Source of the DNA: Candidatus Hydrogenedentota bacterium
GTDB taxonomy: Bacteria > Hydrogenedentota > Hydrogenedentia > Hydrogenedentales > CAITNO01
Length of the DNA stretch: 48,567 nt
Reading direction: 5' to 3'
Assembly (NCBI GenBank): GCA_012730045.1
Contig: JAAYBR010000044.1
Coordinates: 1 to 48,567 of the forward strand
The notes beneath the pieces are model-generated. The model had not been told where the DNA came from. It was given only the letters and a program-made list of their open reading frames with translations, and did no database searches. Positions 1 through 48,567 of the stretch are shown piece by piece (position 1 is the first letter of the stretch; the number at the start of each line of letters is the position of its first letter). A program made the position numbers and the translations under genes.

Positions 1-720
<720 letters not shown>

Positions 721-769
721 GAGCAACCTGGGCGCCGCGCCGCGCGGGGCCCGAACTGGAGACTGAGAC

Positions 770-1081
770 ATGGCATCAGGCCATAAGATTCGCATCAAGC
801 TGCGGGCGTACGACCACCGTCTGCTCGACCTGGCGACCGCGGGCATCGTGGACGCCGCCAAGCGCACCGGCGCGGGCGTGCACGGGCCGATCCCGCTGCC
901 GACGACGATGTCGAAGCTGACGGTGCTGCGCGGGCCGCACATTGACAAGAAGTCGCGCGAGCAGTTTGAGACGCGGACCCACAAGCGGCTGATTGACATC
1001 GTCGGGCCGAGCGCGAGCACGGTTGACGCGCTGATGAAGCTGGTGCTCCCCGCCGGCGTGGACGTTGAAATCAAGCAATAA
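770..1081 (+). CDS. rpsJ: Small subunit ribosomal protein S10
   Basis: S10 (103 aa) is a head protein of the 30S subunit and also the NusE antitermination factor. Typical landmarks are [14 protein letters not shown] near the N-terminus, GPIPLPT in the middle and THKRLIDI before the C-terminus. Length is normal. The ATG at 770 lies 49 nt after tuf with a purine-rich GGAGACTGAG upstream. First gene of the S10 block, probably cotranscribed with tuf because no terminator or good promoter is visible in the gap. Confidence 0.98.
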
Positions 1082-1133
1082 CCGCGGCAGGCGCATGGCA
1101 CGGCAACGTGCCGCGTTGTAAGGACACTGAACG

Positions 1134-1769
1134 ATGCTGAAAGGTTTATTGGGGCGAAAGTTGGGCATGACCCGCATCTTCAACGAAGACGGGCTTTGGG
1201 TGACCGTCACCCTTCTGGAGGCCGGGCCCTGCACGGTGGTTCAGCGCAAGACGACCGAGAACGACGGGTACGAGGCGGTGCAGGTGGGTTTCGGCGACGT
1301 CAAGGAGAAGCGGTGCACCAAGCCGCTGCGCAGCCACTTCCAGAAGGCCGGCGTGGCCCCGAAGCGGGTGCTCCGCGAGTTTCGGGTGGACCAGGCGAGC
1401 GTGCTGAAGCCCGGCGACGAGGTCGGCACGGACATCTTCAAGGTGGGCGACCATGTGGACGTGTCGGGCGTGTCGAAGGGCAAGGGCTTCCAGGGCATCA
1501 TGAAGCGGCACGGGGCGCACGGCGGCCCGGGCGGCCACGGCTCGAACTTCCACCGGGCGCCCGGCTCGATCGGCTCCAGCGCCGACCCGTCCGAGGTCAT
1601 GAAGGGCAAGACCCTTCCGGGCCGGATGGGCAACGAGCTGGTGACGGTGCAGCACCTTCAGGTGGTGGACGTCGTGCCGGAGAAGAACCTCCTGGTGGTG
1701 CGGGGCGCGGTTCCGGGCGCCCCCGGCGGGATGGTTGTGGTGAAGCAAAGCGTGAAAGGATCCAAATAA
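1134..1769 (+). CDS. rplC: Large subunit ribosomal protein L3
   Basis: L3 (211 aa) nucleates 50S assembly and reaches the peptidyl-transferase centre. It starts [13 protein letters not shown], the usual L3 opening, and carries the conserved central loop [13 protein letters not shown] followed by [13 protein letters not shown] and PGRMG. Length matches the family. It lies between rpsJ and rplD with 52 nt upstream and 2 nt downstream, so translation of rplD may be coupled to it. Confidence 0.98.
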
Positions 1770-1771
1770 CC

Positions 1772-2398
1772 ATGGTGTCCTTGAAGGTCATAAACATGGA
1801 CGGCGCCGAGCAGGGCGTCGCGCAGGCCAGCGACGCGGTGTTCGCCGTCGAGGCGAATGAGGCGCTGGTGCACGACGTGGCGGTGGGCCTGATGGCCTGC
1901 CAGCGCCAGGGCACGCACAAGACCAAGGTCCGGCACGAGGTTTCCGGCGGCGGCATCAAGCCGTTCCGCCAGAAGGGCACGGGCCGCGCGCGCCAGGGCA
2001 GCAGCCGGGAGCCGCACATGCGCGGCGGCGGCACGGTCTTCGGGCCGGTGCCGCGGGACTACCGCCAGTACGTCACGCCGCGGGCGAAGCGCCAGGCGCT
2101 GTGCTGCCTGCTGAGCGACCGCGCGCGGGGCGAGCGGCTGAGCGTGGTGCGCGGGCTGTCGGTGGAGGCGCCGAAGACGAAGGTGGTGGCGCGGATGCTG
2201 TCGCAGGCGGCGCCGGAGGCGCGCAAGACCCTGATAGTGACGGCGGACCACGCGCCGAACGTGGTGCTTTCCTCGCGGAACCTGCCGCTGGTGACGGTGC
2301 GCACGGCCGCGGACGTGAACGCCCTGGACGTGCTCCATGCGTCGCGGGTGCTGGTGCAGGAAGAGGCCCTTGCCAAGCTCGAGGAGCGGCTGTCATGA
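1772..2398 (+). CDS. rplD: Large subunit ribosomal protein L4
   Basis: L4 (208 aa) lines the exit tunnel; in many bacteria it also regulates the S10 operon. The frame is open much further upstream, but the ATG at 1772 (MVSLKVINMDG) follows the rplC stop by 2 nt and has AAAGGA at 1755-1760. The conserved tunnel-loop segment KPFRQKGTGRARQG and the following GGGTVFGP are present. Its TGA overlaps the ATG of rplW (ATGA), indicating translational coupling. Confidence 0.97.
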   Translation: MVSLKVINMDGAEQGVAQASDAVFAVEANEALVHDVAVGLMACQRQGTHKTKVRHEVSGGGIKPFRQKGTGRARQGSSREPHMRGGGTVFGPVPRDYRQYVTPRAKRQALCCLLSDRARGERLSVVRGLSVEAPKTKVVARMLSQAAPEARKTLIVTADHAPNVVLSSRNLPLVTVRTAADVNALDVLHASRVLVQEEALAKLEERLS

Positions 2399-2700
2399 AA
2401 ATTGACCCCCACAAGGTCGTGCTGAGTCCGATCATCACGGAAGAGGCGCAGATCCAGACGACGAAGTCGAAGTCGGCGAAGTACACGTTCCGCGTGACCC
2501 CGAAGGCCACGAAGTCCCAGATCCGGGACGCCGTGGAGGAGATCTTCAAGAAGAGCGAGATCCGGGTGGTCGCGGTGAACACGATGAACTACGAGGGCAA
2601 GGTGCGCAACCGCATGGCGTCGCGCCGGCCCGGACGCCGCCCCAACTGGAAGAAGGCGATCGTGACGCTCCGGCCGGGCGACGCCATCGAATTGATCTAA
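2395..2700 (+). CDS. rplW: Large subunit ribosomal protein L23
   Basis: L23 (101 aa) sits at the tunnel exit and docks trigger factor and SRP. Landmarks: VVLSPIITEEA at the start, KYTFRVTPKATKSQI and the C-terminal RRPGRRPNWKKAIVTL. The start at 2395 overlaps the rplD stop and is preceded by GAGGAG; the open frame continues upstream but that part is only the shadow of rplD. Normal length. Confidence 0.97.
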   Translation: MKIDPHKVVLSPIITEEAQIQTTKSKSAKYTFRVTPKATKSQIRDAVEEIFKKSEIRVVAVNTMNYEGKVRNRMASRRPGRRPNWKKAIVTLRPGDAIELI

Positions 2701-2712
2701 GGAGTTCCCGGG

Positions 2713-3543
2713 ATGCCTCTGAAAAGATTCAAACCCTACACGCCGTCGCGGCGCTCGATGACCGTGTCCGACTTCTCCGAGCTTTCGGGGAAGGCGCCGG
2801 AGAAGGGCCTGCTGGAGAGCAAGCGCCGCATCAGCGGGCGCAACAACCAGGGCCGCATCACGATGCGGCGCCGGGGCGGCGGCGCGCGCCGGAAGTACCG
2901 GATTGTGGACTTCCGCCGGGACAAGGACATGATCCCCGCGCGGGTGACGGCGCTTGAGTACGATCCGAACCGGTCGGCGCACATCGCGCTGCTGGTGTAC
3001 GCGGACGGCGAGAAGCGCTACATCGTGGCGCCGGGCGGGCTGGCGGTGGGCCAGACGGTGCTCAGCGGCGACGACGGGGTGGAGTTCGAGGTGGGCAACT
3101 GCATGCCCCTGTCGCGGATGCCCCTGGGCGCGAACGTGTACAACGTGGAGCTGCGCCCGGGCGCGGGCGGGCAGATCGCCCGGTCCGCGGGCAACGGCTG
3201 CCAGCTGCTGGCGAAGGAGGGGCGCTACGTGGCCCTGCGCCTGCCGTCGGGCGAGATGCGCCGGGTGCTCAGCAACTGCCGGGCGACGGTGGGCCGCGTG
3301 GGCAACGAGGAGTGGCAGAACGTCCACCTGGGCAAGGCGGGGCGCACGCGGTGGCTCGGCCGGCGTCCCAAGGTGCGCGGCGTGGTGATGAACCCGGTGG
3401 ACCACCCGCACGGGGGCGGCGAGGGCCGCACGTCGGGGGGCCGCCACCCGGTGAGCCCGTGGGGCACGCCGTCGAAGGGCTACAAGACGCGCAAGAAGAG
3501 CAAGAGCACGAACAAGTACATCATCCGCCGCAGGAACGGCTGA
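2713..3543 (+). CDS. rplB: Large subunit ribosomal protein L2
   Basis: L2 (276 aa) is needed for subunit joining and peptidyl transfer. It shows the N-terminal [11 protein letters not shown], the OB-fold block [19 protein letters not shown] and the highly conserved C-terminal [17 protein letters not shown] with the essential histidine. An AAGGAG sequence at 2699-2704 serves the ATG. Standard S10 operon position between rplW and rpsS. Confidence 0.98.
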
Positions 3544-3598
3544 AGATGGGGCCCGCCGGGCGGCGCGGGTGCGCCGGCGGCAACAAGGAGATTGGACA

Positions 3599-3865
3599 GT
3601 GCCTCGTTCGTTGAAGAAAGGCTATTTCATTGAGGGCTCGCTGCTGGAGAAAGTCCAGCGGCACCAGAGCTCGGGCGACCACCGCGTCATCAGGACCTGG
3701 TCGCGGCGGTCCACGATCATTCCGGAAATGGTCGGGCTGACGATCGCGGTGCACAACGGCAAGACGCATATCCCGGTGTTCGTCACCGAGAACATGGTCG
3801 GCCACAAACTGGGCGAGTTCGCGCCGACGCGTGTCTTCAAGGGGCACGCGGGCGCGAAAAAGTGA
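3599..3865 (+). CDS. rpsS: Small subunit ribosomal protein S19
   Basis: S19 (88 aa) lies in the 30S head with S13. I place the start at the GTG at 3599, giving (M)PRSLKKGYF, because AAGGAG at 3585-3590 is 8 nt upstream and S19 proteins normally begin with a PRS-KKG-like sequence. An in-frame ATG at 3569 would add ten residues with no support. Conserved [16 protein letters not shown] and [18 protein letters not shown] are present. Confidence 0.96.
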
Positions 3866-3880
3866 CGGGAGTTTTGACCA

Positions 3881-4270
3881 ATGGCTAACGAGCGAAACGA
3901 CAGCGCGGCGGCGCCCAAGTACGCGGAGGCGCGCGCCCGGCTCAGCGGGCTCCAGATGTCGCCCCGCAAGGTGCGCCTGGTGGCGGACATGATCCGCGGC
4001 AAGCGCGTTGCGGACGCGAGGGACATCCTGCAGTTCACCGTGAAGGGGTGCTCGGAGCCGCTTCGGAAGCTCCTGGACTCCGCGGTGGCGAACGCGGAGA
4101 ACGCGGCGGCGGAGGTTCGGCGGCGGATCAACACGGACGACTACCGGGTGACGCACATCGCCGTGGGCGACGGGCGGACCCTCTACCGGTTCCAGAACAT
4201 GCCGCGCGGGCGCGCCGGCAGGGTCAGGCACCGCAGCAGCCATGTGGACTTGGTGATCTCGCAAGAGTAA
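3881..4270 (+). CDS. rplV: Large subunit ribosomal protein L22
   Basis: L22 (129 aa) lines the nascent-peptide tunnel. The core starts near residue 17 and carries LQMSPRKVRLVADMIRG, LLDSAVANAENAA and the tunnel-loop end RGRAGRVRHRSSH. The roughly 16-residue N-terminal lead (ANERNDSAAAPK) is slightly longer than in many orthologues. It ends with TAA inside TAAGGAG, the ribosome binding site of rpsC. Confidence 0.97.
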   Translation: MANERNDSAAAPKYAEARARLSGLQMSPRKVRLVADMIRGKRVADARDILQFTVKGCSEPLRKLLDSAVANAENAAAEVRRRINTDDYRVTHIAVGDGRTLYRFQNMPRGRAGRVRHRSSHVDLVISQE

Positions 4271-4280
4271 GGAGAATGTG

Positions 4281-5060
4281 ATGGGTCAGAAGGTGCATCC
4301 TTTCGGCTTCCGGCTGGGAGTGATTCAGGACTGGAGTTCGCGCTGGTACGCGGGAAGGAAGGACTATGTGGAGCTTCTCCACAAGGACCTGGAGATCCGG
4401 CGCTACGTGAAGCAGCGGCTGGACAAGTCGCTGTCCGACGGCCGCGCCGAGATCGCGAAAATTGACATCGAGCGCGCGGGGCGGAAGGTGAAGGTCATCC
4501 TGCACGCCGGGCGCCCCGGCCTGGTGATCGGCCCCCGCGGGGAGCGCGTGGACGAGCTGCGCAAGGAGCTCGAGGTGCTGACGGGCCAGGACGTGATGCT
4601 GGACGTGCGCGAGGTGAAGGTGCCCGACCTGAGCGCGCAGCTGGTGGCGGAGCGGCTGGCGGCGGACATCGCCAAGCGGGTGTCCTTCCGCCGGGCGATC
4701 AAGCGGGCGATGCAGAACACGATGCGCGTGGGGGCCAAGGGCATCCGCGTGCGGGTGGCGGGCCGGCTCAACGGCGCGGAGATCGCGCGGACGGAGCAGG
4801 CGCGCGAGGGCAGCGTGCCGCTGCACACGCTGAAGGCGAACGTGGACTACGGTTTCGCCATCAGCCACACGACGTACGGCACGATCGGCGTGAAGGTCTG
4901 GATTTATCTGGGCGACATCAAGCCGGGCGAGCGCGTGACGGCGGTGGGCGAGGAGATCCTGCGGGGGGCGGACGCGCGGCGCGGCGACCGGGACCGTGAC
5001 GGCGGCCGGGGCGGCCGGGGCGGCCGCGACGGCGGCCGCGGCGGCCGGGGCCGGAACTGA
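4281..5060 (+). CDS. rpsC: Small subunit ribosomal protein S3 with Gly/Arg-rich tail
   Basis: S3 (259 aa) forms the mRNA entry site of the 30S subunit. I chose the ATG at 4281 (MGQKVHPFGFRLG) over the GTG at 4278 because TAAGGAG at 4268-4274 gives a 6-nt spacing. The KH domain with GRPGLVIGPRGERVDEL and the C-terminal S3 domain are intact. After the usual end (IYLGDIKPG) there is a tail of about 25 residues made almost only of Gly, Arg and Asp, resembling RGG boxes, which most S3 proteins lack. Confidence 0.97.
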   Translation: MGQKVHPFGFRLGVIQDWSSRWYAGRKDYVELLHKDLEIRRYVKQRLDKSLSDGRAEIAKIDIERAGRKVKVILHAGRPGLVIGPRGERVDELRKELEVLTGQDVMLDVREVKVPDLSAQLVAERLAADIAKRVSFRRAIKRAMQNTMRVGAKGIRVRVAGRLNGAEIARTEQAREGSVPLHTLKANVDYGFAISHTTYGTIGVKVWIYLGDIKPGERVTAVGEEILRGADARRGDRDRDGGRGGRGGRDGGRGGRGRN

Positions 5061-5113
5061 AGAGCGGAATAGTCGCGGGCGGCGTTCGGCCGCCCGAGTG
5101 GAGAACCTGAACG

Positions 5114-5524
5114 ATGTTGATGCCGAAGCGAGTCAAGTACCGCAAGCAGCAGCGCGGGCGACGGTCGGGGATGACCAAGGGCGCGGCGACGGTGGACTAC
5201 GGCGATTTCGGGATGAAGGCGCTGGAGGACGGCTGGGTGACGGCGCGCCAGATCGAGGCGGCCCGCGTGGCGATCACGCGCCACCTGCGCCGCGGCGGCA
5301 AGGTGTTCATCCGGGTGTTTCCGGACAAGCCGATCACGAAGAAGCCGGCCGAGACGCGCATGGGCAAGGGCAAGGGCGCGCCGGAGGCGTGGGTGGCGGT
5401 GGTGAAGCCGGGGCGGATGATGTTTGAGATTGAGGGCGTGCCCGAGCAGCTTGCGCGCGAGGCCGTGAGGCTGGCGGGCTTCAAACTGCCCATAAAGACC
5501 AAGTTCGTCGCCAGGGCCATCTGA
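5114..5524 (+). CDS. rplP: Large subunit ribosomal protein L16
   Basis: L16 (136 aa) helps position the A-site tRNA and organise the central protuberance. It starts [16 protein letters not shown], the standard L16 opening, and contains [20 protein letters not shown], the conserved loop near the peptidyl-transferase centre. Length is normal. It sits 53 nt downstream of rpsC and 26 nt upstream of rpmC. Confidence 0.98.
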
Positions 5525-5550
5525 CCGGGCGCAAATCGGGAGACCAGGAC

Positions 5551-5760
5551 GTGAAGGCACGTGAATTGAGAGAGATGAACGAGGAGGCGCTGCGCGACCT
5601 TCTGGGCGCGCGCAAGGCCGACATCATGAATTTCCGGCTGCAGCTTGCCACCAGCGTGGTGGAAAACGTGCGCCAGGCGCGCGAAAAACGGCGTGACATC
5701 GCGCGCATCCTGACGATCCTCAGGGAGCGGGAGCAGTCCGCGGCGAAAGGGATGAAGTAG
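5551..5760 (+). CDS. rpmC: Large subunit ribosomal protein L29
   Basis: L29 (69 aa) is a two-helix protein beside L23 at the tunnel exit. It begins at a GTG with GGGAG at 5538-5542 and shows [13 protein letters not shown], an internal [13 protein letters not shown] and the [16 protein letters not shown] helix typical of the family. It stops one base before the rpsQ ATG. Confidence 0.97.
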
Positions 5761-5761
5761 G

Positions 5762-6046
5762 ATGGAAGACCGGGTGAATGCAGAAGTCGTTGACGGGCGC
5801 GGGCACCGCAAGGACCGCGTGGGCATCGTGGTGGCCAACAAGTCCCAGAAGACCATCACGGTGGCCGTGGAGACGGTGAAGACGCACCGGCTCTACAAGA
5901 AGGCGCTCAAGCGGACCAAGAAGTTCCGTGCGCACGACGAGGAGCAGCAGTGCAACCTCGGCGACGTGGTGCGCATCCGGGAGACCCGCCCCCTCAGCGC
6001 GACCAAGCGCTGGCGCCTGGTGGAAATCATCAAGCGTGCCGACTGA
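5762..6046 (+). CDS. rpsQ: Small subunit ribosomal protein S17
   Basis: S17 (94 aa) is an OB-fold protein that binds 16S rRNA early in assembly. The core shows [37 protein letters not shown] and the C-terminal [19 protein letters not shown]. It has a short N-terminal lead of about 17 residues. The gene starts one base after the rpmC stop. Confidence 0.97.
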
Positions 6047-6064
6047 CCAGGGAAGGACTGAGTC

Positions 6065-6433
6065 ATGATACAGATTTACTCAAAGCTCAACGTGGCCGAC
6101 AACTCGGGCGCGCGCACCATCCGGGTGATCCAGGTGATGGGCGGGTCGAGGCGGCGCTACGCCGGCCTGGGCGACATCGTCACCGCGAACGTGCGGGACG
6201 CGCTCCCGAACGCCGCGATCAAGAAGGGCGACGTGGTCAAGGCCGTGGTCGTCCGCGTGAGGCACGACACCCAGCGCCCGGACGGGACGGTCATCCGTTT
6301 CGACACGAACGCGGCGGTGATCATCAACAACCAGAAAGAGCCGCGCGGAACCCGGATTTTCGGGCCCGTGCCGCGCGAACTGCGCGAGGGGGGGTTCCTG
6401 CGGATCCTCTCCCTGGCGCCAGAAGTGCTGTGA
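6065..6433 (+). CDS. rplN: Large subunit ribosomal protein L14
   Basis: L14 (122 aa) forms an intersubunit bridge with 16S rRNA. It starts [17 protein letters not shown], carries [13 protein letters not shown] and [11 protein letters not shown], and ends [24 protein letters not shown], all typical. Length is exactly that of the family. First gene of the classical spc operon, but no promoter is visible in the 18-nt gap, so S10 and spc genes are probably one transcript. Confidence 0.98.
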
Positions 6434-6441
6434 GGTAGGCC

Positions 6442-6753
6442 ATGTTCATCAGAAAAAAAGACACGGTGGTGATCACACGCGGGGCCTACAAGGGCCGCCG
6501 GGGCAGGGTGCTGGAAGTGTACCCCAAAGAGGGGCGCCTCCTGGTGGAGGGGGTGAACATGATGAAGCGGCACACGCGCGCCCGCAGCCGGAACCAGTCC
6601 GGCGGCATCGTGGAGCGCGAGGCGCCGATCCACATCTCGAACGTGATGCCCTGGTGCGAGGCGGCCGGCAAGCCGTCGCGGATCGTGATGAAGCGCCTGG
6701 AGGACGGGCGGCGCATCCGGGTGTGGAAGCTGACCGGAGAGACGCTTGACTGA
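6442..6753 (+). CDS. rplX: Large subunit ribosomal protein L24
   Basis: L24 (103 aa) initiates 50S assembly and lies near the tunnel exit. The N-terminal KOW motif KKDTVVITRGAYKGRRGRVL is clear, followed by VEGVNMMKRHTRA and EAPIHISNVMPW. Length is normal. It follows rplN by 8 nt. Confidence 0.97.
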   Translation: MFIRKKDTVVITRGAYKGRRGRVLEVYPKEGRLLVEGVNMMKRHTRARSRNQSGGIVEREAPIHISNVMPWCEAAGKPSRIVMKRLEDGRRIRVWKLTGETLD

Positions 6754-6809
6754 CCGGGTCCGCCCGTGTCGGATGGCAGGATGGAACCAGAATCAAGGAG
6801 TGGCCCGCC

Positions 6810-7355
6810 GTGGCAGACAGACTCAAGGACAGGTACAGGACGGAGGTGGTGCAGGCGCTGATGGGCGAGTTTAAGCACTCGAACATCATGGAAGTGCCGC
6901 GCCTCGAAAAGGTGGTGGTCAACATGGGCGTGGGCGACGCGATCGCCGACGCGAAGCTGCTGGACGCGGCGATGGCGGAGCTGGCGACGATCACGGGCCA
7001 GAAGCCGAGCGTGCGCCGGGCGCGGAAGTCCATCTCGAACTTCAAGCTGCGCGCCGGCGTGGCGATCGGCTGCGCGGTCACGCTGCGCGGCGACCGGATG
7101 TGGGAGTTCATGGAGCGGCTTTTCAACGTCGCCATCCCCCGCATCCGCGACTTCCGGGGGATCAACCCCCGGGGCTTCGACGCCTTCGGGAACTTCACGC
7201 TGGGCCTGCGCGACCAGACGATCTTTCCGGAGATCGACATGGACAAGGTGGCGCGCGTGCGCGGCATGAACGTGACCTTCGTGATGAAGGCCGCGTGCCC
7301 GGCGGCGGAGAGCCTTTACCTGCTGAAGAAACTTGGAATGCCCTTCGCCAGCTGA
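6810..7355 (+). CDS. rplE: Large subunit ribosomal protein L5
   Basis: L5 (181 aa) binds 5S rRNA and contacts P-site tRNA. It begins with GTG at 6810, supported by AAGGAG at 6795-6800 (9-nt spacing), giving ADRLKDRYR. Conserved [38 protein letters not shown] and [10 protein letters not shown]-like blocks (here [13 protein letters not shown]) are present. Normal length. Confidence 0.97.
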
Positions 7356-7386
7356 GGCGGGGCGCCAGAAGAAGAGGACAAGACCC

Positions 7387-7692
7387 GTGGCCAAAACGAG
7401 CAAGATTGAGAAGAACAAGAAGATTCTGCGCCTCATGGCGAAGCACCACGCGCAGCGCGAGGAGTTGAAGGCGCGGGTCCAGGACCAGGAGCTTTCCTTC
7501 GAGGAGCGCAAGGCGGCGATGATGACCCTGGCCGCGCTGCCGCGCAACGCGTCGCCGGTCCGCTACCGGAACCGGTGCAAGGTGAACGGGCGGCCCCGCG
7601 GCTACCTGCGCGCCTTCGGCATGTCCCGCGTTTCGTTCCGGGAGCTTGCGCTTGAGGGCAAGATCCCCGGCGTCACAAAGTCCAGTTGGTAA
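7387..7692 (+). CDS. rpsN: Small subunit ribosomal protein S14, long zinc-free form
   Basis: S14 (101 aa) is a 30S head protein. The GTG at 7387, 8 nt after GAGGA, gives (M)[13 protein letters not shown]; the frame is open upstream into rplE but without a suitable start. It ends with the family signature [28 protein letters not shown]. There is a single Cys in that block and no CxxC pairs, so this is the long, zinc-independent paralogue rather than the short zinc-ribbon form. Confidence 0.96.
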
Positions 7693-7720
7693 CAACAGCC
7701 CATTAGGAAGAGCACGAACC

Positions 7721-8119
7721 ATGTCAATGAGTGACCCGATCGCCGATCTGCTGGCCAGGATCCGCAACGCCGTGCAGGCGCGCCACGCGACCGTGGACGC
7801 CCCGCACTCGCGGCTGAAGGTGGAAATCTGCCGGATCCTTAAAGAGCAGGGATTTATCAACGGTTTCGAGGTGGCGGAGGATCCGAAGCCCGGCATCATC
7901 CGGATCACCCTGCGGTACCTGCCGGACGGCACCTCGGTGCTTCACGGCCTGCGGCGGGTGAGCAAGCCGAGCCTGCGCGTCTACGTGGGGCACGGCAGCA
8001 TCCGCCCGGTGCGCAGCGGCCTGGGGGTTTCGATCCTCAGCACGCCGCGCGGGGTGATGACGGGGAAGAGCGCCCAGCGGTCGAAGGCCGGCGGCGAGGT
8101 TCTTTGCGAAGTGTGGTAA
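7721..8119 (+). CDS. rpsH: Small subunit ribosomal protein S8
   Basis: S8 (132 aa) is a primary 16S rRNA binder and in enterics the spc operon repressor. It starts MSMSDPIADLLARIRNA; I chose the ATG at 7721 with AGGA at 7705-7708, although the ATG at 7727 is also possible. The C-terminal block GLGVSILSTPRGVMTGKSAQ and the terminal GGEVLCEVW are diagnostic. Normal length. Confidence 0.96.
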   Translation: MSMSDPIADLLARIRNAVQARHATVDAPHSRLKVEICRILKEQGFINGFEVAEDPKPGIIRITLRYLPDGTSVLHGLRRVSKPSLRVYVGHGSIRPVRSGLGVSILSTPRGVMTGKSAQRSKAGGEVLCEVW

Positions 8120-8155
8120 CGGCCCCCCGGCCGCAACGTTGAAAGGAGTGACGCA

Positions 8156-8692
8156 GTGTCACGTGTAGGAAGAATGCCGGTACCCCTCCCGAAGGGGGTT
8201 CGCTGCGAGCAGTCGGGCGCCGTCCTGAAGGTGACGGGCCCCAAGGGCTCCCTTGAGATGTCGGTAAACCCCGAGATTTCGCTTGAAATCACGGACGCCG
8301 AGGTTGTGGTGACGCGCCCCTCGGACAAGCCGGTGCACCGTTCGCTGCACGGCCTGACCCGCGCGCTCGTCAACAATCTTGTGGTGGGGGTGAGCCAGGG
8401 CTACCAGAAGACGCTGCTGCTTGAGGGCACGGGCTACCGCCTGGCCATGCAGGGCGCCAGCCTGAGCCTGACGGTGGGCCACAGCCACCCGGTGGTGTTC
8501 GAGCCGCCCGCGGGGATCACGCTCGCGGTCGAGGGCACGCAGACCCTGCGCGTGTCGGGGATAGACAAGCAGCTCGTGGGCCATGTGGCGGCGCGCGTGC
8601 GCCGCATCCGCCCGGTGGAGCCGTACAAGGGCAAGGGCCTGCGCTACGAGGGCGAGAAGGTCATCCGCAAGGAAAGCAAGAAGGGCGCCTGA
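8156..8692 (+). CDS. rplF: Large subunit ribosomal protein L6
   Basis: L6 (178 aa) lies near the sarcin-ricin loop. It starts at GTG 8156 with AAAGGAG at 8142-8148, reading SRVGRMPVPLPKGV. Two repeated L6 folds are visible: KVTGPKGSLEM in the first and GIDKQLVGHVAARVRRIRPVEPYKGKG in the second, the latter being the family signature region. Normal length. Confidence 0.97.
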   Translation: MSRVGRMPVPLPKGVRCEQSGAVLKVTGPKGSLEMSVNPEISLEITDAEVVVTRPSDKPVHRSLHGLTRALVNNLVVGVSQGYQKTLLLEGTGYRLAMQGASLSLTVGHSHPVVFEPPAGITLAVEGTQTLRVSGIDKQLVGHVAARVRRIRPVEPYKGKGLRYEGEKVIRKESKKGA

Positions 8693-8757
8693 TCCCGGCG
8701 CGTCGCGCGCACAACGCGCGCGCACCCCGGGGGGCAGCCCCTTAGGAGAGCATTGAG

Positions 8758-9111
8758 ATGGGCAACCTGAAGGACAAGACGGCGCACCGCCTGCGGCGCG
8801 CGAAGTACATCCGCAAGCGGATCTCCGGCACGCCGGAGCGGCCGCGGCTGCGCGTGACCCGGACCCTGGGCCACATCTACGCGCAGATCATTGACGACAC
8901 GACGGGCCGCACGCTGGCCAGCGCGTCGTCGGTGGCGCTCAAGATCGGTGGCGGGAACATCGCGTCCGCCAAGGCCGTCGGCAAGGCCCTGGGCGAGGCC
9001 GCCCTGGCCAGTTCCATAGAGAAGGTGAGCTTCGACCGCGGCGGCCGTCTGTATCACGGGCGCATCAAGGCCCTGGCCGACGCGGCGCGCGAAGCCGGTC
9101 TGCAATTCTAG
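8758..9111 (+). CDS. rplR: Large subunit ribosomal protein L18
   Basis: L18 (117 aa) binds 5S rRNA with L5. It shows [23 protein letters not shown] at the N-terminus, HIYAQIIDD, and the C-terminal [26 protein letters not shown], a typical L18 ending. GGAG at 8743-8746 precedes the ATG. Normal length. Confidence 0.97.
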
Positions 9112-9127
9112 ACAGGAGACAAATCCT

Positions 9128-9667
9128 TTGAGCAGCACAGCGTCAGGAAACAGGCGGGATGACCGCCGCCGCAGCCGCGATGACGAGCCCCAGAACGAGT
9201 TCATCGAGCAGGTGGTGAAGATTTACCGCGTGGCCAAGGTCGTCAAGGGCGGCCGGCGGTTCAGTTTCAGCGCCACGGTGGTCGTGGGCGACGGCAAGGG
9301 CCGCGTCGGCGCGGGCAAGGGCAAGGCGGGCGAGGTGCCCGAGGCCATCCGCAAGGCGGTGGAGCGCGCGAAGCGCGACATGGTCACGGTGCCCATCGTG
9401 AACACGACGGTGCCCCACGAGGTGATCGGCCGGCTCGACGCGGCGCAGGTGCTGCTGAAGCCCGCGTCCCTGGGCACGGGCATTGTGGCGGGCGGCCCGG
9501 TGCGCGCCGTGGTGGAGGCGGCGGGGTACCAGAACATCCTGACGAAGTCTCTCGGGTCGAACAGCGCCACGAACGTGGTGTGGGCGACCATCGAGGGGCT
9601 CAAGCAACTGAAGACGGTGGAAGACCTTGCCTCCGAGCGCGGACTGGAAGTTTCCGAGGTGCTCTGA
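9128..9667 (+). CDS. rpsE: Small subunit ribosomal protein S5 (TTG start)
   Basis: S5 (179 aa) contributes to decoding fidelity and the mRNA helicase centre. The most likely start is TTG at 9128, 8 nt after AGGAGA (9114-9119); no ATG or GTG lies between it and the conserved core. After an Arg/Asp-rich lead of about 20 residues come [33 protein letters not shown] and the second domain with [18 protein letters not shown]. Next comes rplO directly: rpmD (L30), usually between them, is absent from the 46-nt gap. Confidence 0.95.
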
Positions 9668-9713
9668 GCCGGGGCCGACGGCGCCGCGCGCGGCGCGGCA
9701 CAAGGATGAAAAC

Positions 9714-10184
9714 ATGGAACTGCACTCACTGAAAGCGGGCCCCGGGGCCCACAAGAAGGCCAAGCGCAAGGCGCGGGGGCACGGGTCCGGCAACGGCAAG
9801 ACGGCGGGCCGCGGCTACAACGGCCAGAAGTCCCGGTCCGGCTACAGCCGCAAGATGGGGTTTGAAGGCGGGCAGATGCCGCTGAACCGGCGGCTGCCGA
9901 AGCGCGGGTTCTTCCACGAGAAGCGCCGGCCCTTCGCCGAGATCAACATAGACGTGCTGGCCGACCGGTTTGCGGACGGCGACCTGATCACGACGGAAAT
10001 GCTCCAGGAGCGGGGCATTGTGAAGACCGAGTGCGCCGGGGTGAAGCTCCTCGGCCGCGGCGAGCTGGCCAAGAAGTTCACCATCCGCGTGGAGCAGGCC
10101 TCCGCCTCGGCGAGGGCCAAAGTGGAGAAGGCCGGCGGCACCCTCGAACTGGCGCCCGCGGCGCCGGCCGCGGAAGGCGCGTGA
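9714..10184 (+). CDS. rplO: Large subunit ribosomal protein L15
   Basis: L15 (156 aa) is a late-stage 50S assembly protein. The ATG at 9714 (MELHSLKAGPGAHK) has AAGGA at 9702-9706. Typical features are the Gly/Arg-rich N-terminal extension RGHGSGNGKTAGRGYNGQKSR, GFEGGQMPLNRRLPKRGF and the C-terminal globular domain. The final 12 residues are Ala/Pro-rich. It lies directly before secY as expected. Confidence 0.97.
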   Translation: MELHSLKAGPGAHKKAKRKARGHGSGNGKTAGRGYNGQKSRSGYSRKMGFEGGQMPLNRRLPKRGFFHEKRRPFAEINIDVLADRFADGDLITTEMLQERGIVKTECAGVKLLGRGELAKKFTIRVEQASASARAKVEKAGGTLELAPAAPAAEGA

Positions 10185-10233
10185 GCGCCGGCGCGGACAT
10201 GCGGAAGGCCTGGAATAGCAAAGGATTGTTTCA

Positions 10234-11559
10234 GTGGCAGAACCGGTAGAAGCCTTTAAAAACGCGTTCAAAATCCCGGAACTCCGCAGCAGGCTGATCT
10301 TCACCCTGTTCATGCTGGTGCTGTTCCGCCTCGGCGCGTTCGTTCCGGTCCCCGGAGTGGACGGCGCGGCGCTGGTCGAGATGCTCGGCCGCACCGGGGG
10401 CGGGCTCCTGGGATTCTACGACATGTTCACGGGCGGCGCTTTCAGCCGCGCGACGGTGTTCGCCCTGGGCATCATGCCCTACATCACGGCGTCCATCATC
10501 CTGTCGCTGCTGATCCCGGTGATCCCGTCCCTGGAGGCGATCCAGAAGACGGGGGCCGAGGGCCAGCGCAAGATCAACGAGTACACGCGCTACGGCACCA
10601 TCGCCCTGTGCATCGTGCAGTCGGTGCCCATCAGCCTCTATCTGCAGAGCATGGGCGGGGAGGTGGTGCCGAACCCCGGCCCGCTGTTCATCGCCCTGAG
10701 CGTGCTCACCCTGACCACCGGCACGGCGTTCCTGATGTGGATCGGCGAGCAGATCAGCGAGCACGGCATTGGAAACGGCATATCGCTGCTGATCTTCATC
10801 GGCATCGTGGCCGACATGCCCAACGCCCTGCGCAACGCGGGCCGGATGATCGCCAACGACCAGATGAGCGTTTTTGTCGGCCTGGCGCTGGTGTTCATCA
10901 TGGTGATGGTGACGGCCGGGGCCATCGTGATCACCACGGGGCAGCGCCGCATCCCCGTGCAGTACCCGCGCCAGATCAAGGGCCGGGGCATGACCGGCGG
11001 CACGCGGACCTACCTTCCCCTGCGTGTTAACCACGCGGGCGTCATCCCGATCATCTTCGCCAGCTCGATCCTCATGCTGCCGGGGACCATCGCCGAGCAG
11101 ATCAAAATCCCCGGGGTGGAAAGCGCGGTGGCCTGGCTGTTCAACCCGTACGGGCTCCCCTACAACCTGATGTACGCGGGCATGATCATCTTCTTCGCCT
11201 TCTTCTACACGGCGATCACGTTCAACCCGGTGGAGATGGCGGACAACCTGAAGAAGTACGGCGGGGTCATTGTGGGCGTGCGCCCGGGCAAAACCACGGC
11301 GGACTACCTGAACTCGGTCATGGTGCGCATCACGACGAGCGGCTCGCTCTTCCTGGCGGCGGTGGCCCTGGTGCCGATGGCGCTGTTTGCGGTGCTGGGC
11401 GTGCAGGAATTCAACCTGATCCATTTCTTCGGCGGCACGACGCTCCTGATCCTGGTGGGCGTGGGGCTGGACACGATCAAGCAGATCGAGCAGCACCTTA
11501 TCATGCGCCACTACGAGGGTTTCAGCAGCGGGCGCGGCAAGATCCGCGCGCGCCGGTAG
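10234..11559 (+). CDS. secY: Protein translocase subunit SecY
   Basis: SecY (441 aa) is the ten-helix channel of the SecYEG translocon in the inner membrane. Start is GTG 10234, 8 nt after AAAGGA (10220-10225). The first membrane helix (LIFTLFMLVLFRLGAFVPVPG), the plug region with GGGLLGFYDMFTGGAFSRATVFALGIMPYITASII, the GIGNGISLLIFIGI helix, and the cytoplasmic loop PVQYPRQ are all in place. Length is normal. adk, which often lies between secY and map, is missing here. Confidence 0.98.
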   Translation: MAEPVEAFKNAFKIPELRSRLIFTLFMLVLFRLGAFVPVPGVDGAALVEMLGRTGGGLLGFYDMFTGGAFSRATVFALGIMPYITASIILSLLIPVIPSLEAIQKTGAEGQRKINEYTRYGTIALCIVQSVPISLYLQSMGGEVVPNPGPLFIALSVLTLTTGTAFLMWIGEQISEHGIGNGISLLIFIGIVADMPNALRNAGRMIANDQMSVFVGLALVFIMVMVTAGAIVITTGQRRIPVQYPRQIKGRGMTGGTRTYLPLRVNHAGVIPIIFASSILMLPGTIAEQIKIPGVESAVAWLFNPYGLPYNLMYAGMIIFFAFFYTAITFNPVEMADNLKKYGGVIVGVRPGKTTADYLNSVMVRITTSGSLFLAAVALVPMALFAVLGVQEFNLIHFFGGTTLLILVGVGLDTIKQIEQHLIMRHYEGFSSGRGKIRARR

Positions 11560-11568
11560 CGGCCGCGG

Positions 11569-11598
11569 GTGAACCGTTCGCGGCGGCTGTGTTACAAT
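11569..11598 (+). promoter_or_regulatory. Possible sigma70-type promoter upstream of map
   Basis: In the 103-nt gap between secY and map, TACAAT at 11593-11598 resembles a -10 box, with a weak GTGAAC at 11569-11574 at 18 nt. It is the only AT-rich spot in the gap and could add an internal promoter for map-infA-rpsM. The -35 match is only three of six, so this is tentative. Confidence 0.3.
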
Positions 11599-11662
11599 TG
11601 AATACTTCACTTCGGTCCGCGGCCGCGGCGCGCGCGGGGCGGTCAAGACGGGTGGTCCCTGG

Positions 11663-12484
11663 ATGATAGCGATCCGCAGCGAGCGGGAAATCGGCCTGAT
11701 CCGCGAGGCGAACCAGATTGTGGCGGCCGTGCACGACCTTCTGTCGGGCATGGTGGCGCCCGGCGTCACCACGCTGGAGCTGGACCGCGCGGCGGAGGCC
11801 CTGATCCGGGAGCGCGGCGCGAAGCCGGCCTTCAAGGGCTACCGGGGTTTCCCCGCGACGCTGTGCGTGTCGGTGGACCAGGAGGTGGTGCACGGGATCC
11901 CCGGCAGGCGGGCGCTGCGCGAGGGCGAGCTGGTCAGCATAGACTGCGGCGCCCTTTACCACGGGTACTACGGCGACGCGGCGGTGACCCTGCCGTGCGG
12001 CGAGGTGGACGAGGCGCGGCGCGGCCTGATGCGGGCCACCGACCGGGCGCTGGCGCGGGCGGTGGCGGCGGCGCGGGCGGGAAGCTATCTGCGCGCGGTG
12101 GGCCAGGCGGTCGAGGCCGAGTGCCGCCCCGCCGGGTACGGCATCGTGCGGGACTTTGTGGGCCACGGCATCGGCACGGAGATGCACGAGGACCCGCAGA
12201 TTTTGAATTTTGACTCGGGCGAGAACGGGCCCCTCCTCCGGGAGGGCATGGTGCTCGCCATTGAGCCCATGGTAAACCTGGGCACGCACCGCGTGCGCGT
12301 GCTGCGGGACGGGTGGACGGTGGTGACGGCGGACGGCAAACCGAGCGCCCATTTCGAGCACACGGTGGCCGTGCGGAAAGGCGGCGGCGAGATATTGTCA
12401 CAGGGTTCCCGCATCCGGTGGGGGCTCCTGGACGGCGAGAAGGACGAGGCCCGCGGCCCCGGGGCGGCGGGCGGGAAGGCGTGA
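11663..12484 (+). CDS. map: Methionine aminopeptidase type I
   Basis: Removes the initiator methionine from nascent proteins in the cytoplasm. The five metal ligands are present: D94 (SIDCG), D105 (GDAA), H168 (GHGIG), E201 (IEPM) and E232 (EHT), and the substrate-side H77 lies in VVHGIP. At 273 aa it is slightly longer than the usual 250-265, with a Gly-rich C-terminal tail of about 25 residues. It occupies its common place between secY and infA. Confidence 0.97.
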
Positions 12485-12509
12485 TTCCGGAAACGGAAGA
12501 AGAAGCTGC

Positions 12510-12725
12510 ATGAAAGAAGAGGCAATCGAAGTCGAGGGCACGGTGGTTGAGCCCCTGCCGAACGCGATGTTTCGCGTGGAGCTGAAGAACGGGCACATGC
12601 TGCTGGCGCACATCTCGGGCAAGATGCGGATGCACTACATCCGGATCCTTCCCGGCGACACCGTGAAGGTGGAGATGTCGCCCTATGATCTGACACGGGG
12701 CCGCATCGTCTACCGTCAGAAGTAG
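12510..12725 (+). CDS. infA: Translation initiation factor IF-1
   Basis: IF-1 (71 aa) is an OB-fold protein that blocks the A site during initiation. It shows [61 protein letters not shown], which is almost textbook. rpmJ (L36) normally follows it, but the 84-nt gap to rpsM is too short to hold that 37-codon gene. Confidence 0.98.
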
Positions 12726-12809
12726 CGGCCCGCACGACAAGGCATGACAGGAGGCCCCCGCGGGCCTGGACACAGGGCGCGCGTTGCGCGCAACCGGGAG
12801 AGACAGTTC

Positions 12810-13178
12810 ATGGCGCGTATCATTGGCGTGGATCTGCCCCGCGAGAAGCGGATTGAGGCGGGGCTGCAGTACATCTACGGCATCGGGCTGACGCGTTCGC
12901 GGAAGGTGCTGGCGGCGGTCGGCATCAGCCCCGACATCCGCGTCCGCGACCTCACGGACGAGCAGGTGTCCGCCATTGCGGCATGCATCCAGAACGAGTA
13001 CAAGGTGGAGGGCGACCTCCGCCGCGACACCGGGTCGAACATCAAGCGGCTGATGGACATCAACTGCTACCGGGGCACGCGCCACAAGCGCGGCCTTCCG
13101 GTGAACGGCCAGCGCACCAGCACCAACGCCCGCACCCGCAAGGGTCCGCGGCGCATCGCGGTCGTCAAGAAGAAGTAG
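12810..13178 (+). CDS. rpsM: Small subunit ribosomal protein S13
   Basis: S13 (122 aa) bridges the subunits and contacts P-site tRNA. The ATG at 12810 gives [14 protein letters not shown]; the frame extends 22 codons upstream from 12744 but that part is not S13-like, and GGGAGA at 12797-12802 sits just before 12810. [21 protein letters not shown] and the basic C-terminal [25 protein letters not shown] are diagnostic. Confidence 0.96.
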
Positions 13179-13262
13179 CGGCGCCGCCGCCCCCGCCGGG
13201 GGGGAACCCAGGGCACAAGGAACGCGCCGCGGCACTGCGGACGCTCAAGGAGACCAGCAAAC

Positions 13263-13661
13263 GTGGCGAAAGACAAACGCAAGGCAAAGACGAAGAAGCG
13301 CAGGCTGGCGCTGAATGTGACCTCCGGGGTCGCGCACATCCAGGCCACCTTCAACAACACGATCATCTCGATCACCGACATGCAGGGCAACGTGATCTCC
13401 TGGTCGAGCTCGGGCCAGGTCGGGTTCTCCGGATCCCGCAAGAGCACCGCGTTCGCCGCCCAGGTCGCGGCCGAGCAGGCGGGGAAGAAGGCGCTGGACA
13501 TGGGGCTGCGCGAGGTGCGGGCCTATGTCAACGGGCCGGGCGCGGGGCGCGAGTCCTCCATCCGGGCCATCCAGGCCGCCGGGCTCACCGTCACGCTGAT
13601 CCGCGACGTCACACCGATTCCGCACAACGGGTGCCGGCCGTCTAAGCGGCGGCGCGTCTGA
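13263..13661 (+). CDS. rpsK: Small subunit ribosomal protein S11
   Basis: S11 (132 aa) shapes the 30S platform. It begins at GTG 13263 with AAGGAGA 14 nt upstream. The signature runs [38 protein letters not shown] and the C-terminal [17 protein letters not shown]. The usual next gene, rpsD (S4), is absent and rpoA follows after 103 nt. Confidence 0.97.
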
Positions 13662-13678
13662 GGCGCCGTGACGGCGCC
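13662..13678. repeat. Perfect 8-bp palindromic hairpin between rpsK and rpoA
   Basis: GGCGCCGT at 13662-13669 pairs perfectly with ACGGCGCC at 13671-13678 around one base, directly after the rpsK stop. A folded RNA would lose the innermost pairs to the loop. There is no T-tract, so it is not a clear terminator; it might stabilise the 3' end of the upstream message or attenuate before rpoA, or be chance in GC-rich DNA. Confidence 0.4.
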
Positions 13679-13764
13679 TGCGGCGCCGTGGCGGCTTTTC
13701 GCACACGTGGCTTCCAAGAGGGGCGTGCGTCTGCCAGGGCTCAAGTGTTGAAAGGCGTGAACTG

Positions 13765-14832
13765 ATGATAAGCAAAGAATTCACCATCCCCAAGACCGTG
13801 AAGGCCGATTCCGGGGCGGACGGGCACAGCGCCCGCATCGTCGTGGAGCCTTTTGAGCGCGGCTACGGCACCACTGCGGGCAATGCGCTCCGGCGCGTGC
13901 TGCTGGCCTCCCTGGAGGGGTCGGCGGTCACGGCGATCCGCTTTGAGGACATCCACCACGAGTTCTCGGCGGTTCCCGGGGTGCTGGAGGACGTCACAGA
14001 CGTCGTCCTCAACCTGAAACGCTGCCGGATCCGCCTGAACGACAAGGAATCCGTCATCTTCACGTTCACGTGGACGGGCCGGGAGGGGCCGGTCACGGCC
14101 GCCGACCTGTTCGCCGGGCAGGACATAGACGTTTTCAACCCCGACCACGTTGTGTTCACCTGCGTCAAGGCGGGGACGAAGATCAGCATGGAGATCAAGG
14201 TCGCCCGGGGCCGGGGCTACGTCACGGCCGACCAGTTCGAGCTGGAGCACGCCCCCCTCGGCACCATCTATCTCGACGCGGGCTTCTCCCCCGTGGTCAA
14301 GGTGAACTTCCAGGTGGAGGACGCGCGCGTCGGCCACCGCACGGACTACGACCGCCTCATCCTCGACATCACGACGGACGGGTCCATCTCGCCGTCGGAC
14401 GCGCTGACCGAGGCCGCCGACCTGCTGATCCGCCACTTCACCATCTTCATCCCGAAGGAGGACGAGGAGGGCGGCGCCGGCGGCGGCGGGATACCGGAGG
14501 ACAGCGAGCTGGTGCAGCTTCTCACCCGGCCGATCGCCGAGGTCGAGCTGAGCGTGCGCGCGGCGAACTGCCTCAAGGCGGAGCGCGTCCGCACGCTGGG
14601 CCAGCTTGTGGCCCGGACGGAGCCCGAGCTTCTCGCCTTCCACAATTTCGGCAAGCAGTCGCTCAAGGAGATTGAGGACAAGCTTGCGGAGCTGGGCCTG
14701 AGCCTCGGCATGGCCGTGGGCGCGCTGGGCGACATCCCCGCCGACGACCCGGCCGACGAGGAGGACGAACCGAAACCCCGCCGTCGGAAATCCGCCGACG
14801 ATGATGACGAAGACGAAGACGAAGAGGAATAA
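13765..14832 (+). CDS. rpoA: RNA polymerase alpha subunit with acidic C-terminal tail
   Basis: Alpha dimerises to start RNA polymerase assembly and its C-terminal domain contacts UP elements and activators. The N-terminal domain (about 1-235) has FERGYGTTAGNALRRVLLASL, and VLEDVTDVVLNLK. The C-terminal HhH domain (about 255-330) has SVRAANCLKAERVRTLGQLV and NFGKQSLKEIEDKLAELGL. At 355 aa it exceeds the E. coli protein (329 aa) because of a final run of about 25 mostly Asp/Glu residues with one basic RRRK patch. rpsD is not upstream as it often is. Confidence 0.98.
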   Translation: MISKEFTIPKTVKADSGADGHSARIVVEPFERGYGTTAGNALRRVLLASLEGSAVTAIRFEDIHHEFSAVPGVLEDVTDVVLNLKRCRIRLNDKESVIFTFTWTGREGPVTAADLFAGQDIDVFNPDHVVFTCVKAGTKISMEIKVARGRGYVTADQFELEHAPLGTIYLDAGFSPVVKVNFQVEDARVGHRTDYDRLILDITTDGSISPSDALTEAADLLIRHFTIFIPKEDEEGGAGGGGIPEDSELVQLLTRPIAEVELSVRAANCLKAERVRTLGQLVARTEPELLAFHNFGKQSLKEIEDKLAELGLSLGMAVGALGDIPADDPADEEDEPKPRRRKSADDDDEDEDEEE

Positions 14833-14838
14833 CCAGAA

Positions 14839-15216
14839 ATGCGACACATGAAATCCGGCCGCCGGCTCGGCCGCGACACGTCCCACAGAAAAGCGACCAT
14901 GAAGCACCTTGCCGTGGCCCTGTTCCGGCACGGCGCCATCACCACCGGCGTCTTCAAGGCCAAGGAGCTCCGCATATTCGCCGAGCCCCTGGTCACCCTG
15001 GCGAAGACGGACTCCGTGGCCAACCGCCGCCGCGCCTTCGCCGCCCTGCGCGACGACGACGTCGTCCGCAAGCTGTTCAACGAGATCGGCCCGTCCTTCT
15101 CCGAGCGCCCCGGCGGCTACACGCGCATCCTGCGCCTCGGCAACCGCAAGGGCGACGGCAGCCCCGTGGCCCGCATCGAGCTGGTCGGCATCGGCGAGTA
15201 CAAGCCGGAGGAGTAG
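14839..15216 (+). CDS. rplQ: Large subunit ribosomal protein L17
   Basis: L17 (125 aa) is the last gene of the alpha operon. It shows [38 protein letters not shown] and the C-terminal [24 protein letters not shown], all characteristic. It starts 6 nt after the rpoA stop and is followed by a hairpin terminator. Confidence 0.98.
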
Positions 15217-15241
15217 CCCCCGGTCCGGGTAGTTTTTCAGA

Positions 15242-15286
15242 CGGAGCAGCACGCCGGCACACGGCCTGCTGCTCCGCCGTTTCTCT
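15242..15286 (+). terminator. Rho-independent-like terminator after rplQ
   Basis: CGGAGCAGCA at 15242-15251 pairs perfectly with TGCTGCTCCG at 15267-15276 around a 15-nt loop, followed by a weak T-rich stretch (GTTTCTCTT). It lies 26 nt after the rplQ stop, where the long ribosomal transcript should end. The T-tract is imperfect. Confidence 0.6.
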
Positions 15287-15343
15287 TGCGGCGCCGCGCG
15301 CCGCCCGCGGGCCGGGTTCCCCGGCCCCCGAAAGGAGCCCAGG

Positions 15344-16114
15344 ATGCCCCGTCCCCACGCCCTCCAGCTCTATTCGGTCCGTGACGAGCTCGCCGCCGAT
15401 GCCGGGCGCGCCCTGGCGCGGGTCAGGGCGGCCGGCTACGACCACGTCGAGCTCGCGGGCACGGCCGGCCTGCCCCAGGAGGAGTTCGCCGCCCTGCTGG
15501 CCGGGGCGGGACTGCGGGCCGTGTCGGCCCATCTTCCCTACGCGGAGCTGACCTCGGACCCCGCCGCGGCGGCCGAGACCGCGCGGTGCTTCGGCGTCGG
15601 CCACGTGGTCATGCCCTGGATAGACCCCTCCGCCTGCGCCGCAGCCGCCGACTGGGTGGCCGCGGCCCGCGCGCTGGACGCGGCGGGGGCGTGCCTTCGG
15701 GCCGAGGGGGTGACCCTTGGATACCACAACCACGACCACGAGATTCCGGCGGTCTTTGACGGGCGCAGCGCGCTGGACCTTCTGATGGCGCACAGCGACC
15801 CCGGCCATCTCACCCTGGAGCTGGACCTGTGCTGGGCCGCCGCGGGGGGGGCGGATCCCGCCGGGCTGCTGCGCCGTTACGCGGGCAGGGCGCCCCTGGT
15901 CCACGTGAAGGACAGCCGGCCCGGACCGGACGGAAACCTTGTCTTCACCCCCCTCGGGCGCGGTACCATGTGCTGGGAGACCCTGCTTCCCGCGGCGGAA
16001 GCGGCCGGGGCCGCGTGGTTCATTGTGGAGCAGGACACGGCCCTTGGGGACGCCATGGCCGAGGTGGCCGAAAGCGCCGCCTTCCTGCGCCGGTACAACG
16101 AAGAAGCGGGCTGA
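15344..16114 (+). CDS. Sugar phosphate isomerase/epimerase-like TIM-barrel protein
   Basis: A 256-aa member of the xylose isomerase-like TIM barrel family (AP endonuclease family 2 fold). Barrel strands with likely metal and substrate residues are visible: LQLYSVRDEL near the N-terminus, LGYHNHDHE in the middle, LELDLCWA, LVHVKD and FIVEQD near the end. AAAGGAG at 15331-15337 serves the ATG. Substrate cannot be told from sequence; relatives include sugar, inositol and hydroxypyruvate isomerases. The next gene starts one base after the stop, so the two are likely coupled. No signal peptide, so cytoplasmic. Confidence 0.9.
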   Translation: MPRPHALQLYSVRDELAADAGRALARVRAAGYDHVELAGTAGLPQEEFAALLAGAGLRAVSAHLPYAELTSDPAAAAETARCFGVGHVVMPWIDPSACAAAADWVAAARALDAAGACLRAEGVTLGYHNHDHEIPAVFDGRSALDLLMAHSDPGHLTLELDLCWAAAGGADPAGLLRRYAGRAPLVHVKDSRPGPDGNLVFTPLGRGTMCWETLLPAAEAAGAAWFIVEQDTALGDAMAEVAESAAFLRRYNEEAG

Positions 16115-16115
16115 C

Positions 16116-17075
16116 ATGAAAGAAGAAACCACGCGGCGGGCCATCCCGCGCCGCCTGCGGGCCGCGGTCTTTGCGGCCGCCGTTCTCGCCGCCTCAGCCT
16201 GCCTGCCGGGCTGCGGTTCGCGGACGGTTGTGCGCGGCACGGTGCGCGATGTGGCGGGCGAGGCCCTGCCCGGGGTGGCGGTGGCGGTGGACGGGGCCGA
16301 GGCGGACCTGATCACCGACCTGCAGGGGCGCTACGCCGTCCGCGCGGGGCGGGGCCGCGCGGCGCTCACCTTCATGAAGACGGGGTACGCGACGGCGCGG
16401 ATCGAGGTGGAGGCGCCGGGCGGCCGGGTGGACGCCCCCGAGGCGCGCCTTTGGCCGCTTCCGGAGTCCGAGGGGGTGTTCCTTTTCTCGGGCTACCGCT
16501 ACACCGAGCTGGAGCGCCCGCGCCCCCTGGCCTACATGACCGCAGACCGGGGCGTGGTCCACGGCACCCCCGTCACCCCGGCGGGCGAGGGCGTGGCGCC
16601 GTTCGGCGGCGGCACAGCCGGCGCGGAGGGCCCCCTGCTGGCGGCCTGCAAGCTTCCCGGCTACGACGCCCGCCTGGTGCGCCTGCAGCGCGTGGCGGCC
16701 AAGCAGACCCAGGGTGTGCGGCCCGGCACCTCGGGGCCGGTGCTCCGCGAGGTGGAGGAGCAGGTGTGGGTGGCCGACACGCCGGTGCCCGCGACGATGG
16801 AGTCGCTGGACGGGCAAGAGCACCAGCTGGTGCGCATTGAGCCCGTCGAGCCGCTGACGCCGGGCGTGTACGCCGTGCATTGGGGCGTCCTCGACGGCCT
16901 TTCGGGCATCGAGCAGCGCGCTTTTCTGTTCCGGGTCTTCGACCCCCTGGGCGGGGTGGAGGCCCAGGATGAGGCCGGCGGGGGCAAAGACGGGGCGGAG
17001 GAGGCGGAGAAAGAGCGCCGCCGCCTGGAAAACCAGAAGGAAATGAACAAGGAGACGGACGAGGGGATGGGCTGA
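16116..17075 (+). CDS. Putative lipoprotein with carboxypeptidase-regulatory-like domain
   Basis: A 319-aa protein. The ATG at 16116 is one base after the upstream stop, suggesting coupling. Arg-rich residues 6-15 and a hydrophobic stretch (about 16-28) lead to LPGC with Cys33 as a candidate lipidation site; Pro at -2 makes the lipobox imperfect. Residues about 37-100 look like a CarboxypepD_reg/CNA-type beta sandwich (VVRGTVRDVAGEALPGVAVAVDG, TDLQGRYAVRA). The rest (100-290) is unrecognised; the last 40 residues are highly charged and probably coiled (EEAEKERRRLENQKEMNKE). Probably envelope-attached; function unknown. Confidence 0.75.
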   Translation: MKEETTRRAIPRRLRAAVFAAAVLAASACLPGCGSRTVVRGTVRDVAGEALPGVAVAVDGAEADLITDLQGRYAVRAGRGRAALTFMKTGYATARIEVEAPGGRVDAPEARLWPLPESEGVFLFSGYRYTELERPRPLAYMTADRGVVHGTPVTPAGEGVAPFGGGTAGAEGPLLAACKLPGYDARLVRLQRVAAKQTQGVRPGTSGPVLREVEEQVWVADTPVPATMESLDGQEHQLVRIEPVEPLTPGVYAVHWGVLDGLSGIEQRAFLFRVFDPLGGVEAQDEAGGGKDGAEEAEKERRRLENQKEMNKETDEGMG

Positions 17076-17106
17076 GCCCCGCCCCGCCGGTTTCCGGAGG
17101 ACAAAG

Positions 17107-18048
17107 ATGAAGCGCCAGTATGTAAACGCCCTGCAGGAGGGGGACCACGTCAACGACTACTTCGTGGCGTCGCGCAAGGACCTGCGCCAGAAGCAGGACG
17201 GCGGAAAGTTCCTCGGCATGGTCTTCAAGGACAGGACCGGGGAGATCGGCGGGGTCCTGTGGAACAACGCCACCGACACCGCCAAGCTGTTTGAGCCGGG
17301 AGACGTGGTCAACGTGCGCGGGCTGGTCAGCGTGTTTCAGGGGCGGCTGCAGGTCCGGGTGGAGGCGGTGCTGCCCATGCGTTCCGACGAGTATTGCGTC
17401 GAGGACCTGGTGAACACCCCGGAGAACGCCAAGGAGAGCCTGGACGGCCTGATGGCCCTGCTGGACACGGTGGAGGACCCGCATCTGGCGCGCCTGCTGG
17501 CCGCGTTCCGCGGGGACAAGGCCCTGATGGACCAGTTTGCCGCGGCGGCGGCGGCGAAAAAATGGCACCATGAGTACGCGGGCGGCCTGGCGCGGCACTG
17601 CTATGAGATGGCCCGCCTCGCCGTCACACTTTGCGAGCTTTTTCCCGAGGTGAACCGGGACATCCTCCTCTGCGGCATCTTCCTGCACGACATCGGCAAG
17701 CTCGACGAGATGAGCCACGAGCTGTTCGTGGACTACACGACCCCCGGCAAGCTGCTGGGCCATCTGCACATCGGCTGCCGGATGGCCGAGGCGAGGATGG
17801 CGGAGGTGGCGGACTTCCCGGAGCCCCTCCGGATGCGGCTCCTGCACTGCATCCTCTCCCACCACGGCGAGCTGGCCAACGGCTCCCCCGTGACGCCGCG
17901 CACTCTGGAGGCCGTGGTGCTGCACCACCTCGACAACCTGGACGCCCAGGCGACGGCCTTCTCCCGCATCATCCGCGAGACGCGCGACAAGGGCCAGGAA
18001 TGGTCGGAGTACATCCCCCTCATTGACCGGGTGATCTGGGCAAAATGA
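17107..18048 (+). CDS. yhaM: YhaM-type 3'-5' exoribonuclease (OB-fold plus HD domain)
   Basis: At 313 aa the length and domain order match Bacillus YhaM, a 3'-5' exonuclease acting on RNA and ssDNA. Residues about 15-95 form a nucleic-acid-binding OB fold (GKFLGMVFKDRTGEIGGVLWN), and residues about 150-310 an HD phosphohydrolase domain with H164 (ARHCYEM), H184-D185 (FLHDIGK), H242-H243 (SHHGE) and a late LHHLDNLDA as metal ligands. CGGAGG at 17095-17100 precedes the ATG. Downstream gene is convergent with only 12 nt between the stops. Cytoplasmic. Confidence 0.9.
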   Translation: MKRQYVNALQEGDHVNDYFVASRKDLRQKQDGGKFLGMVFKDRTGEIGGVLWNNATDTAKLFEPGDVVNVRGLVSVFQGRLQVRVEAVLPMRSDEYCVEDLVNTPENAKESLDGLMALLDTVEDPHLARLLAAFRGDKALMDQFAAAAAAKKWHHEYAGGLARHCYEMARLAVTLCELFPEVNRDILLCGIFLHDIGKLDEMSHELFVDYTTPGKLLGHLHIGCRMAEARMAEVADFPEPLRMRLLHCILSHHGELANGSPVTPRTLEAVVLHHLDNLDAQATAFSRIIRETRDKGQEWSEYIPLIDRVIWAK

Positions 18049-18060
18049 CGGCGTCCGCCT

Positions 18061-19602
18061 TCAGCGCGCCAGTGACCGGTTGATCACCGCCTGGATGTCC
18101 GTGGCCGAGAGGCCGCGCCCATCCACGTCCGCGTCCACGCCGACCGTGTCTCCGAGCACGGCGTTGACGGCGAGCTGGATGTCCGCCGCCCCGACCAGGC
18201 CGTCGCCGTCGAGGTCCCCGTCCGAAATGGCCACATCCCGCCGGGTGGCGGGCCCCCCGGCCACGGTGATCCCGTCCACATGGTAGGGGATGTAGCCCGG
18301 CGCCTCCCAGGAGAGGCTGTACGTGCCCGGCAGGAGCAGGCGGTGGTAATTGCCCGCGTGGGGGCTGGAGAAGACCGGCTGGCTGTTGCCCGCCACGTCC
18401 ACCCGCGCGAGGACCGGCGCGCCGGTGGCGCGGTCCAGGCACAGCCCGCGCACGCCGAGGTGCGCGGTCTCGATGTAGGCCAGCATGGCCTCGCGGTTGG
18501 CCTCCCAATACGACGGGAGCAGCGTGTAGTTGGGCCACTTCGTCGTGCCCAGCTCCACCGTCACCTCCAGGCACCCCATGAACCGGTACGACCAGTCCTG
18601 CATGGTGCCTGTGGCGGCGTACCAGGCGGAGCCGTTGGTGATCCCCTGGGGGAAGAGCGTGCTCGCGTACATGTCCGGATTGCGGGAGGAGTACTCCAGG
18701 GAAATCACCCGGAGGAGGTCCTCGTCCGGCGAAAGGGCCGGCTGCCCGCTGGGCACGCCCGGCTGGTGGTCGTAGGGGTAGTTGACGACCAGCGCGCCGC
18801 CGTGGAAATTGGCGGACAGGACAAAGGGCCGCGAGGCGGACCAGCGCATGACCGCGGCCACCTCCGGCTGCCGGTCCCCGTCGCCCAGCGGCGAGTCGAA
18901 GAAGGTGCCGGTGTAGTTCGCGCCGTAGACCGGGAAGACCCGGTTAAGGTCCTGGCTGTTGGCATTGTAGCGCGAGCGCGCCTCCATGCCGTCCGGGTTC
19001 AGGAGCGGCACCAGCCAGAGGTCCGTGGCGTCCACCAGCGCCGTGAGGCGCGGATCGGTCCCGTAGCCCTCCAGCAGGAGTTCCGCCAGCTCCAGCAGCA
19101 GTTCCGTGCCCACGGGCTCGTTGCCGTGGATGGTGGAAAGGAGCTTTACGGCGGGCTTGTCCGCCTCCACGGCCGGGTTGGCGGTGATCCGGAGATACCA
19201 TAGGTTCCGCCCCTGCGCGGAGGTTCCCAGCGACCCCGTCGCGCACAGCCCGGGATACGCCGCCGCCCACTGGGTGAAGGCGGCCTCAATCTCGGGGTTG
19301 GCGCGATAGTTGAGCACCGCCTTGTCGTCCGGCGCGTCCGGCGGCAGGATGCGGTAGGCGCAGCCCAGCGCGTCCAGCGCGGCGCGGTCGTTCCCGAGCA
19401 GATAGACGCGCGCGGTGAGGCCGGCAACGTTGTCCACCACCAGGCCGGACGCGGCGAGGCGGGCCATTTCCTCCGGGGACGCGGCGGTGACCTCGGCGAC
19501 CTCGCCGCGGGGAAAGGCGCCCCCGTCCGCGAAGACGGCGGCGCACAGCGTCAAGGCGGCGGCCAGCGCCGGGGCTGCGGCGTTTCGGAGACAGCGGGTC
19601 AT
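18061..19602 (-). CDS. Secreted M14 zinc carboxypeptidase with dockerin-like C-terminus
   Basis: A 513-aa protein if it starts at the ATG at 19602, which opens a signal peptide (MTRCLRNAAAPALAAALTLC, cleavage near residue 25); the open frame reaches 19650 but adds only a charged lead. GAGGA lies 13 nt upstream. The peptidase domain (about 95-375) has zinc ligands H159 and E162 (HGNEPVG) and H267 (NFHGG), DLNR at 218-221, and catalytic E350 (TVELG), as in M14B enzymes (carboxypeptidase D/N type). Residues about 385-455 form a CNA/transthyretin-like domain (LPGTYSLSWEAPGY). The end holds two dockerin-type halves; the first calcium loop (DGDLDGDGL) is good, the second (DVDGRGL) imperfect. Probably removes C-terminal residues outside the cell. 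Confidence 0.92.
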   Translation of the reverse strand: MTRCLRNAAAPALAAALTLCAAVFADGGAFPRGEVAEVTAASPEEMARLAASGLVVDNVAGLTARVYLLGNDRAALDALGCAYRILPPDAPDDKAVLNYRANPEIEAAFTQWAAAYPGLCATGSLGTSAQGRNLWYLRITANPAVEADKPAVKLLSTIHGNEPVGTELLLELAELLLEGYGTDPRLTALVDATDLWLVPLLNPDGMEARSRYNANSQDLNRVFPVYGANYTGTFFDSPLGDGDRQPEVAAVMRWSASRPFVLSANFHGGALVVNYPYDHQPGVPSGQPALSPDEDLLRVISLEYSSRNPDMYASTLFPQGITNGSAWYAATGTMQDWSYRFMGCLEVTVELGTTKWPNYTLLPSYWEANREAMLAYIETAHLGVRGLCLDRATGAPVLARVDVAGNSQPVFSSPHAGNYHRLLLPGTYSLSWEAPGYIPYHVDGITVAGGPATRRDVAISDGDLDGDGLVGAADIQLAVNAVLGDTVGVDADVDGRGLSATDIQAVINRSLAR

Positions 19603-19654
19603 GATCGCGTGCGAGTCCTCCAGCCGGGGCCGCGCACGGCGTCCCCGCATTCAA

Positions 19655-19663
19655 AGTATAGCA
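19655..19663 (-). promoter_or_regulatory. Extended -10 promoter for the M14 carboxypeptidase gene
   Basis: On the - strand the sequence reads TGCTATACT, an extended -10 element (TGn then TATACT). The -35 region at the right distance is GC-rich and poor, as is usual for extended -10 promoters. A transcript would start about 45 nt before the ATG at 19602. Confidence 0.5.
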
Positions 19664-19714
19664 GAAAGTGCGGGCGCGGGCCGGGCGAAGGCGCGCCGCG
19701 CGCCGCGAAACAAG

Positions 19715-19743
19715 TTGAGCCGGGGCCCGAAATATGCTATGAT
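19715..19743 (+). promoter_or_regulatory. Sigma70-type promoter of the rpsF operon
   Basis: TTGAGC at 19715-19720 and TATGAT at 19738-19743 are separated by exactly 17 nt, in the divergent gap before rpsF. Four of six and five of six bases match consensus. Predicted start near 19750, giving a leader of about 57 nt. Confidence 0.75.
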
Positions 19744-19755
19744 TGCAAGCTACTC

Positions 19756-19775
19756 GCCCCGGCTCCCGCCGGGGC
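19756..19775 (+). promoter_or_regulatory. Leader hairpin upstream of rpsF, possible S6:S18 control site
   Basis: GCCCCGGC (19756-19763) pairs perfectly with GCCGGGGC (19768-19775) around a TCCC loop, immediately after the predicted transcript start. In several phyla S6:S18 complexes bind a leader structure of this operon with a CCG-containing element; this operon carries both rpsF and rpsR, so such control is plausible, but the known consensus is not clearly reproduced. Confidence 0.4.
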
Positions 19776-19787
19776 TTGAATTTCCGC

Positions 19788-19796
19788 AAAGGAGGT
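19788..19796 (+). promoter_or_regulatory. Full-strength Shine-Dalgarno of rpsF
   Basis: AAAGGAGGT is complementary to nearly the whole anti-SD of 16S rRNA. It lies 10 nt before the ATG at 19807 and decides against the in-frame GTG at 19795, which falls inside it. Confidence 0.8.
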
Positions 19797-19806
19797 GAAA
19801 AGAAAC

Positions 19807-20259
19807 ATGAGAACATACGAAGCGCTGTACATCGTCGCCCCTGACATGGACGACGATGCCATCCAGGCGGTGGCCCAGGGGGTCGAGGACCTCATCACGT
19901 CGAACGGCGGAACCATCGCGCGCTCCGAGCACTGGGGCCGGCGGAAGCTGGCCTACGAGGTGAAGAAACACGGCGAGGGCTACTACGTCCTGCTGCGTTT
20001 TGACGCCGAACCCGGAGTGGTGAAAAAACTTGACACTATGTTCAAGTTGTCCGAGTCGGTGATTCGGTTCCTGATCCTCTGCCTTGACGCGCGCACGCTC
20101 AAGCTGGAAATCCAGCAGCAGCACCAGCGCGAGCAGGAGGCCGAGGCGGCGGCGTCCCGGTCCCGCGAAGCGGGCGGGGACGACGATGAAGACGACGATT
20201 TCGACTATGCCGGCGCGGGGCGCGGGCGGCGTCGGGGCCGTTCAGACGACGACGATTAA
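19807..20259 (+). CDS. rpsF: Small subunit ribosomal protein S6 with charged C-terminal extension
   Basis: S6 (150 aa) pairs with S18 on the 30S platform. Start at ATG 19807 (MRTYEALYIVAPDMDD). The ferredoxin-like fold ends near residue 100 with IRFLILCLDARTLK. It is followed by a Gln/Glu helix and a long acidic then Arg-rich tail (GDDDEDDDFDY ... RGRRRGRSDDDD), longer than most S6 tails. First gene of rpsF-ssb-rpsR-DUF2232-rplI-dnaB-dapA. Confidence 0.97.
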   Translation: MRTYEALYIVAPDMDDDAIQAVAQGVEDLITSNGGTIARSEHWGRRKLAYEVKKHGEGYYVLLRFDAEPGVVKKLDTMFKLSESVIRFLILCLDARTLKLEIQQQHQREQEAEAAASRSREAGGDDDEDDDFDYAGAGRGRRRGRSDDDD

Positions 20260-20277
20260 CCGAAAGGAACCGGGACA

Positions 20278-20733
20278 ATGGGAGACCTCCGCTTACCGGA
20301 TCTTAACATGGTGATTCTGGCGGGGCGCCTGACGCGCGACCCTGAGCTGAAGTACACAGCGTCGGGCCAGGCCTACTGCAAGTTCGGCATGGCCAACAGC
20401 CGGTATTTCAAGGACAAGGCCGGAAACCGCCAGGAGGCGACGACCTTCGTGGACGCGGTCGCCTGGGGGCCGATGGCCGAGTTTGTGGGGCAGCGCCTGC
20501 ACAAGGGCCGGGCGATCCTCATCGAGGGCAGGCTGAGTTTCAGCGAGTGGGAGGACCGGAACACCGGCCAGAAACGCTCCCGTCTCGAGGTGAACGCCAC
20601 GCGCGTCTCGCCGCTGGAATGGGACGAGAACCGCTCCGGCGGTCCGGCGCCCCGGCCCGCCCAGGAGGCGCGCCCGCCCGAGCCGGCCGAGCCCATGGAA
20701 GAGCCCATAGCCGAGGACGACATCCCGTTCTGA
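20278..20733 (+). CDS. ssb: Single-stranded DNA-binding protein
   Basis: SSB (151 aa) coats ssDNA at replication forks. The OB fold occupies about residues 10-105 ([32 protein letters not shown], then [17 protein letters not shown]). A Pro-rich linker leads to the conserved C-terminal tip EDDIPF that recruits partner proteins. It begins [12 protein letters not shown], so a later start at the internal ATG (residue 11) is possible. AAAGGA at 20262-20267 precedes the ATG. Position between rpsF and rpsR is common in bacteria. Confidence 0.97.
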
Positions 20734-20761
20734 CCCAAGAAACCGACAGGACAACCGGAAT

Positions 20762-21043
20762 ATGGCAAAAATATCGGCCAAGGCGAAGGCCAAAATTCGC
20801 GACAAGAAGCTCAAGCGCAAGAAGAAGAAGAAATCTTCGCGCGCCAAGATCTGCCGGCTCACGGCCGATCGGGTGGTGTTTATTGACTACAAGGACACGA
20901 ACCTCCTCAAGCACTACGTGACCGAGCGCGGGAAAATCATCCCCCGCCGGATCACGGGTGCCAGCGCGAAACATCAGCGGATGCTCACGCGCGCCATCAA
21001 ACTGGCGCGGGAAGTGGCCCTGCTGCCGTTCTGCGCCGATTGA
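20762..21043 (+). CDS. rpsR: Small subunit ribosomal protein S18
   Basis: S18 (93 aa) forms a heterodimer with S6. A very Lys-rich N-terminal segment (residues 3-28) precedes the core with [38 protein letters not shown], and the ending ARFLALLPF-like block (here [10 protein letters not shown]). The basic lead is longer than in E. coli S18 (75 aa). Genes rpsF and rpsR together in one operon fit joint regulation. Confidence 0.97.
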
Positions 21044-21074
21044 GGAGCGCGGCTGACGCCGGGACGGCGCGCCC

Positions 21075-21989
21075 ATGAACGCTTCGGCTTTCGCGGGGTT
21101 CCTTCTGGTGGCCGCGGTCGTTGCACTGCCCTTTCCCGTGGCGGTGCTCTGGATCCGCGGCCGCCGGGCGTCCGCCCTGCTGCTGGCCCTGGTGGCGGGC
21201 CTCCCGCTCTTCGCGGCGGGGGGCGCCCCCGTCACCCTGGCGGCGGCGGCGGTGGTGGCCGCCGCGGGCACGCTGCTGGCGCGTCTGGCGGGGCGGGGCT
21301 GGTCCTACGGCCGCTGCGTGGCGGCGCTGGCCCTGCTGCTCTTTTTTCTGGCCGCGGGCGGCGCCTCGGCGACGGCCCGGCAGGACTGGACGGTGTTTTT
21401 TGCGGCGCGTGCCGCGGAATTTGAATCGCCTGACGGCGCTGGAAACGCCGCGTTTGCAGGCTGGCTGAAATGGCTGGACGAGCACCTGGTCTTTGTGGGC
21501 TACGGCCTGCTGTTCCAGGGGGCGCTTTTCGCGGCGGCGGTCCAGGCCGCGCTGTTTTTCGGCTGGCTCCGCGCGACCGCCGGGGAGGGCGCGGCGCCCC
21601 TCCCGGAGGGGCGCTTCCGGACCATGCGCCCCCCGGAATGGCTGGTGTGGGCGGTGATCCTGGTGCTGGTGACGTGGCTGGTGGACAACCGCTGGCCCAA
21701 CGACGCCCTGCGCGCCTGCGCCTGGAACGGCGCGGTGGCCCTGGGCGCGGTGTACTGGCTGAACGGGCTCGGCATCCTGCTGTGCGCCACCGAGGCGTTC
21801 AGGTTCCGGCCCGGACTGGTGGTGCTGACCGTGTCCCTGGTGTTTCTGCTGACCCAGCAGCAGCTGCTTGCGCTGGTGGGGCTGGTGGACATCTGGTTCG
21901 ACCAGCGGCTGGCGGCGGCGCGGCTTGCCGAGGCGTGGCGGACGCGGCGTGACAGACGAGACGACGACAACGACGACAACGACGAGTAA
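21075..21989 (+). CDS. DUF2232 (YybS-like) integral membrane protein
   Basis: A 304-aa protein with about eight hydrophobic helices (residues 5-25, 33-48, 50-70, 82-100, 140-160, 190-205, 220-240, 248-275). The last third (MRPPEWLVWAVI, NGLGILLC, LVGLVDIWFDQR) resembles the DUF2232/YybS family, and YybS-like genes typically lie between rpsR and rplI exactly as here. Function is not established; a transporter-like role has been suggested for the fold. The C-terminus ends in an Asp/Asn run (DDDNDDNDE) encoded by GAC/AAC repeats. Confidence 0.8.
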   Translation: MNASAFAGFLLVAAVVALPFPVAVLWIRGRRASALLLALVAGLPLFAAGGAPVTLAAAAVVAAAGTLLARLAGRGWSYGRCVAALALLLFFLAAGGASATARQDWTVFFAARAAEFESPDGAGNAAFAGWLKWLDEHLVFVGYGLLFQGALFAAAVQAALFFGWLRATAGEGAAPLPEGRFRTMRPPEWLVWAVILVLVTWLVDNRWPNDALRACAWNGAVALGAVYWLNGLGILLCATEAFRFRPGLVVLTVSLVFLLTQQQLLALVGLVDIWFDQRLAAARLAEAWRTRRDRRDDDNDDNDE

Positions 21990-22052
21990 CGAACAGCGCG
22001 CCGGCGGCCCTTCGGGGGCGCGGCGCGAAAGAACACAAAGGGAGTGGTGACC

Positions 22053-22574
22053 ATGAACGTCATCCTGTGCGAGAACATTGAGAGCCTTGGCGTGATGGGC
22101 GACCGGGTGAGCGTGGCGGACGGGTATGCGCGGAATTTCCTGATTCCCCGGAAGCTCGCCGTGCCCGTGGACACCGCGTCCGCCAAGCAGATTCAGCACG
22201 AGCTGGGCATCATCAAGCGGCGCGAGGACAAGCGCCGCACCGAGATGACGGCCGTCGCCGACCAGATGCGCGGCCTGACCCTCGAGTTTCAGATGCGGGC
22301 CGGGGAGGAGGACCGCATCTTCGGCTCCGTCACCCCCCAGATGATCGCCGAGAAGCTGACGGAGGCCGGCCACGCGGTCAGCAAGAAGTCCGTCCTCCTC
22401 GAAGAGCCCATCAAGTCGCTCGGCATCTTCAATGTGTCGGTGAAGCTTTTCCCGGGCGTCGAGACCGAGGTCAAGGTGTGGGTCACGGGCCTGGAGAACG
22501 AGGTCACCACTTCCGAGGCCGAGGTTGAGGAAGAGGACGACGACGACGACGACGAGGACGACGACGACTTCTAA
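22053..22574 (+). CDS. rplI: Large subunit ribosomal protein L9 with poly-acidic tail
   Basis: L9 (173 aa) is a two-domain dumbbell protein at the base of the L1 stalk. I start it at ATG 22053 (MNVILCENIESLGVMGDRVSVADGYARNFLIPRKLA), 8 nt after AAAGGGAG; the GTG at 22044 lies within that site. The C-terminal domain has FGSVTPQMIAEKL and IKSLGIFNVSVKL. Usual length is about 148-150; the extra 25 residues are almost all Asp/Glu and end DDDDF. Confidence 0.96.
   Translation: MNVILCENIESLGVMGDRVSVADGYARNFLIPRKLAVPVDTASAKQIQHELGIIKRREDKRRTEMTAVADQMRGLTLEFQMRAGEEDRIFGSVTPQMIAEKLTEAGHAVSKKSVLLEEPIKSLGIFNVSVKLFPGVETEVKVWVTGLENEVTTSEAEVEEEDDDDDDEDDDDF
22535..22574 (+). repeat. GAC/GAG trinucleotide repeat encoding the L9 acidic tail
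   Basis: A run of mostly GAC codons interrupted by GAG encodes consecutive Asp/Glu residues at the end of rplI. A similar GAC/AAC run closes the preceding gene at about 21959-21986. Such in-frame triplet repeats can expand or contract without shifting the frame. Confidence 0.8.
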
Positions 22575-22588
22575 GCCGGGGGCGTACC

Positions 22589-24091
22589 GTGAGCACGACT
22601 CCGAGGAAAAAGACGCCGGCCGGCGCCGGCGGCGTCACCTTTGACCGGACCCCGCCCAGCAGTATAGAGGCGGAGCGGTCTGTGCTGGGGTCCATCGTCA
22701 TCAGCCCCCAGGCCGTCGGCCAGGCCGTCGAGATCCTCGGCGAGTCGGGCGAGGCCGCCTTCTACGTCCCCGCGCACCAGTTCATCTACAACGCCTGCGT
22801 CGCCCTGCACAAACGAAACTACCCCGTGGATCTCGTCACCCTCACGGACGAGCTGGCCCGGAACGGCCAGCTCGACGCGGTGGGCGGGGCGACCTACCTC
22901 TCCGAGCTTTCCGGCGTCGCCCCCACCTCGGCGAACCTGGAATACTACGCGCGCATGGTGCAGGACACGGCGGTGCTCCGCAGCCTGATCACCGTCTGCG
23001 GCAACGTCAGCGCCCAGGCCTACAGCCACGAGGAGTCCGCCGACGTTGTGCTCGGGCAGGCCGAGAAGGACGTCTTCGAGCTCAGCCAGCGGCGCCAGAC
23101 CAGCCAGGTGCACCCGCTGAACGCCCTGCTGAACGAGGGCGTCAGGCAGCTTGAGGAGAAGATCAAGAACAAGACGAGCATCACGGGCGTGCCCACGGGC
23201 TACCCGGACCTCGACAAGCTCCTTTCCGGGCTCCAGCCCTCCGACATGGTCGTGCTCGCCGCCCGCCCCTCGCTGGGCAAGACGGCCCTCGCGCTGAACA
23301 TCGCGGCGAACGCGGCCATGCAGCAGGGAAAGCGGGTGCTCATCTTCAGCCTGGAAATGGCCAAGGAGCAGCTCGTGCAGCGCCTGCTCTGCATGGTCGG
23401 CGGCATCAACTCGCAGAACCTGCGCGACGGGTTCCTGGCCGACCGGGAGTTCCCGAAGGTGCAGGCCGCCTGCCAGGACCTCATGTCGGCGCAGATATTC
23501 ATTGACGAGTCCGCCGGCCTCACGCCGCTCGAGCTGCGCTCGAAGGCGCGCAAGACGGCCCTGGGCCTGAAGGCCACGGAGGACAGGCCGGCGGGACTCG
23601 ACCTGGTCATCATAGACTACCTCCAGCTCATGCACATCGCCGGGCGCCAGTCGGAAAGCCGGCAGACGGAGATTTCGGAGATCAGCCGGGCCATCAAGGG
23701 GCTGGCGCGCGAACTCCACGCGCCCGTCCTCGCGCTGTCGCAGCTCAGCCGCGAGGCGGAGAAGGACGACAACGGCACGCCCAAGCTCTCGCACCTGCGC
23801 GAGTCGGGCGCCATCGAGCAGGACGCCGACGTGGTGATGATCCTCTCGCGCCCGCCGCTCAAGGAGCGCACGGCGGACCGCGAAAACGTCATGTGGGTCA
23901 ACATCGCCAAGCAGCGCAACGGCCCCACCGGCCGGATCGAGCTGCTGTTCCAGCGCAATCTCCAGCGCTTCGTGTCCCTCGCCTCCGGCCCGGACGGGCA
24001 CGCGGCGGCGCACACCGCGCCCTCGCAGGTGCCCGACGCCTTTGACATGGAGTCGGCGGCGGCCTACGGGGAGGACGAGGTGCCGTTCTAG
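22589..24091 (+). CDS. dnaB: Replicative DNA helicase DnaB with SSB-like C-terminal tip
   Basis: DnaB (500 aa) is the hexameric 5'-3' helicase that drives the replication fork. The N-terminal domain (about 22-130) starts PPSSIEAERSVLGSI; the RecA-like domain has ARPSLGKT (225-232), the catalytic E in SLEMAKEQL, DLVIIDYLQLM, LSQLSREAE and the arginine finger region near the end (KQRNGPTG). Start is GTG at 22589, 14 nt after rplI. The last residues, GEDEVPF, look like an SSB tip. The rplI-dnaB order is common in bacteria. Confidence 0.97.
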   Translation: MSTTPRKKTPAGAGGVTFDRTPPSSIEAERSVLGSIVISPQAVGQAVEILGESGEAAFYVPAHQFIYNACVALHKRNYPVDLVTLTDELARNGQLDAVGGATYLSELSGVAPTSANLEYYARMVQDTAVLRSLITVCGNVSAQAYSHEESADVVLGQAEKDVFELSQRRQTSQVHPLNALLNEGVRQLEEKIKNKTSITGVPTGYPDLDKLLSGLQPSDMVVLAARPSLGKTALALNIAANAAMQQGKRVLIFSLEMAKEQLVQRLLCMVGGINSQNLRDGFLADREFPKVQAACQDLMSAQIFIDESAGLTPLELRSKARKTALGLKATEDRPAGLDLVIIDYLQLMHIAGRQSESRQTEISEISRAIKGLARELHAPVLALSQLSREAEKDDNGTPKLSHLRESGAIEQDADVVMILSRPPLKERTADRENVMWVNIAKQRNGPTGRIELLFQRNLQRFVSLASGPDGHAAAHTAPSQVPDAFDMESAAAYGEDEVPF

Positions 24092-24172
24092 GCCCCGCCG
24101 GGGCCCCGCAGACAACCGCCCCGCCCGCCGGGGCGCAACAGCAATACCGACACAATGAAAGGAAAGAAGAGG

Positions 24173-25042
24173 ATGTTCAAGGGCTCTTATGTGGCGCTGG
24201 TGACGCCGTTCAAGCAGAACATGGAGGTGGACTTCGAGGCCTACGGCCGCCTCATTGACTTCCACCTGGAGAAGGGCACCGACGGCATCGTCCCGTGCGG
24301 CTGCACCGGCGAGGCCGCCACGCTCTCCCACGACGAGCAGAAGCGCTGCATCCGCTTCACCGTCGAGCGCGTGGCCGGGCGCGTGCCCGTCGTCGCCGGC
24401 ACCGGCTCCAACAACACCGCCGAGGCCGTCGGCCTCACGAAATACGCCGCCGAGGCGGGCGCCGACGGCGCGCTCCTCATCACGCCCTACTACAACAAGC
24501 CCACGGCCGCCGGGCAGATCGCCCACTACCGGGCCGTCGCCGCCGCCGTGGACATTCCGATCATGCTCTACAACGTGCCCGGACGCACGGGCGTGAAGAT
24601 GGAGCCCGCCACCGTCGCCGAACTCAGCCGCACGCCAAACATCACGAGCATCAAGGAGGCCTGCGGCAGCGTGGACCAGGTCACGCAGATCATCAGCCTG
24701 TGCGGCATCACCGTGCTTTCCGGCGACGACAGCCTCACCCTGCCGATGATGGCCGTCGGCGCGACGGGCGTCGTGTCCGTCGCGGCCAACGTGGCCCCCG
24801 CCGAGGTCGCCGCGCTCTGCCGACAGGCCGCCGCCGGCGACTTCGCCGCGGCGCGGGAGACGCACTACAAGCTGGCCGCCCTCTTCAAGGGGCTCTTCGT
24901 CGAGACCAACCCCATGCCGGTCAAGGCCGCCCTCGCCCGCATGGGCCTCATCGAGAACGTCCTGCGCCTGCCGCTGGTCCCCCTGACCGAGAGCAAGCAG
25001 GGTGAGCTGGACGGCATCCTGAAGGACCTGGCCATCCTCTGA
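24173..25042 (+). CDS. dapA: 4-hydroxy-tetrahydrodipicolinate synthase, with Cys at position 44
   Basis: DapA (289 aa) condenses pyruvate and aspartate semialdehyde, the first committed step to lysine and diaminopimelate. The ATG at 24173 (MFKGSYVALVTPF) matches family starts and has AAAGGA 9 nt upstream; the ATG at 24155 would add six Lys-rich residues. Numbering coincides with E. coli DapA: Schiff-base K161 (SIKEACG), Y133 (LYNVPGRTG), R138 and Y107 are present, but T44 of the proton-relay triad is Cys (CGCTGE). Last gene of the operon; terminator follows. Confidence 0.95.
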   Translation: MFKGSYVALVTPFKQNMEVDFEAYGRLIDFHLEKGTDGIVPCGCTGEAATLSHDEQKRCIRFTVERVAGRVPVVAGTGSNNTAEAVGLTKYAAEAGADGALLITPYYNKPTAAGQIAHYRAVAAAVDIPIMLYNVPGRTGVKMEPATVAELSRTPNITSIKEACGSVDQVTQIISLCGITVLSGDDSLTLPMMAVGATGVVSVAANVAPAEVAALCRQAAAGDFAAARETHYKLAALFKGLFVETNPMPVKAALARMGLIENVLRLPLVPLTESKQGELDGILKDLAIL

Positions 25043-25086
25043 CAGGAACCCGCCCCCGCGCGGGGCGGCGTGAAACGCCAACCCAC

Positions 25087-25112
25087 GGGGCGCGCCTTCG
25101 GGCGCGCCCCTT
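25087..25112. terminator. UUCG-loop terminator between convergent dapA and YhhN-like gene
   Basis: GGGGCGCGCC (25087-25096) and GGCGCGCCCC (25101-25110) form a perfect 10-bp stem closed by a TTCG tetraloop. It lies 44 nt after dapA and 8 nt after the end of the convergent gene, so it can serve both strands. The following T stretches are short. Confidence 0.75.
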
Positions 25113-25118
25113 CCGTGT

Positions 25119-25748
25119 TCACTGGGTCGAGGCGATGGTCCAGGCGAACCACGCCTGGGCGGCGTAGTACAGCGGCAGGCCGATGAGCCGGTTCACGAAG
25201 CCCGGCCGCACAAAGCGGTCCCGCGCCACGAAAAAGTCCGACGCGTAGAAGAGCACCGCCGCCGCCAGCAGCTCCCCGCTGCGCAGGTCGGCCACCGTGC
25301 CCGCAGCCAGGGTGACCATCAGCGTGATGACCCCCATGTACGCCAGCACGGGGGCGCGCATGTCCCCCAGGTGCGGCTTCAGGTAGCGGGCGACCCCCAG
25401 CGACACGGGCAGCACGAGGACCCCGCCGATGATGACGCCCGCGGGCGCCGCCCCCTGCACCAGGAACGCCGCGCAGTACGCCAGATGCGCCAGGAAGAAC
25501 GCCGCCATCCCCATCAGGAAAATGTGGCGGTTCCGCGAGATGAGGAAGAAGTCCCCCCACCACGAGAACCCCAGCGCGGCGAGCACCGCCAGGCCGTAGG
25601 CGCTGTGGAAGCCCCCGGCGGCCACGCCCAGGGCGATGAACCCCGTGGACGCGACAATCTTGAACAGCCCCGAGGCGTGGTTCCCGAGCGGCTCCGCCGC
25701 CAGCATCAGCGTCAGCCCCACGGTCATCAGCAGGATGCAGAATGTCAT
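25119..25748 (-). CDS. YhhN/TMEM86-family membrane protein
   Basis: A 209-aa protein with about eight membrane helices. The pattern LFKIVASTGFIALG, SWWGDFFLISRNRHIFLMGMAAFFLAHLAY and YASDFFVARDRF, with the two conserved Asp residues, marks the YhhN family. Eukaryotic relatives (TMEM86) are lysoplasmalogenases; activity of bacterial members is less clear. Start at 25748 has AAGGAGG on the - strand about 8 nt upstream. It follows deoC by 30 nt and is probably cotranscribed with it. Confidence 0.85.
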   Translation of the reverse strand: MTFCILLMTVGLTLMLAAEPLGNHASGLFKIVASTGFIALGVAAGGFHSAYGLAVLAALGFSWWGDFFLISRNRHIFLMGMAAFFLAHLAYCAAFLVQGAAPAGVIIGGVLVLPVSLGVARYLKPHLGDMRAPVLAYMGVITLMVTLAAGTVADLRSGELLAAAVLFYASDFFVARDRFVRPGFVNRLIGLPLYYAAQAWFAWTIASTQ

Positions 25749-25778
25749 GGTGTTCCCTCCTTGCCGGCGTCCTTCGCG

Positions 25779-26450
25779 TCAGGCCGGGCTCTCCGGCCCC
25801 TCCGAAAGGATCGCCACGCCCGCGCTCGTGCCGACCACGCTGGCCCCCGCCTGCAGCATCGCCACCGCGCCGCCCCAGGTGCGGACGCCCCCGGCGGCCT
25901 TCACCCCCAGCCGGTTGCCCACCGTCTCCCGCATCAGCGCCACATCCTCCACCGTTGCGCCGCCCGGGCCGAAGCCCGTCGCCGTCTTCACAAACGCCGC
26001 CCCCGCCCGCACCGCCATCTCGCAGACCATGATCTTCTCGTCCCGGTTCAGGCAGCCCGTCTCCAGGATCACCTTCAGCGGAACCTCCTTCACCGCCGCC
26101 GCCACCGCCGCGATCTCCCGCTCCACAAAGTCCGGATACCCCGACTTCAGCGCGCCGAGGTTGATCACCATGTCCAGCTCCCGCGCGCCGTTCTGCACCG
26201 CCTCCTTCGCCTCCTCCACCTTCATCCGCGCCGTCGCCGCCCCCAGCGGAAACGCCACGCACGCGTCCACCACCACCTGCGTCTCCCGCAGCAGCTTTGC
26301 GCAGAACGTGACCCACGCCGGGTTCACCGACACCGCGCGGAACCCGTGCTCCGCCGCCTCCACGCACAGCTGCCGCACCTCCGCCTCCGTCGCGTGGGCG
26401 CGCAGCAGCGTGTGGTCAATCCTCCGGGCCATGTCGGCGCGCGATATCAA
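25779..26450 (-). CDS. deoC: Deoxyribose-phosphate aldolase (TTG start)
   Basis: DeoC (223 aa) cleaves 2-deoxyribose 5-phosphate to glyceraldehyde 3-phosphate and acetaldehyde in deoxynucleoside breakdown. Schiff-base K155 (FVKTATGFGPGGAT), D93 (ELDMVINLG) and K184 (GVKAAGGVR) are present. I place the start at TTG 26450, giving MISRADMARRIDHTLL, which fits the family and has GGGAG exactly 8 nt upstream; the internal ATG at 26432 lacks an RBS and leaves a truncated start. The frame extends to 26504 without family similarity. Confidence 0.93.
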   Translation of the reverse strand: MISRADMARRIDHTLLRAHATEAEVRQLCVEAAEHGFRAVSVNPAWVTFCAKLLRETQVVVDACVAFPLGAATARMKVEEAKEAVQNGARELDMVINLGALKSGYPDFVEREIAAVAAAVKEVPLKVILETGCLNRDEKIMVCEMAVRAGAAFVKTATGFGPGGATVEDVALMRETVGNRLGVKAAGGVRTWGGAVAMLQAGASVVGTSAGVAILSEGPESPA

Positions 26451-26458
26451 GGCAAAAA

Positions 26459-26463
26459 CTCCC
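26459..26463 (-). promoter_or_regulatory. Shine-Dalgarno deciding the deoC TTG start
   Basis: GGGAG on the - strand is separated by 8 nt from TTG at 26450, while the ATG at 26432 has no purine-rich stretch at a usable distance. Confidence 0.6.
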
Positions 26464-26801
26464 AATAAATGCGGTTCATCCCGACCCCGGTCCCCGCGGG
26501 CCATGATACCACGAACCGCCGCCGCGCCGGGAACGGCGCCCGCAGCGTAGACGCGGCATCCTGCCGCGTTCTTGGGGCGTGCCGTAGACCCGAAGAACGC
26601 GGCAGGATGCCGCGTCCACGTTTTCGGCCCCCCCCGCAGTCATCGCGGAGGAGGCCGCGCAGCGGCCGACGCGGCGACCTCTTGTCGGAAAGCCCCCGGT
26701 ACGCGGATTCGTTTGGAGAGCGGCGGTTGCGCGCGACTGCCCCGCGGTTGTAGGATGGCGAACAAGTAGGACAGCACCCTTCGACGGGGGACAAGACGGG
26801 G
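26464..26801. other. Intergenic region between divergent deoC and helicase gene
   Basis: About 340 nt without a convincing gene. It holds the nested palindromic element at 26546-26620. Near its right end TTGCGC (26727-26732) and TAGGAT (26751-26756), 18 nt apart, could be a weak promoter for the restriction cassette. I see no clear promoter for deoC. Confidence 0.5.
26546..26620. repeat. REP-like nested inverted repeat
   Basis: A 24-bp arm at 26550-26573 is perfectly complementary to 26593-26616, with a 19-nt spacer; allowing one mismatch extends each arm by a few bases. Each arm is itself a hairpin: ACGCGGCA, three bases, TGCCGCGT. The layout, two inverted copies of a small palindrome in a gap, is that of paired REP/BIME-type dispersed elements. 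Confidence 0.8.
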
Positions 26802-29624
26802 ATGACTCCGTACCACAGCCAATACTGGGCGCACGCCCTGACGCTCCGAAGCGCGGCGGGGAGCATAGAGACCCTGTCCCGCTCCCTCTCCAACGCCCGC
26901 GTTGACCTCAATCCCCACCAGGTGGACGCCGCCCTCTTCGCCCTGCGTTCGCCCCTGTCCAAGGGGGTCATTCTGGCCGACGAGGTCGGCTTGGGCAAGA
27001 CCATTGAGGCGGGTATTGTGATCGCCCAGCGCTGGGCGGAGCGCCGCCGCAGCATCCTGCTGATTGTGCCCGCCACCCTGCGCAAGCAATGGCAGCAGGA
27101 GCTTGAGGAAAAGTTCTACGTGCCCACCGTGGTGCTCGACGCCCGGGCCTGCGCGCTGATGGAGCGGGAGGGCGCCGCCAACCCCTTCCAGCAGCACGAC
27201 CGCATCGTCATCTGCTCCTACCAGTTCGCCGCCGCCCGCGCGCAGGATGTCGCCGGGACCCCGTGGGACCTGGTGGTCATGGACGAGGCCCACCGGCTCC
27301 GCAACGCGTTCAAGCCCTCCAGCCGCATGGCGCGCACCGTCGCCTTCGCCGTGGGCCAGTCGCCCAAGCTGCTCCTGACGGCCACCCCTTTGCAGAACAC
27401 CCTCATGGAGCTGTACGGCCTGGTCAGCATCATTGACGAGCATGTCTTCGGCGACGCGGCGTCCTTCCGCGAGCAGTTTCTCCGCACGCCCGACGAGCAG
27501 ACCCGCAACTACGGCCTCCGCGAGCGGCTCCGCTCCGTGTGCATGCGCACCCTGCGCAAGCAGGTGGTCGAGTACATCCCGTTCACCCGGCGCATCCCCA
27601 TCGCGCAGGACTTCTGCCCCGGCGATGAGGAGCAGGCCCTCTACGACGCCATTTCATCCTATTTGCAGCGCGAGACGCTCATCGCCCTTCCCGCCAGCCA
27701 GCGCATGCTCATCACTCTTGTGCTGCGCAAGCTGCTGGCGTCGTCCACCTTCGCCATCGCGGGCACCCTGCGCAGCCTGATCGCCCGGCTGGAGGGCATT
27801 TCCGCGTCCGTCGGCTTCACCGAGGAGGACCTGGAGGAAATCGGGGAACTCGAGGAGGAGTGGGCGTCCGACGACGAGGAGCCCCCCGACAGCGGGTTCG
27901 AGATAGACCCCCGGCTCCTGAAGGAGGAGCTTGGGGAGCTGCGCCGCTTTGCCGCCCTTGCGGACGCCATCCGGGTCAACGCCAAGGGTGAGGCCCTTGT
28001 GCCCGCGCTGGCCATGGCCTTTTCCAAGGCGGAATCCATCGGCGCGCAGCGCAAGGCCATCATTTTCACCGAATCCCGGCGGACCCAGCAGTACCTCTTC
28101 GACCTGCTCTCGGAAAAGGGCTACGCCGGGCGGCTGGTCATGATGAACGGGGCCAACAACGACCCCGTCTCCCGCGAAATCTACGGCCGGTGGCTTGAGC
28201 GCCAAAGGGACCGGGACACCGTCACGGGCTCGCGCGCCGTGGACGTCAAGGCCGCCATCGTCGAGCACTTCCGCGACACCGCCTCCATCATGATCGCCAC
28301 CGAGGCCGCCGCCGAGGGCGTCAACCTCCAGTTCTGCTCCCTCGTCGTCAACTACGACCTCCCGTGGAACCCCCAGCGGATCGAGCAGCGCATCGGCCGC
28401 TGCCACCGTTACGGTCAGAAGCATGACGTGGTCGTGCTCAACTTCCTCAACCGGCGCAACCAGGCCGACCAGCGGGTCTACCAGCTCCTCAGCGAGAAGT
28501 TCCGCCTGTTTGACGGCGTCTTCGGGGCCAGCGACGAGGTCCTCGGCGCCCTGGAGTCCGGCGTGGACATCGAGCGCCGCATCGCCCAGGTCTACCAGAG
28601 CTGCCGCACCCCCGACGAGATCGCCGCCGCCTTCGACGCCCTCCAGGCCGAACTCGACACCGAAATCCAGTCCCGCATGGCGGAAACACGCCGCACCCTC
28701 CTGGAAAACTTCGACGAGGAGGTCGGCGAGCGCCTGCGCATCCACCGCGACAGGACCCTCGAAAGCCTCTCCGAGCGCGAGCGCTGGCTCATGAACCTCA
28801 CCCGCGCGGAGCTCAAAGGGCAGACGGAGTTCGACCCGGAGCGCCCCCGGTTCCGCTATTTCGGCCCCGACGCCCCGCACGGCTGGTACGACCTCGACTG
28901 GAAGCGCGCCGAACAGGGCGGCGAAATCTTCTACCGCCAGGGCCACCCGCTCGCCGCCCGCATCATTGACCGCGCCCTGGAGAGAGCCCTGCCGCCCGCC
29001 GCCCTCGCCTTCGACTATTCCGGGTCCGGCGCCGTCATCAGCATCCTCAAGCCCCTCGTGGGCCGCGCCGGATGGCTCGAACTCTCCAAGCTCACCGTCG
29101 AGTCCTTCGACACCGAGGAGTTCCTCGTCTTCGCCGCCCGCACCGAGGACGGCGACCCCCTGGACGACGAGACCTGCCGCAGGCTGCTCTCCCTCCCCGC
29201 CGCCGCAGACCCCGCCTGCCCCCCCCCGCCCGGACTGGAGGAGCTCCGCGCGGCGGAGGTGGGCGCCCGCCTGCGGATGGTCGAGGAGCGCAACGCCCGC
29301 CTCTTCGACGAGGAGGTCGTCAAGCTCGACCGCTGGTCCGACGACCTCAAGCAGGGCATGGAGCGGGAAATCAAGGAACTCGACAAGGCCATCCGCGAGG
29401 CCCGCAGGGCCGCCGCCCTCGCCGCCGCCCTTGCCGACAAGCTGGAGGCCCAGAAGCGGATCAAAGCCCTCGAGGCGGAGCGCGGACGCATGCGCCGCGA
29501 ACTCTTCGACGCCCAGGACAGGATTGACGAACAGCGCGACGGGCTGATAGAACGGATCGAAAGACAGATGAAACAGCGGCAGACCTGTCAACCGGTGTTC
29601 ACACTCCGGTGGCGCCTGCACTGA
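26802..29624 (+). CDS. SNF2/RapA-type helicase of a restriction-modification cassette
   Basis: A 940-aa superfamily 2 ATPase. The N-terminal helicase domain carries DEVGLGKTIEAG (Walker A, K66), DEAH at 161-164 and LTATPLQN from 192. An acidic insert follows (about 345-380). The C-terminal helicase domain ends with TEAAAEGVNLQ (from residue 500) and RIEQRIGRCHRYGQ. Residues about 570-670 and 790-930 are charged and probably coiled-coil. No nuclease motif is visible. Proteins of this type accompany methyltransferases in defence loci, and SNF2 helicases also occur in DISARM (DrmD), but no other DISARM partner is present. Third-position bases become strongly C-rich towards the 3' end. Confidence 0.88.
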   Translation: MTPYHSQYWAHALTLRSAAGSIETLSRSLSNARVDLNPHQVDAALFALRSPLSKGVILADEVGLGKTIEAGIVIAQRWAERRRSILLIVPATLRKQWQQELEEKFYVPTVVLDARACALMEREGAANPFQQHDRIVICSYQFAAARAQDVAGTPWDLVVMDEAHRLRNAFKPSSRMARTVAFAVGQSPKLLLTATPLQNTLMELYGLVSIIDEHVFGDAASFREQFLRTPDEQTRNYGLRERLRSVCMRTLRKQVVEYIPFTRRIPIAQDFCPGDEEQALYDAISSYLQRETLIALPASQRMLITLVLRKLLASSTFAIAGTLRSLIARLEGISASVGFTEEDLEEIGELEEEWASDDEEPPDSGFEIDPRLLKEELGELRRFAALADAIRVNAKGEALVPALAMAFSKAESIGAQRKAIIFTESRRTQQYLFDLLSEKGYAGRLVMMNGANNDPVSREIYGRWLERQRDRDTVTGSRAVDVKAAIVEHFRDTASIMIATEAAAEGVNLQFCSLVVNYDLPWNPQRIEQRIGRCHRYGQKHDVVVLNFLNRRNQADQRVYQLLSEKFRLFDGVFGASDEVLGALESGVDIERRIAQVYQSCRTPDEIAAAFDALQAELDTEIQSRMAETRRTLLENFDEEVGERLRIHRDRTLESLSERERWLMNLTRAELKGQTEFDPERPRFRYFGPDAPHGWYDLDWKRAEQGGEIFYRQGHPLAARIIDRALERALPPAALAFDYSGSGAVISILKPLVGRAGWLELSKLTVESFDTEEFLVFAARTEDGDPLDDETCRRLLSLPAAADPACPPPPGLEELRAAEVGARLRMVEERNARLFDEEVVKLDRWSDDLKQGMEREIKELDKAIREARRAAALAAALADKLEAQKRIKALEAERGRMRRELFDAQDRIDEQRDGLIERIERQMKQRQTCQPVFTLRWRLH

Positions 29625-29637
29625 GGGAGACGCGCAC

Positions 29638-29940
29638 ATGGACGACAGCAGGATCACGGGTCCGGCCCGTCATTTTGCCGGCGCCGGCAAAATGATCGAA
29701 CTCGGAAAGGGGGGGGAACGCGAAGTCCCTGATTCCCACCTCTCCCGCTTTGCCTGCTATCTCATCGCCCGGAACGGCGGCCCCCGCAAGCCGGAAGTCG
29801 CCCACGCGCAGGAATACGTAGCCGTGCAGACCCGGTGTCTGGATGCGCTCGCGGGCAGGGGCGTTCTCGCCCGGGTCGGAACAACGGGAAAGGGAACGCA
29901 CTACGTCCTTTCACGGAAAGGGCTCACAAAGGGCTCATAG
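29638..29940 (+). CDS. DinD-like fragment with possible winged-helix tail
   Basis: A 100-aa protein. Residues about 12-66 (HFAGAGKMIELGKGGEREV, DSHLSRFACYLIARNG, PRKPEVAHAQEYVAVQTR) resemble the central part of DinD/BRO-type proteins. The N-terminal BRO domain that normally precedes this is missing. Residues 67-97 (LDALAGRGVLARVGTTGKGTHYVLS) look like the beta-wing end of a winged helix. It starts 13 nt after the helicase gene; GGGAG precedes the ATG. Its last eight codons lie inside an 11-bp tandem repeat. It may be a degenerate remnant or a small regulator of the cassette. Confidence 0.6.
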   Translation: MDDSRITGPARHFAGAGKMIELGKGGEREVPDSHLSRFACYLIARNGGPRKPEVAHAQEYVAVQTRCLDALAGRGVLARVGTTGKGTHYVLSRKGLTKGS

Positions 29941-29984
29941 GGCTCACGGCGCAAAAGGGCTCGCAAAGGGCGCAATGGGCTCAT
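29917..29984 (+). repeat. Imperfect 11-bp tandem repeat upstream of mod
   Basis: Units related to AAAGGGCTCAC recur: 29917-29927, 29928-29938, a diverged stretch 29939-29953, 29954-29964, a shortened unit 29965-29973 and AATGGGCTCAT at 29974-29984. The array spans the 3' end of the small gene and the leader of the methyltransferase. The unit length is not a multiple of three. Confidence 0.75.
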
Positions 29985-30042
29985 GGCGGAGGAACACAGA
30001 AGGCCGAAACCCCGGGGAAGGCCCCGGGTGGAGCGGGAAAGC

Positions 30043-31836
30043 ATGGCGAACACAAGACAAAAACTCGAACTCACCTGGATCGGAAAGGAAAACCGGCCCC
30101 GCCTGGAGCCGCGCATCCTCCTGGAGGACCCGGAGAGGTCGTACCATGCCGCAAGCCGGGTCTCCGAGAACGATCTCTTCGACAACCGGCTGATCTTCGG
30201 CGACAACCTCCTGGCGCTCAAGGCACTGGAACAGGAGTTCACCGGCAAGATCAAGTGTATCTACATCGATCCGCCGTTCAACACAGGTTCTGCGTTCGAA
30301 CACTATGACGATGGCCTAGAACACTCCACTTGGCTCCAACTCATGCAACACCGATTGGAGATTCTGAGGCGCCTCTTGCTTCCTGAAGGCGTGTTGTTGC
30401 TTCACCTTGACGACAAGGAAATGGCATACGCCAAAGTGCTCTGCGATGAGGTATTTGGACGGCCTCAGTTCTTGAATATGTTTGTCGTAAAGACTTCGGA
30501 TCCATCTGGACACAAAACGGTCAACCCGTCCCCTTATTCCCAAACAGAATATGTGCTTTTTTATGCAAAAGACCGTGCGCGGTACAAGTATGACCAGCGG
30601 TATGTCGAGTCATCTTACGACACCGGATACAACCGAGTGATATTAAACCCTAAGGAACCGTACACCAACTGGCGCTTTGGGAACATCAATGAGATTGTTT
30701 CAAAGCAGCTTGGGCACGACAGCACTCGTGAGGCGCAGAAATTCATGGGTCGAATGACCTTTTATGCTGTTGTGGCTCAATACGCGCTAGAGAATGCGCA
30801 TGCTGTGTTTCAATTGACAGCGATTAGCAATGCTGCAGGTCGTTCGATAGTTAAAATGCGAGATGAGTCAGCGGCGAATCATGACAGAGTGTTCTTTCAC
30901 CCGCGTGAGGGGCACGAGGATATTTATATTCTCAATGGAAGACAGATGTATTTCTACTCATCAAAAACCAAAGTGATCGATGGATCTAAGGTTCCAGCCA
31001 AGCCGCTAACAAATCTCTGGACAGATATTTCTTGGAACGGAATAGCCGGGGAGGGCGGAGTCGAGTTTAAGAATGGTAAGAAACCGGAGAAGCTGGTTCA
31101 TCGCTGTATTGAGCTGTCCACTGAGCCCGGAGACATTGTTCTCGACTCCTTCGCGGGTTCCGGGACAACGGGTGCGGTGGCGCACAAGATGGGGCGGCGG
31201 TGGATCATGGTGGAGTTGGGCGAGCACTGCCACACACATATCATTCCCCGGCTGCAGAAGGTAATTGACGGCGAGGATCCGGGGGGGATCACGGAGGCCG
31301 CAGGCTGGCAGGGCGGGGGCGGGTTCCGGTACTACCGGCTGGCGCCGTCGCTGCTGGAGCGGGACCGGTTTGGCAACTGGGTCATCAGCCGGGAGTTCAA
31401 CGCGGCCATGCTGGCGGAGGCGGTGTGCAAGCTGGAGGGGTTCGTGTATGCGCCGAGCGACGCCGTGTACTGGCAGCACGGTCACTCGACGGAGACGGAT
31501 TTCCTTTATGTGACGACGCAGACCCTGACGCGGGACATGATGCAGCAACTGAGCGACGAGGTGGGCGCCACCCGCTCGCTGCTGGTGTACTGCGGCGCGT
31601 TCAGGGGCCGGGCGGACGCCTTTGCCAACCTGACGGTGAAGAAAATCCCCAAGGCGGTGCTGAGACGGTGCGAGTGGGGCCGCGACGACTACAGCCTGGA
31701 AGTGAGCGAGCTGCCGCCGCCCGCCCCCGCCCCGCCCCCCGAAGCGGCCCCGCCCGTGGCGCGCGGCAGCGCAAGGAGACAGCAGGAAACGGCATCGGGC
31801 CAGACGGACCTGTTTGAAGAGGGGGGCGAGCGATGA
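30043..31836 (+). CDS. mod: Type III-like site-specific DNA adenine methyltransferase (Mod)
   Basis: A 597-aa beta-class methyltransferase. Motif IV DPPFNTG starts at D76 and motif I FAGSGTTG starts at residue 370, the order of type III Mod proteins, with the target-recognition region between. I start at ATG 30043 (MANTRQKLELTWIG); the frame opens at 29983 within repeat-derived sequence. The stretch from about codon 83 to 365 has far lower GC than both flanks. The C-terminal part (400-560) is a conserved partner-interaction region, followed by a Pro/Ala linker and QTDLFEEGGER. The stop overlaps the res start (ATGA), so the two are coupled. Confidence 0.92.
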   Translation: MANTRQKLELTWIGKENRPRLEPRILLEDPERSYHAASRVSENDLFDNRLIFGDNLLALKALEQEFTGKIKCIYIDPPFNTGSAFEHYDDGLEHSTWLQLMQHRLEILRRLLLPEGVLLLHLDDKEMAYAKVLCDEVFGRPQFLNMFVVKTSDPSGHKTVNPSPYSQTEYVLFYAKDRARYKYDQRYVESSYDTGYNRVILNPKEPYTNWRFGNINEIVSKQLGHDSTREAQKFMGRMTFYAVVAQYALENAHAVFQLTAISNAAGRSIVKMRDESAANHDRVFFHPREGHEDIYILNGRQMYFYSSKTKVIDGSKVPAKPLTNLWTDISWNGIAGEGGVEFKNGKKPEKLVHRCIELSTEPGDIVLDSFAGSGTTGAVAHKMGRRWIMVELGEHCHTHIIPRLQKVIDGEDPGGITEAAGWQGGGGFRYYRLAPSLLERDRFGNWVISREFNAAMLAEAVCKLEGFVYAPSDAVYWQHGHSTETDFLYVTTQTLTRDMMQQLSDEVGATRSLLVYCGAFRGRADAFANLTVKKIPKAVLRRCEWGRDDYSLEVSELPPPAPAPPPEAAPPVARGSARRQQETASGQTDLFEEGGER

Positions 31837-34505
31837 ACCCGCAGGTGAACACCATCAGCAACCGGCTGAGCCTGCGCGCGCCGCAGCGCGAGGCGCTGGA
31901 GATTCTGGACCGCGTGTGCGACTTCATCCCGCTGCAGAAGGGCGGGGATGTCGGGGCGGCGCTGGACGCCATCCGGCCCTTATTCCCGTCGGTCGCGGAT
32001 TTCGAGCGCGACTTCCCGTCGTTGTGCTTCGCGCTGGCGACGGGCGTGGGCAAGACGCGGCTCATGGGCGCGTTCATCAGCTACCTGCACCGCGTCGAGA
32101 GCATCCGGCACTTCTTCGTGCTGGCGCCGAACCTGACGATCTACGGCAAACTGATCGCGGACTTCACGCCGAACACGCCGAAATACGTGTTCCAGGGCAT
32201 CTCCGAATTTGCCACCACGCCGCCGGTGATCATCACGGGCGACACCTATGAGCAGGGCATCGGCGTCCGTGACGGCTACCTGTTCGAGGCGGGCGAGGTG
32301 CACGTCAACATCTTCAACATCTCGAAGATCACCGGCGAAATGCGGGGGGGCAGCGCGCCGCGCATCAAGCGCCTGAGCGAGTACATCGGCGAGAGCTACT
32401 TCGAGTACCTGTCCAAGCTGGACGACCTGGTGCTGATCATGGACGAGTCGCACCGGTACCGGGCGGCGGCGGGCATGCAGGCCATCAACGACCTGAACCC
32501 CGTCCTGGGGCTGGAGCTGACGGCGACGCCCTTCATCCAGGCCGGGCAGCAGGTGCACCCGTTCCAAAACACGATCTATAGCTACCCGCTGTCCTGCGCG
32601 CTGAGCGACGGGTTCGTCAAGGAGCCCGCGGTGGCGACGCGCGAGAATTTCCAGGCGGACAACTACGACGGCGACGGCCTGGAACGGCTGAAACTGGAGG
32701 ACGGCATCCGCTTCCACGAGAACACCAAGGTGGAGCTGGAGGTGTACGCGCGCGAGAACAGCCGGCCCATCGTGAAGCCGTTCATGCTGGTGGTGGCGCA
32801 GGACACGGGGCACGCTGACGCGCTGGTGCGGGTCATCGAGGACGACGGGTTCTTCGAGGGCCGGTACCGGGGCCGGGTCATCACGGTCCACTCCAACCTG
32901 CGCGGCGAGGAGCGGGACGAAACGGTCCAGCAGCTGCTCTCGGTGGAGGACCGGGAGAACCCGGTCGAGATCGTGGTCCACGTCAACATGCTCAAGGAGG
33001 GGTGGGACGTCACGAACCTGTACACCATCGTGCCGCTGCGGGCGGCCAACGCCCGGACGCTGGTGGAGCAGTCCATCGGGCGCGGCCTGCGCCTGCCCTA
33101 TGGGAAGCGGACGGGCAACCCCGCCGTGGACCGCCTGACCATCGTGTCCCACGACCGGTTCCAGGAGATCATTGACCACGCCAACGACCCCCACTCCGTG
33201 ATCCGGACGGGCATCGTCATCGGCCGCGACGTGCCGGACGGGAAGACGCGGGTGGTGGTGGCGCAGCCGACCCTGGAGACGCAGCTCCTGGGCGGGGAAC
33301 CGGGGGCACCGGTGCAGGGGACCCTCCTGTTCGCGCGGCCCGAAGAGCGCCAGGCCATCCGCACGGTGCTCAACATCATCCGGGACTACGAGCGCCTGCC
33401 CCGTTCGGCGGACCTGCAGCTTCCGGAGGTCCAGCTGGAGCTGGTGGCGCGGGCGCGGGAGGTGATGACGCCGGCCCAGTACGAGATCGCGGGCACGTCG
33501 GAGCGGGTGGACCTGGAGCGGGTGGTGCGCGAGACGGCGGCGCGGTATGTCGCCTTGTCCATAGACATCCCCCGCATCGTGGTGGTGCCGAGGGGCGCGG
33601 TGACCGGCGGGTTCCGCGACTTTGACCTGGACACCTCCAACGTGCGCCTGCTGCCGGTGGCCACCGGCCTGATCTCCCAGGGGCTGCACGACGGAGCCCG
33701 GTATCGCCTGACCGGCGGCGACGGCATTGCGCCGGAGGACCGCCTGGAGGACTACCTCGTGCGCGGCCTCATAGACTTCGACGACGTGAACTACGATGAA
33801 AACGCCGAGCTGCTCTACAAGCTGGCCGGGCAGATGGTGCGCCACCTGCACTCGTACCTGAAGGACGACGACGAGGTGCTGAACGTGCTCCAGCACCACC
33901 AACAGACACTGGTCAACCTCATCCACGCGCAGATGCAGAACCACTACGAGGAGACGGCGGCGGAGTACGAGGCAAAGGTCAGCAAGGGGTTCACGACCAT
34001 CCGGGAGACCGCGTTCAACGCGGCCGCCGACGAGGAGGTGCGCAATGTGCGCGCGCCTGTGGCCGACAGGCAGAACATCCGGCGCATGCTTTTCGGCGGC
34101 TTCCAGCGCTGCCTGTACTCCGTTCAGAAGTTCGACGCCGACTCCGAGCGGCGGTTTGCCGTGATCCTGGAAACGGACCCCGATGTGCTCAAATGGTTCA
34201 AACCGTCCCGGGGCGCTTTTGAGATCCACTACGGCCACGACGACGCGGCGTACAACCCCGACTTTGTGGTGGAGACCCAAACGGCCAAGTTCATCTGCGA
34301 GCCCAAGGCCGCCAATGAGATGGCCGACGAGACGGTGCTCGCCAAGGCCAGAGCCGCCGCCGTCTGGTGCCAGCACGCCACCAAACACGCCGAGACCTGC
34401 GGCGGCAAACCGTGGGCCTACCTGCTCATCCCCGACTCCGTCATCCAGGAAAACATGACCCTGCAGGGCCTGGCCGCCGCCCACACGTTCCGGCTGCCCG
34501 GCTGA
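31833..34505 (+). CDS. res: Type III restriction enzyme Res subunit (helicase-nuclease)
   Basis: An 890-aa subunit. The ATPase motor has ATGVGKTRL (K74), DESH at 204-207, LELTATPF, and the C-terminal motif HVNMLKEGWDVTNLY with EQSIGRGLRLP. Near the C-terminus a PD-(D/E)xK nuclease is visible: YNPDFVV with D810, then E823 and K825 in CEPK. All catalytic residues are there, so the enzyme looks intact. Known type III systems need Mod plus Res and ATP for cleavage of unmodified phage DNA. Translation is coupled to mod. Confidence 0.92.
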   Translation: MNPQVNTISNRLSLRAPQREALEILDRVCDFIPLQKGGDVGAALDAIRPLFPSVADFERDFPSLCFALATGVGKTRLMGAFISYLHRVESIRHFFVLAPNLTIYGKLIADFTPNTPKYVFQGISEFATTPPVIITGDTYEQGIGVRDGYLFEAGEVHVNIFNISKITGEMRGGSAPRIKRLSEYIGESYFEYLSKLDDLVLIMDESHRYRAAAGMQAINDLNPVLGLELTATPFIQAGQQVHPFQNTIYSYPLSCALSDGFVKEPAVATRENFQADNYDGDGLERLKLEDGIRFHENTKVELEVYARENSRPIVKPFMLVVAQDTGHADALVRVIEDDGFFEGRYRGRVITVHSNLRGEERDETVQQLLSVEDRENPVEIVVHVNMLKEGWDVTNLYTIVPLRAANARTLVEQSIGRGLRLPYGKRTGNPAVDRLTIVSHDRFQEIIDHANDPHSVIRTGIVIGRDVPDGKTRVVVAQPTLETQLLGGEPGAPVQGTLLFARPEERQAIRTVLNIIRDYERLPRSADLQLPEVQLELVARAREVMTPAQYEIAGTSERVDLERVVRETAARYVALSIDIPRIVVVPRGAVTGGFRDFDLDTSNVRLLPVATGLISQGLHDGARYRLTGGDGIAPEDRLEDYLVRGLIDFDDVNYDENAELLYKLAGQMVRHLHSYLKDDDEVLNVLQHHQQTLVNLIHAQMQNHYEETAAEYEAKVSKGFTTIRETAFNAAADEEVRNVRAPVADRQNIRRMLFGGFQRCLYSVQKFDADSERRFAVILETDPDVLKWFKPSRGAFEIHYGHDDAAYNPDFVVETQTAKFICEPKAANEMADETVLAKARAAAVWCQHATKHAETCGGKPWAYLLIPDSVIQENMTLQGLAAAHTFRLPG

Positions 34506-34621
34506 TTCCTCTTCCCGCTGTCTGTCGGTGGCGCCGTCGGTGCCTTTCCCGGGGTTGCGGCATGTCCGGGGGGTGTGCGATGTTACTCTGTGGGACGCAT
34601 TGGGGCGGCCGAGAGGGTGCG

Positions 34622-35383
34622 ATGACGGACAGCCGGGACATATCCCCCAAGTGGTATCAGCGGAGCTTCGGCGCGCTGTACCCGCTGGTCTACGCCCACC
34701 GGAGCCCGGAGGCGGCGGCGGGGGAGGCGCGTTTTGCCGCGGAGGCCGTCGGGTTGGGCGCGGGGGACCGTGTGCTGGACCTGTGCTGCGGCGCGGGGCG
34801 GCATGCGGCGCATCTGCTGGGGCGGACCCGCCGGGTCACGGGGCTGGACTGGTCGCCGGAGCTGCTGGCGGCGGCGCGGGCGGGGCTGGGGGGCGCGGCG
34901 GCGCTGGTGCGGGGGGACATGCGGGCCCTGCCTTTCGGCGGGGTCTTTGACGGGGTGTTCAATTTTTTCACGAGCTTTGGCTATTTCGCGGACGACGCGG
35001 AGAATGCGCGGGCGGCGGGGGAGATGGCGCGGGTGCTGCGGCCCGGCGGGCGGCTGTTTCTGGACCATATCGGCGCGGCGTGGGCGGCGGCGCGGCTGGT
35101 GCCGCGTTCGGAGCGCGAGCAGGACGGCCTCCGCATCGTGGAGGAGCGCTGGCTGGACGGCGGCGAACCGCCCGCGCGGGTGAACAAGGTGACCACGGTC
35201 TGGCGGGACGGCGCGTGCCTCGGGCGCTTTCCGGAGTCGGTGCGGCTGTACACGCTGGAGACGCTGGGGGCCGTGCTGTCCGGCGCGGGGCTGGCGGTCG
35301 AGCGGGTGTTTGGCGACTACGGGGACGTTTCCCCCGGCCCCGACGCGCCCCGGCTGATTTTCGTGTGCAGAAAGGGCGGGTGA
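34622..35383 (+). CDS. SAM-dependent methyltransferase of the bacillithiol operon (NmbA candidate)
   Basis: A 253-aa class I methyltransferase: motif I VLDLCCGAGRHA from residue 51, acidic LDWSPELL after strand 2, RGDMRALPF, FDGVFNFFTSFGYF and LRPGGRLFLDHIG. ATG at 34622 with GAGAGGG upstream; the longer frame from 34367 has no support. It ends one base before bshC, so it is almost surely cotranscribed with bacillithiol genes. Chlorobiaceae make N-methyl-bacillithiol with a SAM methyltransferase, and this gene could do the same; that is an inference from position only. Confidence 0.85.
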   Translation: MTDSRDISPKWYQRSFGALYPLVYAHRSPEAAAGEARFAAEAVGLGAGDRVLDLCCGAGRHAAHLLGRTRRVTGLDWSPELLAAARAGLGGAAALVRGDMRALPFGGVFDGVFNFFTSFGYFADDAENARAAGEMARVLRPGGRLFLDHIGAAWAAARLVPRSEREQDGLRIVEERWLDGGEPPARVNKVTTVWRDGACLGRFPESVRLYTLETLGAVLSGAGLAVERVFGDYGDVSPGPDAPRLIFVCRKGG

Positions 35384-35384
35384 C

Positions 35385-36938
35385 ATGACGGCGGATTTTG
35401 CGGCAGCCTATGCGTCCGGCGACCCAGCGGCCTGCGCGCTCCTTGGCGGGCCGCACGGGCGGCTGTTCACCGCGCCCGGCCCCGTGCCCGCGCCGCCGCC
35501 GGAGGTTGTTTCCGAGATCAACGAACACCAGGCGCGGCTGGGCACGGCCGCGCGGATTCCCGCAGGCGCGCGCCTCCTCGTCACGGGCCAGCAGCCCGGC
35601 CTCTTCGCGGGGCCGATGTACACGGTGTACAAGGCGGCGACGACGGTGTTGCTGGCGCGGGAGCTGGCGGCCACCACCGGCGCGCCCTGCGCGCCCGTGT
35701 TCTGGACCGCCTCCGAGGACCACGATTTCGACGAGGTGCGCACGGCGCACTTTCTCGACGCGCGCCGCGCGCCGTTTTCCCTGTCCCTGCCCGCGGAGGA
35801 CCCGCCGTCCGACCGGCCCCTGTTCGCCGTGCCCGCAACCGAGGCGCTGCACGCGCTCATTGACGAGGCGGCGGCCCGCTGCGCGGGGTCCGAGCTGACG
35901 CCGGAGGTGGCGGCCTTCCTGCATGACACGGCGTCGGCGTCGGACTCGCTGGCGGATTGGTTCCAGCGCATAATGGCCCGCCTGTTCGGCGGCACGCCGC
36001 TGGTCCATTTCGCGCCCCACTGGCCCGCCGCGCGGGCGGCGGTGCGCGGCGTGATCCGGCGCGAGATCGAGACCCCCCTCGTGTCCACGCGCCTCGTGAA
36101 CGGGGCGGCGTCGGCGCTGGAGCGCCTGGGGTATGCGGCGGGGGTGCGGCGTCCGGAGACGGCGTGCAACTTCTTCCTGCTGTCCGGCGGGCGGCGGCTG
36201 CGCGTCCACTGGCAGGACGGCCGCTTTGTGCTGCCCGACGCCCCCGGCGGGGACTACGAACCGGCGGCGCTGCTGGACCTGCTGGAGGCGGAACCGGGGC
36301 GCTTCTCGCCGAACGTGGTCCTGCGGCCCGTGGTGCAGCAGGCGCTCTTCGGCGCGGCGGCCTGCGTCTGCGGCCCCGGCGAAACGGTATACTGGGCGCA
36401 GCTCGGCGGCGTCTTCGACCACTTCGACACGCCCTTCCCCGTGGTGTGGCCGCGGGCGCGCGCCGTGATCCTCGGCGCGAAGGAGCGCAAGCACCTGCGC
36501 GCATTCGGCCTGCCGGCGGAGGCGCTGGCCACCGGGGCGGACGCGGTGGTGGACCGGGCGCTGCGGGACGCGCCGCCGCCGGAGGCGCTGGCGGAGGCGC
36601 GGCGGCGACGCGACGCGATGCTCGCGGAGGCGGAGGCGCTGCGCGCGCGGCTTGGCGAAGGCCCCGCGGCGGACGCGGCGGCGAAACTGGCGGAGGCGGT
36701 GGGGCAGGGCTTCGGGCGCGTCGAGCGCGCGCTGCTGCACGGAGACCGCGAAAAGGTCGCCGCGCTGTCGGCGCGGGCGCGGCGGCTGTGCGATGTGGCG
36801 ATGCCCGGGGGGCGTCCGCAGGAGCGGGCGCTGTCCCCGTTCACGTGGCTGTTTTCCGAGGGCTTCGGCTTCACGGACGCCGTGCTGCGCGGGCTGGACC
36901 CGCACGCGCCCGGCGTGCAGGAGATGGAAATCGGATGA
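35385..36938 (+). CDS. bshC: Bacillithiol biosynthesis protein BshC (putative cysteine ligase)
   Basis: BshC (517 aa) is assigned to the last step of bacillithiol synthesis, adding cysteine to glucosaminyl-malate. Family landmarks are clear: LLVTGQQPGLFAGPMYTVYKAAT (from 65), PVFWTASEDHDFDEV (from 104) and, further on, FSPNVVLRPVVQQAL with CGPGETVYWAQL. The C-terminal coiled coil is Ala/Glu/Arg-rich (about 395-475). Its stop overlaps the next start (ATGA). Codon third positions favour G (GCG, CTG), unlike bshA. Confidence 0.95.
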   Translation: MTADFAAAYASGDPAACALLGGPHGRLFTAPGPVPAPPPEVVSEINEHQARLGTAARIPAGARLLVTGQQPGLFAGPMYTVYKAATTVLLARELAATTGAPCAPVFWTASEDHDFDEVRTAHFLDARRAPFSLSLPAEDPPSDRPLFAVPATEALHALIDEAAARCAGSELTPEVAAFLHDTASASDSLADWFQRIMARLFGGTPLVHFAPHWPAARAAVRGVIRREIETPLVSTRLVNGAASALERLGYAAGVRRPETACNFFLLSGGRRLRVHWQDGRFVLPDAPGGDYEPAALLDLLEAEPGRFSPNVVLRPVVQQALFGAAACVCGPGETVYWAQLGGVFDHFDTPFPVVWPRARAVILGAKERKHLRAFGLPAEALATGADAVVDRALRDAPPPEALAEARRRRDAMLAEAEALRARLGEGPAADAAAKLAEAVGQGFGRVERALLHGDREKVAALSARARRLCDVAMPGGRPQERALSPFTWLFSEGFGFTDAVLRGLDPHAPGVQEMEIG

Positions 36939-37669
36939 GCGGAGAGACCACACCGGTGGATGTGCTGGCCGTCGGCGCGCATCCCGACGACGTCGAGATC
37001 GGCTGCGGCGGGCTGCTGGCGAAGCTCGTGCGCGACGGATACAGCGTCGCCCTGGCCGACCTTACGGCGGGGGAGACGGGCACCCGCGGCACCGTGGAGG
37101 AGCGGCGCGTGGAGGCGGCGAACGCCGCACGCGTGCTGGGGGTCCGCGCGCGCGTGTGCGCCGGCCTGCCCGACGGCGGCGTGGCCAACACGCCGGAGCA
37201 GCAGCGCGCGGTGATCCAGATCGTGCGGCGGTTCCGGCCGAAGGTGCTGGTGACGCTCATGGACCGCGACCGGCACCCGGACCACTCGGCGGCGCATGTC
37301 CTCGTGCGCGAGGCGAACTTCCTGGCGGGACTCGCCCGCATCGAGACGGGCCAGCCCGCCCACCGCACCCCGGTGCTTTATTACTTCCACCCCTACACCG
37401 ACTTCACCGGCACGCCGGACTTCCTCGTGGACGTGACCGACACCTTCGACACCAAGCTCGCCGCCCTGGCGGAGCACAAATCCCAGTTCCACAACCCCGA
37501 CCATCCCGGCGAGCAGACCTACATCTCGTCGCCCGAATTCTGGGAGGGCATCACCGTCCGCGCCCGCTACTGGGGCGGGCGCATGGGCGTGCGGTACGCC
37601 GAGCCCTTCTTCTGCGAGGGGCCCCTGCTGTTGGACACCCTCCCCGGGCTGAAAGGAACCGCCCCATGA
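36935..37669 (+). CDS. bshB1: Bacillithiol biosynthesis deacetylase BshB1 (PIG-L family)
   Basis: A 244-aa zinc deacetylase that removes the acetyl group from N-acetylglucosaminyl-malate. The PIG-L motif AHPDD (15-19, VGAHPDDVEIGCGG) and the second motif with H115 and H118 (DRHPDHSAAH) supply metal ligands; GETGTRGT follows strand 2. Start at 36935 overlaps the bshC stop; its own stop overlaps the bshA start. GGAGAT lies just upstream. Cytoplasmic. Confidence 0.93.
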   Translation: MSGETTPVDVLAVGAHPDDVEIGCGGLLAKLVRDGYSVALADLTAGETGTRGTVEERRVEAANAARVLGVRARVCAGLPDGGVANTPEQQRAVIQIVRRFRPKVLVTLMDRDRHPDHSAAHVLVREANFLAGLARIETGQPAHRTPVLYYFHPYTDFTGTPDFLVDVTDTFDTKLAALAEHKSQFHNPDHPGEQTYISSPEFWEGITVRARYWGGRMGVRYAEPFFCEGPLLLDTLPGLKGTAP

Positions 37670-38814
37670 AACTCGGCATCACCTGCCAGGCCGGCACCGG
37701 CGGCAGCGGCATCCTCGCCACCGAACTGGGCCTCGCCCTCGCCGCGCGGGGACACGAGGTCCACTTCGTCACCCTCGAGCAGCCCTTCCGCCTCGCCGGC
37801 TTCCGCGAGAACGTGTACACCCACTACGTCGAGGACGTGACCTACCCCGTGTTCCGCGTGCCGCCGTACACCCTGTCGCTGGCGTCCAAGATCAGCGAGG
37901 TGGCCGAGGAGCACGGGATCGAAATCTGGCATGCCCACTACGCCATCCCCAACGCGGCGGCGGCGCTCTTCGCGCGCGACATGCTGCCGCCCGAGCGGCG
38001 ATTCTGCCTCGTCACCACGGTCCACGGCACCGACATCACCCTCGTCGGCGGGCACCCGTCGTTCTACCGCGCCACGCGCTTCGCCATGGAGAACAGCTGC
38101 GTCGTCACCGCCGTGTCCGACTGGCTCAGCCGCGAGACGGAGCGCGAGTTCGCCCTGACCGTTCCCGTGCGCACCATCCACAACTTCACGGACCCCGAAC
38201 GGTTCAAACCGAAGCCCGCCGTGAACCGCGACCGGCTCGCCGCCCCCGGCGAGCGCATCGTCATGCACGTCTCCAACTTCCGCCCCGTGAAGCGTGTCAC
38301 CGACGTGGTGCGCGCCTTTGCCCGCATGCTGGAGGAGGTGGACGCGCGGCTGCTCCTCGTGGGCGACGGCCCCGAGCGCCTCAGCGCCGTCGGCGTGGCC
38401 AAGCAGCTCGGCGTCCTCGACAAGATCACCAGCCTGGGCAACGTGGAGAACATCGAGGACCTGCTGCCCGCCGCCGACCTCGTGTTCCAGCCCAGCGAGC
38501 ACGAGAGCTTCGGCCTCGTCCCGCTCGAGGCCATGGCCTGCGGCGTGCCCGTCCTTGCCACCGCCAGCGGCGGCGTCACCGAGGTCGTCGAACACGGCGT
38601 CACCGGCTACCTTTGCGGGGTCGGCGACATTGACGCCATGGTCCGCCACGGCGTCGCCATCCTGTCCGACCCCGCCCTGCGTGCGGCCCTGGGCGCGCGG
38701 GCGCGCGAGCGCGTCCTGACGCGGTTCCCCGTGGACCGCATCGTCGGCCAGTACGAGGCCCTGTACGCGGAGGTGCTGGAGCGCCGCCGCGCGCTCGGCG
38801 GCGCCCCCCACTGA
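37666..38814 (+). CDS. bshA: N-acetyl-alpha-D-glucosaminyl L-malate synthase BshA
   Basis: BshA (382 aa) is a GT-B retaining glycosyltransferase that joins UDP-GlcNAc and L-malate in the first bacillithiol step. N-terminal KLGITCQAGTGGSGILATELGLALAARGHEVHFV, WHAHYAIPNAAAA, VTTVHGTDITLVG and the C-terminal FRPVKRVTDVV and EHESFGLVPLEAMACGVPV (E280 and E288) match BshA of other phyla. ATG 37666 overlaps the bshB1 stop, with AAAGGA 8 nt upstream. Length is normal for the family (about 375-385). Confidence 0.95.
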   Translation: MKLGITCQAGTGGSGILATELGLALAARGHEVHFVTLEQPFRLAGFRENVYTHYVEDVTYPVFRVPPYTLSLASKISEVAEEHGIEIWHAHYAIPNAAAALFARDMLPPERRFCLVTTVHGTDITLVGGHPSFYRATRFAMENSCVVTAVSDWLSRETEREFALTVPVRTIHNFTDPERFKPKPAVNRDRLAAPGERIVMHVSNFRPVKRVTDVVRAFARMLEEVDARLLLVGDGPERLSAVGVAKQLGVLDKITSLGNVENIEDLLPAADLVFQPSEHESFGLVPLEAMACGVPVLATASGGVTEVVEHGVTGYLCGVGDIDAMVRHGVAILSDPALRAALGARARERVLTRFPVDRIVGQYEALYAEVLERRRALGGAPH

Positions 38815-38829
38815 GAAAGGAGAGAGGTC

Positions 38830-39009
38830 ATGGGCTGCGAAACCTGCTTCATGCGCAAACACTACGAGAAGAACCCCCGCTCCCTGCTCGGGCGGATCTG
38901 GCGCTGGCACACGGGCTTCTGCCCCGGCTGGCGCGGCTACCTCAAGAGCCTGACCCCCGAGGCCCGCGCCGAACTCGACGCGCGGCTGGCCGAGGCGGCG
39001 AAGAAGTGA
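38830..39009 (+). CDS. Small cysteine-containing protein at the end of the bacillithiol operon
   Basis: A 59-aa protein with AAAGGAG (38816-38822) 7 nt before its ATG and 15 nt after bshA, so very likely expressed with the operon. It reads MGCETCFMRKHYEKNP, then SLLGRIWRWHTGFCPGWRGY, then a charged helix ending AEAAKK. A CxxC pair (C3, C6) and C31 could bind metal or undergo thiol exchange. No signal peptide or membrane helix. I do not recognise a named family. Confidence 0.75.
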   Translation: MGCETCFMRKHYEKNPRSLLGRIWRWHTGFCPGWRGYLKSLTPEARAELDARLAEAAKK

Positions 39010-39068
39010 CCGGGGCGCCCCGCCCGCGGCGCGGCGGGGGATGCACGTAACATAGAGAGGGTTGTGCG

Positions 39069-42000
39069 ATGAGAATGGGCGCGTGGATCGGTCTGTTCCT
39101 GATTGCGGGGGCGTCTCTCGCCGCGGAGCCGGTGAAACAGTGGGAGGACACGCTCACGCTGCCCACCTACGGGTGGGAGGACGACCCGAACCCGGTGTTC
39201 CAGGCGTATGAGACATCCATCTACTACCCCTGGACCCGGCAGGACCACCTGCCGCCGCACAAGGAGGACCGCGCCTACCGCGCCCTGCACCTGGAGAACG
39301 AGTACCTGCACGTGGTCTGCCTGCCCGGGCTGGGCGGGCGCATCCACTCGGTGTTCGACAAGACCACCGGGGAGGAGATGTTCCACAAGAACGACGTGAT
39401 CAAGCCCGCGCTCATCGCCATGCGCGGCGCGTGGATCGCCGGCGGCATCGAGTGGAACGTCGGCCCCCAGGGCCACACGGTTTTCATGATGGAGCCCGTG
39501 GGCGGCGTGCTGGAGGCGAACCCCGACGGCTCCGCCACCCTCATTGTCGCCGCCGTGGAGAAGACCTTCCGCACGCGCTGGGAGGTGCGCCTCACCCTGC
39601 ATCCCGGCCGCGCGCTCCTCGACGAGGAAATCCGCCTGACGAACCCCACCGACGGGGTGCAGCCCTACTACTTCTGGAACAACACGGCCTTCCCCAGCCG
39701 GCCCGGCACCCGCTTCATCTACCCCATGACCCTGGGCACGGACCACAACGGCACCACCTTCTTCACCTGGCCGGAAAACGGGGGCCGCGACATCACCTGG
39801 CTCAAGAACTACGACACCATGACCTCCGTGTTCGGGTACAAGGTGGACTTCGACTTCTTCGGCGCCTATGACGCCGAACGCGACCGCGGCATCGTGTCCC
39901 ACGCCAACCACCACCAGGTGCCCGGAAAGAAGGCCTGGACCTGGGGCACCGACGACTTCGGCGTTTACAGCCAGACGGGCCTCACCGACGCGGGCCGCGA
40001 CGAGGCCCCCTACATCGAGGTGCAGAGCGGCCCCCTGCGCACGCAGGCGGACCACGGCATGATGCGCCCCCGCCAGACCATCGCCTGGCGCGAGTGCTGG
40101 TATCCCGTCCACGGTCTCGGCGACGGCTTCGACTTCGCCAACGGCGACCTGGCGGTCTCCGTGAAACGCGACGGCGCCGGGCTCGCGGTCCGCATGATCG
40201 CCACCGCCGAACACGCCGCCGCCGAGTGCGCGCTCTTCGGCGCGGACTCCGCGCCGCTGGGCGCGCGGATCGTCACCCTCTTCCCGAAGACGCCCAACGT
40301 CCTCGCGTTCGACCTCGGGAAGGACGTGCCCGCCGACGCGCCCCTGCGGCTGCGGGTCTCCGTCCCCGGCGCGGTCCTGCTGGACCAGGTTTTCCCCCTG
40401 CAAATCCCCAAGGTGAACCCGCCCAGCCTGGAGAAGAAGCCGTCCCGCGCCGACGGCCTCCCCACGGCGGACGAACTGTTCGCGGAGGCTTTCCTGCTGG
40501 ACAGCCAGTCGGATCCCGACGGGGCCCGCACCGCCTACGGCAAGGCGCTCGCGACGGACCCGGCCCATGCCGACACGCTCTGGGCGCTGGCCGTCCTCGA
40601 CAACGAGCAGGGGCTCCACGCAGACGCGGCGGCCCATGCGGAAAAGGCCCTCGAGCGCGACCCGGAGCACGGCCCCGCCGCCTACCAGCTCGGCGTGGCC
40701 TGCCTGCGCCGGGGGGATTTCGCGGCGGCGGCCACCTGGGGGTGGAAGGCGTCGCGCTGCGCGGGCCTGGAGGCCGCCGGCCTCAACCTAGCGGGCCGCG
40801 CCGCCATGAACCTCGGACGGCCCGACGAGGCGCGCTCCCTGTTTGAGCGCGCCGCCGCGTGGGCGCCCCAGGACCGCGCCAACCGCGACAGCCTGCTGGC
40901 CGCGCGGTACGCTCTGGGCGGCGGGGAGGCCCTGGCAAAGGACCTCGCGGCCGTCCGCAAGGACGCCCCGCTCGACCCGCTGCCCGCGCTGCTGGAGCCG
41001 ATGGCGCGCGGCGAGGTTCCCGCGCTGGTGCCCGCCCTCCGGGGGCTTGGCGGCGACCCCGTGTTCAACGTTCTCGACGCTGCCGCGTTCTTCGCGGACC
41101 ACGGCCAGCCCGCGGCGGCGCTGCTGCTGCTGCGCGCCGCCCTCCCCGACAAGACGCTGTTTCCGCAGGACGACCCCTTCGTCCTCTACGCCGCCGCGTA
41201 TTACCGCGACCGGCTCGGCGACGACGCGCCGCCCCCCCTGAAGGCCGTCCCCGTGGACGACCTGCTCGCCCGCGCCGCCGCCGCGCCCCTGTCCAAGAAC
41301 TTCCCCCACGGCGCGCAGGCCTTCGCCGTGCTGGAATGGGCCGCCGCCCGGCAGCCCGCCGCCGCCAACGCGCCGTACCTGCTCGGCCTTGCCTGCGCGG
41401 GCGCCCACCGCCTGGACGAGGCCGTCGCGCGGTGGGAGGCCGCCGTCGCGCTCGACCCGGCCCTCGCGCCCGCGTGGCGGCTCCTCGGCCTGCACCGCTG
41501 GAAAAAAGACGCCGACCTGGCCGGTGCGGAGGAGTGCCTGAAGAAGGCCTTCGCCGCCGCCCCCGGCGACCAGGTCATCCTTAACGACCTCGCCGCCGTG
41601 CTCACGGCCCTCGGGCGGCGGCCCGAGGCGCTCGCGCTGGTCGAGGCGCTGCCCGCCGGCGTTGACATCCGCTACGACCTCGCCCTCTGGCGCGCAGAGG
41701 CCCTGCTGGGCGAGAAGCAGTACGACCGCTGCCTCGACCTCCTGCGCACCGGCGACTTCACCAACTGGGAGGGCGCCACCAAGCCCCGCGACCTCTACAC
41801 CGCCGCCCTCACGGCGCGCGGGAAGCTCCGCGCCGAAGAGGGGCGCACCGGGGACGCCCTCGCCGACTTCCGCGAGGCCCTCACCTACCCCGAAAACCTC
41901 GGCGTCGGCCGCAAATACAAACCCACCGAGGCCGAGGCCCGCTACTGGGCCGGCAAAATGCTCCACCTGCTCGGCCGCACCGAAGAGGCCCGCGCCGAAT

Positions 42001-42122
42001 GGACCGAGGGCGCAAGCCAGGTGGACCGCCAGTCCCCGCCGCTCCCCTTCATCACCGTCACCGACGCCCAGGACGCGCACGTCAAAAAATGCGCCGCCGC
42101 CCTCGAACTGCTGCCGAAATAG
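39069..42122 (+). CDS. Secreted DUF5107/TPR-repeat protein
   Basis: A 1017-aa protein. A signal peptide (MRMGAWIGLFLIAGASLA, cleavage near residue 19) suggests export. Residues about 20-370 match the DUF5107 type (ENEYLHVVCLPGLGGRIHSVFDK, GAWIAGGIEWNVGPQGH, PYYFWNNTAFP), a galactose-mutarotase-like beta-sandwich often linked to carbohydrate handling. Residues about 470-1000 are alpha-helical TPR-like units (AYGKALATDPAHADTLWALA, YRLGVACLRRGDF-like). AGAGAGG 8 nt upstream of ATG 39069. It starts 59 nt after the small protein and may be read through from the bacillithiol operon. Exact function unknown. Confidence 0.85.
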   Translation: MRMGAWIGLFLIAGASLAAEPVKQWEDTLTLPTYGWEDDPNPVFQAYETSIYYPWTRQDHLPPHKEDRAYRALHLENEYLHVVCLPGLGGRIHSVFDKTTGEEMFHKNDVIKPALIAMRGAWIAGGIEWNVGPQGHTVFMMEPVGGVLEANPDGSATLIVAAVEKTFRTRWEVRLTLHPGRALLDEEIRLTNPTDGVQPYYFWNNTAFPSRPGTRFIYPMTLGTDHNGTTFFTWPENGGRDITWLKNYDTMTSVFGYKVDFDFFGAYDAERDRGIVSHANHHQVPGKKAWTWGTDDFGVYSQTGLTDAGRDEAPYIEVQSGPLRTQADHGMMRPRQTIAWRECWYPVHGLGDGFDFANGDLAVSVKRDGAGLAVRMIATAEHAAAECALFGADSAPLGARIVTLFPKTPNVLAFDLGKDVPADAPLRLRVSVPGAVLLDQVFPLQIPKVNPPSLEKKPSRADGLPTADELFAEAFLLDSQSDPDGARTAYGKALATDPAHADTLWALAVLDNEQGLHADAAAHAEKALERDPEHGPAAYQLGVACLRRGDFAAAATWGWKASRCAGLEAAGLNLAGRAAMNLGRPDEARSLFERAAAWAPQDRANRDSLLAARYALGGGEALAKDLAAVRKDAPLDPLPALLEPMARGEVPALVPALRGLGGDPVFNVLDAAAFFADHGQPAAALLLLRAALPDKTLFPQDDPFVLYAAAYYRDRLGDDAPPPLKAVPVDDLLARAAAAPLSKNFPHGAQAFAVLEWAAARQPAAANAPYLLGLACAGAHRLDEAVARWEAAVALDPALAPAWRLLGLHRWKKDADLAGAEECLKKAFAAAPGDQVILNDLAAVLTALGRRPEALALVEALPAGVDIRYDLALWRAEALLGEKQYDRCLDLLRTGDFTNWEGATKPRDLYTAALTARGKLRAEEGRTGDALADFREALTYPENLGVGRKYKPTEAEARYWAGKMLHLLGRTEEARAEWTEGASQVDRQSPPLPFITVTDAQDAHVKKCAAALELLPK

Positions 42123-42350
42123 GCGGGAAAGGGGAGGGCGCCAGGCCGCGCCCCAATATGCGTTGACCTGCGGCGCACGCCTGTGGGGGCGCCGCCCGCC
42201 GCGCCCTCTCCCCGTGCCCGGGGCGCACACGAAAAGACCAGGACCCCCGCCCGTAGGGGCGCCGCTTGCCGCGCCCTCTTCTCGCGCCCTCTCCCCGCAC
42301 AACATCCCCGTTTTTGAACGCGGTCTTACCCGGCAACGGCCGCCCCCGCT
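42123..42350. other. Gene-free intergenic region before the tRNA promoter
   Basis: No credible gene. It contains the paired 27-bp direct repeats described separately and GC-rich low-complexity sequence. I see no clear terminator for the upstream gene. Confidence 0.5.
42183..42279. repeat. Pair of 27-bp direct repeats
   Basis: 42183-42209 and 42253-42279 match in 24 of 27 positions; both read GGGGCGCCGC then pyrimidines then GCCGCGCCCTCT. Spaced 70 bp apart in non-coding DNA. The sequence looks like a dispersed intergenic element rather than a regulatory site. Confidence 0.65.
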
Positions 42351-42380
42351 TTGACAATTCCCCCGCAGAAACGGTACTAT
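42351..42380 (+). promoter_or_regulatory. Strong sigma70-type promoter of the tRNA-Lys gene
   Basis: A perfect TTGACA at 42351-42356 and TACTAT at 42375-42380 with an 18-nt spacer. Predicted start near 42387, leaving a short leader of about 36 nt before the mature tRNA. Confidence 0.8.
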
Positions 42381-42387
42381 TCCCCGG

Positions 42388-42405
42388 AGCGGCGCATGCG
42401 CCGCT
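42388..42405. repeat. 18-bp perfect palindrome in the tRNA leader
   Basis: AGCGGCGCATGCGCCGCT is self-complementary over its whole length. It begins at the predicted transcript start and ends 17 nt before the tRNA. It could fold in the 5' leader, help processing, or be an operator-like site. Confidence 0.7.
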
Positions 42406-42422
42406 ACTGTCTTTTCTACAGT

Positions 42423-42498
42423 GGACGGGTAGCTCAGTTGGTAGAGCATCGGACTTTTAATCCGGTGGTCGCGGGTTCGAGCCCCGCCCCGTTCACCA
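42423..42498 (+). tRNA. tRNA-Lys (anticodon UUU), CCA encoded
   Basis: The cloverleaf is complete: acceptor GGACGGG (42423-42429) pairs with CCCGTTC (42488-42494) with one G-U; D-arm GCTC/GAGC; anticodon stem TCGGA/TCCGG around CTTTTAA with anticodon TTT at 42456-42458; T-arm GCGGG/CCCGC around TTCGAGC; discriminator A and an encoded CCA at 42496-42498. Total 76 nt. Confidence 0.97.
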
Positions 42499-42603
42499 TT
42501 GATTTACAACGCAAACGCCGCAACTCCCCCGCCTCCCAGCGCCCGAAAACCGCCGGCATTCCTTACTGCCCCAGGGACCGCGCCGTGCTACGCCCCTTGG
42601 AGT

Positions 42604-42647
42604 GCGGTAGCTTGCTACCGCCTTTCTTCGCGCGGGCTCGCCCGCGC
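42604..42647. repeat. Two adjacent palindromic hairpins, possibly the tRNA terminator
   Basis: GCGGTAGC/GCTACCGC (42604-42611 and 42614-42621) is followed by CTTTCTTC, then GCGCGGGC/GCCCGCGC (42630-42637 and 42640-42647). The first hairpin plus T-rich stretch could end the tRNA transcript about 105 nt downstream; the pair also resembles a dispersed REP-like element. Confidence 0.55.
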
Positions 42648-42684
42648 GCCCCTTCCTGCAGACTCCAGACTCTTCTTTTCCCCC

Positions 42685-42843
42685 TCAAACCTCCGCGTCC
42701 TCGTCGCCGGAAGGCTCCGGGCCTGCATTGCCCTCCAGCACCTGGTTCGCGTGCCGCGTCACCAGGCTGTCCCAGCTCACATCCGCGCGGATCAGCGTCG
42801 CGTCCACATGCACCGTCCGGGCGTTCACCAGCCCCGCGTCCCT
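42685..42843 (-). pseudogene. Transposase remnant, IS1182-like
   Basis: On the - strand a short frame reads RDAGLVNARTVHVDATLIRA then DVSWDSLVTRH, followed by an acidic stretch and a stop. This resembles the VDATLIRADVSWESLV block and acidic linker in IS1182/IS5-like transposases. The rest of the transposase is missing on both sides. Family assignment is from memory of the motif and is not certain. Confidence 0.5.
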
Positions 42844-42965
42844 ATTCATTGGCGCTGCGGCAGGGAATGCCCCCTTCTCCGTTCCACCTGTTCCACCCAA
42901 TCCCGGCCGAAGCCAGAGATTCTTCTTATAAGGAAGTGTTATTATTTAGAACCCGCTAAGTGCTA

Positions 42966-42994
42966 TTGACAAACAATCAAAACATCTATATACT
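42966..42994 (+). promoter_or_regulatory. Near-consensus sigma70-type promoter of the surface-protein gene
   Basis: TTGACA at 42966-42971 and TATACT at 42989-42994 with exactly 17 nt between, inside a locally AT-rich tract starting near 42920 that could act as an UP element. Predicted start near 43001, leader about 70 nt. The strongest promoter-like sequence in the window. Confidence 0.85.
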
Positions 42995-43072
42995 GGTGGG
43001 CGAGACTTGATACGGGGGAAACAGTGGCCGGTTGCTTGTAGTTGGATCGGCTGCACAGGGAAAGGGATGGTC

Positions 43073-46000
43073 ATGCGTGGTACGGTTCGGCTGGGTGTGC
43101 TGGTTGGGGTTGCGGTGCTGGCGCTTGGAGGGGTGGGGTTCTTTGCCGGGTGGGCCGGGTTGCCGGGGGCTTCGGCGCAGTCGCCGTCCCCCTCCCCGTC
43201 CCCCGCTCCTGCCGTCAGCCAGGCCGCGGCGGTCCGCGCGTGGTATGAGCGGACCCTCCAAGCCTCTCCGCCGCCCGCACACACACCCATGGAGGTCTGC
43301 GAGACCTCGCTTTCCACGGACATTCCCGCCGCGCTGCTTGATCCGGAGGCCGTCACCGAACTTCTCCCCGAGGCAAAGAGCCTGAAGGGCCTGGAAAACC
43401 GCCTGGAAACCCTGCGCGACCGCCGTTCGCCGACGGCGGCGAAGATGCAGTCCGGGGGAGCCTCCCGCGCGCCGAAGGACCTCAAGACGCTGGACCAGTT
43501 CTTTGTCAGTCTCAACCTGGCCTCAGATTTCGCGTACACGTGGGAGTACTTTGACAGCACTGCCGCCCCCGGGACCATAGACTGCAACGCCCTGCTGACG
43601 ACCACGGCGGGACAGATCACCCCGCTCGCCCCCAACGGCATCCCGGACCAGACCGAATTCCTTCTGCTCCAGGAAATCCTCCAAACCGAGGGGTATGACC
43701 GTTCCGCGCAGGGGGGGGCCTCCCAGGCCGCCGCCGCCGCGCGGTGGTACACCATCGAGGACGCGTTCGCCCTGGTGGAAGGGGTCTCCTCCGTGGACCA
43801 GCGAATCAGGAACACCATCACCGCCTATTGCATGCTCGGGGACTTGGTGTCTGTCTATGTCGGCCTGCTGATGGGGTCGGCCGTCGGATGGCTCCCAGAA
43901 ACCGAGACCGCCCAGAACGACCTGCTCCATTATCCCCCCTGGCCCTTCAGCTTTGTTGGGGACACCGACGGTGACGGGCTCAGCAACCTGCTGGAATGGC
44001 AGGACGCCCCGTCAACCTACCTTGTCAGGGCGGCCGACCCGCTCCAATGTCCGACGGGCACCTTCCGCACCATGACCCGCACCATGGAGGGGGGCGCTTT
44101 GTGGCCCTACCCCGTGGCGGAGAAATACGCCTCCGGATCGGACGCCATGCTCCGCGCCATCGCCTGCCCGCCGTGGGAGTTCAAGCGGTGGGAGATCACC
44201 CCGTCCGGCGGCAGCATGCAGACCAGCACGGCCAACCCGCTGTTTGTGACCATGGACACGGACGTCGCCGTCCACGCTGTCTACGGTCCGGACGAGGACG
44301 CCGACATCGCGCCGTACATAGACGACCCCGCGCTGGAACAGGCCATTCGTGTGGCCGTCGGCTCGTTTGGCGGCCCTCTGTACTGGTCCGAGGTGCTGGA
44401 CGGAAAGCTCACCTCCCTGACCGCCTCCGGCCTGGGAATCAGCCACCTTGACGGCCTGGAGCTGCTGGTGGAGCTGGTCACCCTCGACCTGTATGACAAC
44501 GAGATTGCGGACATCGAGGAGGTGTCCATGCTGACCTCCCTCGAAGAGCTGGACCTGGGGCGCAACAGCATCACGGACCTCTCCCCCCTCGCCCCGCTGG
44601 TCAACCTGACGGCGGTGGAGCTTGGCTGCGGCAACATCCTCACCCGGGGTATTGCGCCCATTCCCGGCCAAAGTAACCAGATTGTGGATGTCAGCCCCCT
44701 GGCGGACCTCACGCAGCTCACTTTTCTCGGCCTCAGCGGCAATGACATCACAGACGTTTCCCCGCTGGCGGATCTGGAGAATCTCCAATACCTTGCCCTT
44801 AGCGGCAATCCGGCCACGGACTTCTCCCCCCTCTACGGGTTGCAGGACCTGGTCCTGCTGGGGCTGGGCGACCTCGGGCTGAACGACACGCAGATGACCT
44901 CCCTGCTCTCCAACTGGCCGGACCTCATGGGCGTGGACGTCTCCTGGAACAACCTCACCTCCCTCTCCTGCGTCTCCTCCTGCACGGGGCTGCAGCTCAT
45001 TCTGGCGCACGGTAACTTCTCCCTCGCCAGCATCGCCGCCCTGTCCAACACGCCAGACCTCCAGGTGCTGCTGGCGGCAAGCTGCCAGATCACCTCCGCC
45101 GACGCCCTCGCCGGGGTCGCCGAGTCGGAAAACACCTTCTATCTCCAGGACAACCAGATTTCCGGCCTGTCCGCCCTTGCTGCGGCGACGTTCACGGACA
45201 GTTACGTTGACCTGACCGGCAATCCCCTCACGCAGGACGACGTGTGCACCCATATTCCGGTCCTGGAGGCGCGGGACAACCAGGTGGACCACGACGCCTT
45301 TTGCGGCCCGTCCTATTCCCTGGGCACCGCCGTGAGCCCGGCCGATTCGGGGGCCGTCTCTCCCTTCACGGGCACCCGCGCGGTCGCGCAGAACAGCACG
45401 GTGCAGCTGGAGGCGGTGCAGACTAATCCGGCCTATGTGTTCCAGTCGTGGCAGGGCGACGCCTCGGGCACGGACCCGCAGACCGCCGTCGAGATGACGG
45501 CGAACAAGAATGTCACCGCCGTGTTCGCGGCCAGTGCCATCACCCTGACCATGCTACCCCACGAAGGCGTGGGGACGGTGTCCCCCGCCCCCGGCGAATG
45601 GGCCTGCCGCAGCGGCGAATACCGCTGCCTCTCCGCCGCCCCCGGCCCTGGATGGGCTTTCCTGCACTGGGTGGACAGCGCCAATGCGGTGGTTTCCGAC
45701 GACCCGAACCACTGCTTCGAGGTCTCCGCCAGCACCTCCTTCAGGGCGGTCTTCCTGCCCGCCGAGGTGACGCTGGACATGTACCGCGTGGGCGAGGGGT
45801 CTGTGCAACCCCCGGAGGGGCGCCACTATTTCCTCTACAACGACGATGTCTCCCTCCAGGCCTGGCCGTTCTCCGGCTGGTTCTTTGACCAGTGGTCCGG
45901 TGACGCCGCGGGAGGCGAACCCCTCAGCTCCATCGTCATGAACCAGAACCGGGAAATCACGGCGAACTTCGCGGCCTATGACGGGTCCCTCACGGTCCAG

Positions 46001-48567
46001 GTGACCGGCCAGGGCTCCGTGTCCCCCACGCCGGGCGTCCATTGCCACCTGGACGGCGACGTGGTCCCCTTTGAGGTGGACCCGGCCCCCGGCTGGATGC
46101 TCGACCACTGGGAGGGGGCGCTCGCCTCCGAGGGCCGCTACCGCAAGCCCTCCCTGGTCACCCAGGGCACGCAGACCGTCACCGTGGTCTTTGTCCAGGT
46201 GCCCCAGACCGCAGTGACCTTCGCCGACGCCAACCTGGAAGCCGCCGTGCGCGGCGCCATAGACAAGCCCGCGGGTGACCTGTACCTCACCGACCTGGTC
46301 GGACGCGATCCGGAGTTCACCGAACTCGACGCCTACAGCAGCCAGATCGCCTCGCTGCAGGGCCTGGAACACTGCGCCGACCTGACCTTCCTGAATCTCT
46401 CCGGCAACCCGGGCATCACCAGCCTTGCCCCCGTGGCCCCGCTGGTCAACCTGCAGATACTTATCCTGTCCGGGACCCAGCCCGTCTCCCTGGAGCCCAT
46501 CGGGGACCTGCACCACCTGTTCGGGCTCGTGCTGGACGGGTGCGGCGTGTCGGACTGGTCCTTCCTGGCCCCTCTCACGGAGCTGTGGGTACTCAGCGTC
46601 GGGGACAACGGTGTGTCGGACCTGTCTTTCCTGGCCAATCGCACGGGGCTGTGGGGTCTCAGCATCGCCGACAACGATGTGACAGACCCGTCCATCCTCT
46701 CCACCCTCACGAACTTGGAGCACTTGGAAGTCTCCTCCAACCCCCTGGCGACCGCCGGGTTGGGCTTCGCCGCTCCGCTGGTCAACCTCACGTATTTTCA
46801 GGCGGATGACATCGGCGTGTCCGATCTCACCCCCCTGGCGGGACTGGGAAACCTGGAGATGCTGTATCTGGAGGACAATGACATCACCGACCTGGCCCCC
46901 CTCGTGGCAAACACCGGCCTGGCCAGCGGCGACGACGTGCGTCTTTCCATGAACCCCCTGACCCAGGAGGCTCTCTGCACGCAGATTCCCGCCCTGCAGG
47001 CCCGCGGCGTGTATGTCTTGCATGACGGGTCGTGCCGGCATGTCCTGGATGTGGACGTCGTCGGGGAGGGCTCGGTCGCCCTGTCCCCGGACCAGACGGA
47101 CTATGCCCCGGACACGGAGGTCTCCCTCACCGCCACAGCGGACGACCACTGGCATTTTGTGGAGTGGCAGGGCGACGCCACCGGCGGCACTTCCCCCGCC
47201 ACGGTCACCCTCGACACCAACCGGGCGGTCACCGCGGTCTTCGCCGTGGACCGCCACACCGTCACCGTCACCGCCCCCGGGGGCGGGCTGGTCACCCTGA
47301 GTTCCGGGGAGGAAAGCGACGGCCCCGCGGCGGAGGTCTCGCTGGAGCTGGACTACGGCGCTTCGTACACCGTCACAGCCACCGCGGAGGACCACTGGCA
47401 TTTCCTCGAATGGCAGGACGACTTGACAGGCGCCCAGACCCCGGCCCAGGGCACCGTCTCCGGGGACCTGGAGATCACCGCGGCCTTTGAGAAGGACACG
47501 CACACCGTGTCCCTCTCCACCCTGCAGACCACCGGCGGCACGATCACCCTGGCCGCCGGCGCGAATTCCGACGGCCCGGACACCGAGGTCTCTCTGGAGG
47601 TGGACTACGGGACCGAAGTGACCCTCACCGCCGCCCCGGCATCGTTGTGGCAGTTCTCCGAGTGGACCGGCGACGTGACGGGATCGGGGAATCCCGTGGC
47701 AGTGACGGTCGGCGAGGATATGGACGCCGAGGCCGTCTTCACGCAGACCCAGCACACCATCACGGTGAGCGCCGTCAGCGCCCACGCGGGGCTCTCCCTC
47801 CCGGTGGAATGCGCCATCACACTCACCCTCACGGCCAACAACCTCTATGACGGCCCCGCGGCCTCCGTCTCCCTGCCCAATGTGTCCTACGACGCGGCGT
47901 TCACCGTCGAGGCCGATGTGGCCGAGGGATGGCGGCTCAAGGAATGGCAGGGCGGGGGCGTCTTCACGGGCAATGCCCTGCTGCTGCAGGGCACCTTCGC
48001 CGGGGACCTGACGGGCACCGCCGTCTTTGCCAAAGAACAGACGCTTTCCGTGGAGCTGGCCCCGGACTCGCTGGTGAAGGTGGACGTCTATGGGCCGGAC
48101 CTGATGGCCCCGGACGCCTCCACGGTGCTGGACGCGACGGAGCAGCGGGTGCTGTATGAGTATGTCGTGGACTATGGCACGGAGCTGACGCTGTATCCCT
48201 ATCCGCTCAACGAGGCCCCGTGGCGCTTCACGGGGTGGCTGGGGGACGACGCCTCTCTGGTGGTGGACGGGGTGGTGGAAATGACGGACGACATCGCCCT
48301 GGTGGCCGGGTTCACGCCGGAGTGGGCGCTGGTGCTGGAGGATCCGGGTATTGCCGCCGTGCCGGAACCGTATTACACGGGCCGGTATCTGGACGGCGTG
48401 GAGGTGGTGCTCACGGCGGTGCCGCCGGAGGGGTACCATCTCTCCGGGTGGACGGGCCACCTGTCGGGGGCGGTGAATCCGGAAACGCTGGAGATGGACG
48501 GAAACAAGGCGGTCGGCGCGGTCTACGCGAAGGACGGGCACACGCTCACCGTCGCCTGCGACGGGGA
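43073..48567 (+). CDS. Giant secreted LRR / InlB B-repeat surface protein (3' end outside window)
   Basis: The frame stays open from 43073 to the last base, at least 1831 codons. Start ATG 43073 has AAAGGG 6 nt upstream; ATG 43067 is an alternative. A signal peptide (RLGVLVGVAVLALGGVGFFAGW, cleavage near ASA at 35) is followed by a Ser-Pro repeat, a novel N-terminal region, and a TSP3-like calcium loop (DTDGDGLSN, near 297). Two internalin-like LRR blocks (about 411-736 and 1047-1323), each opened by a cap (DPALEQAIRVAV; DANLEAAVRGAI), alternate with B-repeat modules of the form W-x-G-D ... AVFA; I count eleven. Probably a long extracellular adhesin or binding protein. Confidence 0.93.
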   Translation, partial: MRGTVRLGVLVGVAVLALGGVGFFAGWAGLPGASAQSPSPSPSPAPAVSQAAAVRAWYERTLQASPPPAHTPMEVCETSLSTDIPAALLDPEAVTELLPEAKSLKGLENRLETLRDRRSPTAAKMQSGGASRAPKDLKTLDQFFVSLNLASDFAYTWEYFDSTAAPGTIDCNALLTTTAGQITPLAPNGIPDQTEFLLLQEILQTEGYDRSAQGGASQAAAAARWYTIEDAFALVEGVSSVDQRIRNTITAYCMLGDLVSVYVGLLMGSAVGWLPETETAQNDLLHYPPWPFSFVGDTDGDGLSNLLEWQDAPSTYLVRAADPLQCPTGTFRTMTRTMEGGALWPYPVAEKYASGSDAMLRAIACPPWEFKRWEITPSGGSMQTSTANPLFVTMDTDVAVHAVYGPDEDADIAPYIDDPALEQAIRVAVGSFGGPLYWSEVLDGKLTSLTASGLGISHLDGLELLVELVTLDLYDNEIADIEEVSMLTSLEELDLGRNSITDLSPLAPLVNLTAVELGCGNILTRGIAPIPGQSNQIVDVSPLADLTQLTFLGLSGNDITDVSPLADLENLQYLALSGNPATDFSPLYGLQDLVLLGLGDLGLNDTQMTSLLSNWPDLMGVDVSWNNLTSLSCVSSCTGLQLILAHGNFSLASIAALSNTPDLQVLLAASCQITSADALAGVAESENTFYLQDNQISGLSALAAATFTDSYVDLTGNPLTQDDVCTHIPVLEARDNQVDHDAFCGPSYSLGTAVSPADSGAVSPFTGTRAVAQNSTVQLEAVQTNPAYVFQSWQGDASGTDPQTAVEMTANKNVTAVFAASAITLTMLPHEGVGTVSPAPGEWACRSGEYRCLSAAPGPGWAFLHWVDSANAVVSDDPNHCFEVSASTSFRAVFLPAEVTLDMYRVGEGSVQPPEGRHYFLYNDDVSLQAWPFSGWFFDQWSGDAAGGEPLSSIVMNQNREITANFAAYDGSLTVQVTGQGSVSPTPGVHCHLDGDVVPFEVDPAPGWMLDHWEGALASEGRYRKPSLVTQGTQTVTVVFVQVPQTAVTFADANLEAAVRGAIDKPAGDLYLTDLVGRDPEFTELDAYSSQIASLQGLEHCADLTFLNLSGNPGITSLAPVAPLVNLQILILSGTQPVSLEPIGDLHHLFGLVLDGCGVSDWSFLAPLTELWVLSVGDNGVSDLSFLANRTGLWGLSIADNDVTDPSILSTLTNLEHLEVSSNPLATAGLGFAAPLVNLTYFQADDIGVSDLTPLAGLGNLEMLYLEDNDITDLAPLVANTGLASGDDVRLSMNPLTQEALCTQIPALQARGVYVLHDGSCRHVLDVDVVGEGSVALSPDQTDYAPDTEVSLTATADDHWHFVEWQGDATGGTSPATVTLDTNRAVTAVFAVDRHTVTVTAPGGGLVTLSSGEESDGPAAEVSLELDYGASYTVTATAEDHWHFLEWQDDLTGAQTPAQGTVSGDLEITAAFEKDTHTVSLSTLQTTGGTITLAAGANSDGPDTEVSLEVDYGTEVTLTAAPASLWQFSEWTGDVTGSGNPVAVTVGEDMDAEAVFTQTQHTITVSAVSAHAGLSLPVECAITLTLTANNLYDGPAASVSLPNVSYDAAFTVEADVAEGWRLKEWQGGGVFTGNALLLQGTFAGDLTGTAVFAKEQTLSVELAPDSLVKVDVYGPDLMAPDASTVLDATEQRVLYEYVVDYGTELTLYPYPLNEAPWRFTGWLGDDASLVVDGVVEMTDDIALVAGFTPEWALVLEDPGIAAVPEPYYTGRYLDGVEVVLTAVPPEGYHLSGWTGHLSGAVNPETLEMDGNKAVGAVYAKDGHTLTVACDG

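What the first reader, a model, noticed from the sequence alone, without database searches (positions are those of the whole stretch)
34622..35383. Methyltransferase one base upstream of bshC: candidate N-methyl-bacillithiol synthase
N-methyl-bacillithiol is known from Chlorobiaceae, made by a SAM methyltransferase (NmbA). Here a SAM methyltransferase is physically the first gene of the bsh operon. If it has the same role, the thiol made in this lineage is the methylated form, and operon linkage would be new evidence for that step.
Basis: inference. Interest (0 to 1): 0.65.

Follow-up and report, generated by a model that had tools for sequence, protein, structure and literature searches.

The report
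Bacillithiol N-methyltransferase heading bacillithiol operon
In this uncultured bacterium (Candidatus Hydrogenedentota) the enzyme that adds a methyl group to the protective thiol bacillithiol is encoded directly in front of the three genes that make bacillithiol, an arrangement kept across its phylum and at least eight others, so the cell very probably makes N-methyl-bacillithiol.

Summary
A 253-aa methyltransferase ORF (34622-35383) ends one base before bshC (35385-36938), followed by overlapping bshB1 and bshA; all three pass NCBI's equivalog cut-offs. The best match among all solved proteins is C. tepidum NmbA itself (9RI2; E 6.6e-33 over the whole length; next 4.7e-14 over half). Reciprocal searches agree, with 36-38% identity. 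(1) The nmbA-bshC pair is conserved in 53 of 57 nmbA-positive genomes of this order, usually overlapping by a few bases, and in genomes labelled as eight other phyla, but not in the Chlorobiota, Bacteroidota or Paenibacillaceae looked at. The papers held do not mention linkage. (2) A related methyltransferase clade, equally similar by percent identity, occurs mostly in genomes without bshC and bshA (7 of 9). Residues R27, K189 and E205 separate it from NmbA: present in 52 of 53 bshC-linked enzymes, never all three in that clade. The window has all three. Predicted fold alone does not discriminate. Function is inferred, not assayed. NmbA and its broad distribution were published in 2018 and 2025, so this is a new member of a known family with new genomic support.

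The parts
34622..35383 (+). nmbA: SAM-dependent bacillithiol N-methyltransferase (N-methyl-bacillithiol synthase), 253 aa
   Evidence: Best PDB match 9RI2 (C. tepidum NmbA) E 6.6e-33; profile 272 bits vs 97 for the next chain; reciprocal best match; R27/K189/E205 signature
35385..36938 (+). bshC: bacillithiol synthase (cysteine-adding enzyme), 517 aa
   Evidence: TIGR03998 320.1 bits, cut-off 265.8; PF10079 E 6.7e-69
36935..37669 (+). bshB1: GlcNAc-malate deacetylase, 244 aa
   Evidence: TIGR04001 259.7 bits, cut-off 182.5; overlaps bshC stop by ATGA
37666..38814 (+). bshA: GlcNAc-malate synthase, 382 aa
   Evidence: TIGR03999 471.7 bits, cut-off 273.7; overlaps bshB1 stop by ATGA
35381..35387 (+). 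nmbA stop codon, one-base spacer and bshC start codon (TGA C ATG)
   Evidence: Read directly; nearest-start spacing within about -17 to +6 nt in nearly all linked loci, -4 commonest

Best explanation
The gene is nmbA, the first gene of a four-gene nmbA-bshC-bshB1-bshA operon in a Candidatus Hydrogenedentota genome. BshA joins UDP-GlcNAc and malate, BshB1 removes the acetyl group, BshC adds cysteine to give bacillithiol, and NmbA transfers a methyl group from SAM to the amine of the cysteine, giving N-methyl-bacillithiol as the cell's main low-molecular-weight thiol. Shown here: gene order, family membership by sequence, conserved linkage and co-occurrence with bshC. Inferred from characterised homologues: the reaction, the substrate and the product. 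Co-transcription is inferred from spacing.
For: Best match in all solved proteins is CtNmbA, 117.6 bits over residues 9-250, next 55.8 bits over the N-terminal half; with a family profile 272 vs 97 bits, although CtNmbA was one of the 23 rows so that gap is partly built in. 36-38% identity and >95% coverage, meeting the published criteria E<=1e-20, identity >25%, coverage >80%. Reciprocal best match. nmbA directly upstream of bshC in 53 of 57 nmbA-positive genomes of the order; 56 genomes have both, 9 neither, 3 discordant at contig ends (Fisher p 1e-8 on raw counts without tree correction). Same pair in records labelled Calditrichota, Planctomycetota, Gemmatimonadota, Lentisphaerota, Acidobacteriota, Krumholzibacteriota, Eiseniibacteriota, Electryoneota. 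bshC found in all 23 genomes sampled outside the sister clade that carry NmbA-type enzymes, but in 2 of 9 of that clade; BshA agrees. R27-K189-E205 in 52 of 53 bshC-linked enzymes, in no sister-clade member as a set. CtNmbA and PpNmbA methylate BSH in vitro and the CT1040 deletion strain has BSH but no N-Me-BSH (PMC12719100, PMC6282198).
Against: No biochemical data on this protein. Predicted fold (pLDDT 93) matches several 4-strand-cap methyltransferases as well as or better than 9RI2 (rank 4), though the 2025 paper says AlphaFold also mispredicts the cap of CtNmbA. Deep branches of the family tree are unresolved. The window and its nearest relative have G at position 151, where 90% of the family has N. 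B. subtilis-type partner enzymes were not found in this genome: no BrxA/B, no YpdA above cut-off.
Confidence: 0.92

Rival explanations
1. The enzyme methylates an intermediate (cysteine or GlcN-malate) before BshC acts, so N-methylation is an early and not the final step.
For: It lies next to bshC, whose substrates are cysteine and GlcN-malate; order of reaction cannot be read from sequence.
Against: Homologues CtNmbA and PpNmbA act on finished BSH in vitro; BSH accumulates in the CT1040 deletion strain; N-Me-cysteine was never seen (PMC12719100, PMC6282198). The signature residues are shared with CtNmbA.
Confidence: 0.04
2. It belongs functionally to the related non-NmbA methyltransferase clade or to the natural-product N-methyltransferases (CypM, DesVI, TylM1 type), acts on another substrate, and sits beside bshC by accident.
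For: Percent identity to the sister clade (30-41%) is about that to CtNmbA (37%); fold search does not separate them.
Against: Lacks the sister-clade pattern and carries all nine signature residues; linkage with bshC is conserved in 53 of 57 genomes of the order and in other phyla; sister-clade genomes mostly lack bshC and bshA.
Confidence: 0.03
3. Recently acquired or misassembled neighbour gene with no link to thiol metabolism.
For: A restriction-modification pair lies just upstream (29983-34505), with low GC3 in its first gene.
Against: GC3 of the gene matches bshC/B/A; the same junction is found in independent assemblies of dozens of species.
Confidence: 0.01

Closest known systems
NmbA of Chlorobaculum tepidum (CT1040, PDB 9RI2)
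   Same: Full-length match, 36-38% identity, SFGYF motif (Y134, F135), R33/K198/E214, same pathway present in the genome
   Different: In C. tepidum the four genes are scattered (CT0548, CT1419, CT1558, CT1040); here they form one tight operon. G in place of N164.
NmbA of Paenibacillaceae (P. polymyxa enzyme assayed in PMC12719100; relatives L060-L062 here)
   Same: 37-43% identity to those relatives; same signature
   Different: nmbA not within about 6 kb of bshC in the Paenibacillus and Fontibacillus loci fetched. The P. polymyxa sequence itself was not compared.
CypM, DesVI, TylM1 and similar class I N-methyltransferases
   Same: Class I SAM-binding core, four-strand cap, N-methylation
   Different: About 77-97 bits against the profile versus 272 for CtNmbA; no R-K-E set
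Uncharacterised sister methyltransferases (L082, L094, L097, L102, L109, L110, L114, L123, L133, L044)
   Same: GRH and FG motifs, 30-41% identity
   Different: Not linked to bsh genes; 7 of 9 genomes outside this phylum lack bshC and bshA; lack R27/K189/E205 as a set

Membership tests
NmbA (bacillithiol N-methyltransferase) | Homology to CT1040 at E<=1e-20, coverage >80%, identity >25% (criteria of PMC12719100) | tested here: met
   E 6.6e-33 in PDB search, 1.8e-32 in own-genome search, 36-38% identity over residues 9-250
NmbA (bacillithiol N-methyltransferase) | bshA, bshB and bshC in the same genome | tested here: met
   All three adjacent and above equivalog cut-offs
NmbA (bacillithiol N-methyltransferase) | Class I SAM motifs: VLDxxxGxG, aromatic YF after motif IV | tested here: met
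   VLDLCCGAG at 51-59; SFGYF at 118-122
NmbA (bacillithiol N-methyltransferase) | Reciprocal best match with NmbA of Chlorobiota | tested here: met
   (other Chlorobiota genomes; the C. tepidum genome itself was not searched)
NmbA (bacillithiol N-methyltransferase) | Residues conserved in bshC-linked NmbA but not in sister methyltransferases (R27, K189, E205); derived here after the fact, not a published criterion | tested here: met
NmbA (bacillithiol N-methyltransferase) | Closest solved fold is 9RI2 (unusual cap topology) | tested here: inconclusive
   9RI2 is rank 4 by E-value, highest identity among the listed hits (31%); AlphaFold cap known to be unreliable for CtNmbA
NmbA (bacillithiol N-methyltransferase) | Methylates BSH, not BSSB, glycine or glutathione | not testable with these tools
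   Needs an enzyme assay

The most novel reading that the evidence does not exclude
The nmbA-bshC pair is an old, widely kept unit rather than a late add-on: in several mostly uncultured phyla methylation is built into the pathway, N-methyl-bacillithiol is the obligate thiol there, and the scattered genes of Chlorobiota, Bacteroidota and Paenibacillaceae are the derived state. This contrasts with the 2018 proposal that lineages gained nmbA one by one on top of ancestral bacillithiol.
Probability: 0.25. Interest if true: 0.55.

Novelty: new member of a known kind. Interest (0 to 1): 0.42.

Why it matters
It extends predicted N-methyl-bacillithiol to an uncultured phylum not named in the main text of the two distribution surveys. 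It gives independent genomic evidence, operon linkage across several phyla, that NmbA works with BshC. And it offers a simple residue test (R-K-E) to tell real NmbA from similar methyltransferases, which percent-identity cut-offs as used so far could confuse.

Tried and rejected
Single-sequence AlphaFold model was useless (pLDDT 37); the 55-row model was good (93.3) but the fold search did not discriminate. Bracketing by CtNmbA and the Paenibacillus enzymes on a tree was tried: the quick tree suggested it, the careful tree left the deep branches weak, so it is not used as evidence. NCBIfam has no model hitting above its cut-off for this methyltransferase; best was the daptide methyltransferase at 60 bits against a cut-off of 175. 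Promoter scan found no sigma-70-like site. Literature searches for linkage or for bacillithiol in Hydrogenedentota found nothing in the library held; supplements could not be read.

Full report
OBSERVATION. The ORF is at 34622-35383 (+), 253 aa, and its stop is one base before the bshC start at 35385. bshC, bshB1 and bshA follow with ATGA overlaps; all three pass NCBI equivalog cut-offs. GC3 of the ORF (0.91) matches its operon partners.

WHOSE GENOME. The window is a contig of a 4.46 Mb genome. Two relatives in the same family have contigs identical in length, with matches at the same place, to records titled Candidatus Hydrogenedentota (SLFT01000311.1 = G009:C240; DSBB01000171.1 = G014:C71), so the window belongs to that phylum.

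FAMILY. Against all PDB sequences the best match is 9RI2, the C. tepidum bacillithiol methyltransferase NmbA: 117.6 bits, E 6.6e-33, residues 9-250; the next is KedS8 (5BSZ), 55.8 bits, N-terminal half only. A profile of 23 relatives, CtNmbA among them, gives 272 bits for 9RI2 and at most 97 for any other chain. CtNmbA searched in the own genome finds this ORF at 1.8e-32 and the next at 8.6e-11. The ORF searched in six genomes (two Chlorobiota, Fontibacillus, Brevibacillus, Chitinophaga, an Ignavibacteriaceae MAG) has one clear best match in each, at the length and identity of the NmbA locus that had been fetched there. It meets the published membership thresholds.

LINKAGE. In 80 genomes chosen as relatives, 68 lie in the window's order. 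Of these, 57 have the methyltransferase and 58 have bshC; 56 have both, 9 have neither, and three are discordant. The contigs of G033 and G019 begin inside nmbA and bshC respectively, and G055's nmbA runs to a contig end. In 53 of the 57 the two genes are neighbours on one strand; spacing is a few bases, often a 4-base overlap (the start codon nearest to the stop was taken, which favours small gaps). G005, G010 and G053 have them on different contigs. bshA is on the same contig in at least 33; in G006, where nmbA sits well inside a 177 kb contig, bshA is elsewhere. So nmbA-bshC is the conserved unit and the full four-gene operon is common but not universal. These counts are not corrected for relatedness. 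In named genomes the pair also occurs in records labelled Calditrichota, Planctomycetota (3), Gemmatimonadota (4), Lentisphaerota, Acidobacteriota, Krumholzibacteriota, Eiseniibacteriota and Electryoneota, and not in the Paenibacillaceae, Bacteroidota, Ignavibacteriota or Chlorobiota loci fetched. Many are metagenome bins, so single labels may be wrong.

A NEEDED CONTROL. Percent identity alone is a poor guide here. Ten homologues (Chloroflexota, a Thermoproteota bin, Saccharibacteria, Myxococcota and others, plus a second copy in Hydrogenedentota G052) are 30-41% identical to the window protein, as is CtNmbA (37%). Seven of the nine genomes outside the phylum have neither bshC nor bshA, whereas all 23 other sampled NmbA-type genomes have bshC. 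Nine positions separate the groups. Three of them, R27, K189 and E205 (R33, K198, E214 in CtNmbA), are all present in 52 of 53 bshC-linked enzymes and never all present in the ten. By the 2025 structure paper's topology these lie in or near the cap (substrate) segments, so a role in holding the GlcN-malate part of bacillithiol is a reasonable guess, not shown. The signature was found after the fact on these same sequences. The window protein has all nine.

STRUCTURE. A 55-row AlphaFold model is confident (pLDDT 93.3, pTM 0.91). Foldseek puts several four-strand-cap methyltransferases at the top with 9RI2 fourth. The paper on 9RI2 reports that AlphaFold predicts the wrong cap topology even for CtNmbA, so this test is inconclusive.

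MECHANISM. By homology: bacillithiol made by BshA, BshB1 and BshC is methylated by NmbA on the cysteine amine with SAM as donor. CtNmbA and P. polymyxa NmbA do this in vitro; they do not use BSSB, glycine or glutathione (PMC12719100). The C. tepidum CT1040 deletion strain holds bacillithiol in place of N-methyl-bacillithiol (PMC6282198).

KNOWN OR NEW. The enzyme family, its reaction, its structure and a wide distribution are published (PMC6282198, PMC12719100). New here, as far as the held library shows: the case in Hydrogenedentota, the conserved nmbA-bshC linkage in several phyla, and the residue signature separating NmbA from similar methyltransferases. Neither survey's main text mentions operons or neighbouring genes; their supplements could not be read, and most subscription journals are not in the library.

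Noticed in passing
29983-34505: A restriction-modification pair lies directly upstream: an ORF with a DPPF motif (29983-31836) and a ResIII helicase (31833-34505). The first gene has GC3 0.70 against 0.91-0.96 for its neighbours, suggesting recent arrival.
   Followed up: partly
L044 (G052:C95:1-4000), L082, L094, L097, L102, L109, L110, L114, L123, L133: A sister methyltransferase clade of unknown substrate, mostly in genomes without bacillithiol genes; it may be counted as NmbA by identity thresholds.
   Followed up: partly
L045 3462-5432 (-): In G045 the end of nmbA and the middle of bshC run on in one 657-aa open frame that lacks roughly the first 100 residues of BshC; natural deletion or assembly error.
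   Followed up: partly
whole genome G000: No BrxA/B-type bacilliredoxin (PF06491) and no YpdA above cut-off, so the recycling partner of the methylated thiol is unknown here.
   Followed up: partly
G001 (same genus): A 97% complete genome of the same genus (10% contamination) has neither bshA, bshC nor nmbA; eight other genomes of the order also lack both bshC and nmbA.
   Followed up: no
34622-35383, residue 151: Position 151 is G in the window and its nearest relative where about 90% of NmbA has N (N164 in C. tepidum).
   Followed up: no
39069-42122: Large DUF5107 plus TPR-repeat protein downstream of bshA.
   Followed up: no
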